Source of the DNA: Plantibacter sp. VKM Ac-2880 | Lineage (GTDB): Bacteria; Actinomycetota; Actinomycetes; Actinomycetales; Microbacteriaceae | Length of the DNA: 64,000 bases | Assembly: GCF_015351235.1 (NCBI RefSeq) | Contig: NZ_JADKSJ010000001.1 | Location: 434,001 to 498,000 of the forward strand | Direction: 5' to 3' | Shown: piece after piece, positions 1-64,000 of the stretch | How the letters are laid out: each line of letters starts with the position of its first letter | How positions within the stretch are numbered: the stretch's first letter is position 1 | Program-made: the position numbers and the translations under genes | Notes under the pieces: generated by a model | What the model saw: only the letters and a program-made list of their open reading frames with translations | What the model was told of the DNA's origin: nothing | The model's database searches: none

Positions 1-1
1 C

Positions 2-3000
2 CTGGACACGCCCGAGGACAACATCGACAAGACGCTGTACTACCGCTGGTGGCTCATGCGCTTCAACTTCCTCGACGCGGACATCCCCGGCAACGACTAC
101 CAGTTCCCCACCTCGATGGAGGGCGTGCTCGGGTACAACAACGCGATCGTGCTCACCACAGGCATGTTCATCGACGACCTCAAGTACTTCCGCAATCCGA
201 TCTACTCCTACGGCCCGTGGGTGTCGGCGGGGGAGACCTCGAAGAGCTACAAGTTCGTCGACAACCCGGGCGACCCGGCGAACTGGTCGAACAGCTACAC
301 GCAGTACATCTCCGAGGCCGCGTGGCGCTCGTACCAGCTGCACGGCGGACCGACGGCGATCGCCGAGAACCTGGCGGAGTACGCCGAGGACGATGTGAAG
401 GGCCTCCTCGACGCCTACGACACCGACGACAGCGGCCTCATCGACTACAACTGGGGTGCGATGACGGGCAACGACGCCGACGCGGTGTCGTTCCACGAAC
501 GTCCGAACGCGTACATGGACCGCACCGAGAACGCGTACCTGTACTCCAACGCGCTCGCTTCGGCCGCCGCCTACCGGACGGCCGGCAACGAGGCGAAGGC
601 CGTCGAGATGGACGAGTTCGCCCAGGGCATCAAGGACAAGGTCGTCGAGCTCCTCTGGGACGCCGACGCGAAGGTCCTGAAGCACCGGTTCACGTCCGAT
701 GGCAAGCTGGCGAAGTGGAAGGAGATCAACAACTTCTACCCCTTCACCGTCGGCCTCATGCCGAAGCCGGGCGACGCGGACTACGACGACGACTACGTCA
801 AGGCGCTCGACCTCTTCGCGGACGACGCCCAGTACCCGATCTTCCCCTTCTACACGGCGAACCAGGCCGACCAGGCGGACTACGGCGGGCCGGGCAGCAA
901 CAACTTCTCGGTGATCAACTCCACCGTGACGTTCCGCATGCTGGCGAAGGTGCTACGCGACTACCCCACGGAGGCGATCGACGCCGAGTGGTACAAGAAG
1001 CTCCTGTACTGGAACGCCTGGTCGCACTACCAGAACGGTGGCGACAACCGCCTGCCCGACCAGAACGAGTTCTGGTCCGACGGCGACGCCGACCCGCAGA
1101 ACATCGGCTACCGCTCCTGGATCCACCACACGATCCTCGGCGCGACGAACTTCACGATGATCGAGGACACCATGGGCCTCCGTCCGCGGAGCGACGCGAA
1201 GATCGAGCTCGACCCGATCGACATCGACTGGGACCACTTCACGGCGAACAACATCGCCTTCCGCGACCAGGACCTCACGATCACCTGGGATGCTCCGGGC
1301 GGTGAGCGCCACTACGGCGACAGCGTCCCCGAGGGCTACTCGGTGTTCCTCGACGGCAAGCTCGCCTTCACCATCGACTCCCTGAGCAAGGTCGTCTACG
1401 ACCCCGAGACGGGCACGGTCGAGGTGGCGGACGACGTCACCGTCCTGTCCTCGACGACCGCCTCGCTGCAGGCACCGCAGGACGTCTCCTTCGCCGCCGG
1501 TGACCGGGTCGTCGACCTGTTCGCCAAGGCCGGCGCCGACGTGGACCCGGCCAGTGCCGGATCCGCGAACGCCGCCGAGGGTGCTGAGGTCAGCGCGAGC
1601 TTCTCGGCACCGAGCCGCCCCGCCACCGCGGCGGTGGACGGCACGACCGCCAACGAGCCCTTCTGGGGCACCGCTGGGTCGCCGAACGCGAAGGACTCGC
1701 TCGTGGTCGAGCTCGGAGGCACGGAGACCTTCGACGACGCCAGGGTGTACTTCTACAACTCCTCGTCCACCGCCACCGTGCAGGGGTACTCGGAGCCGAC
1801 GACGTACTCGCTCGAGGTCCGGAACGGCGACACCTGGACGGCGATCCCGGCCCAGGCCCGTGGCCCCGTCTACCCGCGAGCCAACTACAACCGCGTCCAG
1901 TTCCCCGAGGTCACCGGCGACGCCGTGCGACTGACGGTCAACCACGCCGCCGGATTCAAGACGGGGGTGAAGGAGCTCCAGCTCTTCGCGACCGGCGTGG
2001 AGGCGCCGGCGTCCACCAACCAGGCTCCATCGGTGAACGCCTGGGTCGACCAGGCGAACTCGGCCGGTGGCACGCTCGCGCTCGTCGGCGAGGTCAAGGA
2101 CGACGGGCTGCCGCTCGGTGACGTGACCTCCTCGTGGAGCGTGGTCGACGCGCCGCAGGACGGGCTCGTCATCTTCGGCGACGCCACCTCGGCATCGACG
2201 ACCGCGAGCTTCACCGCCGAGGGGGCGTACACACTGCGCCTCACCGCGAGTGACGGCGAACTCACCAGCACGAAGGACCTCGTCGTCCAGGGTGCGGTGT
2301 CCGCGGGTGGTCAGAACGTCGCCCGTGAAGCGACGCCGACGGGTGAGTTCACGGCGGGATGGAACAACGTCAACGCGGTGAACGACGGCACCGTGCTCCA
2401 CAGCGGTGGGTCGCAGGCCGACATCTGGGGCACCTGGTCGGGCAGTCGTCCGGCCACGAGGTGGCTGCAGTACGACTGGGCGAACCCGGTCAGGGTCGAC
2501 TCCGCGACGGTGTCGTTCTGGGCCGACCAGACGAACCCCGCCGCAGGCTCCGGCGTGAACGTGCCGAAGGCCTGGAAGGCGCAGTACTGGACCGGCGACG
2601 CCTGGGCCGACGTCACGGGCGCGTCCGCGTACGGCGTCGAGCGCGATGCACCGAACGCCGTCGAGTTCGACGCGGTGACCACGACCAAGCTCCGCCTCGT
2701 GCTGAGCGCGGCCGGTCCCGGCACCGGGGCCGACCCGTACGCCGGTGTCGCGGTCAGCGAATGGGAGGTGTTCGCGGTCGCCCCGACGGCGATCGAACCC
2801 ATCGACGTACGCACCACCACCGGTGTCGTGCCGACGCTGCCGTCGACGGTCGACGCGACGTTCGCGGACGGCAGCCACGCCGACCTCCCGGTCTCGTGGG
2901 CGTCGATCCCACCCGAGCAGGTCGCGGGTGAGGGCAGCTTCTCGGTCGTCGGTCTCGTGACCGGTTCAGCGGTGCCCGCGAAGGCGACCGTCTGGGTGCG

Positions 3001-5299
3001 GGCGACCGCTCCGGGCCAGATCAACGCCGTCGATCCCGTCGCGGTCACCACCGCAGCCGGGGTCGCCCCGGCCCTGCCGGCCTCGCTCGGCGTCCTCTAC
3101 AACGACGGGTCCCGCGAGGACCTGCCGGTGACGTGGGCGACCGTCGACCCGGCGGCGTATGCGGCCGAAGGCGTCTTCGAGGTCGCGGGAACGGTCGACT
3201 CGGCCATCCCTGGCGTGAAGGCGGCCACCGCCACGGTGACCGTCGGTGCCGGCGGCGGCGAGGAGGACGACACTGCTCCGGTGGTCGCGCTCACCGTCGA
3301 CCCAGCGGCTCCGGCTTCGGGTTGGCACACGGGAGCGGCGACCGTCGCGGTCACCGCAACCGACGACCGCGACTCGGCGCCCGTCGTCGAGGTGTCGGTC
3401 GACGCCGCCGCCTGGGTGCCGTACACCGGCCCGATCGCCGTGAGTGGGGATGGTGTCCACACCGTCGCCGCCCGCGCGACCGACGCCACCGGCAACCGCT
3501 CCGCCGCCTCCGACGTCACCGTCCGGATCGACGCGACCGCACCGCAGGTGACCCCGGTCGCCGACGCTGCGGCCCGCACGGTCAAGGCGACCGCGACGGA
3601 CGCCGGTTCAGGCCTCGCCTCCATCGAGGTCCGCATCGGCGACGCGCCGGAATGGACGCCCTACACCAAGGCGGTCCTCGTGGGCCTGGAGGAGACCACG
3701 GTCCACCTCCGTGCCACCGACACCGCCGGCAACGTCTCCGCCGAGACGAGTGTCGTCGTGCCGAAGAGTGACGGCCAGCTGCGCCGGAACGTCGCGATCG
3801 GAGCCGTCCCCACGGCCTCGTTCACGGCCGCCTGGAATACGGTGGACGGTCTCAACGACGACGTCGCTCCGACCTCGTCGGGTGACGTCACGCCGAACGA
3901 CAACGCGAACGTCTGGGGTGCCTGGCCGCAGATCGGTCAGCAGTGGGTGCAGTACGACTGGGCCCAGGCGGTCACCGTCGGCGAGACCGGGGCGTACTTC
4001 GTCTCGAACCTCGACGACGCAGGACTCGGCATCGAGGTTCCCGAGTCCTGGAAGGCGCAGTACTGGGACGCCGAGGCCGGAGACGGCGCCGGCGCGTGGG
4101 TCGACGTCGAGGCGCTCGGCGCCTACGGGACCGAGGTCGACGCGTTCAACGCGGTCGCCTTCACCCCGGTGACGACGACGAAGCTGCGTCTGCTCCTCGA
4201 GGCCAGTGGCACCGAGAGCGGCAAGGGGAGCCTCGGGATCAAGGAGTGGCAGGTGTTCGAGGCGGCCGACCAGCCGGTCCCGGACGTCACCGCTCCGGTC
4301 GTGACCACGGCGGTCACCCCCGAGCGACCCGCTTCCGGCTGGTTCCGCGAGGACGTGAGCGTCTCGGCGACCGCCGTCGACGACCGCGACCTCATCGCGA
4401 CCCTCGAGGTCCGGGTCGGAGCCGGCGAGTGGGCGGCCTACACCGGTCCGGTCGTCGTGAGCGCTGACGGGGCCACCACGGTCTCCTTCCGCGGGACGGA
4501 CGCCGCCGGCAACGTGTCGGAGCCGTCGGTGGTCGAGGTGCGGCGCGATGCGACCGTCCCGACGGCCGCCGTGACGGTCGACCAGACCGCCCGCACCGTC
4601 ACGGTGACCGCCGAGGACGCGCACTCCGGTGTCGCGTTCACGGAGGTCCGGGTCGGCGACGGGGCGTGGGCGACGTTCACCGCTCCGGTCGCGGTCGGTG
4701 ACGCGGCGACCACGGTGGCCGTCCGTGCCACCGACGTCGCCGGTAACGTCTCGGAGTCCGTCTCCGTCGACGTCCCCGCGAAACCCGTCACGCCGGAGCC
4801 GACACCGACCCCGGTCGACCCGGAGCCGACACCCGGCCCCAGTGAGCCGAGCGGTTCGCTGACCGGTGACGAGGTGCTGCGACTCGGTGTCACGAGCGTG
4901 GCCCCCGGCGGAGCATTGCCGGTGTCGCTGACGGGAGCCCAGCCCGGCGCGGTGTTCCGCGTCGAGCTGCGGTCGACGCCGGTGACGCTGGGCACGCTCA
5001 CGGTGGGCGCCGATGGCACGGCGAACGCGGTCTTCACCGTCCCGTACACGATCACGGCCGGCGTCCACACGCTCGCCCTGGTCCTGCCGGGTGGTGAGGT
5101 GACGGCGCAGGTGACCGTCATCACGCCGGGTGCCAGCACGCCGGACGCCATCGCGTCGACCGGTGTGCCCGAGGAGGCCGGTACCTTCGGTCGCCTCGCC
5201 GCCCTCGCGGTGCTCCTCGGAGCCGCCGCCGTGCTGATCGCCCGCCAACGGGCTGGACGCACGCCACTCGAGCGCGGACCGGCGGGACCGCTCGGCTGA
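2..5299 (+). CDS. Large secreted modular glycosidase, MGH1/GH63-like with discoidin and Ig-like domains and wall anchor (5' end missing)
   Basis: The open frame enters from the left edge, so the N-terminus and signal peptide lie outside. The first ~430 residues (to about nt 1290) look like an (alpha/alpha)6-barrel of the mannosylglycerate-hydrolase-like/GH63 group (YYRWWLMRFNF, GVLGYNNA, DRTENAYLY). Then come three F5/8C (discoidin) carbohydrate-binding-like modules (about 1560-2005, 2310-2790, 3770-4270), a PKD/Ig-like module (2020-2300), two Big_4-like modules (2790-3245) and OmpL47-like Ig repeats (3270-3765, 4280-4780). A Pro/Glu/Thr linker (~4790-4860), an IASTG sorting-type motif, a hydrophobic helix and RQRAGR end the protein, as expected for class E sortase anchoring. 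Likely role: extracellular glycan degradation on the cell wall. The substrate cannot be named. The catalytic assignment rests on overall similarity, and acid/base residues were not assigned. Confidence 0.8.
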   Translation: MDTPEDNIDKTLYYRWWLMRFNFLDADIPGNDYQFPTSMEGVLGYNNAIVLTTGMFIDDLKYFRNPIYSYGPWVSAGETSKSYKFVDNPGDPANWSNSYTQYISEAAWRSYQLHGGPTAIAENLAEYAEDDVKGLLDAYDTDDSGLIDYNWGAMTGNDADAVSFHERPNAYMDRTENAYLYSNALASAAAYRTAGNEAKAVEMDEFAQGIKDKVVELLWDADAKVLKHRFTSDGKLAKWKEINNFYPFTVGLMPKPGDADYDDDYVKALDLFADDAQYPIFPFYTANQADQADYGGPGSNNFSVINSTVTFRMLAKVLRDYPTEAIDAEWYKKLLYWNAWSHYQNGGDNRLPDQNEFWSDGDADPQNIGYRSWIHHTILGATNFTMIEDTMGLRPRSDAKIELDPIDIDWDHFTANNIAFRDQDLTITWDAPGGERHYGDSVPEGYSVFLDGKLAFTIDSLSKVVYDPETGTVEVADDVTVLSSTTASLQAPQDVSFAAGDRVVDLFAKAGADVDPASAGSANAAEGAEVSASFSAPSRPATAAVDGTTANEPFWGTAGSPNAKDSLVVELGGTETFDDARVYFYNSSSTATVQGYSEPTTYSLEVRNGDTWTAIPAQARGPVYPRANYNRVQFPEVTGDAVRLTVNHAAGFKTGVKELQLFATGVEAPASTNQAPSVNAWVDQANSAGGTLALVGEVKDDGLPLGDVTSSWSVVDAPQDGLVIFGDATSASTTASFTAEGAYTLRLTASDGELTSTKDLVVQGAVSAGGQNVAREATPTGEFTAGWNNVNAVNDGTVLHSGGSQADIWGTWSGSRPATRWLQYDWANPVRVDSATVSFWADQTNPAAGSGVNVPKAWKAQYWTGDAWADVTGASAYGVERDAPNAVEFDAVTTTKLRLVLSAAGPGTGADPYAGVAVSEWEVFAVAPTAIEPIDVRTTTGVVPTLPSTVDATFADGSHADLPVSWASIPPEQVAGEGSFSVVGLVTGSAVPAKATVWVRATAPGQINAVDPVAVTTAAGVAPALPASLGVLYNDGSREDLPVTWATVDPAAYAAEGVFEVAGTVDSAIPGVKAATATVTVGAGGGEEDDTAPVVALTVDPAAPASGWHTGAATVAVTATDDRDSAPVVEVSVDAAAWVPYTGPIAVSGDGVHTVAARATDATGNRSAASDVTVRIDATAPQVTPVADAAARTVKATATDAGSGLASIEVRIGDAPEWTPYTKAVLVGLEETTVHLRATDTAGNVSAETSVVVPKSDGQLRRNVAIGAVPTASFTAAWNTVDGLNDDVAPTSSGDVTPNDNANVWGAWPQIGQQWVQYDWAQAVTVGETGAYFVSNLDDAGLGIEVPESWKAQYWDAEAGDGAGAWVDVEALGAYGTEVDAFNAVAFTPVTTTKLRLLLEASGTESGKGSLGIKEWQVFEAADQPVPDVTAPVVTTAVTPERPASGWFREDVSVSATAVDDRDLIATLEVRVGAGEWAAYTGPVVVSADGATTVSFRGTDAAGNVSEPSVVEVRRDATVPTAAVTVDQTARTVTVTAEDAHSGVAFTEVRVGDGAWATFTAPVAVGDAATTVAVRATDVAGNVSESVSVDVPAKPVTPEPTPTPVDPEPTPGPSEPSGSLTGDEVLRLGVTSVAPGGALPVSLTGAQPGAVFRVELRSTPVTLGTLTVGADGTANAVFTVPYTITAGVHTLALVLPGGEVTAQVTVITPGASTPDAIASTGVPEEAGTFGRLAALAVLLGAAAVLIARQRAGRTPLERGPAGPLG

Positions 5300-5306
5300 T
5301 CCCCTC

Positions 5307-5345
5307 GGCAGGCCCGGGGAGCGCATCCCGCTCCCCGGGCCTGCC
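5307..5345 (+). terminator. Strong GC hairpin after the glycosidase gene
   Basis: A perfect 17-bp inverted repeat (5307-5323 with 5329-5345, loop CATCC) begins 7 bp after the stop codon. There is no T-tract, which is common for actinobacterial terminators. It could also stabilise the 3' end of the transcript. Confidence 0.65.
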
Positions 5346-5354
5346 CCGTCCCGG

Positions 5355-5396
5355 CCCCGGTCCGTGAGCCCCATCACCCCGGTCCCTGAGCCCCAT
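5355..5396. repeat. Two direct copies of a GGTCCSTGAGCCCCAT unit
   Basis: Two 20-bp copies (5355-5374 and 5377-5396, period 22 bp) differ at one base. The core CCGGTCCCTGAGCC is the reverse complement of the core in the CTTCGACAGGCTCAGGGACCGG elements at 10311, 15110 and 21821. This is probably a degenerate member of the same dispersed family. Confidence 0.55.
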
Positions 5397-5469
5397 TGAG
5401 GGCTGCACGGGAGGCGAGGGCGCCGGGGACGAGGCGGTGGTAGCCCCAGGTCCCCCGCTTCCGCGCTCC

Positions 5470-6099
5470 TCACCCTCCCTGGGTGAGGCCGGTGATCAGG
5501 TTGATGGCGACGGCCACCACGAAGGCGCCGAAGAAGTAGGAGAGCAGAGCGTGGGCCAGGGCGATGCGGCGTGAGGGGGTGGAGGACTGGGTGATGTTGC
5601 TCGCGCTGTACGCCATGCCGATCGAGAAGGCTGTGTAGGCGAAGTCGCTGTAGGACGGGTCCTCGTCCTGGTCGAAGTCGAAGCGGTGGCGCTCGTCGAG
5701 GTAGTACATGCGCGCGTATTTGAAGGCGTAGACGGTGTTGATGAGCGCCCAGGCCGCGACGACCCCGACGACCGCGAGGATCGCGGCCGCGGATCCGACG
5801 GGGTCCTTCTGCTGGCTGCGGATGAGCGCGATGACCACGAGGACGAGGCTGAGGAAGGTGGCGGCGATGATGAGCGAGTCGACCAGCTTCCGGGACCGGT
5901 CCTCGTGGCGGGCAAGGTCGCGGGTGCGTTCGGGGCCGGCCGGCCACGCCGTCGACCAGGACCAGACGAGGAACACCGCCGCGGCGATCGCCCAGCCGAG
6001 CAGAGGCGACAGATCGGGGAAACCGAGGAGCGCGGCGATCGCCGCGACGGCTGCGCCGACGAGTGCGGCGACACCGGCCTTGATTGACAGGTGGGACAT
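5470..6099 (-). CDS. DUF1345 family integral membrane protein
   Basis: The 209-residue protein has about five hydrophobic helices (around residues 8-25, 30-50, 75-95, 103-125 and 185-205). A conserved-looking loop carries YYLDERHRFDFDQ, and SDFAYTAFSIGMAYS follows. That order and length match the DUF1345 family. No biochemical role is established for the family. The ATG at 6099 is preceded by AAAGGAA on the coding strand. The gene sits alone between the wall-anchored glycosidase and the LuxR regulator, so context gives no functional hint. Confidence 0.8.
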   Translation of the reverse strand: MSHLSIKAGVAALVGAAVAAIAALLGFPDLSPLLGWAIAAAVFLVWSWSTAWPAGPERTRDLARHEDRSRKLVDSLIIAATFLSLVLVVIALIRSQQKDPVGSAAAILAVVGVVAAWALINTVYAFKYARMYYLDERHRFDFDQDEDPSYSDFAYTAFSIGMAYSASNITQSSTPSRRIALAHALLSYFFGAFVVAVAINLITGLTQGG

Positions 6100-6165
6100 G
6101 ACGGTTCCTTTCTGAACGGTGGTTCGTCGTCTGGTCGGGCGGTGCAGTGATGCTCCGCGCGGATC

Positions 6166-7176
6166 TCATCCGGGCCGGACTCGCGAGAGGGGGACGTAGA
6201 GGCCGGCGCGCTCGGCGCGGACGGCCGCGAGCGTGCGCGACGTGGCGTCCAGCTTGACCAGGATGTGCTCGAGGTGAGCGGCGACCGTGCGTGGAGCGAC
6301 GCTCAGCGCCCGGGCGATCTCGAGATTGGAGCACCCCTCGATCACGTGGCCCAGCACCTCGAGCTCCCGCGGTGTCAGGCCCCGCAGTCGCGTCGCGGGG
6401 GAGAGCACGACGACTCCGCGGGTCACCGCGGCGAGTTCTCTCTCGCAGGCCAGCACCGTCACCCGCGCGTAGCTGTCCGGCGACTGCCGGCGTCCGCGGG
6501 GCCACAGGAACGAGGCATAGTTCCGCCCCTCGGCGATGGCGTCCCTCGCGGCGTCGATCAGAGTCGAATCGGCGCTGAGCAGCTCGTCCGCGGAGAGACC
6601 CGGAAGGGAGGTGACGCCGTGGTCGGGGAGGAGGACCACGCCTGCTCCGGCTCCGCCGAGGACCGAGGCCGACGCAGCGAGTGAGCGGACGGGGTCGATG
6701 CCCGCGGCGAGCGTCGGCACGATTCGAGCGAGGCGTCGGCGGACCGCCGGCGACGGCGGTTCCGCGCTTCGGAACAGCACCGTCATGAAGCCCACGTGCC
6801 GGCCCCCGTCCTCGAACAGGGCGACGGACAGAGTCTCGTGGAATCCAGCGGGGAGCAGGCACTCCGCCCAGGTCTGCAGGTCCCTCGGCGAGTAGGGGAC
6901 GTCCGACAGGCTGATGGGGGGCCGTTCGCGATCCGCACCGGTCCTCCCGATGTCGAGCGCCATCTGCGGACCGCTCAGGTAGCGGACGCAGGACTCGTCG
7001 AGGTCGGTGCTCGCGACCGAGCGGTATCCCGTGCCGTTCGGCTCGGCCAGCGCCAACCACGCGCCGTCGAAGGGGATGTGGTGGTGCAGCTCCTCCAGCA
7101 TCGCCTGCGCCCGCTCGCGGACCGGGCCCGGGCGCGCGGCCGTCTCGGCGAGTTGGAGCGCAGCTGTGCGTGACAC
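6166..7176 (-). CDS. LuxR-type transcriptional regulator with N-terminal sensor region
   Basis: The C-terminal ~65 residues form a LuxR/NarL-type helix-turn-helix (LTPRELEVLGHVIEG, NLEIARALSVAPRTVAAHLEHILVKL). The ~260-residue N-terminal part has the look of a GAF-type or unclassified sensor domain, and no receiver aspartate is visible. The GTG at 7176 is preceded by GAGGTGG at a suitable distance. The open frame continues further upstream without stops, but that part is compositionally poor. It diverges from the dehydrogenase gene at 7403 across a 226-bp region carrying a perfect palindrome, so it probably controls that cassette. The inducer is unknown; an aldehyde is an inference from the neighbours. 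Confidence 0.8.
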   Translation of the reverse strand: MSRTAALQLAETAARPGPVRERAQAMLEELHHHIPFDGAWLALAEPNGTGYRSVASTDLDESCVRYLSGPQMALDIGRTGADRERPPISLSDVPYSPRDLQTWAECLLPAGFHETLSVALFEDGGRHVGFMTVLFRSAEPPSPAVRRRLARIVPTLAAGIDPVRSLAASASVLGGAGAGVVLLPDHGVTSLPGLSADELLSADSTLIDAARDAIAEGRNYASFLWPRGRRQSPDSYARVTVLACERELAAVTRGVVVLSPATRLRGLTPRELEVLGHVIEGCSNLEIARALSVAPRTVAAHLEHILVKLDATSRTLAAVRAERAGLYVPLSRVRPG

Positions 7177-7274
7177 GGGACTCGACCACCTCAGGAGAAG
7201 GGGAAACGAAGGAATCGTCCGAAGACCGGTACCTACCGGAGTACCACAGTGAACTTCGTCAGATGCGCCCATTG

Positions 7275-7317
7275 ACGGCAGACCGGATCGGCAGATCTGC
7301 CGATGGTGTCTGCCCGT
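7275..7317. promoter_or_regulatory. Nested inverted repeats between LuxR gene and dehydrogenase cassette
   Basis: The core is a perfect 18-bp palindrome at 7287-7304 (ATCGGCAGATCTGCCGAT). It is flanked by outer arms ACGGCAGAC (7275-7283) and GTCTGCCCGT (7308-7317), inverted copies with one inserted C. All arms share CGGCAGA. This looks like an operator for two dimers, most likely of the divergent LuxR protein. Confidence 0.6.
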
Positions 7318-7402
7318 CAGCAGGGCGTCAGATTGAACCGTCGCCGGGTCGACCGAACAGAGGCGGCTTCGACGGAACATCGCCCACGGAAGGGAAACGA
7401 GC

Positions 7403-8554
7403 ATGAGAGCAGTGGTGTACGAGGGGCCGCGCACCGTCGCGGTGAAGAACGTCCCGGATGCGCGCATCGAGCGCTCCACCGACGTGCTGGTGCGCATCAC
7501 GACGACCAACATCTGCGGGTCCGACCTGCACATGTACGAGGGTCGCACCAGCTTCGAGACCGGGCGGTGGTTCGGTCACGAGAACCTGGGCGAGGTGATC
7601 GAAGTCGGCGACGGCGTCGACAAGGTCGCGGTGGGGGATCACGTCGTCCTGCCGTTCAACGTGGCGTGCGGGCACTGCAAGAACTGCGAGCGCGGGCTGA
7701 CCAACTACTGCCTCACCGCTCAGCCCGTCCCCGAGTGGGCCGGTGCGGCGTACGGCTTCGCCGACATGGGACCGTGGGCCGGAGGCCAGGCCGAGCTGTT
7801 GCGGGTGCCTTGGGGCGACTTCAACTGCCTCCGGCTGGGAGAGGATGCGGAGGAGAAGTCCGCCGACTACGTGATGCTCGCCGACATCTTCCCGACCGGC
7901 TATCACGCGACGGAGATGGCGGGGGTGAAGCCCGGGGACCAGACCGTCATCTACGGTGCCGGCCCCGTCGGCCTGATGGCCGCGCTGTCGGCCACCATCC
8001 GGGGCGCGAGCAGCGTCATGGTCGTGGATCGGCATCCGGATCGACTTCGACTGGCGGAGTCCATCGGTGCGATCGCGATCGACGACTCGAAGGTCGACCC
8101 GGTGGAGGCGGTGCTCGAGCACACGATGGGGCTCGGCGCCGACAACGGGTGCGAGTGCGTCGGCTATCAGGCGCACGACCCCGGCGGGGACGAGCAGCCG
8201 AACCTCACGCTCAACCGCCTGGTGCAGTCGGTGCGATTCACCGGACGGATCGGCACCGTCGGTGTCTTCGTGCCGAAGGATCCCGGGGGCCCCGACGAGC
8301 TCGCGAAGGAGGGGCGGATCGCCTTCGACATCGGCTTGCACTGGTTCAAGGGCCAGACCATGGGAACCGGACAGGCGCCCGTCAAGAAGTACAACCGCCC
8401 GCTCCGCGACCTGATCGCCGCGGGAAAGGCGACGCCGTCGTTCGTCGTCAGTCACGAACTGCCGCTCGAGCAGGCACCGGACGCGTATGAGCACTTCGAC
8501 AACCGGGACGACGGGTGGACCAAGGTCGTCCTCAAACCAGGAAAGGTGGCGTGA
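7403..8554 (+). CDS. Zinc-dependent dehydrogenase, glutathione-independent formaldehyde dehydrogenase-like
   Basis: The 383-residue medium-chain dehydrogenase has the catalytic-zinc segment CGSDLHMYEGR and GHENLGEVIE, the structural-zinc cysteines CGHCKNCERGLTNYC, and the NAD-binding GAGPVG. The long insert (about residues 100-145) and the segment GYQAHDPGG before the C-terminal domain match the FdhA-type, glutathione-independent formaldehyde dehydrogenase branch. It would oxidise formaldehyde or a related aldehyde/alcohol with NAD+. It is first in a three-gene run; the ATG follows GGAAACGAGC. Formaldehyde as substrate is a family-based inference, since this branch also includes general alcohol dehydrogenases. 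Confidence 0.78.
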   Translation: MRAVVYEGPRTVAVKNVPDARIERSTDVLVRITTTNICGSDLHMYEGRTSFETGRWFGHENLGEVIEVGDGVDKVAVGDHVVLPFNVACGHCKNCERGLTNYCLTAQPVPEWAGAAYGFADMGPWAGGQAELLRVPWGDFNCLRLGEDAEEKSADYVMLADIFPTGYHATEMAGVKPGDQTVIYGAGPVGLMAALSATIRGASSVMVVDRHPDRLRLAESIGAIAIDDSKVDPVEAVLEHTMGLGADNGCECVGYQAHDPGGDEQPNLTLNRLVQSVRFTGRIGTVGVFVPKDPGGPDELAKEGRIAFDIGLHWFKGQTMGTGQAPVKKYNRPLRDLIAAGKATPSFVVSHELPLEQAPDAYEHFDNRDDGWTKVVLKPGKVA

Positions 8555-8556
8555 TC

Positions 8557-9021
8557 ATGGCAGGAAGAGCGGCTGGGGCAGTCGGAATCGGCATCGCAGG
8601 GGTCGCGGTGGGCCTCGTCGCCCGTTCCCTCGTGAAGCAGGAACGGGAGTCCGACGGGGACGGGGCGCACCCGGAAGGGTGGAAGGCGGTCACCGTCCTC
8701 GGCGAGGCCCGGGACTTCGAGAGCGGCGGGTATCCCGAGCCACTGGCGCGTCTGGCGGAGTCGCTCGAGATCCGGATCGATCCGGCCCCCGGGGACAAGG
8801 GCTTCGAGGTGCACGCCCGGGTCCGCGAGGGTGCCGACGCCGGGGTGGACGACGATCTGGAGCGGGCGCTGCGTGAGGCTCTGCGCGACGCCAAGCAGAT
8901 CTTCGAGACGGGTGAGGTCCTGCAGGCCACCCCGAGACCGCACGGAGAACGACCGCGCACCCTGCTCGGTGGCGAGGTCGATGAAGCGGAGGACGAGGCG
9001 AAAGGCGAGGGTGTGCTGTGA
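8557..9021 (+). CDS. Short SRPBCC/COQ10-like protein of the dehydrogenase cassette
   Basis: The 154-residue protein starts with a glycine-rich hydrophobic segment (AGAVGIGIAGVAVGLVA). A middle part follows (WKAVTVLG, IRIDPAPGDKGFEVHARV), then LREALRDAKQIFETGEVL. The last parts resemble the end of actinobacterial SRPBCC (polyketide cyclase/COQ10-type) proteins, where a (R/K)xKQxxETGE helix closes the domain. The N-terminal half of that fold seems absent. The ATG at 8557 has AGGAAAGG 10 bases upstream; GTG at 8551 would be too close. It lies 2 bp after the first dehydrogenase and overlaps the second by 4 bp, so translation is probably coupled. Function unknown. Confidence 0.6.
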   Translation: MAGRAAGAVGIGIAGVAVGLVARSLVKQERESDGDGAHPEGWKAVTVLGEARDFESGGYPEPLARLAESLEIRIDPAPGDKGFEVHARVREGADAGVDDDLERALREALRDAKQIFETGEVLQATPRPHGERPRTLLGGEVDEAEDEAKGEGVL

Positions 9022-10187
9022 AGGCTCTGTGTTGGACCGGAGTGAACGAGCTCTCGGTCGAGACTGTGGAGGATCCCGGGATCCTCAATGCTCAGGACGC
9101 GATCGTCAAGGTGACCCTGAGTACGAGCTGCGGGTCCGATCTCCACCTCCTCGGCGGGTACGTCCCGACCATGCGAGCGGGTGACGTGCTCGGGCACGAG
9201 TTCATCGGCGAGATCGTCGAGGTCGGATCGGCCGTCACGAAGCACCGGGTCGGCGACCGGGTGGTGGTCTGCTCGTTCATCAGCTGCGGGAAGTGCTGGT
9301 ACTGCCGCAACGAGCTCTACTCCCTGTGCGACAACGGCAACCCGAACGCGGGGATCCCCGAGATGCTCTGGGGCCAAGCGCCCGGCGGCTGCTACGGCTA
9401 CTCCCACGCGTTGGGCGGGTGGGCCGGCAGCCACGCCGAGTACATCCGCGTGCCGTACGCCGACCAGGGCGCCTTCGCCGTTCCTGACGGGATCAGCGAC
9501 GAGCGGGCGCTCTTCGCCTCCGATGCCGCTCCGACAGGATGGATGGGAGCGGACCTCGGCGGCGTCCGGCCCGGAGACACCGTCGCGGTCTGGGGCGCCG
9601 GCGGTGTCGGGCAGATGGCGGCGCGCGCGTCGCTGCTGCTCGGCGCCGAGCGCGTCATCGTGATCGACCGCTTCCAGGAGCGGCTGACCCAGGTCGAGCA
9701 GGTCATCGGCGCGGAGACCATGAACTACGAGACCAGCGAGGTGACGGCCGAGCTCCGTGAGCTGACGGGAGGACGCGGCCCCGACGTGTGCATCGAGGCG
9801 GTCGGCATGGAGGCGCACCGCGACGGACCCGACTTCGCCTACGACCAGCTGAAGCAGCAGCTGCGGCTGCAGACGGACAGACCCACCGCCGTCCGTGAGG
9901 CGATCTTCGCCGCGCGCAAGGGCGGCAGCCTCTTCGTGTTGGGCGTCTTCGGCGGCTTCGTCGACAAGTTCCCCCTCGGGGCGGTGATGAACAAGGGCCT
10001 CACGCTCCGGTCCGCTCAGCAGCACGGGCACCGGTACATCCCAATGCTCCTCGAGAGGATGGCGCGAGACGAGATCGTCACCGAGCACCTCGCCACGCAC
10101 GTGATGCCGCTCGAGGACGGCCCCGCCGGGTACACCATGTTCAAGGAGAAGACCGACGGGTGCGTGCGGGCCGTCTTCCGACCCTGA
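9018..10187 (+). CDS. Zinc-dependent alcohol dehydrogenase (MDR family), second of the cassette
   Basis: The 389-residue MDR dehydrogenase has CGSDLHLLGGY and GHEFIGEIVEVG (catalytic zinc), CGKCWYCRNELYSLC (structural zinc) and GAGGVGQ (NAD-binding). GTG start overlaps the preceding TGA (GTGA). It shares the architecture of formaldehyde dehydrogenase-like enzymes with the protein from 7403 but is clearly not a recent duplicate. The cassette of two such enzymes around a small SRPBCC-like protein under a LuxR regulator suggests an inducible aldehyde/alcohol oxidation unit. The actual substrate is not visible from sequence. Confidence 0.78.
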   Translation: MKALCWTGVNELSVETVEDPGILNAQDAIVKVTLSTSCGSDLHLLGGYVPTMRAGDVLGHEFIGEIVEVGSAVTKHRVGDRVVVCSFISCGKCWYCRNELYSLCDNGNPNAGIPEMLWGQAPGGCYGYSHALGGWAGSHAEYIRVPYADQGAFAVPDGISDERALFASDAAPTGWMGADLGGVRPGDTVAVWGAGGVGQMAARASLLLGAERVIVIDRFQERLTQVEQVIGAETMNYETSEVTAELRELTGGRGPDVCIEAVGMEAHRDGPDFAYDQLKQQLRLQTDRPTAVREAIFAARKGGSLFVLGVFGGFVDKFPLGAVMNKGLTLRSAQQHGHRYIPMLLERMARDEIVTEHLATHVMPLEDGPAGYTMFKEKTDGCVRAVFRP

Positions 10188-10204
10188 CCGTTCCGTCGAG
10201 CAAG

Positions 10205-10242
10205 CCGCTCCTCCTCCGCCCTCACGGCCCGAGGAGGAGCGG
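10205..10242 (+). terminator. Hairpin after the dehydrogenase cassette
   Basis: Arms CCGCTCCTCCTC (10205-10216) and GAGGAGGAGCGG (10231-10242) form a perfect 12-bp stem with a 14-nt loop, 17 bp after the stop codon. Only a short TT follows, so this is an actinobacterial-type terminator. Confidence 0.6.
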
Positions 10243-10310
10243 TTCGCTCGAGCGGGAGCTTCGCCGCGTCCCGTGAACGGAACACCGCCACGAAACGGCG
10301 AAGTCCACAC

Positions 10311-10412
10311 CCTTCGACAGGCTCAGGGACCGGGATGAGCCCGGGGACCGGGATGAGCTCGGGGACCGGGATGAGCCCGGGGACCGGATGAGCTCGGGGA
10401 CCGGATGGAGCC
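10311..10412. repeat. CTTCGACAGGCTCAGGGACCGG element extended by tandem GGGGACCGGGATGAGCYC units
   Basis: A family element (10311-10333) runs into five tandem units of 17-18 bp: 10326-10342, 10343-10360, 10361-10378, 10379-10395 and a degraded one at 10396-10412. GAGCCC and GAGCTC endings alternate. The stretch is intergenic with no gene of its own. The tandem part probably arose by slippage from one dispersed element. Confidence 0.75.
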
Positions 10413-10424
10413 GGCTTGCGCAAT

Positions 10425-10441
10425 CTATCGAATAACGATAG
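10425..10441. promoter_or_regulatory. Inverted repeat upstream of the DUF2975/Xre pair
   Basis: CTATCGAATAACGATAG consists of perfect 6-bp arms around AATAA, 30 bp upstream of the DUF2975 gene start. Its AT content stands out from the surroundings. It is a plausible autoregulatory operator for the co-transcribed Xre protein at 10957. Confidence 0.55.
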
Positions 10442-10471
10442 CTTTCCATTGTTCTTCGATGGAGGTGCGCG

Positions 10472-10957
10472 ATGCGCGGAGTGACGGTCTCGGTGTTGCG
10501 GGTGATCCTCGCGATCGCCCTGGTGGGTTCGCTGGTGGTGCAGGTGGTGATGGTGCCGTTGCTCTGGGCGGACCTCGACGGCGTGGACGAGGTGCCGCGG
10601 GCCCTGTTCGTGATCATCGTGATCGCCGAGATCATCACCTTCCAGCTCTGCGCGGTCTGCGTCTGGGCGCTGCTCGACCTGGTCCGCCGTGGCCGGGTGT
10701 TCTCGGCTCGCTCGTTCCGCTTCGTCGACGTGATCATCGGTGCGATCGCGGTGTCTGCGCTGCTCACCTTCGGCTTGGCGGTGCTCCTCGCGCCGGGCGG
10801 GATCGCACCAGGGGTCGTCGGTCTCCTCTGCGGTGCCGCGCTGGTGACTGCGGGCGTCGCGCTCGTCGTCGTGGTCATGCGGTCGCTCCTGCGACAGGCG
10901 GTCGACCGGGAGATCGAGGCGCAGGAGCTGCGTTCCGAGTTGGACGACGTGATCTGA
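10472..10957 (+). CDS. DUF2975 family membrane protein
   Basis: The 161-residue protein has four predicted membrane segments (about residues 8-28, 42-68, 83-105 and 112-137) and a charged C-terminus (REIEAQELRSELDDVI). This is the usual DUF2975 layout. The ATG at 10472 follows GGAGGTG. The gene is directly coupled (TGATG, one shared base) to a small Xre-type regulator, a pairing seen repeatedly for this family. Function unknown; a membrane-associated modulator of the regulator is possible but not shown. Confidence 0.75.
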   Translation: MRGVTVSVLRVILAIALVGSLVVQVVMVPLLWADLDGVDEVPRALFVIIVIAEIITFQLCAVCVWALLDLVRRGRVFSARSFRFVDVIIGAIAVSALLTFGLAVLLAPGGIAPGVVGLLCGAALVTAGVALVVVVMRSLLRQAVDREIEAQELRSELDDVI

Positions 10958-11169
10958 TGCCGATCATCGTGGACATCGACGTCATGTTGGCGCGCCGCAA
11001 GATGTCGGTCGGCGCACTGTCGGAGCTCGTCGGTGTGACGCCGGCGAACCTTGCGGTGTTGAAGAACGGCCGTGCGAAGGCCGTGCGGTTCACGACGCTC
11101 GAAGCGCTGTGCGTCGCGCTCGACTGCCAGCCTGGCGACCTCCTGCGCTGGGAGGCGGAGTCCGGCTGA
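10957..11169 (+). CDS. Small Xre/YozG-type helix-turn-helix regulator
   Basis: The 70-residue protein is essentially one HTH domain: IDVMLARRKMSVGALSELVG, then VTPANLAVLKNGRAKAVRFTTL and the closing LCVALDCQPGDLLRWE, typical of YozG-like members of the Cro/C1 family. The ATG overlaps the stop codon of the DUF2975 gene. It probably regulates its own operon through the inverted repeat at 10425-10441; that link is inferred from position only. Confidence 0.82.
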   Translation: MPIIVDIDVMLARRKMSVGALSELVGVTPANLAVLKNGRAKAVRFTTLEALCVALDCQPGDLLRWEAESG

Positions 11170-11238
11170 ACGCCCCGACGGCCCGGTCGCCGCGACGGGC
11201 ATACTGGTGTCTCCTCGACCCGCGATCCGGAAGCAGTC

Positions 11239-12021
11239 ATGACGTATCCTCCGAACCCTCAGGCATCCTCCGGCCAGCCGCCGTACGGCCAGCCGCCGTA
11301 CGGCCAGGCGCCGTTCGGCCAGGCGCCGTTCGGCCAGGCGCCGTTCGGCCAGGCGCCGTTCGGCCAGCAGCCCTACGGTCAGCAGCCCTACGGTCAGCAG
11401 CCCTACGGTCAGCAGCCCTACGGTCAGCAGCCCTACGGCCAGCCCCAGTACCAGGCACCCGCGCCCCGCGGGGCCTCCTCGCCGGACGACCTGTCCCTGC
11501 CGCTCTACGGTGCCACGTTCACTCAGGCGAGGAGACGGTTCTTCAAGCAGTACGCGAACTTCTCGGGTCGTGCATCGCTCAGCGAGTACTGGTGGGCCAG
11601 CCTGTTCACCACCCTCATCATGCTCGTCCCGACGTTGTTGGTGACCATCGGTGCGCTCCTCGTCGCGGTCACCGCCACGACGACGGCCGTACAAGAGCAG
11701 TCCCGGTACGACAACGGGTACACCGGGGAGTTCGACGGGGTCGACCTGGGCGCCACGGGCATCGGTGTCAGCGCGATCGTCCTGATCGTCGGGGTAGTCC
11801 TGATGCTCATCGCCTGGGTGGCGATCTTCGTGCCGAGCCTCGCGATCACGTGGCGGCGCCTGCACGACGCCGGTTTCCCCGGCACCTATTACTTCTTCAC
11901 CCTCGTGCCGTCGGTCGGCAGCGTGATCCTGCTCGTCATGGTGCTGTTGCCCTCGAAGCCGGAAGGCCAGCGGTTCGACGTACCGGCCCACGTGCCGTCC
12001 CAGGTGCCGGCCAGGGGCTGA
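11239..12021 (+). CDS. DUF805 family membrane protein with Gly-Gln-Pro repeat N-terminus
   Basis: The 260-residue protein has an N-terminal disordered region of twelve five-residue units (GQPPY, GQAPF, GQQPY) at about residues 12-71. A DUF805 domain follows: RFFKQYANFSGRASLSEYWW, three or four membrane helices, then ITWRRLHDAGFPGTYYFF. DUF805 proteins are inner-membrane proteins without established function. Similar Pro/Gln-rich N-terminal tails are common in actinobacterial DUF805 proteins. It converges with the sigma-factor gene at 12030, with only 8 bp between the stop codons. Confidence 0.82.
   Translation: MTYPPNPQASSGQPPYGQPPYGQAPFGQAPFGQAPFGQAPFGQQPYGQQPYGQQPYGQQPYGQQPYGQPQYQAPAPRGASSPDDLSLPLYGATFTQARRRFFKQYANFSGRASLSEYWWASLFTTLIMLVPTLLVTIGALLVAVTATTTAVQEQSRYDNGYTGEFDGVDLGATGIGVSAIVLIVGVVLMLIAWVAIFVPSLAITWRRLHDAGFPGTYYFFTLVPSVGSVILLVMVLLPSKPEGQRFDVPAHVPSQVPARG
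11272..11451 (+). repeat. Twelve tandem 15-bp units inside the DUF805 gene
   Basis: There are twelve 15-bp units. Two encode GQPPY, four nearly identical ones encode GQAPF, five nearly identical ones encode GQQPY and a last degenerate one encodes GQPQY. Homogenised DNA within each block points to slippage or unequal exchange. The unit length keeps the reading frame. Confidence 0.9.
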
Positions 12022-12029
12022 ACCGAACC

Positions 12030-13268
12030 TCACGCTGGCAGGGCGGCGACCTTCCGGAGGAGGACGTCGCGCTCGCGGTCGTTCATGGCGAGGTGGGCGG
12101 CGGCCGTGAGCTCCGACCGTGCCTCGTCGGTGCGACCGAGCTGCGCGAGCAGTTCCCCACGCACGCTCGGGAGCAGGTGAGAGCCACGGAAGACGGGGAC
12201 GTCGGCGAGGGAATCGACGATGCGGAGGGCGGTTGCCGGGCCGGTCGCCTTCGACACCGCGATGGCCCGGTTGAGCTCGACCACGGGGTTCGGGGCGATC
12301 CTGCCAAGGGCCTCGTAGAGGATCACGATCCGCTCCCAGTCCGTCGCCGCGACGCTCGGGGCCACCGAGTGGCACTGCGCGATCGCGGCCTGGACTCCGT
12401 AGGCGCCCCGGCCGCGACCGAGTGCGTCGGCCCGGTCGAGTGCCGTCGAACCCCGGACGATCTGTGCGCGATCCCAGCGGTCGCGGTGCTGGTCCGCGAG
12501 GAGGATCGCCGAGCCGTCGGGCGCCACGCGGGCGGCGAAGCGCGAGGCCTGGAACTCCATGAGGGCGACGAGGGCGTGCGCCTCCGGTTCGCGGGGCACG
12601 AGCGCGACGAGTCGGCGGCCGAGCCGGAGTGCCTCGTTCGCGAGCTCGGCACGGATCCACGACGACCCGCTCGTCGCCGCGTACCCCTCGGTGAACAGGA
12701 GGTACACGACGCCGAGCACTGCCGACAACCGTTGCCGCCACTCGGCAGGGTCTGGCGCCTCGAACGGGACGTCCGCGGCCGCGAGGGTCTGCTTCGCCCG
12801 GGTGATCCTCGCCTGCACGGTCGGCACCGGGACGAGGAGCATCCGGGCGATCTCCCGGGTGGTCAGGCCACTGACCACCCGGAGGGTGAGCGCCACCTGC
12901 GACTCCCGCGACAGCATGGGGTGGCAGGCCGTGAACACGAGCCGGAGCACATCGTCGCCGATCGGTTCCCAGTCGTCGTCACCGGCCTGTTCGAGGTCGC
13001 GGGCGAGCGCCCGGTACCGCTCGTCGAGGGCCGCGCGCCGCCGCCAGCCGTCGATCGCCCGGCGTTTGGCGACCATCGTCAGCCAGGCGCCGGGGACGCG
13101 CGGCACGCCGTCGCGCGGCCACTGTTCGAGCGCCTCGAGCAACGCCTCCTGGGCCAGGTCCTCGGCGAGCCCGAGATCGCCGGTCAGCTTGGTCAGCGTC
13201 GCGACGATCTGGGCGCTCTCGATCCGCCAGACGCCCTCGACACTGCGGCGGACGGCGTCGTCGGTCAT
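12030..13268 (-). CDS. ECF42-type RNA polymerase sigma factor with C-terminal extension
   Basis: The 412-residue protein starts at ATG 13268 (MTDDAVRRSVEGVWRIESAQ). Region 2 is visible (GDLGLAEDLAQEALLEALEQW, AWLTMVAKRRAIDGWRR), as is region 4 (ALTLRVVSGLTTREIARMLL, VPTVQARITRAKQTL). A long C-terminal extension of about 230 residues follows (YLLFTEGYAA, RGAYGVQAAIAQCHS, DWERIVILYEAL), typical of ECF42/DUF6596 sigma factors. It lies 13 bp downstream of a YCII/DGPF protein gene, the classical partner. This family has no anti-sigma factor; the extension is thought to control activity. Confidence 0.88.
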   Translation of the reverse strand: MTDDAVRRSVEGVWRIESAQIVATLTKLTGDLGLAEDLAQEALLEALEQWPRDGVPRVPGAWLTMVAKRRAIDGWRRRAALDERYRALARDLEQAGDDDWEPIGDDVLRLVFTACHPMLSRESQVALTLRVVSGLTTREIARMLLVPVPTVQARITRAKQTLAAADVPFEAPDPAEWRQRLSAVLGVVYLLFTEGYAATSGSSWIRAELANEALRLGRRLVALVPREPEAHALVALMEFQASRFAARVAPDGSAILLADQHRDRWDRAQIVRGSTALDRADALGRGRGAYGVQAAIAQCHSVAPSVAATDWERIVILYEALGRIAPNPVVELNRAIAVSKATGPATALRIVDSLADVPVFRGSHLLPSVRGELLAQLGRTDEARSELTAAAHLAMNDRERDVLLRKVAALPA

Positions 13269-13281
13269 GGTCGCGCTCGGC

Positions 13282-13725
13282 TCAGGCAGGGTCGGCAGCG
13301 GGCTTCGGTGCGCCCTCCTGGGCGCGCCACTCCTCCTCCTTCTGGAGGTACTCGTTGTCGGCGTGGTCGGCGAAGTCCGACATGTCGGTGATGCGGCGCA
13401 CCTCGATCTTGTTCCCGGGGGCGAGTGGCGCGCGGGTGGCCCACTCGATCGCCTCCTCACGGGTCGCGACCTCGATGGTCCAGAACCCGTTGAAGAGCTC
13501 GTGCAGTTCGCCATAAGGGCCATCGGTCACGATCGGGGCCTCCGTCGTGAACTCGACGACGGCACCCTGCGCGGCGTCGGTGAGGCCGTCGCCGCCGACC
13601 ATGACGCCGGCGGTGATCATCGACTCGTTGTAGGCGCCCATCGCGTTGATGACCGCTTCGAAATCCATGTCCTCGAGCTTCTCGACGGATCCGCTGTTGC
13701 GCATGATGAGCATGTATTTCGACAT
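13282..13725 (-). CDS. YCII-related (DGPF) family protein
   Basis: The 147-residue protein has MSKYMLIMRN at the start, the hallmark DGPYGE, and GFWTIEVATREEAIEWATRAP, which define YCII/DGPF proteins. It precedes the ECF42 sigma gene by 13 bp and is probably co-transcribed with it. Members of this family are the usual regulon genes of ECF42 factors; catalytic activity has not been shown for most of them. The C-terminal tail from about residue 115 (DHADNEYLQKEEEWRAQEG) is charged and probably flexible. Confidence 0.85.
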   Translation of the reverse strand: MSKYMLIMRNSGSVEKLEDMDFEAVINAMGAYNESMITAGVMVGGDGLTDAAQGAVVEFTTEAPIVTDGPYGELHELFNGFWTIEVATREEAIEWATRAPLAPGNKIEVRRITDMSDFADHADNEYLQKEEEWRAQEGAPKPAADPA

Positions 13726-13938
13726 CGTCTTCTCCTGGTTTCCGGGGCGTGATCGCCCGCCTCACTACGACGTCGAACGGTGGATGCGGAAATCGACATC
13801 GCGGTCAGGATATCTCCGGCGGGCACGCCGTGGGGAGGGTGAACGGGGTGCTGCCGGGAGGTGTCCGGTGCGCGAACAGCGGCGGACGGAAGCCGAGGTT
13901 CACAGCCCGGGCAACACCTGTGGGCCGATACTGGGTGC

Positions 13939-14142
13939 ATGGCAACCGACATCGACCACGAAGAGATCATCCGTCAGCTCACCGAGAAGCTGAGCGACAA
14001 GTACTCGGGGGTCGATTCCGCCCGCATCGGCGCACTCGTCCGCGAAGAGGTCAGCGCCCTCGCCGAGCGTCCGGTGCAGGACTACGTCACCGTGCTCGCC
14101 GAGCGTGCGGTCAAGAAGACGCTGAAGCGCTCCGAAAAGTAG
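13939..14142 (+). CDS. Small three-helix protein, hypothetical
   Basis: The 67-residue protein (MATDIDHEEIIRQLTEKLSD ... RIGALVREEVSALA, DYVTVLAERAVKKTLK) is predicted to form three short helices. It resembles the small actinobacterial 'three-helix bundle dimerization domain' proteins, whose role is unknown. The ATG at 13939 follows a GATACTGG box only 6-10 bases upstream and has no clear ribosome-binding site, so the message is probably leaderless. Confidence 0.6.
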   Translation: MATDIDHEEIIRQLTEKLSDKYSGVDSARIGALVREEVSALAERPVQDYVTVLAERAVKKTLKRSEK

Positions 14143-14200
14143 CGGCGGGACGCATCGGCTCGCTCGCGCCCAGCCGCAGTCGATAGACTCGGCCCGGGTA

Positions 14201-14224
14201 CTTTTGTCGATCCGTCGACAGAAG
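14201..14224. promoter_or_regulatory. Imperfect palindrome upstream of sugar isomerase gene
   Basis: TGTCGATCCGTCGACA (14205-14220) has perfect 6-bp arms. The flanking CTT and AAG extend it to 24 bp with one mismatch per arm. A TAGACT box (14184-14189) lies just upstream. This is a likely operator for a sugar-responsive repressor that is not identified here. Confidence 0.5.
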
Positions 14225-14294
14225 CGGTTCGGCCGGCGTCGGTGACGCGGCGGAGCGCCGGTCGGTGCCCGCCCGAAGCTACGAAGGAGTACCC

Positions 14295-15095
14295 ATGAGC
14301 GCACCGTCCGTGCAGCTGTACACCGTCCGCGACGCCATCGCCGAGGACCTGCAGGGCGCCGTCGCCCGCATCGCCGAGATCGGCTTCACCAAGGTCGAGC
14401 CCTACGCGTTCGTCGAGCGGGCCGCCGAGTTCGAGACCGCGTTCGCCGCCGCCGGCGTGACGGCGCCGTCCGGCCACGCGCCCGTGATCGATGCCGCTGA
14501 CCCGGCCGTCGCGTTCGATGCCGCCTCGCGGCTCGGCATCGGCACGGTCATCGACCCGTTCATCCCGACCGACCGTTGGCAGACCGCTGACGACGCCGCT
14601 CGCCTCGCCGAACGGGTCAACGAGCTCGCCGTCCAGGCAGCTGCATCGGGCCTGACGTTCGGGTACCACAACCACAACTGGGAGTTCTCGACCCACGTCG
14701 ACGGCCGCCCCATCTTCGACCTGTTCGTCGAGCAGCTGTCGCCCGAGGTCGTCCTCGAGATCGACACCTTCTGGTCGACCGTCGGCGGCGCGGACACCCC
14801 CGCGTTCCTGCGTTCGCTCGGCGACCGCGTGCAGTTCCTGCACATCAAGGACGGCATCATCTCCGGCGACATCGCCACCGCACTGCCGAGCAGCGAGAGT
14901 GCACTCGTCGTGCCCGACGCCCTCGCGCAGGCGTTCGCGAACCAGCAGCCCGCCGGCCAGGGTCAGGTCGACATCCCGGCGATCCTCGCCGCCGCGCCGC
15001 ACGCGACCCGCGTGGTGGAGTTCGACGGCTACAGCAAGGAGATCTTCGGCGGCGTCGCCGAGTCCTTCGCCTGGCTCGCCGAGCACGACCAGTAG
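14295..15095 (+). CDS. Sugar phosphate isomerase/epimerase family protein (TIM barrel)
   Basis: The 266-residue protein has the AP-endonuclease-2-like barrel typical of the xylose isomerase-like family: VQLYTVRDAI at strand 1, FGYHNHNWEF, VVLEIDTFW with the metal-binding Asp, and VQFLHIKDG with the His. The ATG at 14295 is preceded by GAAGGAG. Substrate cannot be assigned; family members act on sugars, inositol derivatives or hydroxypyruvate. It lies next to the GH42/ABC locus but on the other side of a dispersed repeat, so common regulation is only possible. Confidence 0.85.
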   Translation: MSAPSVQLYTVRDAIAEDLQGAVARIAEIGFTKVEPYAFVERAAEFETAFAAAGVTAPSGHAPVIDAADPAVAFDAASRLGIGTVIDPFIPTDRWQTADDAARLAERVNELAVQAAASGLTFGYHNHNWEFSTHVDGRPIFDLFVEQLSPEVVLEIDTFWSTVGGADTPAFLRSLGDRVQFLHIKDGIISGDIATALPSSESALVVPDALAQAFANQQPAGQGQVDIPAILAAAPHATRVVEFDGYSKEIFGGVAESFAWLAEHDQ

Positions 15096-15109
15096 CACGC
15101 ACCTCGACA

Positions 15110-15174
15110 CTTCGACAGGCTCAGTGACCGGGACAAGCCCGGTGGCCAATCACCGGTCCCTGAGCCTGTCGAAG
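15110..15174. repeat. Two inverted CTTCGACAGGCTCAGKGACCGG elements (REP-like)
   Basis: A 22-bp arm (15110-15131) and its inverted copy (15153-15174) match at 21 of 22 positions with a 21-bp spacer, itself holding CCCGGT/ACCGG. They sit between two convergent genes. The RNA could fold into a long hairpin in either direction and act as a bidirectional terminator. Confidence 0.8.
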
Positions 15175-15184
15175 GGTGCCCGCC

Positions 15185-17221
15185 CTACCCGCGCAGCGGC
15201 GTCCGCACCACCCGCACGGCACCGGCCGGGATCCGCACCGCGCCCGCGACCACCGGCTCGCCGGTCAGCAGCTCGACCGTCCCCTCGGTCGCGAGTTCCG
15301 CGTCCGTGTCGCCATGGTTGATCGCGACGGTGAACGACGCCTCGTCGCCCCAGCGGGTGACGACCTCCAGCCCGAGGGCCGGCACCGGCGGTGCGTCGAC
15401 GCCGGCCTGCTCCAACGCCTCGGACAGCAGCTCCGACAGCCCCGCCTCGTCGAGCTTCGTCGAGACGTACCAGGCGGTCCCCGCGCCGAAGCGGTTGCGG
15501 GTCACCGCCGGGCTCCCGGCCGCCGGTCCCGAGCGGTACGAGGAGACGGCTTCGGCACCCTCCAGGACGATGTCGTCGGTCCAGCTCGATCCGGTGCGGC
15601 CGTTGTCGAGCTCGACGGTCTCGTGCTCGTGGAGCGGGAGGAACTCGGGGACGGACAGCCCCAGCACCCGGCGGAACGCACCCGGCGCGCCGCCCTCCCA
15701 CACCGCGTCGTGTTCGTCGACGACGCCCGAGAAGTACGACACCACGAAGCTGCCGCCGTCCTCGACGTAGCGGGTGAGGTTCTCGGAGGTCTCGTGGTCG
15801 GCGAGGTACAGCGACGGCGCGAGCACGAGACGGTAGCCGCTCAGGTCGGCGTGCGGGTGGACGAAGTCGACCGTGACGCCGGCCCGCCAGAGGGCCGCGT
15901 AGTAGGCCTCGACGCGCTCGCGGTGGTCGAGCTCGACGGAGGGGCGCCACTCCAGGTCCTGGGCCCAGAACGACTCCACGTCCCAGAGGATCGCGACCTC
16001 GCTGCGAACGCGTGAACCGAGCATCTCGTCGAGACGGACGAGGTCCTGTCCGAGCGCGACGACCTCGCGCCAGATCCGGCTCTCGGTCCCGGCGTGGGGG
16101 AGCATCGCCGAGTGGAACTTCTCCGCACCGGAGCGGGAGGCGCGGAACTGGAAGTACAGGATCGCATCGGCGCCGCGGGCGAGGTGGCTCATGCTGTTGC
16201 GGGCGAGCTCCCCGGCGCGCTTCGCGATGTTCCGCGGCTGCCAGTTGACGGCCGACGTCGAGTGCTCCATGAGGATCCACGGGTCGCCGCCGGCGAGGGA
16301 GCGGGTCAGGTCGGAGTCGAGGGCGAGCAGGATGTGGTTGTCCGCGCGCTCGGCGACGAGGTAGTAGTCGTTGGCGACGATGTCCACCTCGCGACTCCAG
16401 GCCCAGTAGTCGATCGACCGGCAGTTGGTGGCCATGAAGTTCGTCGTGACCGGCACGTCCGGCGCGTGGCGCTTGATGATGTCGCGTTCGGCGACGTAGC
16501 ACTCGAGCAGGGTGTCGGAGGTGTACCGCGCGAAGTCGAGTCGCTGCGTCTGGTTGACGACGGAGGCGGACACGCGCGGGGCGTCGATCTCGTCCCACTC
16601 GCCGTAGTCCTGGCCCCAGAACCGGGTGCCCCAGGCGGCGTTGAGGGCGGCGACGGATCCGTACCGTCGCTGCAGCCAGGCGCGGAAGGCGAGCACGGAC
16701 CCGTCGGAATAGTCCTCGCTGATCGGCGCGCCGTACTCGTTGTGCACGTGCCACAGCACCACGGCGGGGTGTGCTCCGTAGCGCGTGGCGAGCTGCTCGG
16801 TGATGGCCGCGGCCGCCCGGCGATAGGCGGGGGAGCTCGGGCTCGCGATGCCGCGCGAGCCGTGGCCGAGCCGCAGTCCTTCGCGGGTCACGGGGTGCGC
16901 CTCGGGGTACCGCTTCCAGAACCAGGCGGGCGGGACGGTCGTCGGGGTCGCGAGGTCGACCGAGATCCCCGCGTCGTGCAGCAGGCCGATGATCTCGTCG
17001 AGGAAGGTGAAGTCGTACTCGCCCTCGCGCGGTTCGAGGACCGCCCAGGAGAAGATGCCGACGCTCACGAGGTCGACACCGGCGGCCTGCATGAGGGCGA
17101 TGTCCTCGAGCCAGGTCTCACGCGGCCACTGCTCGGGGTTGTAGTCGCCGCCGTAGCGGAGGCCGGTGCTGCCGGGGATCCAGGTGGCCTGGGCGGTGAG
17201 CGGGTCGAGCTCGATGGTCAT
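15185..17221 (-). CDS. Beta-galactosidase, glycoside hydrolase family 42
   Basis: The 678-residue protein has a GH42 start (LRYGGDYNPEQWPRETWLED), acid/base Glu162 in WHVHNEYG and nucleophile Glu319 in WILMEHS. The trimerisation domain (LAPSLYLADHETSENL) and a C-terminal beta domain follow. It hydrolyses terminal beta-galactosides in the cytoplasm; no signal peptide is present. The ATG at 17221 follows AGGAGA. It diverges from a CUT1 ABC importer operon, so imported beta-galacto-oligosaccharides are the likely substrate. A LacI-type operator half-matched site lies in its upstream region at 17301-17314. Confidence 0.92.
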   Translation of the reverse strand: MTIELDPLTAQATWIPGSTGLRYGGDYNPEQWPRETWLEDIALMQAAGVDLVSVGIFSWAVLEPREGEYDFTFLDEIIGLLHDAGISVDLATPTTVPPAWFWKRYPEAHPVTREGLRLGHGSRGIASPSSPAYRRAAAAITEQLATRYGAHPAVVLWHVHNEYGAPISEDYSDGSVLAFRAWLQRRYGSVAALNAAWGTRFWGQDYGEWDEIDAPRVSASVVNQTQRLDFARYTSDTLLECYVAERDIIKRHAPDVPVTTNFMATNCRSIDYWAWSREVDIVANDYYLVAERADNHILLALDSDLTRSLAGGDPWILMEHSTSAVNWQPRNIAKRAGELARNSMSHLARGADAILYFQFRASRSGAEKFHSAMLPHAGTESRIWREVVALGQDLVRLDEMLGSRVRSEVAILWDVESFWAQDLEWRPSVELDHRERVEAYYAALWRAGVTVDFVHPHADLSGYRLVLAPSLYLADHETSENLTRYVEDGGSFVVSYFSGVVDEHDAVWEGGAPGAFRRVLGLSVPEFLPLHEHETVELDNGRTGSSWTDDIVLEGAEAVSSYRSGPAAGSPAVTRNRFGAGTAWYVSTKLDEAGLSELLSEALEQAGVDAPPVPALGLEVVTRWGDEASFTVAINHGDTDAELATEGTVELLTGEPVVAGAVRIPAGAVRVVRTPLRG

Positions 17222-17300
17222 GCTGCGTCTCCTGTGACTCAGTGGGCCGAGAGGGATCCGGTCGATCACCTGGCTGTGTGCGCTCCCAGTTCTATCACAG

Positions 17301-17314
17301 CAAAACCGCTCGCA
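17301..17314. promoter_or_regulatory. Putative LacI-family operator near GH42 gene
   Basis: CAAAACCGCTCGCA matches the better site at 17361-17374 (TGTAACCGCTCACA) at 10 of 14 positions, including the central ACCGCT. It lies 80 bp upstream of the GH42 start and is probably bound by the LacI protein encoded at 20807. Confidence 0.5.
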
Positions 17315-17332
17315 GTGGCGGCAATTTCTCTG

Positions 17333-17374
17333 TTGACAAGCTGAGCGACGTGTGAATAACTGTAACCGCTCACA
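17333..17374 (+). promoter_or_regulatory. Promoter with overlapping LacI-type operator for the ABC importer operon
   Basis: TTGACA (17333-17338) is a perfect -35 hexamer. An AT-rich GAATAACT (17354-17361) lies at -10 distance. TGTAACCGCTCACA (17361-17374) follows immediately and has the CG-centred dyad of LacI-family operators. A repressor there would block the start site. The binding-protein gene starts 73 bp further on. Confidence 0.6.
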
Positions 17375-17447
17375 GGTACAACGACGTTCTCCATCGAAGC
17401 GTCGCTGCCCCGCACCAGAGCGCCCCAGCTTTCGACAAGGAGGACGA

Positions 17448-18749
17448 ATGCGCAGCACGCTTCGCCACATCGGCATCGCCACGGTCGCCACGACGGCTCT
17501 ACTGCTCTCCGGATGCTCGGCATCCTCGGGCGGCACCGAGTCCGGCCCCGTGAAACTCACCTACTGGGCCTGGGCGCCCAACCTCGAACAGGTCGTCGAG
17601 CTCTGGAACGAGGACCACCCCGACATCCAGGTGGTCGTGCAGAAGCAGGACGGCGGCGACCCGGCCATCACCAAGCTGCTCACCGCGATCAAGGCCGGCA
17701 GCGGCGCCCCCGACCTCATCCAGGCCGAGTACCAGAAGATCCCGACGCTCGTCGCATCGGACGCCCTCGCCGACATCTCGGAGCAAGGCGCCGCAGACCT
17801 CAAGGACGACTTCTCCGACGGCGTCTGGAACTCCGTGACGCTCGGTGGCGACGCCGTCTACGCCGTCCCGCAGGACTCCGGCCCGATGATGGCGTACTAC
17901 CGCACCGACATCCTCGACAGCCTCGGCCTCAGCGTCCCGACCACGTGGGACGAGTACGCCGAGGTCGCCCGCGCCGTGCACCAGGCCGACCCGACGAAGT
18001 ACCTCGGCACCTTCTCCGCGAACGACGCGGGCTGGTTCGCCGGACTCGCGCAGCAGGCCGGCGCCTCCTGGTGGTCCATCGACGGTGACAGCTGGGGCGT
18101 CGACATCGACGCCGGCCCGACCGAGCAGGTCGCGTCCTACTGGGGCAAGCTCGTCGAAGAGGGCGCCATCGACAACAAGCCGATGTACACGCCCGAGTGG
18201 AACGCCGGACTGAACGACGGCTCGCAGGTCGGCTGGATCTCCTCCGTCTGGGCCCCCGGGGTGCTCGGCGGCAACGCTCCCGACACCGCGGGCAAGTGGA
18301 CCGCAGCGGAACTCCCGCAGTGGGACGCCTCGAAGCCGTCCAACGGCAACTGGGGTGGTTCGTCCACCGCGGTGACCACGCAGTCGAAGCACGCGGCCGC
18401 CGCCGTCGAGTTCGCCACCTGGCTGAACACCGACCCGAAGGCCGTTGCGGCACTCGCCGACGTCTCGGGCGTCTACCCCGCCGCCACGAAGGTCGCCGCC
18501 GACGCGCTCCAGACGTCGCCGGAGTTCTTCAGCCAGCAGAGCGACTTCTACGACATCGCGTCGAAGGCGTCCGAGTCGGTCTCGCCGTTCACCTACGGCC
18601 CGAACGTCAACGTCGCCTTCAGTGCCTACAACGACGAGTTCGCGAAGGCCGCCGAGGCGAAGACCGCGCAGGCCTTCTCCGACGCCGTGGCCGCGATGCA
18701 GTCCATCACCATCGACGACCTGAAGAAGAGCGGCTTCTCGGTCAAGTAG
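17448..18749 (+). CDS. Sugar-binding lipoprotein of a CUT1 ABC importer
   Basis: The 433-residue protein has a lipoprotein signal (ALLLSGCSA, Cys at about residue 24) and then the extracellular solute-binding protein family 1 fold: VKLTYWAWAPN, GSGAPDLIQAEYQKIPTL, YAVPQDSGPMMAYYR, NWGGSSTAVTTQSK. ATG 17448 follows AAGGAGG. It captures oligosaccharides outside the membrane for the two permeases downstream. The divergent GH42 gene suggests galactose-containing ligands. The operon carries a LacI-type operator at its promoter. Confidence 0.9.
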   Translation: MRSTLRHIGIATVATTALLLSGCSASSGGTESGPVKLTYWAWAPNLEQVVELWNEDHPDIQVVVQKQDGGDPAITKLLTAIKAGSGAPDLIQAEYQKIPTLVASDALADISEQGAADLKDDFSDGVWNSVTLGGDAVYAVPQDSGPMMAYYRTDILDSLGLSVPTTWDEYAEVARAVHQADPTKYLGTFSANDAGWFAGLAQQAGASWWSIDGDSWGVDIDAGPTEQVASYWGKLVEEGAIDNKPMYTPEWNAGLNDGSQVGWISSVWAPGVLGGNAPDTAGKWTAAELPQWDASKPSNGNWGGSSTAVTTQSKHAAAAVEFATWLNTDPKAVAALADVSGVYPAATKVAADALQTSPEFFSQQSDFYDIASKASESVSPFTYGPNVNVAFSAYNDEFAKAAEAKTAQAFSDAVAAMQSITIDDLKKSGFSVK

Positions 18750-18754
18750 TCCCC

Positions 18755-18783
18755 GCGGGGCCGGCTCACCGAGTCGGCCCCGC
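18755..18783 (+). terminator. Intercistronic hairpin after the binding-protein gene
   Basis: GCGGGGCCG (18755-18763) and CGGCCCCGC (18775-18783) form a 9-bp stem 5 bp after the stop codon. There is no T-tract. Such hairpins usually cause partial termination or protect the 5' segment, raising binding protein over permeases. Confidence 0.5.
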
Positions 18784-18816
18784 TCCCCGTTCCCGCACTC
18801 GACCCAAGGACCCGGC

Positions 18817-19803
18817 ATGGCTGCACCATCGACGCTGGACACGATCCGGCCCACCCAGGACCCACCGCGCGGCTCGCGCCGACCGGTCCGGTCGCGCAAG
18901 AACCTGAAGAACCGGGTCCTCATCCCGTACGCGATGCTCGCCCCCGGCATCATCCTGTTCCTCGTGTTCATGGCCGCGCCCATCGTGTACACGCTCTTCC
19001 TCAGCTTCCAGAAGAAGCAGGTGACGGGCCTCGGCCTCGGCTCCGGTGGACGCACGACCGCGTTCGCCGGTTTCGAGAACTACCTCGGCGCCTTCGGCGA
19101 TGCGGAGTTCGCGGCGAGTGTCGGCCGGGTGCTGCTGTACGGCCTCATCCTCATCCCGTGCATGCTCGGCCTCGCACTCCTCTTCGCGTTGCTGCTCGAC
19201 TCGCGTCGCACGCGGGCGGTCTCCTTCTCGCGGATCTCGATCTTCCTGCCCTACGCGGTGCCCGCCGTGATCAGCTCGCTGCTCTGGGGCTTCCTCTACC
19301 TGCCCGCCGTGAGTCCCTTCTATGCGATCTTCGACAGCCTCGGGTGGAACGCCCCCGAGATCCTGTCCTCCGGCACGATCATCTTCGGCATCGCGAACAT
19401 CGCCCTCTGGGGTGGCGTCGGCTTCAACATGATCGTCATCTACACCTCGCTCAAGGCCGTTCCGAGCGAGGTCTACGAAGCCGCCCGCATCGACGGTGCG
19501 AGCGAGGTGCAGATCGCCCTGCGGATCAAGATCCCGATCGTCGCCCCGGCCCTCGTGATGACCGCGCTGTTCTCCATGGTCGCGACGCTGCAGGTGTTCG
19601 CCGAACCCACCACGCTCCGACCGCTCACCAACAGCCTGTCCACGAGCTGGTCGCCACTCATGCTCGTCTACCGCGACGCGTTCACCCGCGACGACATCTA
19701 CTCGGCCGCCGCGACCTCGATCATCATCGCCGTCGCCACCTTCATCGTCTCCTTCCTCTTCCTCCGGGTCGTGCAGAAGCGAGCCTTCGGTCAGGAGGAC
19801 TGA
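18817..19803 (+). CDS. Sugar ABC transporter permease 1 (CUT1)
   Basis: The 328-residue protein has an Arg/Lys-rich N-terminus, six membrane segments and the cytoplasmic EAA loop (EVYEAARIDGASEVQIALRI) that contacts the ATPase. It is a MalF/UgpA-type permease. It lies 67 bp after the binding-protein gene across a hairpin and 3 bp before the second permease gene. Confidence 0.9.
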   Translation: MAAPSTLDTIRPTQDPPRGSRRPVRSRKNLKNRVLIPYAMLAPGIILFLVFMAAPIVYTLFLSFQKKQVTGLGLGSGGRTTAFAGFENYLGAFGDAEFAASVGRVLLYGLILIPCMLGLALLFALLLDSRRTRAVSFSRISIFLPYAVPAVISSLLWGFLYLPAVSPFYAIFDSLGWNAPEILSSGTIIFGIANIALWGGVGFNMIVIYTSLKAVPSEVYEAARIDGASEVQIALRIKIPIVAPALVMTALFSMVATLQVFAEPTTLRPLTNSLSTSWSPLMLVYRDAFTRDDIYSAAATSIIIAVATFIVSFLFLRVVQKRAFGQED

Positions 19804-19806
19804 CAC

Positions 19807-20712
19807 ATGACGACCACCCTTCGACCCGACAGGACGGCCAGGCCGCGCCGCCGCGAGCGCGCCGGCAGCACGACCATGCGATCCGACCGCCCCAGCGGGA
19901 TCTCGACCGGCATCCTCATCCTCGGCGCGATCTACTGCCTGTTCCCCGTGTTCTGGGTGCTCATGGCGTCGACGAAGAGCAGCGGCGAGCTGTTCTCCAC
20001 CTTCACCCTCATGCCGAGCACCCACCTGTTCGACAACATCGTCGAACTCACCCAGTACCGGGACGGACTGTTCTGGCGCTGGATGGTCAACACGGCGCTG
20101 TACGCGGGCATCGGTGCGATCGCCTCCACGTGGGTCTCCGCGATCTCCGGCTACGTGCTCGCGAAGTTCGACTTCCCGGGCAAGCGGACCGTCTTCAGCA
20201 TCCTGCTCATGGGCGTCCTCGTGCCGGGCGTCATCCTCGCGATCCCGCAGTACTTCCTGCTCGCGAACGTCGGCCTCACGAACACGTTCTGGGGTGTGCT
20301 GCTGCCGCAGATCATCAGTCCGTACGGCATCTACCTCGCCCGGATCTACGCGGCCGCAGCCGTGCCGACCGACGTCATCGAAGCCGCCCGCACCGAGGGT
20401 GCCGGTGAGTTCCGGATCTTCGGACGGATCGCGATGCCGATGATGCTGCCCGGCCTCGTCACGATCTTCCTGTTCCAGTTCGTCGCCATCTGGAACAACT
20501 TCATGCTGCCGTACATCATGCTCGGCGACGACTCGCTGTTCCCCATCACCGTGGGGCTCAACGGGCTCCTCAACCAGGGCGCCTCGGCACCGGCGCTCTA
20601 CACGCTCGTGATCACCGGTGCGCTGCTCGCGATCGTCCCGCTCATCCTCATCTTCCTCATCCTGCAGCGGTTCTGGCGGGTCGACCTCGCGGCCGGCGCC
20701 GTGAAGGCGTGA
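19807..20712 (+). CDS. Sugar ABC transporter permease 2 (CUT1)
   Basis: The 301-residue MalG/UgpE-type permease has six membrane segments and an EAA loop (DVIEAARTEGAGEFRIFGRI). It starts 3 bp after permease 1. No ATP-binding subunit gene is present in the locus, so the importer presumably uses a shared MsiK/MsmK-type ATPase encoded elsewhere, as is usual for actinobacterial CUT1 systems. A 15-bp triple repeat begins at its stop codon. Confidence 0.9.
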   Translation: MTTTLRPDRTARPRRRERAGSTTMRSDRPSGISTGILILGAIYCLFPVFWVLMASTKSSGELFSTFTLMPSTHLFDNIVELTQYRDGLFWRWMVNTALYAGIGAIASTWVSAISGYVLAKFDFPGKRTVFSILLMGVLVPGVILAIPQYFLLANVGLTNTFWGVLLPQIISPYGIYLARIYAAAAVPTDVIEAARTEGAGEFRIFGRIAMPMMLPGLVTIFLFQFVAIWNNFMLPYIMLGDDSLFPITVGLNGLLNQGASAPALYTLVITGALLAIVPLILIFLILQRFWRVDLAAGAVKA

Positions 20713-20753
20713 GGCACGGTGGCGTGAGGCGCGGTGGCATGAGGCATGGTGGC
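20709..20753. repeat. Three tandem 15-bp units at the permease stop codon
   Basis: GTGAGGCACGGTGGC (20709-20723), GTGAGGCGCGGTGGC (20724-20738) and ATGAGGCATGGTGGC (20739-20753) follow each other without gaps. The first copy contains the TGA stop of the permease. No function is apparent; probably a local slippage product. Confidence 0.75.
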
Positions 20754-20806
20754 ACGCGGTGCAACGCCCATCGGACCGCGGAACGCCCCCGCACTAGGCT
20801 GACGGG

Positions 20807-21820
20807 ATGACCACCGTCCCGTCCCGTCGGCGCCCGACGATCGACGACGTCGCGGAGGCGGCCGGCGTCTCGCGAGGCACGGTCTCGCGGGTGCTGAACG
20901 GCGGCCGGTGGGTGAGTCAGGACGCGAAGGCGGCGGTCGACGCGGCCATCCGCAAGACCGGGTACCGGGTCAACCCCCACGCGCGCAGCCTCGCCACGAA
21001 CCGCACCGGCTCCGTCGCGTTCCTCCTCACCGAGGACCACCAACTGCTCTTCGAAGACCCCAACTTCTCCATGCTGCTGACAGGGGCCGCCCAGGCGCTC
21101 GCCGAACGGCAGCTGTCGCTCGTGCTCATCATGGCGGGCAGTGCGGCCGAGCAGGAGCGTGCTCTCGCGTACATCGAGGCCGGACACGTCGACGGCGTGC
21201 TGCTGGTCTCGGCGCACAGCGGGCAGCGACTCATCAGCGACATCGTCGACTCGAAGGTGCCGGCGATTGCCTGTGGCATCCCGCTGGGCTTCCAGAAGCG
21301 CCTCGGCTACGTGGCCGCCGACGACCTCGAGGGGGCGCGCGAGATGGTGGAGCACCTGCGGAGCCTCGGTCGCGAGCGCATCGCGACCGTCGCCGGCCCG
21401 GCCGACACCCCGGGCGGGGTGACGCGGCTCGAGGGCTACCGGCTGGAACTCGGCGAGGCGTTCGACGAACGGCTCGTGCGGCACGGCGACTACGGTCGGG
21501 CGAGCGGCGAGGCCGCGATGCGCGAGCTGCTGGCGGCCGACCCCACGATCGACGCCGTGTTCGTCGCCAACGACCGCATGGCCGCCGGCGCGATCGACGC
21601 CCTGCACGCCGCCGGGAAGCGGGTCCCCGAGGACGTCGCCGTCGGCGGCTTCGACGACTCGAGCATCGCGCTCGGCACCGAGCCGGCGTTGACGACCATG
21701 CGGCAGCCGTTCGAGCGGATCAGCGCCGAGATGGTGCGGTTGCTGCTGCAGGTCATCGAGGGCGAGCGCCCCGCGGCGATCACCCTCCCGACGGAACTCG
21801 TGGTCCGCGACTCGGCGTGA
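20807..21820 (+). CDS. LacI-family transcriptional repressor
   Basis: The 337-residue protein has an N-terminal LacI HTH (RPTIDDVAEAAGVSRGTVSRV) with hinge helix (NPHARSLATNRTG), then a periplasmic-binding-protein-like effector domain (VDAVFVANDRMAAGAIDAL-type segment, VAVGGFDDSSIAL). The ATG is preceded by TAGGCT 7 bases upstream (20794-20799) and no ribosome-binding site, suggesting a leaderless message. It probably represses the ABC/GH42 genes through the sites at 17301 and 17361, with an imported sugar as inducer. Confidence 0.9.
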   Translation: MTTVPSRRRPTIDDVAEAAGVSRGTVSRVLNGGRWVSQDAKAAVDAAIRKTGYRVNPHARSLATNRTGSVAFLLTEDHQLLFEDPNFSMLLTGAAQALAERQLSLVLIMAGSAAEQERALAYIEAGHVDGVLLVSAHSGQRLISDIVDSKVPAIACGIPLGFQKRLGYVAADDLEGAREMVEHLRSLGRERIATVAGPADTPGGVTRLEGYRLELGEAFDERLVRHGDYGRASGEAAMRELLAADPTIDAVFVANDRMAAGAIDALHAAGKRVPEDVAVGGFDDSSIALGTEPALTTMRQPFERISAEMVRLLLQVIEGERPAAITLPTELVVRDSA

Positions 21821-21873
21821 GCCCTTCGACAAGCTCAGTGGCCGGCGTGCCCTTCGACAAGCTCAGGGGCCGG
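21821..21873. repeat. Two direct copies of GCCCTTCGACAAGCTCAG element
   Basis: Two 25-bp copies (21821-21845 and 21849-21873, period 28 bp) differ at one base. They belong to the same dispersed family as the elements at 10311 and 15110, here with CAAGCTC instead of CAGGCTC. They start one base after the stop codon of the LacI gene. Confidence 0.8.
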
Positions 21874-21930
21874 GGGTCGGGCCACCGCAACCCCCGCGCG
21901 TCTCGCAGCCGCTTCGGTGAGGATGGGACC

Positions 21931-23367
21931 ATGAGCGATCAGTCCGAGACCACCAATCAGCCCGATCCCGACGACCAGCCCGGTATCCCCGATGCGGAGT
22001 CCCTCGAGCCCACGAAGCGCACCATCGCGATCCTCGGCGCCAACGGCGACCTGGCGAAGCGGCTCCTGATTCCCGGCCTCGGCGAGGTCGTAGACGCCGC
22101 GCGCGGTGTCTCCCTGCAGATCATCGGAGCCGCCCGCACACCGCAGTCGAACGAGGAGTGGCGGGCCACCGTGCGGACGAGCCTCGAGGACGCCGGTGTC
22201 GGTGACCGGACCGTCGACGCGCTCGTGTCGACCACCGAGTTCATCCCGACCGACGCCTCCGACCCGGACGAACTCCGTGCACTCCTCGACGCGTGCACCG
22301 GCTCGCCGATCCTCTACGTCGCCCTGCCACCTTCGGCCGGACGCAAGGTCGCCGAAGCCCTCGCGCAGATCGACCTGCCCGACGACCTCCTCGTCGCCAT
22401 CGAGAAGCCGTTCGGTGACGACCTCGCAGACGCACAGGCGCTCAACGGGGCGCTCGCCGACGTCGTGCCCGAGGAGCGGCTGTGGCGGATCGACCACTTC
22501 CTCGGCAACGCGACCGTCCTCGGGATGCTCGGCCTGCGCTTCGGCAACCGACTGCTCGAGGCGGGCTGGAACGCGGAGCAGATCGAGAAGGTCGAGATCT
22601 TCTACGACGAGGAGCTCGGCCTCGAGGGGCGCGCCAAGTTCTACGACCAGACGGGGGCGTTGCGCGACATGCTGCAGAGCCACCTCCTCATGGTGCTCGC
22701 GCTCACGGCGATGGAGCGGCCGGACGCAGTGACGCCGACGGACGTCCACGACCGCATCGCCGAGGTCCTCGGGGCGGTACGCCTCTGGAAGGACGACCCG
22801 TCCACCGCCCGTCGCGCGCGTTACACCGAGGGTCGGGTGGGCGAGCGCTTCTTCCCCTCCTACGTGGACGAGCCCGACGTCGACCCCTCGCGCGACACGG
22901 AGACGCTCGCGCAGATCCTCCTGCAGGTCGACACCCCGCGCTGGCAGGGCGTGCCGTTCGTCCTGCGCTCCGGCAAGGGCATCGGCGACCCGCGTCGTGA
23001 GGTCGCGGTGCACTTCCGGCGTTCCGCGGTGCCGACCGGCTTGGACGCGCCCGATGGACCGTCCGACACCGTCCTCCGTATGTCGCTCAAGGGTGGCGCG
23101 GTGCACCTGGACCTCATCGTCACCGGGGCCGACGACGTGGACGGGCTGCGCCGGGTCGAGCTGGAGGCCGACCCGGGTGCTGCAACCCTGAGCGCCTACG
23201 CGCAGGTGCTCGCCGGTCTGCTGCAGGAGAACACCCTGCTGTCGGTCCGCGGCGACATCGCCGAGCAGTGCTGGCGCATCGTCACCCCCGTGGTGAACGC
23301 GTGGGCCGCGGGCGAGACGACGCTCGAGGAGTACGAGGCGGGAAGCGCCGGTCCGCGCGACTGGTGA
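21931..23367 (+). CDS. Glucose-6-phosphate dehydrogenase paralogue
   Basis: The 478-residue protein has the NADP-binding GANGDLAKR (36-44), EKPFGDDL, the active-site segment RIDHFLGN (186-193) and LEGRAKFYDQTGALRDMLQSH, so it belongs to the Zwf family. His189 is kept. The Lys that follows in canonical enzymes (RIDHYLGKE) is Asn193 here, and NQHTxxL-type features downstream are also changed. It may have altered substrate or low activity and is not assumed to be the housekeeping Zwf. The ATG at 21931 lies near GGTGAGGATGGG. It follows a sugar operon regulator but has its own intergenic region with repeats. Confidence 0.75.
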   Translation: MSDQSETTNQPDPDDQPGIPDAESLEPTKRTIAILGANGDLAKRLLIPGLGEVVDAARGVSLQIIGAARTPQSNEEWRATVRTSLEDAGVGDRTVDALVSTTEFIPTDASDPDELRALLDACTGSPILYVALPPSAGRKVAEALAQIDLPDDLLVAIEKPFGDDLADAQALNGALADVVPEERLWRIDHFLGNATVLGMLGLRFGNRLLEAGWNAEQIEKVEIFYDEELGLEGRAKFYDQTGALRDMLQSHLLMVLALTAMERPDAVTPTDVHDRIAEVLGAVRLWKDDPSTARRARYTEGRVGERFFPSYVDEPDVDPSRDTETLAQILLQVDTPRWQGVPFVLRSGKGIGDPRREVAVHFRRSAVPTGLDAPDGPSDTVLRMSLKGGAVHLDLIVTGADDVDGLRRVELEADPGAATLSAYAQVLAGLLQENTLLSVRGDIAEQCWRIVTPVVNAWAAGETTLEEYEAGSAGPRDW

Positions 23368-23384
23368 CGCCGCTCTGAGACGAC

Positions 23385-23419
23385 ACGACCCGCGCCGAGT
23401 GATCGGCGCGGGTCGTTTT
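23385..23419 (+). terminator. Rho-independent terminator after G6PDH paralogue
   Basis: A perfect 13-bp stem (23386-23398 with 23403-23415) closes a GTGA tetraloop and is followed by TTTT. It is the most canonical terminator in the window and, being between convergent genes, could serve both. Confidence 0.9.
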
Positions 23420-23433
23420 CGTGCGGTCAGCGG

Positions 23434-24615
23434 TTACGCCGAGGGCTTCAGGACGACCTTGATGCAGCCGTCCTCCTTCTTCTGGAACTTCTCGTACATG
23501 TCGGGGGCCTCGTCGAGCGGTACCCGGTGCGTCGCGAGGTCGAGGACGCCGAGCGGGTCGGCGCTGTCCTCCACCAGGGGAAGCAGACTCGGGATCCAGC
23601 GGGCGACGTTGCACTGGCCCATGCGGAGCGACACCTGCTTGTCGAACATCGACTTCATCGGCATGATGTCCGCTTCACCGGCGTAGACGCCGCTGAGCGA
23701 GGCGACACCGCCACGGCGGACGAGGTCGAGCGCCGTGTGCAGGGCGGCGAGGCGGTCGATGCCCGCGTGCTCCATCGCCGGGCGTGCGACCGCATCGGGG
23801 AGCAGCCCGACCGCGGTCTGTGCGGCGGCGGCCACCGGTGAACCGTGCGCCTCCATGCCGACCGCGTCGACGACGCCGTCGGGACCGCGGCCGCCGGTGG
23901 CGTCACGGAGTTCCGCGACCACGTCGTCCGACAGGTCGAGGGCCCGGATGCCGTGTCGCTCGGCGAGCGCACGACGCTCGGGGACCGGATCGACGGCGAA
24001 GACCTCGAGTCCGCGGTGCTTGGCGATGCGGGCGGCCAGCTGTCCGACGGGGCCGAGGCCGAGCACGGTGATGGAACCGCCCTCGGGCACCTCGGCGTAC
24101 TCGACGCCCTGCCAGGCGGTCGGGAGGATGTCGCTCAAATACAGGTAGGACTCGTCGGGCAGGTCACGGCCGACGTTGATGCAGTTCGCGTCGGCGAGTC
24201 GCACCCGGAGGAATTCGGCCTGCCCGCCTGGCACCTGGCCGTAGAGCTTCGTGTAGCCGTAGAGGGAGGCGCCGCTGCCGTACTCGGTCACCTGGGTGGT
24301 CTCGCACTGCGAGTGCAGGCCGCGCTTGCACATGAAGCATTCACCGCAGGCGATCGTGAAGGGGATGACGACGCGGTCGCCGACGGCGAGGCGGTTGACG
24401 CCCGAGCCGACGGCTTCGATGACGCCCATCGTCTCGTGGCCGAGGATGTCACCACGGTCGAGGAACGGGCCGAAGAGTTCGTAGAGGTGGAGGTCTGAGC
24501 CGCAGATGGCGGCCGAGGTGACGCGGATGATCGCGTCGGTCGGTTCGATGATCGCTGGGTCCGGGACGGTCTCCACCGACACCGAACGGCGACCCTGGTA
24601 CGTGAGTGCGCGCAT
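23434..24615 (-). CDS. Zinc-dependent alcohol dehydrogenase, MDR family
   Basis: The 393-residue enzyme has CGSDLHLYELF and GHETMGVIEAVG (catalytic zinc), CGECFMCKRGLHSQC (structural zinc) and GLGPVGQ (NAD-binding). The conserved DAVGMEAHG and the long segment before the C-terminus match the formaldehyde dehydrogenase-like 'zinc-dependent alcohol dehydrogenase' group common in actinobacteria. It ends in FQKKEDGCIKVVLKP. Monocistronic; the substrate is not evident. Confidence 0.82.
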   Translation of the reverse strand: MRALTYQGRRSVSVETVPDPAIIEPTDAIIRVTSAAICGSDLHLYELFGPFLDRGDILGHETMGVIEAVGSGVNRLAVGDRVVIPFTIACGECFMCKRGLHSQCETTQVTEYGSGASLYGYTKLYGQVPGGQAEFLRVRLADANCINVGRDLPDESYLYLSDILPTAWQGVEYAEVPEGGSITVLGLGPVGQLAARIAKHRGLEVFAVDPVPERRALAERHGIRALDLSDDVVAELRDATGGRGPDGVVDAVGMEAHGSPVAAAAQTAVGLLPDAVARPAMEHAGIDRLAALHTALDLVRRGGVASLSGVYAGEADIMPMKSMFDKQVSLRMGQCNVARWIPSLLPLVEDSADPLGVLDLATHRVPLDEAPDMYEKFQKKEDGCIKVVLKPSA

Positions 24616-24705
24616 GGATGCTCCTTCGTGGTCGTCCTTCCACCCTGCGCCTTCCGGGGGTCGGATGGCCGGGGGTGGACGTCTCCTCGGAGGGCTGATA
24701 CGGGG

Positions 24706-25632
24706 TCAGTGGGCCGCGTCGGCCGCCACTCGCAGGAGCGCGGCGAGCACCGTCCGGACCGTGGAGCGCGCCATCGCCTCTGGCCGTGCCAGGACGTCGA
24801 CATGGCGGACGATGGCGGCTCCCGCGACCGGGCGGAGGACCATGCCGTCGACCGCCAGGGGTGCGGCCGTCGTCCGTGGCATCACCGCCATCGCGGCGCC
24901 GGTTCGGACCACCTGGGCGGCGACCGAGAACTCGTTGATGCGGTGGTCGATCCTCGGCGCCTGCCCGCTCATGGCGCCGAGGTGGTGCAGCACCCCGGCG
25001 AGCGGGAAGCCCTCGTGCGTCGAGATCCAGCGTTCGTCGCGGAGATCCTCCGGACGGACCTCGGGCTGCGCGGCGAGCGGGTGCGCCTCGTGCATGGCGA
25101 TGTCGAGTGGCTCGACGAGCAGCGGGGTCACGACCAGCCGGTCGAGCGGCCAGGCCGGTTCGTGGGGGAGGCGGTGGGCGACCACGAGGTCGTAGTCGGC
25201 GGTGAGACTGGCGAAGCGGTCCTGGGCGACATCGGCGTCGGCGAGGAGGAGGGGTGGGAGGGTGCCGCCCGGTCCAGCGCTCCCGGTGACCCCGACCGTG
25301 GTCAGCAGGGGGCCGAAGAGCGCGAGCCCGGCGCTGTGGAACGCGGACACGCTGACCGGGCGCTGCTCGTGCTGGAGGAAGGAGTCGACGGCCTCCCGCG
25401 CCTCCGCGAGCGCCTCCTCCACCCGTGCGGCTGCGACGGCGAGGGCCGCACCGGCCTCGGTCAGCACGAGCCGCCGGCCTCGTTTCTCGGTGAGCGGCAC
25501 CGGCAGGGTCGCCTGCAGCGCGGCGAGCTGCTGCGACACGGCGGAGGGGCTCACGTGGAGTGCCTGGGCGACGGCGACCACGCTGCCGCGGTCGCCGAGT
25601 TCGCGGAGCAGGCGGAGTCGAGCCGGATCCAT
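24706..25632 (-). CDS. LysR-family transcriptional regulator
   Basis: The 308-residue protein has an N-terminal winged HTH (RLRLLRELGDRGSVVAVAQA, LHVSPSAVSQQLAALQ) and a LysR substrate-binding domain (DYDLVVAHRLP, LDIAMHEAHPLAA, VRTGAAMAVMPR). ATG 25632 has AAGGAG six bases upstream; two earlier in-frame ATGs are too close to that site. It diverges from an EamA transporter gene with 72 bp between, so it probably controls that exporter. Confidence 0.87.
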   Translation of the reverse strand: MDPARLRLLRELGDRGSVVAVAQALHVSPSAVSQQLAALQATLPVPLTEKRGRRLVLTEAGAALAVAAARVEEALAEAREAVDSFLQHEQRPVSVSAFHSAGLALFGPLLTTVGVTGSAGPGGTLPPLLLADADVAQDRFASLTADYDLVVAHRLPHEPAWPLDRLVVTPLLVEPLDIAMHEAHPLAAQPEVRPEDLRDERWISTHEGFPLAGVLHHLGAMSGQAPRIDHRINEFSVAAQVVRTGAAMAVMPRTTAAPLAVDGMVLRPVAGAAIVRHVDVLARPEAMARSTVRTVLAALLRVAADAAH

Positions 25633-25704
25633 GCGCATCTCCTTCATCGTCGATCCAGACGCCGGTGGTTGTTCTACCGGGTCCGTCTCCTGGAGAGTAG
25701 CGGC

Positions 25705-26643
25705 ATGGCCCGCCGCGCACCCGCTGAACTCCTCGTCGACATCCTGCTCGTCGGTGTCGCGGCCGTCTGGGGCGCGAGCTTCCTCGCCGCCAAGGACCTC
25801 GCGGCGGTCACGGGCGTGCCGTCCGCCGTGGCCCTGCGCTTCCTCGTCGCGGTGGTCGCGGTCGGACTCATCTGCCTGGTGCGCCGGGAACGGTTGCCGC
25901 GCGGCCGCGGATTGCTGATCGCTGCTGGACTCGGGTGCTCGCAGGCGGCGATCATCGGTCTCGAGACCTGGGGCGTGCACCTGACGTCCGCAACCAACGC
26001 CGGTCTGCTCATCAGTCTCGCGCTCGTCATGACCCCCGTCCTCGACGGCGTGGCCTCACGGTCCTGGCTGCCGCGCTCCTACTTCGTGGCGGCGGTCGCC
26101 GCCGTGGTCGGGGTGGCCCTGCTCGTCTCCGACGGCGGTCTCCGGGCGCCCACCGCGGGTGATGCGCTCGTGATCGCCGCCGCGGTCGTTCGCGCCGTCC
26201 ACGTGACGTCGAGCGCGCACCTGACGCGGGGCCGTCGGGAGAGCACCCTCGGTGTGGTCCTCGTGCAGATGGTCGTCTGTGCCGGAGCCTTCTCGCTCCT
26301 GGCCGGTGGCGGGCTCGCGACGGCTGTCTCCCGGCTCGACACCCGCGGCTGGGTGGACGTGCTCTTCCTCGGCCTGTTGTGCTCCGTGTTCGCGTTCGTC
26401 GTCCAGCTCTGGGCCGTCCGCCGGACGTCGGCGTCCCGCGCGAGCATCCTCATGGGGACGGAACCCGTCTGGGCGCTCCTCGTCGGGGTGCTCGTCGCGG
26501 GCGAGGCGATCGGGCCGCTGGGGGCGTTGGGCGCCGCCCTCATCATCATCGCGAGCTACGCGGGCCAGGCGATCGAGCGACGCCACCGGCAGCGCACCGT
26601 CGGCACCGCACCGCCGGCGCAGCAGGAGCCGGCGCCGGTCTGA
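25705..26643 (+). CDS. EamA/DMT-family transporter
   Basis: The 312-residue protein has about ten membrane segments and two EamA repeats (VAAVWGASFLAAKDLA ... ETWGVHLTSATNAGLLISL; FAFVVQLWAVRRTSASRASI, MGTEPVWALLVGVLVAGE). Family members export metabolites such as amino acids. The LysR gene is divergent. The start ATG follows GGAGAG. The substrate is unknown. Confidence 0.87.
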   Translation: MARRAPAELLVDILLVGVAAVWGASFLAAKDLAAVTGVPSAVALRFLVAVVAVGLICLVRRERLPRGRGLLIAAGLGCSQAAIIGLETWGVHLTSATNAGLLISLALVMTPVLDGVASRSWLPRSYFVAAVAAVVGVALLVSDGGLRAPTAGDALVIAAAVVRAVHVTSSAHLTRGRRESTLGVVLVQMVVCAGAFSLLAGGGLATAVSRLDTRGWVDVLFLGLLCSVFAFVVQLWAVRRTSASRASILMGTEPVWALLVGVLVAGEAIGPLGALGAALIIIASYAGQAIERRHRQRTVGTAPPAQQEPAPV

Positions 26644-26649
26644 GGCCGG

Positions 26650-27003
26650 TCACCGTGCGGCGGTCGCGCCCTCCTCGATCCGGCACACCCGCACGTCGAT
26701 CCCGGTGATCGTGGCCGCGCCGTCCCGTTCGAGCAGGACCGCGCGGACGGCGTCACCGACGAGCCGCATGGTCGTCGGAACGGGCGCCCCGTCGGTCACG
26801 CCGATCGTCACGCCCACCACGACGGCGCCGTCGTCCTCACGGGCGACGGTCACCTTCGCGGGTTCGTCCTCTCGGCCGAAGACCTCGGCGGCGACACGCA
26901 ACACGGCCCGGATCGGCGATCCTGACGCGTACACGGCGGTCACGCCCGGTGTTGCGGCGACGGCGGTGGTCAGCAGGCGTGAGAGCTCGACCTCGGTGTC
27001 CAT
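26650..27003 (-). CDS. Hypothetical protein of the sigma/Asp23 operon
   Basis: The 117-residue protein (ELSRLLTTAVAATPGVTAVY, VTVAREDDGAVVVGVTIGVT, TTMRLVGDAVRAVLLERDG, TGIDVRVCRIE) has an alternating beta-alpha pattern reminiscent of a single Asp23/Gls24-like unit. Its start overlaps the stop of the Asp23 gene by one base (TGATG). It is the last gene of a four-gene run. Function unknown; a partner of Asp23 is the likeliest reading. Confidence 0.6.
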   Translation of the reverse strand: MDTEVELSRLLTTAVAATPGVTAVYASGSPIRAVLRVAAEVFGREDEPAKVTVAREDDGAVVVGVTIGVTDGAPVPTTMRLVGDAVRAVLLERDGAATITGIDVRVCRIEEGATAAR

Positions 27004-27623
27004 CAGGAGTCCTCCGGCCGCATGAGGCGCTGCGTGTGGATGTCGATGATCGTGACGTCGACGGCGGTGACGTTGAGCTCGGTGTGGATCGCGAGTTCCG
27101 CGGTGACGCGATCGCGGATCCGCTGCGACAGCTGCTCCAGGTTGTTGCCGAACGCCGCCGAGGCCGTGATCGCGACCGTGACCGGTGCGTCGAGGACAGT
27201 CACGTCGCCGTCGAGGCGGACGCGTCCGATGATGGCGCCCCCGACGTCGTCCCCGACCCCGCGGATCAGGGTGCGGACCGAGCCCTCGGTCAGGTGCAGT
27301 CGCACCTCGGGATCCGGGTGTCTCAGGGGGATGTCGCGACCGGCGTGCGCCTCGAGCGAGATGTTCTGCAGCACGGCGTGCATCCAGGAGCGGTCGTGCT
27401 CGGAGCGGGTCGCGGCTTCGGACTTGAGGAGCGCCCAGGTCTGGGTGCGGAGCCGGAGCAGGGCGTCCAAGGCGAGCTGGCAGCCGGGGGAGTCCTCGAT
27501 GCTCGGATCGCGCGGTTCGCGGCCGCGGTCGAGGTATTCGGAGAGCTCGTCGATCGTGTGCCCGTCGAGGTCCGCGCCGTCGAGGCCGTCGAGGGTCGCC
27601 TCGGGGTCGACGTCGTCATTCAT
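27003..27623 (-). CDS. Asp23/Gls24 family envelope stress protein
   Basis: The 206-residue protein has an acidic N-terminus with HTIDELSEYLDRG and CQLALDALLRLRTQTWALLK, then an Asp23-like domain (VGGAIIGRVRLDGDVTVLDA, AFGNNLEQLSQRIRDRVTAEL, LNVTAVDVTIIDIH). The N-terminal segment resembles a short anti-sigma-type helix region. ATG 27623 overlaps the sigma factor stop by 4 bp. Asp23 proteins associate with the membrane in envelope stress; here it is encoded directly after the sigma factor and may modulate it, which is inference. Confidence 0.75.
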   Translation of the reverse strand: MNDDVDPEATLDGLDGADLDGHTIDELSEYLDRGREPRDPSIEDSPGCQLALDALLRLRTQTWALLKSEAATRSEHDRSWMHAVLQNISLEAHAGRDIPLRHPDPEVRLHLTEGSVRTLIRGVGDDVGGAIIGRVRLDGDVTVLDAPVTVAITASAAFGNNLEQLSQRIRDRVTAELAIHTELNVTAVDVTIIDIHTQRLMRPEDS

Positions 27624-28171
27624 CGCCACACCTCCATCTCGCGCAGGACGGTTTGTCGGGCTCTGGCGAGCTGCCCACGGACCGTCGACGCCGGCACGCC
27701 CAGCGACTCGGCGATCTCCACATAGGAGAGGCCGCCCGTCTCCTTGAGCATCCAGCACTCGCGCTGCATGGCGGGGAGGCCGTCGAGGACCGCGGCGAGG
27801 GCGCTCATCTGCATGCGCACTTCGACGACGCGCTCCGGGGACTGATGGGACGGTGCGGGTGCATTCCAATCCTCGATGTCGCTGTGTTCGCGTCGGCGTC
27901 GGAGGCGGTCGATCGCGCGATTGGAGACCATGCGCATGAGCCAGGACTTCACGGCGTTCGGGTCGTTCAGCCGGTCCAATTGTCCCCAGGCCTGGATGAG
28001 CACGTCCTGGACGACGTCCTCCGCCTCGGACCGTTCACCGAGCACACGCACGGCGTACGCACGCATGAGGGAACCGTGTCGGAACACGATGACCTCGAAG
28101 GCGGCGACGTCTCCGTCGGCCGCGCGTTCGGCGAGGATGCCGTCCGGGAGGAGCTCGAGTGAGCGCTTCAC
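27620..28171 (-). CDS. ECF-family RNA polymerase sigma factor
   Basis: The 183-residue protein (GTG start) has sigma region 2 (AFEVIVFRHGSLMRAYAVRV, EDVVQDVLIQAWGQLDRLND, WLMRMVSNRAIDRLRRRR) and region 4 (LPAMQRECWMLKETGGLSYV, EIAESLGVPASTVRGQLARA). It is coupled to the Asp23 gene and follows a small membrane protein gene by 7 bp. It probably directs an envelope stress response. No canonical zinc-binding anti-sigma factor gene is adjacent. Confidence 0.88.
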   Translation of the reverse strand: MKRSLELLPDGILAERAADGDVAAFEVIVFRHGSLMRAYAVRVLGERSEAEDVVQDVLIQAWGQLDRLNDPNAVKSWLMRMVSNRAIDRLRRRREHSDIEDWNAPAPSHQSPERVVEVRMQMSALAAVLDGLPAMQRECWMLKETGGLSYVEIAESLGVPASTVRGQLARARQTVLREMEVWR

Positions 28172-28178
28172 GGAAGGG

Positions 28179-28481
28179 TCAGAGGACGGCGAACGCGGTG
28201 ACGGCGACGGCGGTCGCGGACACGAGCGCGGACGCGGCGACCGTGGCGACGTACGGAAAGGGGAGCGACTTCGCCGGACCGTTCTCCACCGCTTCCTTCG
28301 CGCGGAGCAGGGAGACGAAGATCCCGAGGTCCTTCCCGGTGCTCGAGGCGGCCACGAACCGGCCCTCCCGGAACTCGACCATGCCGGCGTACTCGCCGTC
28401 GATCGAGGCGACCCAGAGGGTCGCGTCCGGCTCGGCCCAAGCGACCGTGGTCGTCGCGCCTCGCTCCAGCACCGTGCTCAT
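28179..28481 (-). CDS. Small membrane protein, first gene of the sigma/Asp23 operon
   Basis: The 100-residue protein has a soluble beta-rich N-terminus (DATLWVASIDGEYAGMVEFR, FVAASSTGKDLGIFVSLL) and one C-terminal membrane helix (YVATVAASALVSATAVAVTA). The ATG at 28481 follows AAGGAG. It has no family I recognise. Given its position 7 bp before the ECF sigma factor, a sensor or anti-sigma role is possible but unsupported by motif. Confidence 0.6.
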   Translation of the reverse strand: MSTVLERGATTTVAWAEPDATLWVASIDGEYAGMVEFREGRFVAASSTGKDLGIFVSLLRAKEAVENGPAKSLPFPYVATVAASALVSATAVAVTAFAVL

Positions 28482-28577
28482 GACTGCTCCTTGCTCAGGG
28501 TAGGTATTGTTAGAGAATCTAGCGATCCATGCGTCTGCATGTACCCCACTTGACATCACGATCCGGACTCCGCTAGA

Positions 28578-28596
28578 CGTTCTCGTTACCAGAACG
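28578..28596. promoter_or_regulatory. Inverted repeat upstream of MarR gene
   Basis: CGTTCTCGTTACCAGAACG has perfect 6-bp arms around a 7-bp spacer, ending 16 bp before the MarR start codon. It is a likely autoregulatory MarR site. Confidence 0.5.
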
Positions 28597-28612
28597 ACTA
28601 CTGTTGGATTTC

Positions 28613-29137
28613 ATGAGCGCCCAAGCCGTCGCAGCACAGCACTACTGGTACGACCAGGACGAGCACGAGCGCGGACGCCGCATGCTCGAAGCCATGCGTC
28701 TGTACCGCGCTGCAGAGGCCGCCATGCGTCGCCGGACCCGCGACGAGATGCACATGGGCGAGAACGACCTGCTGGCCCTGCGCTTCATGCTGCGCGCCAA
28801 GCAGGAGCAGCGCCTCGTCAGCCCGACGGATCTCGGTGCCTACCTCGGCATCAAGACGTCATCGGTCACCGTCATGCTCGATCGCTTGGAGGCGGCGGGC
28901 CACGTGGTCCGACGGCCGAGCGAGACAGACCGTCGTCGCGTGACCGTCTCGACCACCGATTTCGCCGACGCCGAGGTCCGCAAGACGCTCAGTCACATGC
29001 ACCACCGCATGATGGAGGCGACCACCGGGATCGAGCCCGAGATCGCGGCCGGCATCGTGGACTTCCTCGACCGCATGCGCGAGGCCGTCGACTCGATCGA
29101 CCGGTCGCCGGAGGATGTCGACGAAGCGCAGCACTGA
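28613..29137 (+). CDS. MarR-family transcriptional regulator
   Basis: The 174-residue protein has a winged HTH (DLLALRFMLRAKQEQRLVSP, DLGAYLGIKTSSVTVMLDRL, HVVRRPSETDRRRVTVSTT with the wing), flanked by dimerisation helices. There is no good ribosome-binding site before ATG 28613; an in-frame TTG at 28604 is an alternative. It diverges from the sigma/Asp23 operon and has an inverted repeat just upstream. No obvious target other than itself can be named. Confidence 0.82.
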   Translation: MSAQAVAAQHYWYDQDEHERGRRMLEAMRLYRAAEAAMRRRTRDEMHMGENDLLALRFMLRAKQEQRLVSPTDLGAYLGIKTSSVTVMLDRLEAAGHVVRRPSETDRRRVTVSTTDFADAEVRKTLSHMHHRMMEATTGIEPEIAAGIVDFLDRMREAVDSIDRSPEDVDEAQH

Positions 29138-29178
29138 CCGTCGCCCCGACTGGCCGCCGCATCGGTGGTGAGATGTAC

Positions 29179-29216
29179 GAGGCGGGCCGCACGGTCTGAT
29201 CCGTGCGACCCGCCTC
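29179..29216. terminator. Hairpin downstream of MarR gene
   Basis: 16-bp arms (29179-29194 and 29201-29216) pair with a single mismatch around a TCTGAT loop, 42 bp after the MarR stop codon. No T-tract follows. It is a likely terminator. The rest of the intergenic space to 29393 shows nothing further. Confidence 0.65.
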
Positions 29217-29392
29217 CGAATGTCTTCGACGATTTCGACTGCGCGCTGCGGGCCCTCCAGGCACCGCTCGAGCCGACTCTCAGAAGTCCCCGACCTTCGA
29301 TGGTCTCGATGGTAATCGAGCGCCTGTCGGGCAGCTGACGCTTGAACCGCCCGAGCCGCTGTGCTACTCGCAGCCGTGTCCTTCCGGCCGAC

Positions 29393-29710
29393 TCAGTGGT
29401 CGCCGGAGTTCTCCGGGTACTCGCCCTCGGGCATCAGCTCGAGACCTGCCGGCGTGTAGGTGCGGTCGAGCATGGCCTGCAGCCACGCGCGGTTGAGGGC
29501 GACCGGCCGGGAACCCGTGAACCGGAACACGATGGGCACGCCCGTCTCGATCCAGATCGCGTACCGGCCGGAGCCGTGAGCCGGGTCGATCGTCCAGGAC
29601 AGCAGGAACGCCTCACCCTTTCGGAGCTTCGAGACGACGACCATCTGCACATGGGCGAGCGTCCGATCCTCGAGCTCCAGTGCTTCGTTCCCGTAGCGCA
29701 GCGTTCCCAT
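29393..29710 (-). CDS. DUF7882-like small protein
   Basis: The 105-residue protein (MGTLRYGNEALELEDRTLAH, VVVSKLRKGEAFLLSW, YAIWIETGVPIVFRFTGSRP, ALNRAWLQAMLDRTY, GLELMPEGEYPE) matches a small protein family abundant in Microbacteriaceae that has often been misnamed ATP-dependent DNA ligase. It has none of the ligase motifs. Function unknown. Its presence supports the assignment of the window to that bacterial family. Confidence 0.75.
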   Translation of the reverse strand: MGTLRYGNEALELEDRTLAHVQMVVVSKLRKGEAFLLSWTIDPAHGSGRYAIWIETGVPIVFRFTGSRPVALNRAWLQAMLDRTYTPAGLELMPEGEYPENSGDH

Positions 29711-29807
29711 GTTCCCCCTCGGAGTCGTCGTGTGAGCGGGTCTCCCCGCCCGTCAATTCTGACAGTTCCCCCAGAGTGAGGTGGGCGCCTTCTTCAGTCG
29801 GATCCGA

Positions 29808-30122
29808 TCAGTCCGCGTCGAGGACGGCGTCCAGGAGGCCTGGGAACCGCGTGTCGAGATCGTCGCGCCGCAGGGTGAGGGTCCGACGGCGGCCGTTGGG
29901 TTCGTTCCGGATGATGCCGGCCTCGCGCAGCACCTTCATGAGGTGGGACTTGGTCGACTTCGGGATCGTCGGGTCGAGTGCGGTGCAGTTCGCCGCGTCC
30001 ATGGGGCCGTCGCGGAGCTGGCGCACCATCTCGAGTCGATCAGGGTCGCTCAGGGCGAAGAGGACGGCCGGCAACTCGATCGCTTCGCGGTCGGGGTGCA
30101 CGAGGTCGGCGGCTGCTGGCAT
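29808..30122 (-). CDS. ArsR-family transcriptional regulator
   Basis: The 104-residue winged-helix protein (VLFALSDPDRLEMVRQLRDG, DPTIPKSTKSHLMKVLREAG, IIRNEPNGRRRTLTLRRDDL) has no cysteine pair of the metal-sensing ArsR type, only a lone Cys in AANCTALD. ATG 30122 has TATTAT 7-12 bases upstream and no ribosome-binding site, so the transcript is probably leaderless. It diverges from an MFS exporter gene and is probably its repressor. Confidence 0.82.
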   Translation of the reverse strand: MPAAADLVHPDREAIELPAVLFALSDPDRLEMVRQLRDGPMDAANCTALDPTIPKSTKSHLMKVLREAGIIRNEPNGRRRTLTLRRDDLDTRFPGLLDAVLDAD

Positions 30123-30128
30123 GGTTCG

Positions 30129-30164
30129 ATAATAGTTGAACAATCGTCGCTGAGCGCGTATCGT
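30129..30164. promoter_or_regulatory. Divergent promoters of ArsR and MFS genes
   Basis: On the minus strand TATTAT (30134-30129) sits at -10 for a start at the ArsR ATG. On the plus strand TTGAAC (30136-30141) and TATCGT (30159-30164) are 17 bp apart and would serve the MFS gene. The two promoters nearly touch, so one bound ArsR dimer (TTGAACAA dyad at 30136-30143) could block both. Confidence 0.55.
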
Positions 30165-30204
30165 CCAACCGTTCGACTTTTTTGGAACCGAAGGAAAGCG
30201 CCCC

Positions 30205-31440
30205 GTGCACACGACGACCCCGTCACCCCCGACCCGACCCGTGCCCACCTCTGTCGCCGGCGCGCCCGCGCTGCCCCGCCGCCGCTTCGGCTTCGTGCTC
30301 GCGGGGCTCGGTAGCACGCTCATGCTCGCCGGTGCCAGTGCGCCGTCGCCGTTCTACCCGGAGCTCCAGGAGCGGCTGGGTATCGGCCCGATCGGCGTCA
30401 CCATCGCGTTCTCGGTCTACGCCCTCGCGCTCCTCATCGCCCTGCTGACGATCGGTTCCCTCTCCGACCACATCGGCCGCCGCCCGGTCATCACCGTCGG
30501 GTTCATCGTCCTCGCTGGGAGCATGCTGCTCCTCTGGCACGTCGACTCCGGCTCGCTGCTCTACCTCGCCCGCATCCTGCAGGGGCTGGCGAGCGGGGCG
30601 CTCCTGTCCACCCTGTCGGCGACCATCATCGACCTCGCGCCGCCCGGCCGCCCGCGAGCAGCGACGCTGTTGAACGCCATCGCGCCCATGATCGGCCTCG
30701 CCGCCGGCACCATCCTCGCGGGCATCCTCCTGCAGACGGTCGCCGACGCGTCGAGCTGGACCTTCCTGCCGCTGGCGGTCGCCTACCTGCTCATCGCCGG
30801 GCTCATCCGGCTCGTCCCGGAGACCTCGGCCCTCGCTCCCGGGTGGGCCCGGGCGATCCGGCCTCGTGCCGCCGTGCCCGCCGAGGCCAGACGGCTCTTC
30901 ATCGTCAGCATCCCGATCGTCCTCGGCGGCTGGGCGACCGGCGGGCTCTTCCTCTCGCTCGGGCCGAGCATCATGCACACCGAACTCGGGGTGGACGGCC
31001 AGCTCGGAGGTGCGCTCCTCATCGGCCTCCTGCCGGCCACCGGTGCCGTCGCCGCCGCGGTCCTGCACCGGCGCCGACCGGTCGTCGCAGCCGTCTACGG
31101 TGCCACCGCGCTCGCCGTGGGCACGATCGTCCTGCTCGTCGCCCTCGTCCTCGGCTCGCTCCCGATCGCGGTGGTCGCCGTCGTGATCGCCGGCACCGGC
31201 TTCGGGACCGCGTTCATGGGCACGATCGCCTCACTCGTCCCGCTCGCGCCGGCCGACGAACGGGCCGAGCTGTTCGCGGCGCTCTACATCGTCGCCTACC
31301 TGTCCTTCGGGGTCCCGGCCGTCATCGCGGGGCTCCTCGCATCGGCGATCGGGCTCCACGCCACGGTGCTCGGCTACGGGACGGTCGTCGCGATCGCCGC
31401 GGGCACGGCCGCCGTGGTGCGCGCCCGATCGGCGCGCTGA
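30205..31440 (+). CDS. MFS transporter (drug efflux type)
   Basis: The 411-residue protein has 12 membrane segments, the MFS loop-2/3 motif (GSLSDHIGRRPVITVG) and an antiporter-type helix 5 (APMIGLAAGTILAGI). GTG start follows AAGGAAAG. It probably exports small toxic compounds by proton exchange under control of the divergent ArsR-type regulator. Substrate unknown. Confidence 0.88.
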   Translation: MHTTTPSPPTRPVPTSVAGAPALPRRRFGFVLAGLGSTLMLAGASAPSPFYPELQERLGIGPIGVTIAFSVYALALLIALLTIGSLSDHIGRRPVITVGFIVLAGSMLLLWHVDSGSLLYLARILQGLASGALLSTLSATIIDLAPPGRPRAATLLNAIAPMIGLAAGTILAGILLQTVADASSWTFLPLAVAYLLIAGLIRLVPETSALAPGWARAIRPRAAVPAEARRLFIVSIPIVLGGWATGGLFLSLGPSIMHTELGVDGQLGGALLIGLLPATGAVAAAVLHRRRPVVAAVYGATALAVGTIVLLVALVLGSLPIAVVAVVIAGTGFGTAFMGTIASLVPLAPADERAELFAALYIVAYLSFGVPAVIAGLLASAIGLHATVLGYGTVVAIAAGTAAVVRARSAR

Positions 31441-31445
31441 CGACT

Positions 31446-31937
31446 TCAGCGCGCTGACGGTTCCTCGACCAGGCGGGCGAGGAGGCTCGACGGGCGGTAG
31501 GGGATCACCTCGATGAGGGACACCTTCGTGTTCGTCCGCACGACCCCCGGTGCGGCGAGCAGCACGCCGGCGATCCGGTGCAGGTCCTCAGTGTCGTGCG
31601 CGACCACCTTCGCGAAGAGATCGGCGTCACCGGTGGTCGCGTGCACCTCCACGATCTCCGGGATCGACTCGAGCGCCGCATAGGCCTCGGTCGCGAGGTC
31701 CTGCCGGATGGAGATCTCGATGAAGGCGGTGAGTGGGTAGCCGAGCGCCGACAGACGTACCCGACGGCTGGGCGCGGCGAGTGCACCGCTCGTCTCCAGC
31801 CGCCGCAGGCGGGCGTGGACGGTGTTCCTCGCCACACCGAGTGCGCGCGACAGGGCGAGGGCGGTCATCGTCGGGTCGGTGTCCAGCTGGTTCAGGATGC
31901 GGGCGTCGAGCTGGTCGACGGTCGCGGCATGAAGCAT
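31446..31937 (-). CDS. Lrp/AsnC-family transcriptional regulator
   Basis: The 163-residue protein has an N-terminal HTH (VDQLDARILNQLDTDPTMTA, LALSRALGVARNTVHARLRR) and a C-terminal RAM ligand domain (AFIEISIRQDL, SIPEIVEVHATTGDADLFAK, VVRTNTKVSLIEVIPYR). ATG 31937 has AGGAGG nine bases upstream. It converges with the MFS gene (5 bp between stops) and diverges from the YitT-type gene. It may respond to amino acids; the target is unclear. Confidence 0.88.
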   Translation of the reverse strand: MLHAATVDQLDARILNQLDTDPTMTALALSRALGVARNTVHARLRRLETSGALAAPSRRVRLSALGYPLTAFIEISIRQDLATEAYAALESIPEIVEVHATTGDADLFAKVVAHDTEDLHRIAGVLLAAPGVVRTNTKVSLIEVIPYRPSSLLARLVEEPSAR

Positions 31938-32029
31938 GATGCTCACCCTCCTGGTGTGTGGTTGAGCAGGAAGCCCACTGCACTCTACCCGTGTTGCGCA
32001 GGACGTCGGGCTGTCGCATCGTTGGCGGA

Positions 32030-32680
32030 ATGACCACTCCGCAGCCGAGCGCGCCGCCCGCCGCTCAGCAGACGCCAGCACCGTCTCCCGTCCGACACGG
32101 TGTGGTGGAGGACATCCTCGGGTTGCTCGTCGGGGTGACGGTCGTGTCCTTCGGGCTGTTCATCCTCAAGGCCGGGTCGGCGGTCACGGGTGGGACGGCG
32201 GGGCTCTCGTTGCTCGTCAGCTACCTCGCGCCCGTGCCGTTCCCGGTGCTGTTCATCGCGATCAACCTGCCGTTCTTCCTGCTCGCGATCCGCGGCAAGG
32301 GGTGGGTCTTCACGCTGCGGAGCGGTGGCGCGATCGTGCTCGTCTCGGTGCTGTCCGGCGTGCACCCGTTGTTCCTGCCGGTCGCGCACCTCGACCCGTT
32401 CTACGCGGCCGTCGTCGGCAACGTGCTCTGCGGTGTCGGCATCCTCATCCTGTTCCGGCATCGCGCGAGCCTCGGCGGGTTCAACATCGTCGCGCTCATC
32501 CTGCAGGACCGCTTCGGCCTCCGTGCCGGCTATGTCCTCATGGCCGTGGACACCGTCGTCGTGCTCGTCTCGCTCGTCGCGGTCCCGCCGCTCAACGTGC
32601 TCGTCTCCGCGCTCGGCGCGGTGCTCCTCAACCTGATCCTCGCGCTCAACCACCGGCCGGGTCGGTACCTCGGCGTCTAG
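32030..32680 (+). CDS. YitT/YczE-family membrane protein
   Basis: The 216-residue protein has a Pro/Ala-rich N-terminal tail and five membrane segments with GSAVTGGTAGLSLLVSYLA and GFNIVALILQDRFGLRAGY, features of the YitT group. The family lacks a proven function and may be a transporter. It diverges from the Lrp gene with 92 bp between; Lrp control is possible. Confidence 0.75.
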   Translation: MTTPQPSAPPAAQQTPAPSPVRHGVVEDILGLLVGVTVVSFGLFILKAGSAVTGGTAGLSLLVSYLAPVPFPVLFIAINLPFFLLAIRGKGWVFTLRSGGAIVLVSVLSGVHPLFLPVAHLDPFYAAVVGNVLCGVGILILFRHRASLGGFNIVALILQDRFGLRAGYVLMAVDTVVVLVSLVAVPPLNVLVSALGAVLLNLILALNHRPGRYLGV

Positions 32681-32756
32681 CGCAGGAGATACGCCCGGCA
32701 GCAGGACGCTCTGCTCGACACCGTCCTGCCACCGCGCTGATGTCCTGCTGTCGCGC

Positions 32757-33983
32757 CTACTGCTTGTAGGAGGAGAGGAAGTTGCCGAGGCGCTCGATCG
32801 CATCGGTGAGGACGCGCTCCTCCGGGAGGGTGACGACGCGCAGGTGGTCGGGGTCCGGCCAGTTGAACCCGGTGCCCTGCACGAGCAGGATGTGCTCCGC
32901 CACCAGCAGGTCGTGGACGAGTTGCGCGTCGTCGTGGATCTCGTGGACCTCGGGATCGAGGCGCGGGAACGCGTACAGCGCGCCCATCGGCTTGGTGCAG
33001 GAGACGCCGGGGATCGAGTTGAGGCCGGCCCAGGTGGCGTCGCGCTGCTCGAGGAGGCGACCGCTCGGCGCGATCAGGGCGTCGATCGACTGCACCCCGG
33101 AGAGTGCCGCCTGCACCGCATGCTGCGCGGGCACGTTCGGGCAGAGGCGCGTGGACGCCAAGAGGGTGATGCCCTCGAGGAAACCGCTCGCGTGGTCGCG
33201 CGGCCCGGTGATGACGAGCCAGCCCGAACGGTACCCGGCGACCCGGTACGTCTTCGACAGACCGTTGAAGGTGAGGCAGAGCAGATCCGGAGCGACCGTC
33301 GCCATCGGGATGTGGACGGCGTCCTCGTACAGGATGCGGTCGTAGATCTCGTCGGCGAGCAGCAGCAGTCCGTGCTCGCGCGCGATCCCGGCGATCTGTT
33401 CGAGCACCTCGCGGGAGTACACCGCGCCCGTGGGGTTGTTCGGGTTGATGATGACGATCGCCTTGGTGTTCGGCGTGATCTTGGAACGGATGTCCTCGAT
33501 GTCCGGCGCCCAGTCGGCTTCCTCGTCACAGCGGTAGTGCACCGGGGTGCCACCCGCGAGGCTCGTCATCGCCGTCCACAGCGGGTAGTCGGGTGCCGGG
33601 ATGAGGACCTCGTCGCCGTCGTCGAGGAGCGCCTGCATCGTCATCGTGATGAGCTCGGAGACGCCGTTGCCGAGGAACACCCATTCGGGGTCGACCCGGG
33701 GGAAGCCTTCCATCTCCTCGTAGCGGTAGGTGACGGCCTGCCGGGCGGAGAGGATGCCGCGGCTGTCGCTGTACCCGTGGGAGTGGGGGAGCGCCGCGAT
33801 CATGTCGCGGACGATCTGGTGCGGTGCCTCGAAGTCGAAGATGGCGGGGTTGCCCGTGTTGAGCTTGAGGATGCGGTGCCCGTCGGCCTCCAGTCGCACG
33901 GCCTCGACGAGGGCCTTCCCCCGGATCTCATAGAGGACGCTTTTCAGCTTGGAGGACTGGTCGAGGGTGCGGCGGGTGGTCAT
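32757..33983 (-). CDS. PLP-dependent aminotransferase, AlaA-like
   Basis: The 408-residue fold-type I class I/II aminotransferase has LNTGNPAIFDF, the NPNNPTGAVYS loop, DEIYDRILYE, and the PLP lysine Lys244 in NGLSKTYRVAGYRSGW. The overall pattern, including AIFDFEAPHQIV, matches the glutamate-pyruvate aminotransferase AlaA of enteric bacteria. It would interconvert pyruvate and alanine with glutamate. ATG 33983 was chosen; GTG two codons upstream is an alternative. It diverges from the olefin operon with 214 bp between; no regulatory link is visible. Confidence 0.85.
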   Translation of the reverse strand: MTTRRTLDQSSKLKSVLYEIRGKALVEAVRLEADGHRILKLNTGNPAIFDFEAPHQIVRDMIAALPHSHGYSDSRGILSARQAVTYRYEEMEGFPRVDPEWVFLGNGVSELITMTMQALLDDGDEVLIPAPDYPLWTAMTSLAGGTPVHYRCDEEADWAPDIEDIRSKITPNTKAIVIINPNNPTGAVYSREVLEQIAGIAREHGLLLLADEIYDRILYEDAVHIPMATVAPDLLCLTFNGLSKTYRVAGYRSGWLVITGPRDHASGFLEGITLLASTRLCPNVPAQHAVQAALSGVQSIDALIAPSGRLLEQRDATWAGLNSIPGVSCTKPMGALYAFPRLDPEVHEIHDDAQLVHDLLVAEHILLVQGTGFNWPDPDHLRVVTLPEERVLTDAIERLGNFLSSYKQ

Positions 33984-34197
33984 CCCCACAGGCTACTGCG
34001 GCGGGTCGAGCGGGCGGCAGTGCCGATTGCGGGATCGCGGCTCCTCCGCCGCATCGACCCCGTGTCCGCGCCTCGATGCGCTGCTTCGCTGAGCCCCCGC
34101 TGTCAACGCCGGGGACACGATTCGTCCACGTTCAGGGTAGAGGAGTACCGTCAGACGCTGGTGGTCAAGACTGCCTGGTCAGAGGCACGGAGGAATC

Positions 34198-35223
34198 GTG
34201 ACCGGAAACGCAACTACCCGATTCGACAATGTGGCCATGTTGTCGGTGGCGAGCACGCTGCCGTCCGCAGTGGTGACCTCGGTGGAGATCGAAGAGGGCC
34301 TCGCCGCCGCGATGAAACGCGCGCGGCTCCCGAAGGGCATCCTGCGACGCGTCGCCGGCGTCGTCGAGCGACGACACTGGGGACCCGGTGAGAACTCGGA
34401 CGACGCCACGGTGTCCGCCGGTCGCCGCGCGCTCGCCGAGGCCGGTGTGTCGCCGTCGCAGATCGGGCTCATGATCAACACCTCGGTCACGAGGCAGCAC
34501 CTCGAACCGTCCGTCGCCGTGCGCATCCACGACGGCCTCGGGCTCCCGAGCTCCGCCATCAACTTCGACATCGCCAACGCCTGCCTCGGGTTCGTCACCG
34601 GCATGACGATGGCCGCCGCGATGATCCAGTCCGGACAGATCGAGTACGCCCTCATCGTCAACGGTGAGGACGCGAGCGAGGTCCACGCGAACACGATCGA
34701 ACGGCTGAGCGGCAGCACGATCGACCGCGACGACTTCATGAGCGAGTTCGCCTCCCTCACGCTCGGCTCAGGGGCGGCAGCCGCCGTCATCGGCCCGGCC
34801 GACCGCCACCCGGAGGGTCACCGCATCCTCGGCGGCGTCACCCGCGCCGCGACCGAGTTCAACCACCTGTGCGTCGGCAGCGTCGACGGCATGTTCACCG
34901 ACGCACGCGCCCTCCTCAAGGGTGGCCTCGACCTCGTCGTGTCGGCGTGGAAGGAAGCAGCCGGCGACGAGTGGCGCTGGTCGAAAATGGACCGCTACAT
35001 CACCCACCAGGTGTCGTCCATCCACACCGACTCCATGGTGAAGGCCGCGTCGCTCGACCGCAGCCGCGTGCCCGTCACCTACCCCTACCTCGGCAACGTC
35101 GGCCCCGCGTCGATCCCGATCACGCTCGCCGACCAGCAATCGACCCTCACCAAGGGCGACCGCGTCCTGCTCATGGGCGTCGGCTCGGGGTTGAACACCG
35201 GCCTCATGGAACTCGCGTGGTAG
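34198..35223 (+). CDS. oleA: OleA, acyl-CoA Claisen condensing enzyme of olefin biosynthesis
   Basis: The 341-residue thiolase-fold protein resembles 3-oxoacyl-ACP synthase III. It has Cys129 in NACLGF, His270 and Asn300 for the condensing triad, and Glu103 in RQHLEPS. The 26-residue distance between Glu and Cys equals that of characterised OleA (Glu117/Cys143 in Xanthomonas), which separates OleA from FabH. It joins two fatty acyl-CoA molecules head to head to a beta-keto acid. GTG start follows GGAGG. First gene of an operon with the fused oleBC and oleD, which confirms the call. Confidence 0.93.
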   Translation: MTGNATTRFDNVAMLSVASTLPSAVVTSVEIEEGLAAAMKRARLPKGILRRVAGVVERRHWGPGENSDDATVSAGRRALAEAGVSPSQIGLMINTSVTRQHLEPSVAVRIHDGLGLPSSAINFDIANACLGFVTGMTMAAAMIQSGQIEYALIVNGEDASEVHANTIERLSGSTIDRDDFMSEFASLTLGSGAAAAVIGPADRHPEGHRILGGVTRAATEFNHLCVGSVDGMFTDARALLKGGLDLVVSAWKEAAGDEWRWSKMDRYITHQVSSIHTDSMVKAASLDRSRVPVTYPYLGNVGPASIPITLADQQSTLTKGDRVLLMGVGSGLNTGLMELAW

Positions 35224-37886
35224 CGGGCACCGTCGCCGCGAACATCGGGCTCCGCACCACGGGCGTCCGCGCCGCAGGGCTCCCCGGACTCCCCGCCCGG
35301 TACTCGCAGCGCATCGACGTCCCCGGCCGGCTCGCGGACGAGGGCAACACGCGCAACTGGCACTACCTCGACACCGCCGAGGCGCTCACCGAAGCCGGAG
35401 TCGAACCCGTCGGTACCGTGCTCGCCGTCCACGGCAACCCGACCTGGTCGTACCTGTGGCGCTCGCTCGTCACGCAGTCCGTGGAGCAGGCCCGCGAGGG
35501 CGGTACCGCTTGGCGCGTCGTCGCCGTCGACCAGATCGAGATGGGCTGGTCGGAGCGCACCGAGCTCACGCGGACCCTGGAACAGCGGATCGCCGACCTC
35601 GCCGCCTTCACCGAGACGCTCGGGCTCACCGGCCCCGTCGTCACCCTCGGCCACGACTGGGGCGGCGTGATCTCGCTCGGGTGGGCCACCGAGCACCCCG
35701 ACGTCCTCATCGGATCGATGCTCCTCAACACGGCCGTGCACCACCCGGACGGCACGCCCATCCCCGCACCGCTGCGGCTCGCCGGAGCCCGGGGCATGCT
35801 CGGTGCCGGCTCGGTCCAGACCACCGCGTTCCTCGACACCACCCTGGCGCTCGCCGCCCCGCCGCTCGCGAGCGAAGTCCGCGACGCCTATCGCAGCCCG
35901 TACTCGGCTCCCGCTCGGCGCCGCGGGATCGGCGCGTTCGTCGCCGACATCCCGGCGACGCCCGAGCACGTCAGCTTCCCCCGGTTGGAGCGGCTCGCGG
36001 CCGACGTCGCGGAGCTCCGCGTCCCGGCCCTCATGCTGTGGGGCCCGCGCGACCCGATCTTCAGCGACCGGTACCTCGACGACCTCGCCGACCGCCTGCC
36101 CCATGCGCAGGTGCACCGCTTCGCCGGCGCCGGGCACCTCGTCATCGAGGACGCCCCGGTCGCCGAGTCACTGCTGTCCTGGCTCGACGAGCACCTCCCG
36201 CAGGGTCGGGCGACCACGGCCGTCACCGCTGACGCTCCGGCGGCCGACGCCGACTTCGAACCGCTCTGGCGACGCCTCGACGAGCGCCGTGCGGACGACG
36301 CCGACGCCATCGTCGAACAGCGGGGCTCAGGCTCCACCCGTCGCGTCAGCTGGCGCCAGCTCGACGACCGCGTGACCCGCCTCGCCGCCGGCCTCCACCG
36401 CATCGGTGTCCGCCGCGGCGACCGCGTGTCGTTGCTCGTGACGCCGGGGGCCACGCTCACCGCGGTCATCTACGCGTGCCTGCGCATCGGCGCGGTCGTG
36501 GTCGTCGCGGACGCGGGGCTCGGTGTCCGTGGGCTGTCGCAGGCCGTCCGTGGCGCGTGGCCGGCCTATGTCATCGGCGAGACGAAGGGCCTCGCCGCCG
36601 CGCGTGCGCTCGGCTGGCCCGGGGTCAAGATCTCCGCCGCACGACTCCCCGGCGCGACCGCGGCCGCCCTCGGCGTCTCGCACAGCCTCAAGGACCTCCT
36701 CGACGAGAGCGCGGCCCCTGCGCTCCCGTCGGAGCCCGGTCCGGAGGACCTCGCCGCGATCCTGTACACCTCGGGTTCGACCGGCCCGGCGAAGGGGGTC
36801 CGGTACTCGCACGCGCAGCTGTCCTCCCTCAGGGACGTCCTGTCCGCCCACTTCGGGATCACCGCCGAGTCCGGCCTCGTCACCGGCTTCGCACCGTTCG
36901 CGCTCCTCGGCCCGGCACTCGGTGCCCGCTCCTCCACGCCGGAGATGGACATCTCGGCCCCGCGCACGCTCACGGCCCGCGCGGTCGCCGCCGCCGTGGC
37001 CGAGGCGGACGCCGACATCGTGTTCCTCTCACCGGCCGCCATCCTCAACGTCGTGGCGACGGCCGGCGAGCTCGACGACGCCGATCGTCGGGCCCTGCAG
37101 GGCGTCCGCACGGTGCTCTCGACGGGTGCACCGGTGAGCCGTCAGTTGCTCACCGCGCTCGTCGGGGTGCTCCCGAACGCGTCGGCGCACGCCGTCTACG
37201 GCATGACCGAGTGCCTGTTGGTCTCCGACATCACGCTCGACACGATGCCCGGCGACGACTCCGAGCACACGGGCGTGTGCGTCGGGACGCCGATCGGCGG
37301 CGTCGACGTGCGTATCAGCCCGCTCGACGCGGCAGGCCGGGCCACTGGCGAGCTGACGCAGGACGCCGACTGCCTCGGTGAGGTCATCATCTCGGCGGCG
37401 CACCTCAAGTCGCAGTACGACCGCCTCTGGCTGACCGACCGCGCCGCCGTGCGCGACGTCACCGAGGACGGCCGGTGGCACCGCACGGGCGACGTCGGGC
37501 ATCTCGACACCGACGGACGCCTCTGGATCGAGGGTCGCCTGCCGCACGTCATCACCACGCAGGACGGCCCGGTCGCGCCGGTCGGACCGGAGCAGGCGAT
37601 CGAGACGGTGCCGCTCGTGCGTCGTGCCGCGGTCGTCGGTGTCGGCCCGGACGGCCTCCGGCAGTGCGTCGCGATCGTGGAGACCACCCCCGGCTCGAAG
37701 CGGGTCCGGCTCGCCGACGCTGCGCTCGCCGCTGCGGTGCGGGCGGCTTCGCCGCAGCCGCTCGTCGCCGTCTTCGTGGTGCCGGAGCTGCCGACGGACA
37801 TCCGACACAACTCGAAGATCGACCGCACGAGGCTCTCCGAGTGGGCCGACCGCGTCCTGGCCGGCGAACGGCTGAGCGCGCCGTGA
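35217..37886 (+). CDS. oleBC: OleBC fusion: beta-lactone decarboxylase plus beta-lactone synthetase
   Basis: The 889-residue protein fuses two olefin enzymes. Residues ~1-335 form an alpha/beta hydrolase of the haloalkane dehalogenase type (HGNPTW 72-77, nucleophile Asp147 in GHDWGG, His307 in GAGHLV), that is OleB, which decarboxylates beta-lactones to cis-olefins. Residues ~345-889 are an AMP-binding ligase (P-loop YTSGSTGPAKG near 516, YGMTECLL, GDVGHLDTDGRLWIEG), that is OleC, which makes the beta-lactone from the beta-hydroxy acid with ATP. Such fusions are known from actinobacteria. Start taken as GTG 35217, overlapping oleA by 7 bp; the ribosome-binding site is weak, so the start is less certain. 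Confidence 0.92.
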   Translation: MVAGTVAANIGLRTTGVRAAGLPGLPARYSQRIDVPGRLADEGNTRNWHYLDTAEALTEAGVEPVGTVLAVHGNPTWSYLWRSLVTQSVEQAREGGTAWRVVAVDQIEMGWSERTELTRTLEQRIADLAAFTETLGLTGPVVTLGHDWGGVISLGWATEHPDVLIGSMLLNTAVHHPDGTPIPAPLRLAGARGMLGAGSVQTTAFLDTTLALAAPPLASEVRDAYRSPYSAPARRRGIGAFVADIPATPEHVSFPRLERLAADVAELRVPALMLWGPRDPIFSDRYLDDLADRLPHAQVHRFAGAGHLVIEDAPVAESLLSWLDEHLPQGRATTAVTADAPAADADFEPLWRRLDERRADDADAIVEQRGSGSTRRVSWRQLDDRVTRLAAGLHRIGVRRGDRVSLLVTPGATLTAVIYACLRIGAVVVVADAGLGVRGLSQAVRGAWPAYVIGETKGLAAARALGWPGVKISAARLPGATAAALGVSHSLKDLLDESAAPALPSEPGPEDLAAILYTSGSTGPAKGVRYSHAQLSSLRDVLSAHFGITAESGLVTGFAPFALLGPALGARSSTPEMDISAPRTLTARAVAAAVAEADADIVFLSPAAILNVVATAGELDDADRRALQGVRTVLSTGAPVSRQLLTALVGVLPNASAHAVYGMTECLLVSDITLDTMPGDDSEHTGVCVGTPIGGVDVRISPLDAAGRATGELTQDADCLGEVIISAAHLKSQYDRLWLTDRAAVRDVTEDGRWHRTGDVGHLDTDGRLWIEGRLPHVITTQDGPVAPVGPEQAIETVPLVRRAAVVGVGPDGLRQCVAIVETTPGSKRVRLADAALAAAVRAASPQPLVAVFVVPELPTDIRHNSKIDRTRLSEWADRVLAGERLSAP

Positions 37887-38851
37887 CCGTCCTCGTCACC
37901 GGTGCGAGCGGCATGCTCGGCCGCGAGGTCGCCCTGGAGCTGCTTCGCGCGGGTCACCGGGTCCGGGTGTTGCAGCGTGGTCCGGCAGGGCTCGACGGCG
38001 TCGAGGAGGTCCGCGGGTCGATCACCGATGCGGCCGCGGTCGGTCGGGCGATGCAGGGTGTCGACGCCGTCGTCCACCTGGCAGCCAAGGTCTCGTTGGC
38101 CGGTGACCCGGCCGAGTTCGAACAGGTGAACGTCGGCGGGACCGAAGTCGTCCTCGACGCCGCGGAGACGGCCGGGGTGTCGCGGTTCGTCCACATCTCC
38201 TCGCCGTCCGTCGCCCACGGCGGTTCGGCACTCGTGGGCGTCGGCGCGGAACCGGCCGACCCCGGGGCTGCGCGTGGTGAGTACGCGCGGACGAAGGCGC
38301 AGGGGGAGTTGCTCGCCCTCGAGCGGGATCGTCGCGGCTTCGCGGTCGTCGTCGTGCGGCCGCACCTCGTCTGGGGTCCCGGCGATCCGCAGCTCGTGGA
38401 GCGCATCGTCGACCGTGCGCGTCGCGGACGGCTGCCGCTGCTCGACGACGGGACCGCCCTCATCGACAGCACCTACATCGTGAACGCGGCGTCGGCCATC
38501 GTGGCGGCGCACGAGCATGCCGAGACGGCGCATGGGCGGGCGTTCGTCGTGACGAACGGGGAGCCGCGGCCGGTCGGCGAGTTGCTCGCGGGCATCTGCC
38601 GTGCCGCCGGCGTGAAACCGCCGTCCTTCAGCGTCCCGGCGGGCATCGCTCGGGCTGCCGGTGGCCTGGTCGAGCGCCTCTGGAGCATCCGTCCGGGTGC
38701 GGACGAGCCGCCGATGACACGGTTCCTCGCGGAGCAGCTCTCGACCGCGCACTGGTTCGACCAGCGCGACACCCGCGAGGCCCTCCACTGGACGCCGGCG
38801 GTCTCGATCGACGAGGGCCTCGAGCGCCTGGCGGACCACTACCGGGCCTGA
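37883..38851 (+). CDS. oleD: OleD, NAD(P)-dependent beta-keto acid reductase
   Basis: The 322-residue extended short-chain dehydrogenase has the Rossmann GASGMLG (7-13), VHLAAKVS and the catalytic Tyr134/Lys138 (YARTK). It is of the 3-beta-HSD/dihydroflavonol reductase type. In the ole pathway it reduces the OleA product to the beta-hydroxy acid used by OleC. GTG start overlaps the oleBC stop by 4 bp (GTGA), so translation is coupled. About 100 bp without a gene follow before the epoxide hydrolase. Confidence 0.9.
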   Translation: MTVLVTGASGMLGREVALELLRAGHRVRVLQRGPAGLDGVEEVRGSITDAAAVGRAMQGVDAVVHLAAKVSLAGDPAEFEQVNVGGTEVVLDAAETAGVSRFVHISSPSVAHGGSALVGVGAEPADPGAARGEYARTKAQGELLALERDRRGFAVVVVRPHLVWGPGDPQLVERIVDRARRGRLPLLDDGTALIDSTYIVNAASAIVAAHEHAETAHGRAFVVTNGEPRPVGELLAGICRAAGVKPPSFSVPAGIARAAGGLVERLWSIRPGADEPPMTRFLAEQLSTAHWFDQRDTREALHWTPAVSIDEGLERLADHYRA

Positions 38852-38955
38852 CGCCTGACGCCGGACGCCGGGCGTGGGTAAAGGCGCGTTGCCGCGCCGC
38901 GCCGTTTGCCAGTTCGTGCCTCACCCTGTCGGAGGCGTGCTCTAGGTTCGAGCGC

Positions 38956-40086
38956 ATGCGTTCGTTCCGGATCCAGGTGCCCGATGCCGACCTCGACGAG
39001 CTGCGTCGGCGACTCGAGGGAGCCCGCCTGCCGGGGGTGATCGGCGACGCCGCCGATGAAAGCGCGCTGTCGCTCGATCGACTCCGGACGCTCGTCGACC
39101 ACTGGCGCGACGGCTTCGACTGGCGGCGGGTGGAGCGAGATCTGGCGGCCGTCCCGCAGTTCGAAGCGGAGGTCGACGGCCAGCGACTCCACATGGCGCG
39201 GCTACCGGCGGCTGCAGGGGTCACGGAGACGGTCCCGGTCATCCTGTTCCACGGGTGGCCCTACTCGTTCGTCGAGATGCTGCCGCTCGCGACGGCGCTC
39301 GCCGGCCGGGCCGTCGACCTCGGCGGTGGCCGGATGCTCGGGTTCGAGGTGGTCGTCCCGTCGCTCCCGGGATACGGGTTCTCCGCGCCCCTCACCGCTG
39401 ACCGCCCGTTCACCGGCCCGGTGGTCGCCGAGCTCATGCACGGGCTCATGACCGAGGTGCTCGGCCACGCGCGGTACCTCAGCTACGGCGAGGATGTCGG
39501 ATCGACGACGAGCGACTGGCTCGCCGCGCTGCACCCGGAAGCGGTCATCGGGCAGTTCGCGACGCATGCCGCCTTCCCCGCGGCGTCCCGGGCGCAAGAC
39601 CTTTCGGTGCCCGAGCAGGAGTGGCTCGACCGCCACGATCAGGAGTGGGCTCGCGGGCTCGCCTACGCGCGCGTCCAGGCGACCCGACCCGAGATCCTCG
39701 CCGCGGCGCTCAACGACTCACCCATCGGGCTCGCCGCCTGGATCGTCGAGAAGCTCCTCGCCTGGGCTGGTGACGGCGCGTGGTGGACGGACGACGAGCT
39801 GCTGACGACCGTCTCCTTGTACTGGTTCACGCAGAGTATCGGGTCCTCGTTCCGCCCCTACCGCGACCACCCGAAACAGCCGGAACTGCCACTGATCGAG
39901 GTGCCAGTCGCCGTCGCCGTGCAGACCGGAGAGCGTGGGCTCCCGCGCTCCTATGCGGCGCGGACCTACACCGACATCCGCAGTTGGACCGAGCTCGACG
40001 AGGGAGCCCACTTCACCGCCTGGCAGGTGCCGGTCGTGGTCGCCGACCGGATCGAGGCGTTCGCGACGAGCCTGCTCGCTCACTGA
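38956..40086 (+). CDS. Epoxide hydrolase with N-terminal EHN domain
   Basis: The 376-residue protein has an EHN domain (FRIQVPDADLDELRRRLEG, WRRVERDLAAVPQFEAEVDG), oxyanion motif HGWP (99-102) and nucleophile Asp180 in YGEDVGS. The usual GGDWG is replaced by GEDVG. SLPGYGFSAPL and the lid YWFTQSIGSSFRPYRDH match bacterial microsomal-type epoxide hydrolases. It would hydrolyse epoxides to diols. A TAGGTT box lies about 10 bases before ATG, without a ribosome-binding site, so it is probably leaderless and independent of the ole operon. Confidence 0.87.
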   Translation: MRSFRIQVPDADLDELRRRLEGARLPGVIGDAADESALSLDRLRTLVDHWRDGFDWRRVERDLAAVPQFEAEVDGQRLHMARLPAAAGVTETVPVILFHGWPYSFVEMLPLATALAGRAVDLGGGRMLGFEVVVPSLPGYGFSAPLTADRPFTGPVVAELMHGLMTEVLGHARYLSYGEDVGSTTSDWLAALHPEAVIGQFATHAAFPAASRAQDLSVPEQEWLDRHDQEWARGLAYARVQATRPEILAAALNDSPIGLAAWIVEKLLAWAGDGAWWTDDELLTTVSLYWFTQSIGSSFRPYRDHPKQPELPLIEVPVAVAVQTGERGLPRSYAARTYTDIRSWTELDEGAHFTAWQVPVVVADRIEAFATSLLAH

Positions 40087-40106
40087 CCTGGGGAAGCCGC
40101 TGGGTG

Positions 40107-40553
40107 TCAGGCTTCTGCGGCGCGGAGTGAGCGGATCATGCTGCGCAGGATGGTGAGCGCCGCCTGCTGCTCGTCCGGGGTCAGGCCGTTCAGCATCCGC
40201 ACCTCGACCGATCGCACGGCAGCGGTCGCCTGCGCGAGGTGCGCGCGGCCGAGCGGGGTGAGTTGCGTGGGCAGGGCCTTCCCGACGGGCGCCTGTTCGG
40301 GGCGGCTGACGAAGCCGTCCCGTTCGAGCGCCTGCAGGAGGACGTTCATCGACTGCCTGGTCACGAAGGCACCGCGCGCGAGCTCCGAGTTCGACAGGCC
40401 GGGCCGCTGCGCGAGGAGTTCCAGGCACGAGTAGTGCGTGATCGTCATGCCGAGCGGTCGGAGGACCGCCTCCATCGCGGAGCGAAGCGCGCTCGACGCT
40501 TCCTTGAGGAGATACCCGAGCGAGGTGTCCAGTTCGATCCCGTCTTGACTCAT
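40107..40553 (-). CDS. MarR-family transcriptional regulator
   Basis: The 148-residue winged-helix protein (LGMTITHYSCLELLAQRPGL, SNSELARGAFVTRQSMNVLL, ERDGFVSRPEQAPVGKALPT, QLTPLGRAHL) is a MarR member. ATG 40553 lies inside a perfect palindrome, and a second one follows 27 bp away, between it and the divergent VOC gene. It probably represses itself and the VOC gene. Confidence 0.87.
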   Translation of the reverse strand: MSQDGIELDTSLGYLLKEASSALRSAMEAVLRPLGMTITHYSCLELLAQRPGLSNSELARGAFVTRQSMNVLLQALERDGFVSRPEQAPVGKALPTQLTPLGRAHLAQATAAVRSVEVRMLNGLTPDEQQAALTILRSMIRSLRAAEA

Positions 40554-40569
40554 GTCAGCATTCTGACAT
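40552..40569. promoter_or_regulatory. MarR operator 1 (overlaps the regulator start)
   Basis: ATGTCAGCATTCTGACAT is an inverted repeat with perfect 7-bp arms and a 4-bp spacer. It shares TGTCAG-N4-CTGACA with the site at 40580-40595. Its centre is 27 bp from the centre of that second site. Confidence 0.75.
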
Positions 40570-40576
40570 AGGCTGC

Positions 40577-40598
40577 GTGTGTCAGGCAACTGACACAC
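40577..40598. promoter_or_regulatory. MarR operator 2 (upstream of VOC gene)
   Basis: A 22-bp inverted repeat with perfect 9-bp arms (GTGTGTCAG and CTGACACAC) around GCAA. The core TGTCAG-N4-CTGACA is identical to operator 1. It lies 33 bp upstream of the VOC gene start. Confidence 0.75.
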
Positions 40599-40631
40599 CA
40601 GTCGCCGTAACCAGGAGAACAGGAACACACC

Positions 40632-41000
40632 ATGCCCATCACCGGACCCGACTTCATCTCCCTCCAGGTCACCGACCTCGACGCCTCGCAGGCCTTCTAC
40701 GAGCAGTACCTCGGCCTCGTCCGTTCGCAGGCCGGCCCGCCGCACGCGGTCGTCTTCGAGACCACGCCCACCGCCTTCGCCCTGCGCGACATCATCCCCG
40801 GAACCGACCTCGCCGTCATCGATCAGCCCGGTGTCGGGGCCGCGATCTGGTTCCACGCCACCGGTGTCCAGGAGATCCACGACGCCCTCGCCGCCGACGG
40901 CCACACGATCGTCTCGGCTCCGATCGACGGACCGTTCGGGCGCACCTTCACCTTCGCCGACCCCGACGGCTACCAGCTGACCCTCCACGACCGCGCCTGA
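40632..41000 (+). CDS. VOC-family (glyoxalase-like) protein
   Basis: The 122-residue protein has a bleomycin resistance/glyoxalase fold: FISLQVTDLDASQAFYEQYL, GAAIWFHATGVQEIHDAL, RTFTFADPDGYQLTLHD. Glu and His metal ligands of the VOC pattern are plausible. It follows CAGGAGAACAGG-type ribosome-binding sequence. The divergent MarR and twin operators suggest induction by a small toxic compound that it may bind or modify. Confidence 0.85.
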   Translation: MPITGPDFISLQVTDLDASQAFYEQYLGLVRSQAGPPHAVVFETTPTAFALRDIIPGTDLAVIDQPGVGAAIWFHATGVQEIHDALAADGHTIVSAPIDGPFGRTFTFADPDGYQLTLHDRA

Positions 41001-41056
41001 CCGCACCCCGCCAAAGCACTCGACCCGAGAGCCGCCTGACGCGTCAGAATGGACGG

Positions 41057-41590
41057 ATGCGACGTTCGAGAGTGCACGTGATGGGGGCCAGTGGCAGTGG
41101 CGTGACGACGCTCGGGCGGGCGCTCGCCGACCACTGGTCGGTGCCGCACGCGGACGCCGACGACTACTTCTGGGTGCCGACCGACCCGCCCTACGTCACG
41201 AAGCGGGCGGATGCCGAACGGGTGCGGCTCATGCGGGAGATGTTCGTGCCGCGAGAGGCCTGGGTCCTGTCGGGCTCGATGCCCGGCTGGGGCGACGAGA
41301 TCGTGGCCGAGTGCGACGCCGTGGTCTTCGTGGTGCTCGATCCGGCCGAGCGCCTGCGTCGGCTCGAGGCCCGCGAGGTCGAGCGGCGGGCGGGCGAGCG
41401 GTTCGACGAGGCGGCCTGGGAGACGTTCCGGGAGTGGGCGAGCGGCTACGACGACCCCGCGTTCGACGGACGCAGCCGGGCCTCGCACGAGGCGTGGCTG
41501 GCGACCCTGCCGCAGCCCGTCCTCCAGGTCGACAGCGCGATGTCGAGGTCCCAGCTCATCGAGGCGGTGCTGGCCTGGGATCCGAGCTGA
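41057..41590 (+). CDS. P-loop kinase-like protein (adenylate kinase/topology-modulation type) with altered Walker A
   Basis: The 177-residue protein starts VHVMGASGSGVTTLGRALAD, then HADADDYFWVPTDPPYVTKR, AWVLSGSMPGWGDE and VVFVVLDPAERLRRLEAREV. The fold is that of small nucleoside kinase-like ATPases. The Walker A lysine position of GxxGxGK(S/T) is Val15-16 (GSGVTT); related proteins with GSGTTT are common, so this may be a true subfamily. Substrate unknown. Independent gene 56 bp after the VOC gene. Confidence 0.7.
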   Translation: MRRSRVHVMGASGSGVTTLGRALADHWSVPHADADDYFWVPTDPPYVTKRADAERVRLMREMFVPREAWVLSGSMPGWGDEIVAECDAVVFVVLDPAERLRRLEAREVERRAGERFDEAAWETFREWASGYDDPAFDGRSRASHEAWLATLPQPVLQVDSAMSRSQLIEAVLAWDPS

Positions 41591-41668
41591 GCGACGGTTC
41601 GTGAGGAGCCGGGCGTCGGCGTTGTCAACCGCGCGCCCACTTGCCGACGGGAGGCGCATGCTGGAACG

Positions 41669-41705
41669 GTCAGACTTATCTGACACACGTCGCTTAGTGA
41701 GCGAC
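41669..41705. promoter_or_regulatory. Two adjacent inverted repeats upstream of alcohol dehydrogenase gene
   Basis: GTCAGACTTATCTGAC (41669-41684, 6-bp arms, 4-bp spacer) and GTCGCTTAGTGAGCGAC (41689-41705, 6-bp arms, 5-bp spacer) lie 41-77 bp before the start codon. The first shares the GTCAG/CTGAC half-sites with the MarR operators at 40552 but with a 6-bp instead of 4-bp gap. Confidence 0.5.
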
Positions 41706-41745
41706 AGCGGCGTGCGGTTCCGACGCTCGAGGAGGATGTCCCACC

Positions 41746-42792
41746 ATGAAGGCACTGCGGTACACGAAGATCGGCTCGGCCCCTGAGGTCGTCGAGATCG
41801 AGAAGCCGACGCCGGGGCCGGGTGAGATCCTCCTGAAGGTCACCGCCGCCGGCGTCTGCCACTCCGACGACTACGTCATGAGCCTGCCCGAGCAGGACTA
41901 CCTCGACCAGCAATACCCGTTGCCGCTCACGCTCGGTCACGAGGGGGCGGGCGTCATCGAGGAGTTCGGGCCCGGCGTGGAGACGAGCCTGCAGTTGGGC
42001 GAGGCCGTCGCCGTCTACGGCCCGTGGGGCTGCGGGCACTGCCTGAACTGCTCTCAGGGCAAGGAGAACTACTGCACGAACGCGGCGGCGGAGGGCATCC
42101 GCCCTCCCGGGCTCGGCGCCCAGGGCTCGATGGCCGAGTACATGATCGTCGACGACGTCCGTCACCTCGTGCCGATCGGTGACCTCGACCCGGTGAAGAA
42201 CGTGTCGCTCACCGACGCGGGCCTCACTCCGTACCACGCGATCAAGCGCAGCCTGCCGAAGCTCGGCGCCGGCACCTACGCGGTCGTCATCGGCTCAGGC
42301 GGCCTCGGGCACGTCGGCATCCAGATGCTGAAGGCGCTCTCCGGTGCCACCGTCATCGTGCTCGACGTCAACGACGAGAAGCTCGAGCTGGCGAAGCACG
42401 TCGGTGCCGATGTCACCCTCATCAGCGACGAGTCGGCGGCGGGGAAGATCCGCGAGCTGACCGGCGGTGTCGGGGTGGATGCCGTGTTCGACTTCGTCGG
42501 CGCGAACCCGACCATCGCGACGGCCACCGCGGTCGCCGCGACGGAGGCCGACGTGACGATCGTGGGTATCGGCGGCGGTTCGACCACTATCGGCTTCGGT
42601 TCGATCGCCTACGACGCGGCCGTCCGGATCCCGTACTGGGGTTCGCGCAGCGAGCTGATCGAGGTCTTCGAGCTCGCGAAGGCGGGCAAGGTCGACGTCG
42701 AGGTGCAGCGCTACTCCCTCGACGACGCCCCGAAGGCCTACGAGGACCTGCACGCCGGTACGATCCGCGGACGGGCGGTCATCGTCCCGTAG
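41746..42792 (+). CDS. NAD(P)-dependent zinc alcohol dehydrogenase
   Basis: The 348-residue MDR enzyme has GVCHSDDYVMS and LTLGHEGAGVIEEFG (catalytic zinc), CGHCLNCSQGKENYC (structural zinc) and GSGGLGHVGIQ (cofactor binding). This resembles the actinobacterial AdhA/NAD-dependent ethanol-type branch. Two inverted repeats upstream and a terminator directly downstream make it a regulated single-gene unit. The start follows GAGGAGGATG. Physiological alcohol unknown. Confidence 0.88.
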   Translation: MKALRYTKIGSAPEVVEIEKPTPGPGEILLKVTAAGVCHSDDYVMSLPEQDYLDQQYPLPLTLGHEGAGVIEEFGPGVETSLQLGEAVAVYGPWGCGHCLNCSQGKENYCTNAAAEGIRPPGLGAQGSMAEYMIVDDVRHLVPIGDLDPVKNVSLTDAGLTPYHAIKRSLPKLGAGTYAVVIGSGGLGHVGIQMLKALSGATVIVLDVNDEKLELAKHVGADVTLISDESAAGKIRELTGGVGVDAVFDFVGANPTIATATAVAATEADVTIVGIGGGSTTIGFGSIAYDAAVRIPYWGSRSELIEVFELAKAGKVDVEVQRYSLDDAPKAYEDLHAGTIRGRAVIVP

Positions 42793-42804
42793 TGCTGTCC
42801 CCGA

Positions 42805-42838
42805 GGACCGGCGTGTGCTGCGGCACGCGCCGGTCCTT
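42805..42838 (+). terminator. Terminator after alcohol dehydrogenase gene
   Basis: 13-bp arms (42805-42817 and 42824-42836) with one mismatch, loop CTGCGG, then TT. It begins 13 bp after the stop codon. Confidence 0.75.
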
Positions 42839-42866
42839 CATTGCAGGGTTCACACCCCGGAAACAT

Positions 42867-42885
42867 TTTCGACACCCTATTGAAA
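42867..42885. promoter_or_regulatory. Nitrogen-gene motif, weaker copy upstream of glnT
   Basis: TTTCGACACCCTATTGAAA fits the pattern TTTCRATACNGTATYGAAA at all but two defined positions. The half-site CCTATTGAAANTGCG is repeated upstream of the ammonium transporter. Its centre is 35 bp from the strong site at 42902. Confidence 0.55.
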
Positions 42886-42901
42886 CTGCGCGCGCGCATA
42901 C

Positions 42902-42920
42902 TTTCAATACAGTATCGAAA
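42902..42920. promoter_or_regulatory. Nitrogen-gene palindrome, strong copy upstream of glnT
   Basis: TTTCAATACAGTATCGAAA is a 19-bp palindrome with 8 of 9 arm positions paired, 42 bp upstream of the glnT start. A near copy lies upstream of the ammonium transporter gene at 48118-48136. A TetR gene lies between them. Confidence 0.7.
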
Positions 42921-42962
42921 TGAGTCGCAGCGACTGCAGCGACGCAACCGGAGGAGCATCCC

Positions 42963-44324
42963 ATGACCGTCGTCGAGACCGTTACCACCGTGGAGTCCGT
43001 CCGCGCCCGCCTGCAGGAAGCCGGCGTCAAGTACGCCATGGCGAGCTTCGTCGACATGCACGGCAGCATCAAGACCAAGTTCGTCCCGCTGTCGCACCTC
43101 GAGCGCATGGCCGGGGGATCGGAGCTCTTCACCGGCGCCGCGCTCGACGGCCTCCCGCAGGCCATCAGCGACGAGGAGCTCTCGGCCCGCCCCGACCTCG
43201 ACAGCGCCGTCCAGCTGCCGTGGCGGAAGGACGTCGCCTTCTTCGCGAGCGACCTCTACACGAAGGGCGAACCGTTCGAAGCGGCCTCGCGCAACATCCT
43301 CAAGCGTCAGCTCGACGCGGCCGCCGAGATGGGCTTCACCTTCAACCTCGGCATCGAGACCGAGTTCTTCGTCCTGAAGGACACCCCCGAGGGCGTGACC
43401 GAGGTCAGCGACCGCGACGACCTCGCGAAGCCCTGCTACACAGCCACCGCAGCACTCGACAACCTGGACTGGCTCACCGAACTCGTCGAGGCGATGACCG
43501 AGATGGGCTGGGGCGTCTACTCCTTCGACCACGAGGACGCCCCCGGGCAGTTCGAGATCGACTTCAACTACTCCGACGCCCTCACCATGGCCGACCGCGC
43601 CGTGTTCTTCCGCCTCATGGCGAACGAGATCGTCCGCAAGCACGGCTACTTCGCCACCTTCATGCCGAAGCCCTTCGCCGACCGCAGTGGTTCCGGCGCG
43701 CACTTCAACATGTCGCTGGCCGACATCGAGACCGGCGAGAACCTCTTTGAGACCGACGACGACCCGCGCGGCTGCGGCATCTCGGAGCTCGGCTACAAGT
43801 TCATCGCCGGTGTCCTCAAGCACGCACCCGCCCTGTCGGCCGTCATCGCGCCGACCGTGAACAGCTACAAGCGCCTCGTCCGTCAGGGCAGCATGTCCGG
43901 TTCGACCTGGGCGCCCGTGTTCGTGAGCTACGGCAACAACAACCGCACCAACATGCTCCGCGTGCCGCTGCAGGGTGGGCGTGTGGAGTGCCGCGCGGCT
44001 GACATCAGCTGCAACCCGTATCTCGGCGCCGCGCTCATCCTCGCCGCGGGCCTCGAGGGCATCCGTGAGGACCTCGACCCGGGTGCGCCGCACACCGAGA
44101 ATATGTACGACTACACCGAGGCGGAGGTCGCGCAGCTCGGAATCGGCATGCTGCCGCGCAGCCTGGGTGAAGCGGTCGACGAGTTCGCCACGGACTCGCT
44201 GTCGCGGTCGGTGTTCGGTGAGGCGATGTACGACGCGTTCATCGACTACAAGCGCCAGGAGTGGAACGAGTACCAGGCGCACGTCTCCGACTGGGAGACC
44301 GCCCGCTACCTGAAGTTCTTCTGA
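42963..44324 (+). CDS. glnT: GlnT-type (type III glutamate-ammonia ligase-like) glutamine synthetase
   Basis: The 453-residue protein has GS catalytic elements: NLGIETEFFVL, FDHEDAPGQFEIDF, GSGAHFNMS, SGSTWAPVFVSYGNNNRTNM, RVECRAADISCNPYLGAAL. It matches the GlnT/'type III' branch, which also includes gamma-glutamylmethylamide synthetases, rather than GlnA. It makes glutamine or another gamma-glutamyl amide from glutamate, ATP and an amine. Two copies of a palindromic motif shared with the ammonium transporter lie upstream. The ATG follows CCGGAGGAGCATCCC. The MetX-like hydrolase follows after 5 bp, so the two are co-transcribed. Confidence 0.87.
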   Translation: MTVVETVTTVESVRARLQEAGVKYAMASFVDMHGSIKTKFVPLSHLERMAGGSELFTGAALDGLPQAISDEELSARPDLDSAVQLPWRKDVAFFASDLYTKGEPFEAASRNILKRQLDAAAEMGFTFNLGIETEFFVLKDTPEGVTEVSDRDDLAKPCYTATAALDNLDWLTELVEAMTEMGWGVYSFDHEDAPGQFEIDFNYSDALTMADRAVFFRLMANEIVRKHGYFATFMPKPFADRSGSGAHFNMSLADIETGENLFETDDDPRGCGISELGYKFIAGVLKHAPALSAVIAPTVNSYKRLVRQGSMSGSTWAPVFVSYGNNNRTNMLRVPLQGGRVECRAADISCNPYLGAALILAAGLEGIREDLDPGAPHTENMYDYTEAEVAQLGIGMLPRSLGEAVDEFATDSLSRSVFGEAMYDAFIDYKRQEWNEYQAHVSDWETARYLKFF

Positions 44325-44329
44325 TCCCG

Positions 44330-45328
44330 ATGCACCAGGTCCTCGACCTCGGGAGGTTCGCGCTGGAGTCCGGCGCGGACCTCCCCGAGGCCCGGCTTGC
44401 GTATACGACGCACGGTGTGCTGAACGCCGCCGGTGACAACGCGGTGCTGGTCCCGAGCTACTACACCGGCACGCACGCGAGCGCCGAGCCGTGGATCGGG
44501 GCAGGCAGGGCGCTCGACCCGGCGGAGTGGTTCATCGTGTCGGTGGACCTGTTCGGCAACGGGGTCTCGACCTCGCCGTCGAACGCCGTGACGGAGGTTC
44601 GCGGGGCCGCATTCCCCACGGTGTCGATCGGTGACAACGTGCGCGCCCAGCATCGGCTGGCCGAACAGCTCGGCGTGCGACGGTGGCGGCTGGTCGTCGG
44701 GTGGTCGATGGGGGCGCTGCAGGCCTACGAGTGGGCGGTCCGGTACCCCGAGCTCATCGACGCGTTCCTTCCCATCGCCGGGGCCGCCCGCTGTTCCCCG
44801 CACAACGCCGTCTTCCTGGCCGGTGTCGAGGCCGCTCTGCGTGCAGACAAGGTGTTCGAGGGTGGTCGATACGCGGTCCCGCCGCGCGCCGGGCTCCGGG
44901 CCTTCGGGACGGTCTACGCGGGTTGGGCGTACTCGCAGGCCTTCTTCCGCGACGGCGTGTACCGCGAGCTCGGCTATCCCGACGTCGACGCCCTGCTCGA
45001 GGATTGGGCTGCCGACCACGAGCGGTGGGACGCGAACGACCTGCTCGCCATGCTGCGCACCTGGCAGCAGGCGGACCCAGGACGAGGTGTCGACGGTGGT
45101 CTCGCTGCGGCGCTCGGCGGGGTGCGGGCGAGGAGCATCGTGATGCCGTCGTCGACCGACCTCTACTTCACGGTCGAGGACAACGTGCTCGAGTCGGCGA
45201 TGATGTCTCGGAGCGAGGTGCGGGTCATCAGGTCCGACCTCGGTCATGTCGCCGGTCGACCCGGTGTTCGTGCTGCCGAGACGACTGTGATCGAGGCGGC
45301 GATGCGGGAGCTGCTCGCGGATCGCTGA
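44330..45328 (+). CDS. MetX-like alpha/beta hydrolase (putative esterase/acyltransferase)
   Basis: The 332-residue protein has the homoserine acetyltransferase-type layout: ARLAYTTHGVLN, LVPSYYTGTH, nucleophile Ser126 in GWSMGALQAYEW, Asp in SSTDLYFTVEDN and His in LGHVAGRPG. The conserved substrate-binding features of true MetX are reduced, so it fits the 'MetX-like esterase' group. The gene starts 5 bp after glnT. Coupling to an amide-forming synthetase suggests a hydrolase or transferase step on a nitrogen compound; no specific reaction is known to me. Confidence 0.75.
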   Translation: MHQVLDLGRFALESGADLPEARLAYTTHGVLNAAGDNAVLVPSYYTGTHASAEPWIGAGRALDPAEWFIVSVDLFGNGVSTSPSNAVTEVRGAAFPTVSIGDNVRAQHRLAEQLGVRRWRLVVGWSMGALQAYEWAVRYPELIDAFLPIAGAARCSPHNAVFLAGVEAALRADKVFEGGRYAVPPRAGLRAFGTVYAGWAYSQAFFRDGVYRELGYPDVDALLEDWAADHERWDANDLLAMLRTWQQADPGRGVDGGLAAALGGVRARSIVMPSSTDLYFTVEDNVLESAMMSRSEVRVIRSDLGHVAGRPGVRAAETTVIEAAMRELLADR

Positions 45329-45381
45329 GCCGCCCGCCCGTAGGATTGGCGGAGGTGTCCGCGAGCAGGGAGTGGTGATCG

Positions 45382-46119
45382 ATGGCCGGCCGCACAGGAG
45401 CATCGCCGGGCCGTCCGCGCGCGAGTGGGATCGCCACCGAGGATCCGCGCGAGGAGATCATCCAGGTCGCGACCCGGTTGTTCGCCGAGCGCGGCTACGA
45501 GCGCACGAGCATGACGATGCTCGCCGAGGCGTGCGGGATGAAGCAGTCGTCGCTCTACTACTGGTTCGCGAACAAGCGTGAGGTGCTGCGGGCGACCGCC
45601 GCCTCGAACCGCCAGTCGGTCGGCGCTGCGGAGGCCCTCGGCTCGATCGAGGCCGGGACCCCCGCGAAGCTGTACCGGGTGTTGTATGAGGACGGTGTCG
45701 CGATCTGCGAGGCACCCTTCGACTACAACGAGATCGAACGGCTCGCGGCTGAGCACCCGGACGACCTCGCCTCCTTCTGGGACGACTACCGCGCGCTCTT
45801 CACTTTCATCGCCGGACTCATCCGCGACGGCGTCGAGCAAGGCACGCTCGTCCTCGGTGGTAGCGAGACGCCCGAATGGGCGGCGGCCGCGGCGCTCCAC
45901 GCGAACGAGGGCATGCAGAAGGCCTACCGCTACGGCTCCGGCGACATCGCCGCCCAGTACCCGCCCGTCGAGGCAGCCGAGGGTGCGGGCGACGCGGACC
46001 GCATCCGGGCCTTCGCCCGCCGCACGGCTGCCGCGACGGTGCACAGCCTCCTCGTCGACCGCGCGGCGCTCGCCGACGTGGAGCGCGACGCCCTGGCGCT
46101 GGACCTCGCCGTCGGCTAA
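45382..46119 (+). CDS. TetR-family regulator of the glnT cluster
   Basis: The 245-residue protein has the TetR HTH (EEIIQVATRLFAERGYERTS, MTMLAEACGMKQSSLYYWFA, NKREVLRATA) and an all-helical ligand domain. The start follows GCAGGGAGTGGTGATCG, with TAGGATT upstream. It lies 53 bp after the MetX-like gene. It is the natural candidate to bind the 19-bp palindrome shared by glnT and amt, by analogy with AmtR, a TetR-type nitrogen repressor in corynebacteria. Binding is not shown by sequence. Confidence 0.85.
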   Translation: MAGRTGASPGRPRASGIATEDPREEIIQVATRLFAERGYERTSMTMLAEACGMKQSSLYYWFANKREVLRATAASNRQSVGAAEALGSIEAGTPAKLYRVLYEDGVAICEAPFDYNEIERLAAEHPDDLASFWDDYRALFTFIAGLIRDGVEQGTLVLGGSETPEWAAAAALHANEGMQKAYRYGSGDIAAQYPPVEAAEGAGDADRIRAFARRTAAATVHSLLVDRAALADVERDALALDLAVG

Positions 46120-46673
46120 CGCATCGGCGGTTCATCTCCGGGAAGATCAGCCGCACGCAGCAGGCTTCGGACGGGAGGGAGTTGACGGCGGGCCACGTCG
46201 GTCGTCTCGTCGATCATCGTCACGAGGGAGACGACTTCGGCCCCGAGTTCCTCGACCATCTGGCTGACCGCCATGGCCTGGCTGCCGGTCTCCACCCAGT
46301 CGTCGACGAAGACCAATCGTGCCCCAGGGCTGACGTGGTCGCGACGGATGGAGAGCGTCCGTTGCTTGCCGCGGTAGTCCGGGCCCGTCCGTCGGCGCGC
46401 GACAGGGCCGGGGAAGACAGCTCCGTCCTTCCGGACCGCGACGAAACCGACTCCGAGCTGCAGCGCGACGGCGGGACCGAGAACGAATCCCCGTGATTCG
46501 ATGCCGACGATCCGGTCTGGACGGTCGCTCGCCGCCATGGACGAGAGGCCGGCCACGATCGCGTGAAGAGAGGCGCCATCAGTCAGCATGCTCCACATAT
46601 CGGCTTCGCCGTCGAGCCACCGGAAGGAGCTCCGCACGTGAGCGCGGGCTGCGTCGGTGATCGGCTCATTCAT
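46116..46673 (-). CDS. Phosphoribosyltransferase, adenine PRTase-like
   Basis: The 185-residue protein has the type I PRTase fold with the PRPP motif LVFVDDWVETGSQA and IVGIESRGFVLGPAVALQLG, FVAVRKDGAVFPGP as in Apt. It would salvage a purine or similar base to the nucleotide using PRPP. The N-terminus differs from housekeeping Apt, so this is probably a paralogue. Its stop overlaps the convergent TetR stop by 4 bp. Confidence 0.82.
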   Translation of the reverse strand: MNEPITDAARAHVRSSFRWLDGEADMWSMLTDGASLHAIVAGLSSMAASDRPDRIVGIESRGFVLGPAVALQLGVGFVAVRKDGAVFPGPVARRRTGPDYRGKQRTLSIRRDHVSPGARLVFVDDWVETGSQAMAVSQMVEELGAEVVSLVTMIDETTDVARRQLPPVRSLLRAADLPGDEPPMR

Positions 46674-46712
46674 CCGACCACCGTAGCGACGTACTGACCG
46701 TCGCGTGCAGCG

Positions 46713-47063
46713 CTACTTCGTTTCGTTCGGGTGGTTCGTATGCACCTGTTCCAGGTAGACGGTTCGTCCATCGACGTAGTACCAGACGCGCGCCGAGCCC
46801 TTCGCGGTCGGCTTGTGCTGCCAGCGCTGGTGGGTTCGTCCAGCTCGAGTGATCGTCCCGAGTTCGCCCATGAGCCGGTAGTTGGTGAGCGTGGTCTCCA
46901 ATGGTGTCGTGGTGAGGAAGTCCCAGGTGTCCGACATGGCGTTCCGAACGGTCGCGACAAGATCCTGCCACCCGCGGCTGGCCTCTGCGGTGGCGAACCG
47001 AATCTCGTACTCGACCTTTCTCGGTGGGCGCGGGACCAGCTCGCCCTTCTTGGATGCAGCCAC
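46713..47063 (-). CDS. RelE/ParE-like toxin of a toxin-antitoxin pair
   Basis: The 116-residue basic protein (VEYEIRFATAEASRGWQDLV, RNAMSDTWDFLTTTPL, THQRWQHKPTAKGSARVWYY, VDGRTVYLEQVHTNHPNETK) fits the RelE/HigB-like mRNA interferase fold pattern with a C-terminal His. GTG start lies 2 bp after the antitoxin stop; an alternative internal ATG exists at SDTWDF. Coupled to the Phd-like gene upstream, it would be neutralised by that protein. Confidence 0.7.
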   Translation of the reverse strand: MAASKKGELVPRPPRKVEYEIRFATAEASRGWQDLVATVRNAMSDTWDFLTTTPLETTLTNYRLMGELGTITRAGRTHQRWQHKPTAKGSARVWYYVDGRTVYLEQVHTNHPNETK

Positions 47064-47065
47064 AG

Positions 47066-47530
47066 TCAGGGACGCGCCACGGGCTCGTCGTCGTCGGTCT
47101 CGAGCCAGACGAGATCGACCGCGCCGAGACCCGCAGCCAGGGCCGTGGCCGTCTCCTTCCAGGACGTCAGTCGCGTGATCGCCAGGTGCGGCTGATCGGT
47201 CGCGATCGAAGCACGGGCGGCGTCGACGAGGTCCTGCGCACACGTCGTCCGGTCGGCGTTCGAGAGCGCGAGCATCCACGGGAACGCTCGCGACATCCGC
47301 TCTGCGAGGGTCCCCCTGTCGTCGAGAGTCACTGTGATGAGTTGCGCGGCGAAGTCCAGGAGGTGGGCGCGCGCTTCGGCTTCGCGCTGTGACATGAGGA
47401 CGAGGGGCTCGCCGTCGCGGCGAGTCACCGTCACCGGGTGGTCGTCAGCCTCGGCGAACACCTCGGCCGAGTGCTTGCTCAGATCGGAGGATCGGCGACT
47501 GAGCGTCGGGAGGAATGTCGAGGTGGCCAT
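47066..47530 (-). CDS. Phd/YefM-like antitoxin with long C-terminal extension
   Basis: The 154-residue protein starts like prevent-host-death antitoxins (LSRRSSDLSKHSAEVFAEAD, DHPVTVTRRDGEPLVLMSQR). Typical members have about 80-90 residues; the ~70-residue C-terminal extension (LDFAAQLITVTLDD, AFPWMLALSNADRTTCAQDL, HLAITRLTSWKETATALAAG) is unusual. It lies 2 bp before the toxin gene. Tandem GTATTCGGAA repeats sit just upstream of its start and probably bind it for autoregulation. Confidence 0.78.
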   Translation of the reverse strand: MATSTFLPTLSRRSSDLSKHSAEVFAEADDHPVTVTRRDGEPLVLMSQREAEARAHLLDFAAQLITVTLDDRGTLAERMSRAFPWMLALSNADRTTCAQDLVDAARASIATDQPHLAITRLTSWKETATALAAGLGAVDLVWLETDDDEPVARP

Positions 47531-47539
47531 GCATCGATG

Positions 47540-47561
47540 GTATTCGGAATGTATTCGGAAG
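47540..47561. promoter_or_regulatory. Tandem 11-bp direct repeats upstream of antitoxin gene
   Basis: GTATTCGGAAT (47540-47550) and GTATTCGGAAG (47551-47561) follow each other exactly, one helical turn apart, 9 bp before the antitoxin start on the opposite strand. Probable autoregulatory site of the toxin-antitoxin pair. Confidence 0.6.
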
Positions 47562-47711
47562 TCCAGCGCCAGCGCTCAAGGGGGAGTCGAGGCGGAGCTG
47601 GAGCTGCCGTGGCGGAGGACGTGCGCACTGGATCGTGCACCGCCTCTGACGTGCTCCCAGGCATCGACACATTCATCCGGTGGGAGTCGTCCACCGGCGT
47701 ATGGTCGAACC

Positions 47712-48098
47712 ATGTTCGTCCGTTTCCAGAGCGCCGTTCCGAATCGGCACGGCCGATACCCCGGGGTGTTCGCGATGGCGAACGGCTTGCATGCCGCCGG
47801 GCGACTCTCGGAGGAGGACGACGCCTGGTGGCGTCAGAGCAACGACCGTGCGAATGCCGCCTACGCCGACCCCACGGTTGCCTTGGCGGGGAGTTACGAC
47901 CACCCCGACGCATGCTCCTGGTTCAAAGCCGACGCCGTCGACCTGCTCGCGCTCGCTGGCGACTATCTCCTACTCCTCGATCGATACGACATCCCGTGGG
48001 TCGAACTCCGCACCAAGACACCGGGCCATCTCACCTACGAGGACGATGTGCAGGTCGTCGCCGTTCCGTTCCGGCACCCCGACGACTGGCCCCTCTGA
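47712..48098 (+). CDS. Hypothetical protein
   Basis: The 128-residue protein (MFVRFQSAVPNRHGRYPGVF, AMANGLHAAGRLSEEDDAWW, SYDHPDACSWFKADAVDLLA, YDIPWVELRTKTPGHLTYED, DVQVVAVPFRHPDDWPL) is small, soluble and rich in aromatic and acidic residues. It resembles uncharacterised actinobacterial single-domain proteins without an assigned function. It stands alone between the toxin-antitoxin pair and the ammonium transporter. No motif allows a functional call. Confidence 0.7.
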   Translation: MFVRFQSAVPNRHGRYPGVFAMANGLHAAGRLSEEDDAWWRQSNDRANAAYADPTVALAGSYDHPDACSWFKADAVDLLALAGDYLLLLDRYDIPWVELRTKTPGHLTYEDDVQVVAVPFRHPDDWPL

Positions 48099-48117
48099 TG
48101 TAACGAACACGAAACGG

Positions 48118-48136
48118 ATTCGATACTGCATCGAAA
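48118..48136. promoter_or_regulatory. Nitrogen-gene palindrome, strong copy upstream of amt
   Basis: ATTCGATACTGCATCGAAA matches TTTCRATACNGTATCGAAA (glnT upstream) at all but two defined positions. It lies 79 bp before the amt start. Confidence 0.65.
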
Positions 48137-48151
48137 CCGGTCGTCGCGACA

Positions 48152-48170
48152 ATTGGATGACCTATTGAAA
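48152..48170. promoter_or_regulatory. Nitrogen-gene motif, half-site upstream of amt
   Basis: The right half CCTATTGAAAATGCG (48161-48175) is nearly identical to CCTATTGAAACTGCG upstream of glnT (42876-42890). The left half is poor. The centre is 34 bp from the strong site at 48118, mirroring the 35-bp spacing at glnT. Confidence 0.5.
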
Positions 48171-48215
48171 ATGCGGTCGTCCGTTTCGGATCCCGCGCGA
48201 ACCCTGGAGGTCCGA

Positions 48216-49535
48216 ATGGACACGGCTGCAATCGCGGGCAACACGGCATGGCTCCTGACGGCGGTGGTCGCCGTCGCACTCATGCTGCCCGGCCTCGCCA
48301 TGTTCTACGGCGGGATGGTCAGCCGCCGCGTCACCATGAACATGATGATGATGATCTTCGCGTCGTTCTGCCTCGTCGGAATCCTCTGGGTGGCGTTCGG
48401 CTACTCCATGGTGTTCGGCGACAGCGTCGGCGGCCTCGGACTCGTCGGCGACCCGACCGAGTACCCGGGCCTCGGCCAACTCCTCGTCGCACCCGAGGGG
48501 AGCGCCCTGCCGCCCCTCGCGCTCGCCGCCCTCCACCTCATGTTCGCCGGCCTCACCATCGGGATCGTCGCCGGTGCCGCCGCCGGCAGGATGAAGTTCA
48601 GCGCGTGGATGGTCTTCGCGGGTGTCTGGTCGACGCTCGTCTACTTCCCCGTCGCCCACTGGGTCTTCGCGTTCGACTCCGCCGACGGCAGTGTGCAGGG
48701 CGGTTGGCTCGCGAACACCATCGGATCGATCGACTACGCGGGCAGCACGGCGATCCACGTCAACTCCGGGGTCGCGGCCCTCGCGCTCGCCATCGTCCTC
48801 GGCAAGCGCAACGGGTTCCCCTCGCAGCCGAAGGCGCACAGCCTCCCGCTCACCCTGCTCGGCGCCGGACTGCTCTTCGTCGGCTGGATCGGCTTCGACG
48901 GCAGCGCGCTCGGTGCCGCAGACAACAACGCCGCCGTCGCCGTCTTCAACACCGTCGCCGCGACCTGCGCCGGCGTCATCGTCTGGCTCGTCGTCGAGAA
49001 GCTGCGCGACGGACACCCGTCCACCCTCGGCGCCTGCTCCGGTGCGATCGCCGCACTCGTAGCCATCACGCCCTCCTGCGGTGCGGTGACCCCGCTCGGC
49101 TCGCTCGCGATCGGTGCCGCCGCAGCGGTCGTCTGCTACTTCGCCGTCAGCCTCAAGGTCCGCTTCGGCTTCGACGACGCCCTCGACGTCACCGCCCTCC
49201 ACTTCGTCGGCGGGGTCGTCGGAGGTCTGCTCATCGGCATCCTCGCGGTGCCACTCGCACCCAGCGGTGGTGAGGGGCTCCTCGCCGGCGGCGGCTTCCT
49301 CCTCCTCGGCAAGCAGGCCCTCGCGATCGTCGCCGTCTTCGTCTACACCTTCTCCATCACCTGGGTGCTCGCGAAGGTCCTCGACAAGACGATGGGCATC
49401 CGGGTGTCGGCCCAGACGGAGGCCCAAGGTCTCGACGTCGTGCTCCACGCCGAGAACGCCTACGAGATCAGCACGCACGAGGCGCTCTCCCCGCGCGGGC
49501 ACGCAGAACCGAAGGTCCCGGCCGTCGTCGACTGA
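48216..49535 (+). CDS. amt: Ammonium transporter, Amt family
   Basis: The 439-residue protein has 11 membrane segments with MFYGGMVSRRVTMNMMMMIF, the pore His residues in HVNSGVAALALAIVLGKR and TALHFVGGVVGGLLIG, and the Amt signature in between. It transports ammonium through the inner membrane. ATG 48216 follows GGAGGT. No glnK/glnB gene follows, although amtB-glnK pairs are usual. A palindromic motif shared with glnT lies upstream, which suggests joint nitrogen control. Confidence 0.93.
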   Translation: MDTAAIAGNTAWLLTAVVAVALMLPGLAMFYGGMVSRRVTMNMMMMIFASFCLVGILWVAFGYSMVFGDSVGGLGLVGDPTEYPGLGQLLVAPEGSALPPLALAALHLMFAGLTIGIVAGAAAGRMKFSAWMVFAGVWSTLVYFPVAHWVFAFDSADGSVQGGWLANTIGSIDYAGSTAIHVNSGVAALALAIVLGKRNGFPSQPKAHSLPLTLLGAGLLFVGWIGFDGSALGAADNNAAVAVFNTVAATCAGVIVWLVVEKLRDGHPSTLGACSGAIAALVAITPSCGAVTPLGSLAIGAAAAVVCYFAVSLKVRFGFDDALDVTALHFVGGVVGGLLIGILAVPLAPSGGEGLLAGGGFLLLGKQALAIVAVFVYTFSITWVLAKVLDKTMGIRVSAQTEAQGLDVVLHAENAYEISTHEALSPRGHAEPKVPAVVD

Positions 49536-49607
49536 GCCTGGGCCGCCGCGGACTGGTCCGGGCGGCGCCGCAGAACACCACCGGGGTAGGGGGTACCGGA
49601 TACCTCG

Positions 49608-49639
49608 GGGTGATGCTGCGGCGCCGCCCGCTTCGTAGC
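49608..49639 (+). promoter_or_regulatory. Promoter-like block of the dedA/two-component operon
   Basis: GGGTGATG (49608-49615) and TTCGTAGC (49632-49639) are 16 bp apart, just before the DedA gene. The same two blocks with a 17-bp gap lie before the acyltransferase gene at 52296-52328, and both have a GGTAC upstream. Confidence 0.55.
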
Positions 49640-49647
49640 GTCGAAGC

Positions 49648-50325
49648 ATGGACGTCATCAACGAACTCATCCTCACCGCTGTGACCTCGCCGTGGCTGTA
49701 CGTGGTGATGTTCCTGGTGGCCGTGATCGACGGCTTCTTCCCACCGGTCCCGAGTGAGACGGTGCTCGTCGCCGCGGCGGCCGTCGCGGTCTCGACCGGC
49801 GGATCCAACCTGCCGCTCCTCGTCGTGGTCGCGGCGCTGGGTGCCGCGATCGGCGACAACCTCGCGTACCTCATCGGTCGGGGCGTCGGCACGACCCGCT
49901 TCGCCTGGATGCGACGACCTCGTATCGCCGCAGGTTTCGACCGGGCCGGCCGCACCCTCGGCCACCGCGGTGCGCCGCTGATCCTCGGCGCACGCTACAT
50001 CCCCGTCGGCCGCGTGGTCGTCAACATGACAGCGGGCGCCCTCCACTACCCGTGGCGACGGTTCGTCCCGCTGAGTCTCATCGGCGGGGCGACCTGGGCC
50101 GCCTACAGCGCGCTCATCGGCATCGTCGCCGGGAAGCTCTTTGAGGACCAGCCGCTCCTCAGCTCCGTCATCGGGGTCGCGGTCGCCCTGGTCCTCGGCC
50201 TCGTGGTCGACCGGGTCGCCACAGCCCGCCGGCGCCGCCGGGAGCGCTCGGCGGCCACCGCGGCACCCGACAGCGTGGAGGCGGACATCGACGCCCGACC
50301 GGTGCTGGTGCCGGTGGGAGAATGA
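49648..50325 (+). CDS. DedA-family membrane protein
   Basis: The 225-residue protein has the SNARE-associated/DedA fold: FLVAVIDGFFPPVPSETVLV, GDNLAYLIGRGVG, ARYIPVGRVVVNMTAGALHY, and four to five membrane segments. DedA proteins act as lipid scramblases or flippases (undecaprenyl phosphate or phospholipids). The C-terminal tail is Arg-rich. It is followed after 5 bp by a sensor kinase and a response regulator, so it belongs to a stress-response operon. Confidence 0.88.
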   Translation: MDVINELILTAVTSPWLYVVMFLVAVIDGFFPPVPSETVLVAAAAVAVSTGGSNLPLLVVVAALGAAIGDNLAYLIGRGVGTTRFAWMRRPRIAAGFDRAGRTLGHRGAPLILGARYIPVGRVVVNMTAGALHYPWRRFVPLSLIGGATWAAYSALIGIVAGKLFEDQPLLSSVIGVAVALVLGLVVDRVATARRRRRERSAATAAPDSVEADIDARPVLVPVGE

Positions 50326-50330
50326 CGATC

Positions 50331-51572
50331 ATGGATCGCACGTCGCCCGGCATCACTCGCCGGACCGTCATCCTCATCGTCCTCGCGGGCGTCGGGGTGG
50401 TCTTGCTCAGCGTCCTCGTGCCGATCCAGAGCCTGCTCTACGGCACGGTGCTCCCGGCATCGTTCCTCCTCGGAGCCGCGATCTGCGGTGCACCGGTCCT
50501 CTCCGTCGTGCTTCCCCGGGTCGCGATCGCGCTGTTCTCCGCCGCCGCGTTCGTGCTCCCGCTCGTCGCCTCAGCCGATCACGACCCGGTCTGGCCGTGG
50601 CCGTGGTCGGTTCCGGCGCTCATCGCGTTCGCCGTCCTCGTCGGGGCCGTCACCTTCCTGCACGGCTGGCTGCCCGGGCTCATCACCCTGCTCGTGAACG
50701 TCGCCGGCTCGCTCGTCGCGGCGCTGCTCCTCCCGTCCGCGGCCGACGCGACAGCCATGGCCGCCGACCTCATCGTCGCGTCCTCCATCGCCGCGGTGGC
50801 GTTCCTCGTGGCGCTGCTCGTCTCCGGGCGCGTCCGCATCGGGGAGGAGCTCACCCGGGAACGTGAGGTCTCGGCGTCCGAGCAGTCCCGGCGGATGCTG
50901 GTCGAGGAGCGCACGCGGATCGCCCGCGAGCTGCACGACGTCGTCGCGCACAGCATGTCCGTCATCCAGGTGCAGGCCTCGACCGCCAAGTACCGGGTGC
51001 CAGGTCTTGCGGACGACGCCACGGCGGAGTTCGACGACATCGCGGCGACCGCCCGTGCGTCGCTCGTGGAGATGCGGCGCCTGCTCGGCGTCCTGCGCAC
51101 GGAGGACCAGGCGGCCGAGCTCGCGCCGCAGCAGGGCATCGACGACCTCCCGGCTCTCGTGGAGGGCCTGCGGCGGGTGGGAGCCGACATCGCCCTCGAG
51201 GTCGGCGACCCCGGCCACACCATCGTCCCGCCATCGGTGCAGATCGCGGCCTTCCGCATCGTCCAGGAGGCTATGAGCAACGCGGTGCGGCACGCGCCCG
51301 GAGCGCACGTCACGGTGGTCGTCGGCGTCGACCCCGATGCGGTCCGCCTGCGCATCCACAACGGGGCTGCCCGATCCGCTGGGGAGCACGGCGCCGGACA
51401 CGGGCTCCGTGGCATGCTCGAACGCGCCGCACTCCTCGACGGCAGCCTGAGTGCCGGCCCGGACGGCGAGGGCGGCTGGCTCGTCGTCGCGACACTGCCC
51501 GTCGCCGCGCCGGCCCGGTCGCTCGACGCCACCTCCTCCGCCCGACCCGTCTCCACGAAGGATCCCCAGTGA
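50331..51572 (+). CDS. Sensor histidine kinase (HisKA_3/NarL type)
   Basis: The 413-residue protein has five to six N-terminal membrane helices (to about residue 165). The dimerisation domain carries the phosphorylated His202 (ARELHDVVAHSMSVIQ), and the HATPase domain shows FRIVQEAMSNAVRHAPG and GHGLRGMLERAALLDG. ATG 50331 has GGGAG about 10 bases upstream; ATG 50322 overlaps the dedA stop but has almost no spacing. The cognate response regulator overlaps its 3' end. The signal is unknown; membrane lipid or antibiotic stress is suggested by DedA. Confidence 0.9.
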   Translation: MDRTSPGITRRTVILIVLAGVGVVLLSVLVPIQSLLYGTVLPASFLLGAAICGAPVLSVVLPRVAIALFSAAAFVLPLVASADHDPVWPWPWSVPALIAFAVLVGAVTFLHGWLPGLITLLVNVAGSLVAALLLPSAADATAMAADLIVASSIAAVAFLVALLVSGRVRIGEELTREREVSASEQSRRMLVEERTRIARELHDVVAHSMSVIQVQASTAKYRVPGLADDATAEFDDIAATARASLVEMRRLLGVLRTEDQAAELAPQQGIDDLPALVEGLRRVGADIALEVGDPGHTIVPPSVQIAAFRIVQEAMSNAVRHAPGAHVTVVVGVDPDAVRLRIHNGAARSAGEHGAGHGLRGMLERAALLDGSLSAGPDGEGGWLVVATLPVAAPARSLDATSSARPVSTKDPQ

Positions 51573-52237
51573 CCATCGACGTCCTCATCGCCGACGACCA
51601 GGCCATGGTCCGCGCAGGGTTCGGCGCCCTCCTCGACGCGCACGAGGGCATCCGGGTGACCGGTCAGGCGGCGAACGGCGCGGAAGCCGTGAAGCTGTCC
51701 GCACGTCTCGATCCAGACGTGATCCTCATGGACGTCCGCATGCCGGAGCTCGACGGGATCGAGGCGACCAAACGCATCCTCGGGCCGTCGTATCCGGCGG
51801 CGAAGGTCCCGAGGATCATCATGCTCACCACCTTCGACATCGACGACTACGTCTACGACGCACTGCAGGCCGGCGCGAGCGGGTTCCTCCTGAAGGACGC
51901 GCTCCCCGAAGACCTCGTCCATGCCGTACGCGTTGTCGCGGCCGGCGACGCCCTGTTGGCGCCGAGCGTGACCCGCCGGATGATCGCGCAGTTCGCCGCA
52001 CAGAAGCCGCGGGCCGGCCAGGGAGCCGCCCGGCTCGCAGAGCTCACGGACCGCGAACGCGAGGTGCTCGTGCTCATCGGCAACGGCCACTCCAACAGCG
52101 AGATCGCCGCGAGCCTCTTCATCGCCGAGCAGACGGTCAAGACCCACGTCGGCAAGGTGCTCGCCAAGGTCGGCGCCCGCGACCGCGTCCAGGCCGTCAT
52201 CTTCGCCTACGACACCGGACTCGTCGCGCCCGCCTGA
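51569..52237 (+). CDS. NarL-family response regulator
   Basis: The 222-residue protein has a receiver domain with phosphoacceptor Asp55 (VILMDVRMPELDG), the T/K residues in IIMLTTFDIDDYV and FLLKDALPED, and a LuxR-type HTH (LTDREREVLVLIGNGHSNSE, IAASLFIAEQTVKTHVGKVL). GTG start overlaps the kinase stop (GTGA). It probably activates its own operon and the acyltransferase gene downstream, both of which have the same promoter blocks. Confidence 0.92.
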   Translation: MTIDVLIADDQAMVRAGFGALLDAHEGIRVTGQAANGAEAVKLSARLDPDVILMDVRMPELDGIEATKRILGPSYPAAKVPRIIMLTTFDIDDYVYDALQAGASGFLLKDALPEDLVHAVRVVAAGDALLAPSVTRRMIAQFAAQKPRAGQGAARLAELTDREREVLVLIGNGHSNSEIAASLFIAEQTVKTHVGKVLAKVGARDRVQAVIFAYDTGLVAPA

Positions 52238-52295
52238 CCGGCTCCGCCCGCGACGCTCCACCTCACCCCTCGGTACGGGGCGGGTCGACACCGTC

Positions 52296-52328
52296 GGGTG
52301 ATGTGCCTCCCCGTGCCCCGTTCGTAGC
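52296..52328 (+). promoter_or_regulatory. Promoter-like block of the acyltransferase gene
   Basis: GGGTGATG (52296-52303) and TTCGTAGC (52321-52328), 17 bp apart, repeat the block found upstream of dedA. GGTAC (52272-52276) lies further upstream in both. The acyltransferase starts 31 bp later. Confidence 0.55.
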
Positions 52329-52358
52329 CTCCTCGGACCACCACCGAGGAGGACCGCC

Positions 52359-53723
52359 ATGGCCATCACCCACACCCCGCCGCAGCACGCCGGATCCGCG
52401 CCGAGACCCGTGCTCGCGCCCGCAGCCGTCGCCACGAGCACGCGCGACACCGGCATCGACCTCGTGCGCGCATGCTGCATCATCGGCGTCGTCGTGCTCC
52501 ACGCGATGATGGTCGGCGTGACGGTGACGTCCGCCGGCCCGGTGTTCGAGAACGCGAGCGACGGCACCGCGTGGATCGCACCCCTCAGCTGGGTCCTGCA
52601 GGTCATGCCGCTCTTCTTCGTGATCGGCGGATTCGCGGGGCTGCTCGCCTTCCGGCGGCATCGAGCCCGAGGTGTGCCGGCGTCGGCGTTCGTCGCGGCA
52701 CGGCTGCACCGCCTCCTCCTCCCGGCGGTCGTCACCATCGGCTGCACAGTCGTGGCCCTCGCGACGCTGACCCTGGCCGGCGTCCCAGCCGACCTCATCG
52801 CCACCGCCGGCTTCCGGTTCGGGCAACCGCTCTGGTTCCTCGCGGTCTTCCTGCTCTGCCAGGCGCTCCTGCCCGCGCTCGCCGCAGTCCATGAGCGCGC
52901 TCCGATGCGGGCGATCGCGGCGCTCGTCGCCGCTGCCGTCCTCGTCGACGTCCTGCGGGCCTCCACCGGCGTCGACGCCCTCGGGTTCCTCAACCTCGTC
53001 TTCGTGTGGACCGCGCTCCAGCAGCTCGGGTTCTTCCTGGCGGACGGCTCGATCGACGCGCTGGCCAAGCGGGTCCGGATCGCAGCCGGTGTCGGGGCCG
53101 TCGTCGTGCTCGTCGTCCTGTGGTGCGCCGGGGTGTACTCGGTAGACCTCATCGCCAACATCAACCCACCGACGGCCGCCCTCCTCCTCGTCGGGGTCGC
53201 GCACACCGCGCTGCTCTCGCTGCTGCGCGACCGTCTGACCCGACTCAGTCGGCGGTCCGGGGTCGCGAGCGTGACGGCCTTCGTCACCACACGGGCCATG
53301 ACGGTCTACCTCTGGCACATGCCGGTCCTGCTGGCGATGGCGGGAGCGTCCGCGGTGTTCGCCCTCACCACGGGCGTCGCGCTCCCCGAACCGAGCAGCG
53401 CCGCGTGGTGGCTCGGCCGGCCGTTCTGGCTCGCTGCAGCGCTCGGGCTGACCGCTGCCGTGGCCACGGTGTTCGCGCGCGTCGAGGCGGTCACGATGCC
53501 GGTCGCGACGCCCTCCCGCCATCGGATCACGGTCGCCGTCCTCCTCGGGGTGACCGCGGTGACGCTCCTCCTCGTCGTCGGGACCTCGGTGATGACGGGG
53601 ACGCTCGCCGTGCTGATGATCCTCGCCGCGCTGCACGTGTCGCGGTCGTCATCGAGATCAGCGCGACCGGCGATCCGGCTGCCGCGTCCCGCAGGCGGTG
53701 GGGCGCTGACGAGGGCGGCCTAG
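52359..53723 (+). CDS. Acyltransferase-3 family membrane protein
   Basis: The 454-residue protein has about ten to eleven membrane helices. RDTGIDLVRACCIIGVVVLH with the catalytic His, FFVIGGFAGLLAFRRH and AARLHRLLLPAVV are typical for acyltransferase-3 (O-acetyltransferase) proteins. It would transfer acyl groups to sugars, lipids or other cell-surface compounds. The start follows GAGGAGGACCGCC. It lies directly after a two-component operon and shares its promoter motif, so its product may modify the envelope in response to the same signal. Confidence 0.85.
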   Translation: MAITHTPPQHAGSAPRPVLAPAAVATSTRDTGIDLVRACCIIGVVVLHAMMVGVTVTSAGPVFENASDGTAWIAPLSWVLQVMPLFFVIGGFAGLLAFRRHRARGVPASAFVAARLHRLLLPAVVTIGCTVVALATLTLAGVPADLIATAGFRFGQPLWFLAVFLLCQALLPALAAVHERAPMRAIAALVAAAVLVDVLRASTGVDALGFLNLVFVWTALQQLGFFLADGSIDALAKRVRIAAGVGAVVVLVVLWCAGVYSVDLIANINPPTAALLLVGVAHTALLSLLRDRLTRLSRRSGVASVTAFVTTRAMTVYLWHMPVLLAMAGASAVFALTTGVALPEPSSAAWWLGRPFWLAAALGLTAAVATVFARVEAVTMPVATPSRHRITVAVLLGVTAVTLLLVVGTSVMTGTLAVLMILAALHVSRSSSRSARPAIRLPRPAGGGALTRAA

Positions 53724-53732
53724 GGTGAGTCC

Positions 53733-53963
53733 ATGGACTCCTCGACCGTGCTGCTCGTCATCGGCATCGTGTTCGTGGTGCGGCTCGTGCCCCTGTTCAT
53801 CCTCGTGCTCGTATGGAACCGTATCCGGGGGCAGCACGACGCCCGGCGCCGCCAGGAGCGGTACGGCGATCCGGCAGCTCGGCACGCCGGCGGGTATCAG
53901 TCGCAGCGTGGTCGTGTCTACAAGGACGGTCTGACCAACCGCCAGCGGACGCCGAACACCTGA
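53733..53963 (+). CDS. Small membrane protein, hypothetical
   Basis: The 76-residue protein has one N-terminal membrane helix (TVLLVIGIVFVVRLVPLFIL) and a hydrophilic, basic tail with Tyr and Gln (AGGYQSQRGRVYKDGL). A TAGGGT box lies 7-12 bases before ATG without a ribosome-binding site, so the transcript is probably leaderless. It lies 9 bp after the acyltransferase gene. No known family. Confidence 0.6.
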   Translation: MDSSTVLLVIGIVFVVRLVPLFILVLVWNRIRGQHDARRRQERYGDPAARHAGGYQSQRGRVYKDGLTNRQRTPNT

Positions 53964-53984
53964 TGACCTCGGGCCGCCGCCGCG

Positions 53985-54557
53985 TCAGCGCGTGCAGAGG
54001 CCGTCGCGGACGGTGGCAGCCAGCGCGGTGCGTCGACGGTCGTGGACCTCGGGCGCATCCGCCGACGTGGCGACGACCGTCATCGACGCCTGCGCCCAGG
54101 TCGCCGCGGTCGAGATGAGCAACGACCAGATGTCGGCCGGGTCGAGGTCGGGGCGGATCGACCCCGCGCGCTGTTCGGCCTCGATGTCGCGGATGTGCTG
54201 GACGTCGTGGTCTTCGAGGCTGGGGTAGAGGTAGCCGGTGCTCTCGCGCTCGAGGCGCTTCCACATGACGAGGCGGGCGAGCGCCGGGTCGGCGAGATAG
54301 TCGTCGTACAGCCGGGCCGCGTACTCGGGAAGCTCGGCCGCGGTGAACGGGACGCGGTCGCCGTTGGCGATGACATGGGCGTGGAACACGGCGTCGAAGA
54401 GCTGGTCCTTCGCCCCGTAGTACGCGTAGATCATGGGCTTGCTCATCCCGGACCGACGGGCGATCCGGTCCACCCGGGCACCCGCGATGCCATGGGTGGC
54501 GAACTCCTCGGTCGCTGCGTCGAGGATGCGCTGGCGAGTCTGCTCCGCGGTGGTCAT
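53985..54557 (-). CDS. TetR-family transcriptional regulator
   Basis: The 190-residue protein has the TetR HTH (RQRILDAATEEFATHGIAGA, RVDRIARRSGMSKPMIYAYY, GAKDQLFDAV) and an all-helical ligand domain. It diverges from an alcohol dehydrogenase gene across only 45 bp, which contain an 18-bp imperfect palindrome. It is probably the repressor of that gene and of itself. Confidence 0.88.
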   Translation of the reverse strand: MTTAEQTRQRILDAATEEFATHGIAGARVDRIARRSGMSKPMIYAYYGAKDQLFDAVFHAHVIANGDRVPFTAAELPEYAARLYDDYLADPALARLVMWKRLERESTGYLYPSLEDHDVQHIRDIEAEQRAGSIRPDLDPADIWSLLISTAATWAQASMTVVATSADAPEVHDRRRTALAATVRDGLCTR

Positions 54558-54575
54558 CGATCGAGTGTATCGAAC

Positions 54576-54593
54576 CTACCGACTAGTAGGTAG
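54576..54593. promoter_or_regulatory. Operator palindrome between TetR and dehydrogenase genes
   Basis: CTACCGACTAGTAGGTAG is self-complementary at 16 of 18 positions. It is centred between the divergent starts at 54557 and 54603 and is the only palindrome there. Confidence 0.7.
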
Positions 54594-54602
54594 TATCAGG
54601 CC

Positions 54603-55673
54603 ATGCGCACAACCGCCCTCATGTCCACCGCCACGCCCCGGTCGCTCCGACCGACCACGATCGAACGCCGCGACCTCCGGCCCCACGACGTCGACGTCAG
54701 GGTCACCTACTGCGGGGTCTGCCACAGCGACCTGCACGCGCTCGACTCGGCGGGGCCCTCAGCCGGACTCGTGCCCGGCCACGAGTTCGTCGGCGAGGTC
54801 GTCGCCGTCGGCTCCGCGGTGACGTCGTTCGCTCCCGGAGACCCGGTCGCCGTCGGCAACATCGTCGACTCCTGCGGCACCTGCGCCATGTGTCTGCGTG
54901 GCCAGGAGAACTACTGCGCGGAGTTCCCGACCCTCACCTACGGCGGGCGGGACCGCGTCGACGGGAGCACGACGCTCGGCGGCTACGCCGGTCGCTACAT
55001 CGTGCGCGACAGCTTCGTCTACCACCGTCCGCTCGCCCTCGACCCGGCCGGTGTCGCTCCCCTCATGTGCGCGGGCATCACCGTCTGGGAACCGCTCCGG
55101 AGCAACGCGGTGGGGGAGGGCACGCGACTCGGGGTCGTCGGCCTCGGCGGTCTCGGACACCTCGCGGTCCGGCTCGGTCGTGCGCTCGGTGCCGACGTCA
55201 CCGTCTTCACCACCTCCGAAGGTAAGGCGAGCGACGCCGAGCGGCTCGGGGCGTCGCGGGTGGTCGTCTCGACCGACGCGGCCGCGATGGCCGCGGCGGC
55301 CGGCAGTCTCGACGTGGTCATCGACACGGTCTCCGCCGAGCACGATCTCGCGCCGTACCTCCGCGTCCTCGACCTCGATGGGACGCTCTGCTCGCTCGGC
55401 ACCCTCGGTCCGATCTCCGTCGAGACCATGGACCTGCTCCTCGGCCGGAAGCGTCTGACCTCGTCGGGCAGCGGCGGTCGCCCGTGGACGCAGGACCTCC
55501 TCGACTTCTGCGGCACCCACGGCGTGACGGCCGACGTCGAGGTCGTCCGATCCGCCGACGTGGACGTGGCTCTCGACCGGCTCGCGCGGAACGACGTCCG
55601 GTACCGCTTCGTGCTGGACCTCGCCGACATCGACGCCGAGCTGGGCGCGGAGCGGGACACCCGGCCCGCCTGA
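54603..55673 (+). CDS. NAD(P)-dependent zinc alcohol dehydrogenase, YahK/cinnamyl-alcohol type
   Basis: The 356-residue MDR enzyme has GVCHSDLHAL and PGHEFVGEVVAVG (catalytic zinc), CGTCAMCLRGQENYC (structural zinc) and GLGGLGHLAVRL (cofactor). The TTLGGYAGRYIV and MCAGITVWEPL segments match the CAD/YahK aldehyde reductase group, usually NADPH-dependent. Regulated by the divergent TetR protein. It converges with the monooxygenase gene with 3 bp between stops. Confidence 0.88.
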   Translation: MRTTALMSTATPRSLRPTTIERRDLRPHDVDVRVTYCGVCHSDLHALDSAGPSAGLVPGHEFVGEVVAVGSAVTSFAPGDPVAVGNIVDSCGTCAMCLRGQENYCAEFPTLTYGGRDRVDGSTTLGGYAGRYIVRDSFVYHRPLALDPAGVAPLMCAGITVWEPLRSNAVGEGTRLGVVGLGGLGHLAVRLGRALGADVTVFTTSEGKASDAERLGASRVVVSTDAAAMAAAAGSLDVVIDTVSAEHDLAPYLRVLDLDGTLCSLGTLGPISVETMDLLLGRKRLTSSGSGGRPWTQDLLDFCGTHGVTADVEVVRSADVDVALDRLARNDVRYRFVLDLADIDAELGAERDTRPA

Positions 55674-55676
55674 CGA

Positions 55677-57590
55677 TCAAGCGGGTGTCGTCGCCTCGCG
55701 TCCCATCACGCCGTCGAAGAACGCGGCGAGTTCCGCCGTGGCGGTCAGTGGCAGGACGTGGGCGACGTACTGGTCGGGCCGAACCACGACGATCGCGCCG
55801 TCGCGGTCGATCCCGCGCTCCTCGAAGATGTCGACCTCGGGGTGCACCGCGTAGACCTTCTCGTAGTCGACGAGGTCGAAGGGGCCGACCCGCGGGAGGA
55901 AGACCTGCGGCACGGTCCCGAGATCGATGTCCGTGTGGTGCTCCTGGTAGACCACCTTCACGTCGAACCAGTCGTCCGCCCGCACGCCGTCGGGCACGTG
56001 GTTCAGTGGCGATTCCGGTGCGTCCTGGAGCCAGGCCGCCAGCTCCGCCGACCGCCCGGCGACGGGAGAGGCGCCGTCGGCGAACACGTAGAGCCGCCAC
56101 CGACCGTCGGCCGTGGCGTGGTGGCCGAGGTGGACGTGGTTCGCGTCGGCGACCCGCGAGGTCAGGACGGACTTGAACCGTTTGCCGAGCGGGAAGCCGG
56201 TCGCGAGGTGCTGGTGCGTCGCCTCGCCGACGATGGCCGACGCCGCGTACTCGGTCATGAACCCCGCCGGGAACTCGGCCGTCCGCACGTAGAAGTCGGC
56301 GAGCTCCGAGGGGTCGGCGAACTCCTCCGGTCGCTTCGCCATGAGCGTCGACCACTCGCGGTCGAAGTCGATGAGGTCCTGTGCGACGACCTGCCGCTCG
56401 GCCGAGTAGGTGGCGAGCAGGCTCTCCGGGCTGCGGCCCTCCAGCACATGTCCGAGCTTCCAGGCGAGGTTGAAGCCGTCCTGCATCGACACGTTCATGC
56501 CCTGCCCGGCCTTCGCGCTGTGGGTGTGGCAGGCGTCGCCGGTGATGAACACGCGCGGCGTGCGCGTGCCGAGCTCGTCGAGCGGGACGTCGTCGAAGCG
56601 GTCGGTCAGTCGGTGGCCGACCTCGTAGACGCTGTGCCAGGCGACGTGCTTCACGTCGAGCCGGTAGGGGCTGAGGATCGCGTTCGCGTGCTCGATGATC
56701 TGCTCGATGGAGGTGGACCGGACCGCTGCGCCGCCACCCGCCGGCACCTCGCCGAGGTCGACGTACATGCGGAACAGGTGCCCACCCTCGCGGGGGATGA
56801 GCAGGATGCTGCCGCCCGAGCCCGACTGGATCGCGCACTTCGTCCGGATGTCCGGGAAGTCGGTGACGGCGAGGGCGTCCATGACACCCCAGGCGTGGTT
56901 CGCCTGGTCGCCGGCGAGGGTGCAGCCGATCGCCTGGCGTACGCCGCTCCTGGCGCCGTCCGCCCCGATGACGTATTTGGCGCGCACCGTCTTGGCGCGC
57001 ACCGTCCTGGTGCCGCCGGTCGAGTCATCGCTGCTGTCGAGGAGGGTCACCGCCACCGGGTACTCGGCGGTGTCGTCGATCTCGAGGCCCTGGAACGCCC
57101 ATCCGTAGTCGGGTCGCATGCGCGTGGGTGCGTTGGCCATGTACTCGGCGAAGTAGTCGAGCACGCGCGCCTGGTTCACGATGAGGTGCGGGTACTCGCT
57201 GACGCCCGTCGTGTCGTCGAGGGGGCGGGCGCCGCGGACGATGCGGCTCGGGTTGTCGATGTCGGGCTTCCAGAACGCCATCTCGGTGATCCGGTACGCC
57301 TCGGCGGTGATGCGCTCAGCGAAGCCGAACGCGTTGAACGTCTCGACGCTGCGCGCCTGGATGCCGTCCGCTTGGCCGATCGCGAGGCGTCCCGGTCGTC
57401 GCTCGACGATCCGCGTGGTGATCGTGGGGAACCGGGAGAGCTGCGCGGCGGCGATCATGCCGGCGGGCCCACTGCCGACGATGAGGACGTCGACCTCGTC
57501 CGGCAGCTCGTCGGGCCGGTCGATCCCGACCCCTGCGGCGGGGAGCACGCGTGGATCGCCGGAGACATAGCCATGGTGGTGGAACTGCAT
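55677..57590 (-). CDS. FAD-dependent aromatic monooxygenase, MobA/phenol hydroxylase-like
   Basis: The 637-residue protein has FAD-binding VLIVGSGPAGMIAA (GxGxxG at 39-44), the DG motif in VIGADGARSGVRQ and the GD motif in VFITGDACHTHSAKAGQG. A C-terminal thioredoxin-like domain (IDRDGAIVVVRPDQYVAHVL) is present as in phenol 2-monooxygenase and 3-hydroxybenzoate 4-monooxygenase (MobA), which have the same size. The MQFHHHGYVSGDPRV start also matches that group. It hydroxylates a phenolic ring using NADPH and oxygen. ATG 57590 follows GAGGAA. A 29-bp palindrome lies directly upstream. No ring-cleavage genes are in the window. Confidence 0.87.
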   Translation of the reverse strand: MQFHHHGYVSGDPRVLPAAGVGIDRPDELPDEVDVLIVGSGPAGMIAAAQLSRFPTITTRIVERRPGRLAIGQADGIQARSVETFNAFGFAERITAEAYRITEMAFWKPDIDNPSRIVRGARPLDDTTGVSEYPHLIVNQARVLDYFAEYMANAPTRMRPDYGWAFQGLEIDDTAEYPVAVTLLDSSDDSTGGTRTVRAKTVRAKYVIGADGARSGVRQAIGCTLAGDQANHAWGVMDALAVTDFPDIRTKCAIQSGSGGSILLIPREGGHLFRMYVDLGEVPAGGGAAVRSTSIEQIIEHANAILSPYRLDVKHVAWHSVYEVGHRLTDRFDDVPLDELGTRTPRVFITGDACHTHSAKAGQGMNVSMQDGFNLAWKLGHVLEGRSPESLLATYSAERQVVAQDLIDFDREWSTLMAKRPEEFADPSELADFYVRTAEFPAGFMTEYAASAIVGEATHQHLATGFPLGKRFKSVLTSRVADANHVHLGHHATADGRWRLYVFADGASPVAGRSAELAAWLQDAPESPLNHVPDGVRADDWFDVKVVYQEHHTDIDLGTVPQVFLPRVGPFDLVDYEKVYAVHPEVDIFEERGIDRDGAIVVVRPDQYVAHVLPLTATAELAAFFDGVMGREATTPA

Positions 57591-57617
57591 CGATTCCTCA
57601 CTTCGTCGTCAAGAATT

Positions 57618-57646
57618 CGATAATGGAACACAGTGTTCGCTTATCG
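57618..57646. promoter_or_regulatory. 29-bp palindrome upstream of monooxygenase gene
   Basis: Inner arms GAACAC/GTGTTC (57626-57638, centred on A) are perfect and outer arms CGATAA/TTATCG (57618-57623 and 57641-57646) are perfect too; only the two 2-bp joints do not pair. It lies 28 bp upstream of the start codon. The shape fits an IclR-, GntR- or MarR-type operator. Confidence 0.7.
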
Positions 57647-57716
57647 CACGGCAGACACTACCCTGCGTCGACGCACGGCGGAAGGCCGGACGCCGATGCA
57701 GGGCGATGTGGCGCGC

Positions 57717-58253
57717 TCAGTCCTTGGTCGCCCAGGTGCCGAGGTCCTTCACCTCGATGGCCGTGGGGAGCGCGTCGGCGTCACCGAGGAAGGCCTGGCA
57801 GGCGACGAGCGGCGCATCGGGTGCGACCCCGGGGGTCGCGTTGCCGTCCGGCGTGCAGTCGAACTGACCGATCACCTGGATGGGCCGGTAGGTGCCCTTG
57901 CCGGTGAGCTTCCACTCGTCGGTCTTCGGCACCGGCAGGGCCGAGCGGTCGGCGTCCGCGATCTCGCCGTCGGTGAGCGTGACCGAGTACGTGACGAAGT
58001 ACGGGACCTTGCCGTCGTCCGACGGCGTCGACTGCAAGCCCATCTCCGCGAGGTCGCTGAGCTTCCCCTCCCGGACGTCGTCGATCGAGAACGACATCTC
58101 GACCCCGGTCCCGACCTCGACGGCCACGCCCGTGCCGATCGCCAAAGCGTCATCGGGAGCCTGCTGAGAGCCGGCGGAGCATCCGGTCAGGGCGACCCCG
58201 AGGGTCGCGGCGACGAGGGCGGTCAACGTGAGGGCGCGGCGGGAGCGGGTCAT
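57717..58253 (-). CDS. Hypothetical lipoprotein
   Basis: The 178-residue protein has a lipoprotein signal (ALVAATLGVALTGCSAG, Cys at about residue 25). A beta-rich extracellular domain follows (VAVEVGTGVEMSFSIDDVRE, VPYFVTYSVTLTDGEIADAD, YRPIQVIGQFDC, VACQAFLGDADALPT) with two cysteines that may pair. The overall look is of actinobacterial lipoproteins of the DUF4352/immunoglobulin-like kind, but no family is certain. It is on the membrane outer face; partner unknown. Confidence 0.7.
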   Translation of the reverse strand: MTRSRRALTLTALVAATLGVALTGCSAGSQQAPDDALAIGTGVAVEVGTGVEMSFSIDDVREGKLSDLAEMGLQSTPSDDGKVPYFVTYSVTLTDGEIADADRSALPVPKTDEWKLTGKGTYRPIQVIGQFDCTPDGNATPGVAPDAPLVACQAFLGDADALPTAIEVKDLGTWATKD

Positions 58254-58287
58254 GTCCTCGACGCTATCGGGGACGGTACGCCCGCGC

Positions 58288-59184
58288 CTACGGGGACAAC
58301 TCCCCATCCATCGTCGAGGTGGATGCGGGCCTCGTCCAGTGCCCCGGCCGGTCGATGGTGGTGGGAAGCAGGGTCGCCGCATCACCCCGCGCGGCGTTCA
58401 CCTGCGCCTGCGTGAGGAACAGGGTGTCCGTGAGGTCGGCTCCGTCGAGTCGCGCACCGCGGAGGTCGGCACCCAGGAGGTCGACGCCCGCCAGGTCCGT
58501 TCCGCGGAGATCGGCGCCGATGAGCAGCGCCCCGCGCAGTTCGGCTCCGCACAACCGCCGATCGCGGAGGTCCCGGCCGACCAAGTCCGCCGAGGGCTGG
58601 AGCGTGTCGTCCGGCTCGCCGTCCGCGCTCGCCAGGTACCCGCCGCGCGCCTCCTCGCTGATGTCGACCAACACCGTCCGGACGGCGGCGCGGAGCCGGT
58701 CGACGTCAGCAGCGAGGATCTCGGCCGTCCCGCCGTCGAGGACCCGCATGATCTCCGCGCGGAGCTGATCGACCGGTTCAGCGAGGTCGGTGTCGCTCGC
58801 GCGCTCCGATGCCTCGACGAGGTACCAGCGCATCTCCTGCAGCTGCCGGACGACGCCGAACGTGCGGAACATCTCGGCGCTCGTGTCGGGGCGTTCCCGC
58901 CAGCTCGTCCCGCCGTACAGCTCTTGCGACACGAGCTGGCCTGCGCCGAAGCAGTCGAACACGGTGCAGCCGCGGAAGCCTCGCGGGCGGAGGGACTCGT
59001 GGATGGTGCAGGAGAAGTCGTCGGCCAGGTTTTGGCAGGGCGTGCCGGCCGGTTTGTCGATCGGGAAGTCCGCGGATCGTTGGAACCCGAAGGCGGTGCA
59101 GCAGAGCGCGAAGCAGTCAGCGCAGTTCGCGCGGAGTGCCGAGCGGGCGTCGGGAGGGGTGACGGAAGTGTCGTTGGTAGGCAT
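58288..59184 (-). CDS. Cysteine-cluster plus pentapeptide-repeat protein
   Basis: The 298-residue protein starts with a YkgJ-like cysteine cluster (CADCFALCC, Cys21/24/28/29) and further conserved Cys in GTPCQNLADDFSC and FRGCTVFDCFGAGQ. A helical middle part follows, then a pentapeptide-repeat region (ADLVGRDLRDRRLCGAELRG and onward, to ADLTDTLF at ~260) of about ten units forming a right-handed beta-helix. Such proteins occur widely in actinobacteria without a known role. The cysteine cluster could bind zinc or an iron-sulphur cluster. The 266 bp upstream of its start (59185-59450) show no gene or clear signal. Confidence 0.8.
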   Translation of the reverse strand: MPTNDTSVTPPDARSALRANCADCFALCCTAFGFQRSADFPIDKPAGTPCQNLADDFSCTIHESLRPRGFRGCTVFDCFGAGQLVSQELYGGTSWRERPDTSAEMFRTFGVVRQLQEMRWYLVEASERASDTDLAEPVDQLRAEIMRVLDGGTAEILAADVDRLRAAVRTVLVDISEEARGGYLASADGEPDDTLQPSADLVGRDLRDRRLCGAELRGALLIGADLRGTDLAGVDLLGADLRGARLDGADLTDTLFLTQAQVNAARGDAATLLPTTIDRPGHWTRPASTSTMDGELSP

Positions 59185-59450
59185 GCGTGGGTGGTCTTTC
59201 CGGAGTGGTTTCGAGTGATGGCCGGGATGCGGGGGAACTCCGCAGGGAGCTCCCCTTCCGGGCGCACGAAATCACCGCCCCTCGTCGGAGGAGCGAACGG
59301 ATGTCGCTGGAGGGGCTCTGGGTCACAGAGGGAAAGAACGGTTCACTGCCGAACAGAATATCGCCGGTCCGCCACTTCCCGGTGTCCTTCACGATCCGGA
59401 CGCCGACGTCGGAACAGCGCGTCCAGTTCGACGGATGACTCCGCTGCGTC

Positions 59451-60263
59451 TCAGTCCCGGATCAGGCCGTTCATCGCGGCCCAGCCGAGTGCGGGAGGCT
59501 GCGCCGATGTCGCGTCGGGGGAGTCGAGCATCGACGAGGCCCACTGGTGCGCGAGGCTGTAGGCGGCCTCGGCGATCGATGAGCCCGCGCTGATCCGGCT
59601 CGCCCCGGCCTTCGCGAGGTCGCTGATCGACAGGGTTCCTGGACCGAAGGCGACGTTGACCGGGAGGGTGGTCGCGTCCGCGAGTCGTTGGATCGTGTCG
59701 GCGCGGAGGGCGCCGAGCACGAAGATGCCGCTCGCACCTGCCCGCGCGTACGCGGCGGCACGGGTCACGGTCTCGTCGAACCAGCGGTCGCCACCGATGT
59801 CACCGAGTCGATGCGTGTCGATCCGCGCATTGATGAAGAGGGGGATCCGGGCCTCGTCGGCTGCACTTCGTGCGGCAGCGATCCGTTGCTCCTGTTCGCC
59901 GACCGGGCGGAGCGAGTCCTCGAGGTTCACCCCTGAGGCGCCCGCCTCGATGCAGGCGGCGACGGTGCGGGCGACCTGGGCCGAGGTGTCGCCGTAACCG
60001 CCCTCGATGTCGGCGGTGACCGGCACCGGCACGGCGGCGGCGATCCGACGCACGGCGTCGAGAGCCGTCTCGCGGCTGAGCTCGTTCCCGTCGCGGTGCC
60101 CGAGCGACCAGGCCACACCGGCGCTCGTGGTCGCGATGGCCTGCGCGCCCGCCGCGAGCACGGCACGGGCTGAGGCGACGTCCCACGCGTTGGGGAGGAT
60201 CAGCGGGTCGCCCTGGACGTGCATCGAGTGAAGGGCGAGGGCGCGTTGGAGGTGATCGGTCAT
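59451..60263 (-). CDS. Isocitrate lyase/PEP mutase-family protein
   Basis: The 270-residue protein has the phosphoenolpyruvate mutase/isocitrate lyase barrel: LILPNAWDVASARAVLAAGA, ATTSAGVAWSLGHRDGN, VTADIEGGYGD, GVNLEDS, PLFINARIDTH and GASRISAGSS. The catalytic KKCG(H) loop of isocitrate lyase is lacking. It probably acts in C-C or C-P chemistry on small acids, such as a carboxyvinyl-phosphonate- or oxaloacetate-type reaction. ATG 60263 was chosen; ATG 60281 is an alternative. It stands alone. Confidence 0.83.
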   Translation of the reverse strand: MTDHLQRALALHSMHVQGDPLILPNAWDVASARAVLAAGAQAIATTSAGVAWSLGHRDGNELSRETALDAVRRIAAAVPVPVTADIEGGYGDTSAQVARTVAACIEAGASGVNLEDSLRPVGEQEQRIAAARSAADEARIPLFINARIDTHRLGDIGGDRWFDETVTRAAAYARAGASGIFVLGALRADTIQRLADATTLPVNVAFGPGTLSISDLAKAGASRISAGSSIAEAAYSLAHQWASSMLDSPDATSAQPPALGWAAMNGLIRD

Positions 60264-60343
60264 CCTCCCAGTCCAGCACATGACCGAGGTGTCGCCGACC
60301 GCGCCGCCGCTTGCTAGCGTGGGCGTCGATCGAAGGCGGGTTC

Positions 60344-61465
60344 ATGCGTCCAGTGGTGTTGTCAGGCGGCCCAGCGGTCGGGAAGTCGACGTGCGGGCGC
60401 CTGCTGGCCCGGGATCTCGCCCGCGCCGCCTTCATCGATGTCGACGACATCCGGCAACTGGTGGTGTCGGGTGAGGCCACGCTGTGGAGCGGAGACGAAG
60501 GGGTGTCCCAACACCTCCTCGCGGCCCGGAACGCGTCGGCCATGGCCAGGAACCTCATCGCAGACGGCTTCGCGGTCGTCATCGCCGACGTCGTCACGCC
60601 GGAGGCCCTCGCGGTCTACCGGGCGGAACTCCCGGACAGCCTCGTCATACACCTGGCGCTCCCACTCGAGGAGGCGCATCGGCGCGCCACGACCCGTGCC
60701 GTCTACTTGTCCGAGGACGAGTTCGACCTGCTGCACGACCTGCTGACGCCCCCGCCGGAGGTCGATCACGTCATCGACGTCAGTGGCATGACGGTCGATC
60801 AGCAGCTCGAGGCGATTCGCGACGTATGGGCTTCGCTGCAGACAGACGGGCGTGTTCCGTCTCCCGATCCGCACGACGGACGGGAACGGGCGGACCGGGA
60901 GATCGAGACGGGTTGGAGCACGCGCTCGACAAGGACGGTCTTCGAGGGCCGGGCCACCTTGGTCGAGCACGAGGTACAGCTCCCGGATGGTTCCCATCTC
61001 GGCTACCTCGTCGACGAGAGTGTGCCCTTCTCGGTCGCGTCACTCATCCTCGATGGGGACGACGTGATCCTGACGCGGCAGTACCGATATCCCCTCGACC
61101 GATGGATCCACGATCTGCCGGGTGGCGGAGGCCGGAGCGAGGAGCAACCGCTCGATGCTGCTCGGCGCGAGCTCGAGGAAGAGCTGGGGCTGATCGCGGA
61201 TGATCTTCGACCGCTCCACACCTTCTTCATGAACCCGGGGCGTGCGGCGTGGCCGACGCATCTCTTCATCTCCACGTCGGGCTTGCGAGCGGGGCGTGCC
61301 GACACATCCGACCCCGGCGAACAGGTCCGCCTCGTGCGCATGTCGCTGATCGAGCTCGACCAGCTGATCACGAACGGGACGATCGTCGATCCGCCGCTCA
61401 TGGTGGCGCGAGCGGTTGCGGCCGCCCGTGGTCTGCTCCCGCCGCTCGGGCCGATCGCCGGGTGA
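60344..61465 (+). CDS. Fusion of P-loop kinase and NUDIX hydrolase
   Basis: The 373-residue protein joins two enzymes. Residues ~1-175 are a small-molecule kinase with Walker A GGPAVGKST (8-16), FIDVDDIRQLV and HLALPLEEAHRRATTR, of the AAA_33/chloramphenicol phosphotransferase-like group. Residues ~200-373 are a NUDIX hydrolase with a complete box from about residue 260 (G-x5-E-x7-REL-x-EE-x-GL) inside an ADP-ribose pyrophosphatase-like context (TRQYRYPLDRWIHDLPGG). A charged linker separates them. No frameshift is visible. It could phosphorylate and hydrolyse linked nucleotide substrates; no specific reaction can be given. Confidence 0.82.
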   Translation: MRPVVLSGGPAVGKSTCGRLLARDLARAAFIDVDDIRQLVVSGEATLWSGDEGVSQHLLAARNASAMARNLIADGFAVVIADVVTPEALAVYRAELPDSLVIHLALPLEEAHRRATTRAVYLSEDEFDLLHDLLTPPPEVDHVIDVSGMTVDQQLEAIRDVWASLQTDGRVPSPDPHDGRERADREIETGWSTRSTRTVFEGRATLVEHEVQLPDGSHLGYLVDESVPFSVASLILDGDDVILTRQYRYPLDRWIHDLPGGGGRSEEQPLDAARRELEEELGLIADDLRPLHTFFMNPGRAAWPTHLFISTSGLRAGRADTSDPGEQVRLVRMSLIELDQLITNGTIVDPPLMVARAVAAARGLLPPLGPIAG

Positions 61466-61474
61466 CGGAGGCGC

Positions 61475-61891
61475 TCAGCTCCTGACGGCGCTTGCGCGCC
61501 CTGAGACCGCCGGCGGCCGCTCCTGGATCACCCAGGTGTTGCCGTCCGGGTCGGCGAAGAAGACGAACGAGTTCCAGTCGCCGCCCCGGCCCTCCAGGCG
61601 GACACCGTCTTCGAAGTGCATGACCGGTGTCACGTCGACGCCGCGCTCGGCGAGTTCGGCCCGGGCCGCGTCGACGTCGACGACGACGAGCTGCAGGCCT
61701 TCGAGGCGGGAGTCGCCGGCCTTCAGTTGGATGCTGCTGGCCGAGCCGGGTGGGGTGAGCTGCACGATGCGGAGATCGTCGCTGACCCGATGGTCGAGGT
61801 CGAGATGGAACCCGACCTGCTCGTCGTAGAAGGCTTTCGCCCGGTCGACGTCGGAGACACTGACGGGGACGACTTCGAGATTCCAGTGCAT
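61475..61891 (-). CDS. VOC-family (glyoxalase-like) protein
   Basis: The 138-residue protein has the fold signature of VOC proteins: LEVVPVSVSDVDRAKAFYDE, LQLVVVDVDAARAELAERGV, FVFFADPDGNTWVIQE. Metal ligands are only partly clear. The gene lies 20 bp after the DHFR-like gene and is probably co-transcribed with it. It converges with the kinase-NUDIX gene. Role unknown, perhaps binding or detoxification of a small compound. Confidence 0.82.
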   Translation of the reverse strand: MHWNLEVVPVSVSDVDRAKAFYDEQVGFHLDLDHRVSDDLRIVQLTPPGSASSIQLKAGDSRLEGLQLVVVDVDAARAELAERGVDVTPVMHFEDGVRLEGRGGDWNSFVFFADPDGNTWVIQERPPAVSGRASAVRS

Positions 61892-61911
61892 GGGACGCTC
61901 CTTCGTGTGGT

Positions 61912-62481
61912 TCAGTCGGCCGAAGGCATCGGCCGGTACCGCATGGCGACCGCACCCGAGCCGAACGGTTCGCGGTGCACCAATTCGAGCTGGATCTGTT
62001 CGCTCAACCCGGCGAGCAGGGTCGGTCCGTGGCCGGCGATGACCGGCTGCACGACGAACGCGTACTCGTCGATGAGCCCCAAGTCGGCCAGCGCGCGGGG
62101 GAGCGTCACACCACCCACCCACAGGCCCGCGCCGGGCTCCGCCTTGAACCGCTGCACGGCTGCACCGACGTCCCCGCGGAGCAGCTCGGCGTTCCAGTCG
62201 ACCGACGCCAACGTGCTCGACACCACGATCTTCTGCGCTCGGTCGATGGCCTCCGCGAACGCGATCTCCGAGGCGCCCATCCAGTCGGGCCAGACGCCGT
62301 CGGGTGGCCGCCGCCAGGTGGACTCCATCATCTCGTAGGTGACCCGTCCGAAGAGGAGGGCGTCGGCTCGCTCCAGTTCGGCCGTCCAGAAGCGCATCGA
62401 CTGCTCGTCCGGTGGAAGCCCGGCCTCGTGATGGCAGCAGCCGTCGAGCGTGACGTTGATCGAATACCGGAGTGGTCGCAT
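61912..62481 (-). CDS. Dihydrofolate reductase-like protein (RibD C-terminal type)
   Basis: The 189-residue protein has the RibD_C/DHFR-like pattern: LRYSINVTLDGCCHHEAGLP, ADALLFGRVTYEMMESTWR, KIVVSSTLASVDWNAELLRG, GAGLWVGGVTLPRALADLGL, VIAGHGPTLL. It probably binds NADPH and reduces an unknown substrate; this family is common and not involved in folate synthesis. It precedes the VOC gene by 20 bp. Confidence 0.87.
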   Translation of the reverse strand: MRPLRYSINVTLDGCCHHEAGLPPDEQSMRFWTAELERADALLFGRVTYEMMESTWRRPPDGVWPDWMGASEIAFAEAIDRAQKIVVSSTLASVDWNAELLRGDVGAAVQRFKAEPGAGLWVGGVTLPRALADLGLIDEYAFVVQPVIAGHGPTLLAGLSEQIQLELVHREPFGSGAVAMRYRPMPSAD

Positions 62482-62592
62482 CGCATCGCTCCCTCGTGAT
62501 GGCTCGGGCGCATGGGGTGCCCTGACGCCCCCACTGTAGGACGATCCGCCGGCCGTGGGGAGGGGTGATGGGCATCGTCGCCGCGCCGCGGT

Positions 62593-63189
62593 TCAGTGCC
62601 CGACCGGCACGCCCGCCGCGGAGAGTGCAGCGCGGAGTGCGCGGACACCGTGGAAGTGGTGCGTACGCATGCCGACGGCGTCGGCGCCGACGAGTTTCGA
62701 CGCGGTGTCGTCGGTGAAGAACACCTCGTCACCGGTGACGTCGAGCGCCTCGAGCACGTGCTGGAACGCCCGGACGTCGGGCTTCGCGAAGCCGATGACG
62801 GCCGAGTTGAAGATCGCGTCGAACCGCCCAGCGAAGCCATGAGCGTCGACCTCGGCCGCAATGGTGTCGGTGCCGTTCGTCAGGATCGCGGTCCTGAGGC
62901 CCAGTCCTCGGATCTCATCTGAGAGGTCGAGAACCTCGTCGTCCACGATCGACGGGTGCCGACCCCACTCTTCAGCGGCAGCGTGATCGCCGAGTGTCTC
63001 GCCCACGCGCCTCACCCACTCGTCGCGCGTGATCCGTCCGGTGGTGACCTCCTCGATCAGCGGCTTGGAGAAGGCGACCCGCTCGATCGACCCTGGGTTC
63101 ACGCCGCGACGGTGTTCGAGATCCGTCATGAATGCAGGGTCGAAGTGCCGGACGAGGCCGTCGAGATCGAAGAGGACGACGTGGATCAT
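62593..63189 (-). CDS. HAD-superfamily hydrolase
   Basis: The 198-residue protein has motif I DLDG (Asp8/Asp10 in VVLFDLDGLV), motif II TNGTD and motifs III/IV with Lys in IGFAKPDVRAFQHVL and FFTDDTASK. A small cap domain follows motif I. It dephosphorylates or dehalogenates an unknown small molecule. ATG 63189 has GAGGATGGCCGG-type sequence upstream. It lies 52 bp downstream of leuA on the same strand. Confidence 0.88.
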   Translation of the reverse strand: MIHVVLFDLDGLVRHFDPAFMTDLEHRRGVNPGSIERVAFSKPLIEEVTTGRITRDEWVRRVGETLGDHAAAEEWGRHPSIVDDEVLDLSDEIRGLGLRTAILTNGTDTIAAEVDAHGFAGRFDAIFNSAVIGFAKPDVRAFQHVLEALDVTGDEVFFTDDTASKLVGADAVGMRTHHFHGVRALRAALSAAGVPVGH

Positions 63190-63241
63190 CCGGCCATCCT
63201 CCCCGATTCCGTGGTCGACCGCAGCCTCTGAGAGGGATCGC

Positions 63242-64000
63242 TCAGTCGACGGAGCGGTTCGCGGCGACTGCGGCGTTGAGGACCGCCTGCACGCTCGCCT
63301 CGAGGACGGAGCGGTCGCGGCCCGCTGCCCAGCCCGTCCGGTGGCCGAGGCGGTACTCGACGAGGGTGAGCGCCTGCGCATCACTCCCCGCTGTCAGCGA
63401 GGTCTGGTGCAGGGAGACGATCTCGACCGGCAGGCCGTGCTCGGCGAGGAGGAGGGTCGTCGCCTCCACCGGACCGACGTCGGGGAACGTCGCGGCGCGG
63501 ATCGAGCCGCCGACGTCGATCCGCAGCGACGTCCTGGTCGTCCCGTTCGCGCTGGCCGTGTCGAGCTCGACCAGGCGTACCGACTCGGGCTGCGCGAGAT
63601 AGTCGCGCTCGAAGATCCCGAACAGCGCCTGGGCATCGAGTTCGCGCCCGGAGTCGTCCGCGTGCTGCTGGACCCGGCGGGAGAAGTCGACCTGCAGACG
63701 CCTCGGCATCTCGATGCCGTAGTCACGCTCCAGCAGGTAGGCGATGCCGCCCTTACCCGACTGCGAGTTCACACGGATGACGGCCTCGTAACTCCGCCCC
63801 AGATCTCCCGGATCGACCGGCAGGTACGGCACCCGCCACGGGAGGTCCTCGGCCCGGCTGCCGCTCGCTTCGGCCCGGGCACGGTGCTCGGCGAAGCCCT
63901 TCTTGATCGCGTCCTGGTGTGTGCCGGAGAACGCCGTGTGCACCAACTCGCCGACATAGGGATGACGCGGGTGGACGTCGATGCGGTTGCTGTGCTCCAC
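63242..64000 (-). CDS. leuA: 2-isopropylmalate synthase, C-terminal part (5' end outside)
   Basis: The frame runs off the right edge; 252 residues are present. The visible part contains the end of the catalytic barrel (HPYVGELVHTAFSGTHQDAI, KKGFAEHRAR, with SGTHQDAIKKG typical of LeuA) and the complete LeuA dimer/allosteric domain (VNSQSGKGGIAYLLERDYGI, TTRTSLRIDVGG, ATTLLLAEHGLPVEIVSLHQ). It makes 2-isopropylmalate from acetyl-CoA and 2-oxoisovalerate, the first step of leucine synthesis, and is feedback-inhibited by leucine. Confidence 0.95.
   Translation of the reverse strand: MEHSNRIDVHPRHPYVGELVHTAFSGTHQDAIKKGFAEHRARAEASGSRAEDLPWRVPYLPVDPGDLGRSYEAVIRVNSQSGKGGIAYLLERDYGIEMPRRLQVDFSRRVQQHADDSGRELDAQALFGIFERDYLAQPESVRLVELDTASANGTTRTSLRIDVGGSIRAATFPDVGPVEATTLLLAEHGLPVEIVSLHQTSLTAGSDAQALTLVEYRLGHRTGWAAGRDRSVLEASVQAVLNAAVAANRSVD

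Follow-up and report, generated by a model that had tools for sequence, protein, structure and literature searches.

Does the gene set at positions 34198 to 38851 of the window (the whole stretch of 64,000 nucleotides from Plantibacter sp. VKM Ac-2880 that was analysed) encode a complete route to a long-chain olefin, and where does the unit end? A sequence-only reading had described it as an oleABCD system of a known type with an OleBC fusion, from which long-chain cis-olefins were to be expected. The genes, their residues and the published relatives agree with that expectation. We consider it highly probable that Plantibacter (family Microbacteriaceae, order Micrococcales) carries here a complete and probably functional oleA-oleBC-oleD operon, which would make a cis internal olefin. 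The features of the locus are as follows.

34198 to 35223, plus strand: oleA, 341 aa, GTG start; thiolase-superfamily acyl-CoA condensing enzyme
35217 to 37886, plus strand: oleBC, 889 aa, GTG start; fused beta-lactone decarboxylase (N-terminal) and beta-lactone synthetase (C-terminal)
35415 to 36158, plus strand: OleB domain, Pfam Abhydrolase_1, residues 67-314; Asn74, Asp147, Trp148, Asp279, His307
36186 to 36266, plus strand: OleB-OleC linker, about 27 residues
36288 to 37403, plus strand: OleC domain, Pfam AMP-binding, residues 358-729
37883 to 38851, plus strand: oleD, 322 aa, GTG start; extended short-chain dehydrogenase/reductase; Tyr134, Lys138
38956 to 40086, plus strand: epoxide hydrolase gene; epoxide hydrolase N-terminal and alpha/beta hydrolase domains

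The three-gene ole set was confirmed to be real and intact. The finding is not a matter of chance, because OleA matches the solved structure PDB 3row and OleBC was matched across the genus, the family and the phylum. The sequence GGAGG lies immediately 5' of the GTG start of oleA. In the window, oleA and oleBC overlap by 7 bases and oleBC and oleD by 4 bases (GTGA), so that the overlaps of 7 and 4 bp claimed earlier hold on the window coordinates. OleB was also said to be N-terminal to OleC in one chain, and a single 889-aa frame indeed carries the Pfam hydrolase domain at residues 67-314 and the AMP-binding domain at residues 358-729. A simple scan found no promoter-like or terminator-like site, a result that says little for a GC-rich actinobacterium. 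The antisense frame at 34165-34686 (minus strand) gave no Pfam match at a threshold of E 1e-6 and looks like a GC-rich shadow frame.

The residues named by the sequence-only reading in OleA (Cys129, Glu103, His270 and Asn300), OleB (Asp147 and His307) and OleD (Tyr134 and Lys138) stand at exactly these positions in the window translation. The claimed AMP-binding loop of OleC was found as YTSGSTGPAKGV at residue 517 of OleBC; this statement applies to the window protein only and not to its aligned relatives. Conservation was assessed in alignments of 48 OleA, 50 OleBC and 49 OleD sequences, drawn from 31 loci of the family and at most 19 of a phylum sample, the window included.

OleA consists of ketosynthase III domains (Pfam) and passes the NCBIfam model NF006720 / PRK09258 (438 bits; cut-off 285). 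Its nearest solved structures are PDB 3row, 3s21 and others, with E values from 3.9e-79 (3row) to 1.3e-77. The annotation of 3row and 3s21 reads 3-oxoacyl-[ACP] synthase III; we take these structures and the others to be Xanthomonas campestris OleA. The catalytic tetrad Glu103, Cys129, His270 and Asn300 is invariant in all 48 aligned OleA sequences, including that of the window. When a second OleA was sought in the genome at E 0.001, the sole other match was 29% identical (E 2.7e-13), and this protein would presumably be FabH.

Among the best 60 of 315 PDB matches of OleBC, those to the OleB half are haloalkane dehalogenases and those to the OleC half are adenylating enzymes. OleB is like the haloalkane dehalogenases in sequence and in its set of Asn, Asp, Trp, Asp and His, all five of which (N74, D147, W148, D279 and H307) are present in the window sequence; we assume this to be the dehalogenase-type residue set. 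It differs from these enzymes, however, in scoring below the cut-off of the NCBIfam dehalogenase model (101 bits against 241) and in being fused inside an ole operon. The five residues are unchanged in 48 of 48 aligned sequences covering them, the other two of the 50 OleBC sequences (L087 and L088) not extending over these positions.

The best NCBIfam match of OleC is PRK09274, at 340 below its cut-off of 478, and the second and third best matches are olefin beta-lactone synthetase models. The match to the OleC models extends to about residue 880 and includes Lys867. E665, D759 and K867 are unchanged in the 49 aligned sequences that cover them (L093, one of the 50, is cut and lacks OleC). OleD has the NAD-dependent epimerase / 3-beta-HSD fold (Pfam), and its two best NCBIfam matches are OleD models, of which NF042422 is the better (E 3e-87). 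Y134 and K138 are unchanged in 48 of the 48 sequences covering them, the OleD end being absent from L077 among the 49 aligned. Other positions of OleD are less strict: glycine positions 10 and 13 are altered in 11 and 2 of the 49 sequences, respectively, and Ser107 is replaced by Thr in 4. The scores against the Xanthomonas and Shewanella models lie below the cut-offs, both for OleC (269.5 and 249.8 against 900 and 850) and for OleD (293 and 232 against 580). Since the model names (Xan, Shew) indicate subgroup models, we did not take these scores as a test of the whole pathway.

The sequence-only reading had pointed to the fusion linker as worth comparing. In 47 sequences (L087, L088 and L093 left out), the linker is variable and rich in Ala and Pro, with a length of 19-51 residues and a median of 30 (27 in the window). 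Both composition and length are as expected of a flexible tether. The fusion tethers the last two steps of the pathway, and it is plausible that the beta-lactone is handed on within one OleBC chain.

The reaction chemistry can be proposed from characterised homologues. The key biochemistry of OleC and OleB is reportedly that of Christenson 2017. In the published pathway, OleA condenses a pair of acyl groups, OleD reduces the keto group, and OleC makes the beta-lactone, from which OleB releases CO2 to leave a cis-olefin; OleBCD form a complex (PMC7158056, PMC6463001). In the window, OleA would carry out the head-to-head condensation of two activated fatty acids, giving a beta-keto acid that OleD would reduce to the beta-hydroxy acid. 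From this, the synthetase half of OleBC would form the beta-lactone with ATP, and the OleB half would decarboxylate the lactone to the cis internal olefin. Judging from measured relatives, the product would most likely be an anteiso-branched C27-C29 olefin. Curtobacterium, Clavibacter and Microbacterium are, we assume, other genera of the host's family. In these three, and in all tested genera with ole genes in their genomes, olefins were found by GC/MS according to PMC7158056, which gives C27-C29 olefins for most Gram-positive producers. The earlier expectation of C25-C33 olefins is consistent with this report as regards a long-chain olefin, but its range is wider than the published one.

The genes are kept throughout the genus and in much of the family. 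Full-length OleBC matches were found in all seven Plantibacter genomes, the host included; the protein is 88-97% identical in the six others, and the OleBC locus is 89% identical in Plantibacter sp. VKM Ac-1784 and Plantibacter flavus VKM Ac-2504. With a threshold of E 1e-100, OleBC was matched in 124 of 299 sampled Microbacteriaceae genomes and 35 of 85 genera, some of the 124 genomes matching over part of the protein only. Identity is 54-72% in the family matches and 40-54% elsewhere in the phylum. Of 125 family genomes with a match, we read the loci of 31 closely: the seven Plantibacter genomes and the 24 that scored next best. All 31, the window's locus among them, have oleA, fused oleBC and oleD in this order, and the catalytic residues are likewise kept in every one. 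With start codons picked automatically, the junction of oleA and oleBC shows a 7-base overlap in 22 of the 31 loci, a 4-base overlap in 7 and none in 2, and that of oleBC and oleD a 4-base overlap in 29. In one family genome (G286:C1:1429057-1431700), oleBC looks broken, with two in-frame TGA codons in one of its pieces and the other piece lying in a different open frame. Carriage of oleBC on plasmids was also considered and rejected, as 72,556 plasmid records gave no match at E 1e-60.

Against the six genus relatives, dN/dS was 0.018-0.028 for OleA, 0.076-0.137 for OleBC and 0.060-0.104 for OleD. OleA is the most constrained of the three proteins in this comparison, which fits the published statement that the product profile is determined by OleA (PMC7158056).

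The borders of the operon were analyzed with 11 neighbour genes, five upstream and six downstream, which were searched for at E 1e-15 within stretches of 17 kb. Most of them were found in the six other Plantibacter genomes, and none in any of the 13 loci taken from 11 other genera. Since the neighbours differ in all of these 13 loci, the unit consists of the three ole genes. A longer operon would include the epoxide hydrolase gene, for instance to oxidise the olefin further; this gene lies on the same strand, starts 104 bases past oleD in the window genome and encodes epoxide hydrolase-type domains. In the six other Plantibacter genomes (L055-L060), however, about 1.3 to 5 kb containing differing open frames part it from oleD, and none of the 13 loci of other genera has a homologue at E 1e-15 within 17 kb. 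The neighbourhood comparison led us to reject the gene as a fourth member, and a longer operon is most improbable. The spot 3' of oleD is variable in its own right, with at least three kinds of open frame: one in L055 and L060, one in L057, L058 and L059, and one in L056. Far upstream, at 56-5299 (plus strand), the window encodes a protein of 1747 aa that combines a glycoside hydrolase-like (MGH1-like) domain with an F5/8 type C domain and bacterial Ig-like domains, probably a secreted sugar-cleaving enzyme.

Like oleACD clusters of the lipstatin type, the cluster might instead lead to a beta-lactone natural product and not to an olefin; the sequence-only reading had itself named this alternative. 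Homologues of OleA, OleC and OleD are common to both pathways, and the absence of oleB is given as the sign of a beta-lactone cluster (PMC7064751). The window chain, by contrast, includes an OleB whose Asn, Asp, Trp, Asp and His are intact in each of the 48 covering sequences, and none of the 11 tested neighbours adjoins the ole operon in the 13 loci of other genera. Because OleB is fused and conserved with all five active-site residues, a beta-lactone end product is disfavoured, and we give it hardly any weight. It is also conceivable that the operon is silent or yields little or no product, since Curtobacterium and Clavibacter made only traces of olefin (PMC7158056). Three open frames, the kept catalytic residues and dN/dS values of 0.018-0.137 against the six genus relatives speak against such an operon, which we regard as very unlikely. 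An olefin-forming operon of three genes is the reading that we prefer.

We then ask how far the fused gene extends beyond the host's class. An even sample of 396 phylum genomes was scanned with OleBC at a threshold of E 1e-70, and 19 genomes matched. Two of them are the host and a genome from the same order but a different family; the other 17 are placed outside the host's class because they are labelled 'same phylum' only. These 17 fall in four families with 7, 5, 2 and 3 genomes. OleB and OleC lie in one frame in 15 of the 17 (L076-L086, L089-L092), and oleA and oleD adjoin oleBC in all 15 of these fused loci, oleD being cut by the locus end in L077 and L085. The initial phylum scan showed one TGA within the OleBC match in G580, G684 and G465; on close reading, the frame is without an internal stop in L086 (G580) and L090 (G684). 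The stop at codon 801-813 in L089, L091 and L092 overlaps the oleD start and is therefore the natural end of oleBC. In G407, oleBC is in two pieces at contig ends. The contig of G595 spans OleC with too little OleB to judge the fusion, and His307 is not aligned.

According to a 2020 survey, the Micrococcales are alone among Gram-positive orders in having ole clusters. PMC7064751 describes the oleBC fusion as known in Actinobacteria, typically Micrococcales, with one reported outside that order, and PMC13170169 also records oleBC or oleC in metagenome genomes of Actinobacteriota. Our observation that fused oleBC with oleA and oleD occurs outside the host's class, beyond the Micrococcales of the 2020 survey, is a small extension. 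In our judgement the chances are even that the fusion is an old feature of the Actinomycetota and not a Micrococcales speciality, the three-gene unit having been inherited by or moved into at least four out-of-class families. If the fusion is old in the phylum, this suggests that the tethering of synthetase and decarboxylase has long been kept by selection. The wider spread could help to date the fusion and guide tests of intermediate channelling. A literature search for oleABCD with Acidimicrobiia or Actinobacteria gave none with oleABCD among the matches listed, and one for any two of Plantibacter, olefin and oleA gave none with Plantibacter among those listed; neither is proof of absence from print.

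The ole set allows the prediction that Plantibacter makes long-chain hydrocarbons, and many relatives are expected to produce a long olefin from two fatty acids by means of the same three-gene set. The locus adds one more OleBC for comparison; neither it nor the wider spread of the fusion changes the understanding of the pathway.

With the oleABCD systems of Xanthomonas campestris and Shewanella, the window shares the four activities, and its OleC and OleD match the models from these organisms. OleB and OleC are separate proteins in Xanthomonas campestris and Shewanella, whereas they form one chain in the window. The lipstatin-type oleACD clusters share the OleA, OleC and OleD steps with the window cluster but are described as being without oleB, which is intact here (PMC7064751). 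OleBC itself corresponds to KEGG K25044, named in PMC13170169, and its fusion was already known from actinobacteria (PMC7064751, PMC7158056), as the sequence-only reading had stated. The system, the fusion and the product of related genera have already been published, since these two papers report them. The closest likeness in gene set, order and fusion is to Micrococcus luteus and other Micrococcales, whose operon is written as oleA, oleBC, oleD; the window differs in species only (PMC7158056). The ole cluster of the window is thus an ordinary one of a well-known kind.
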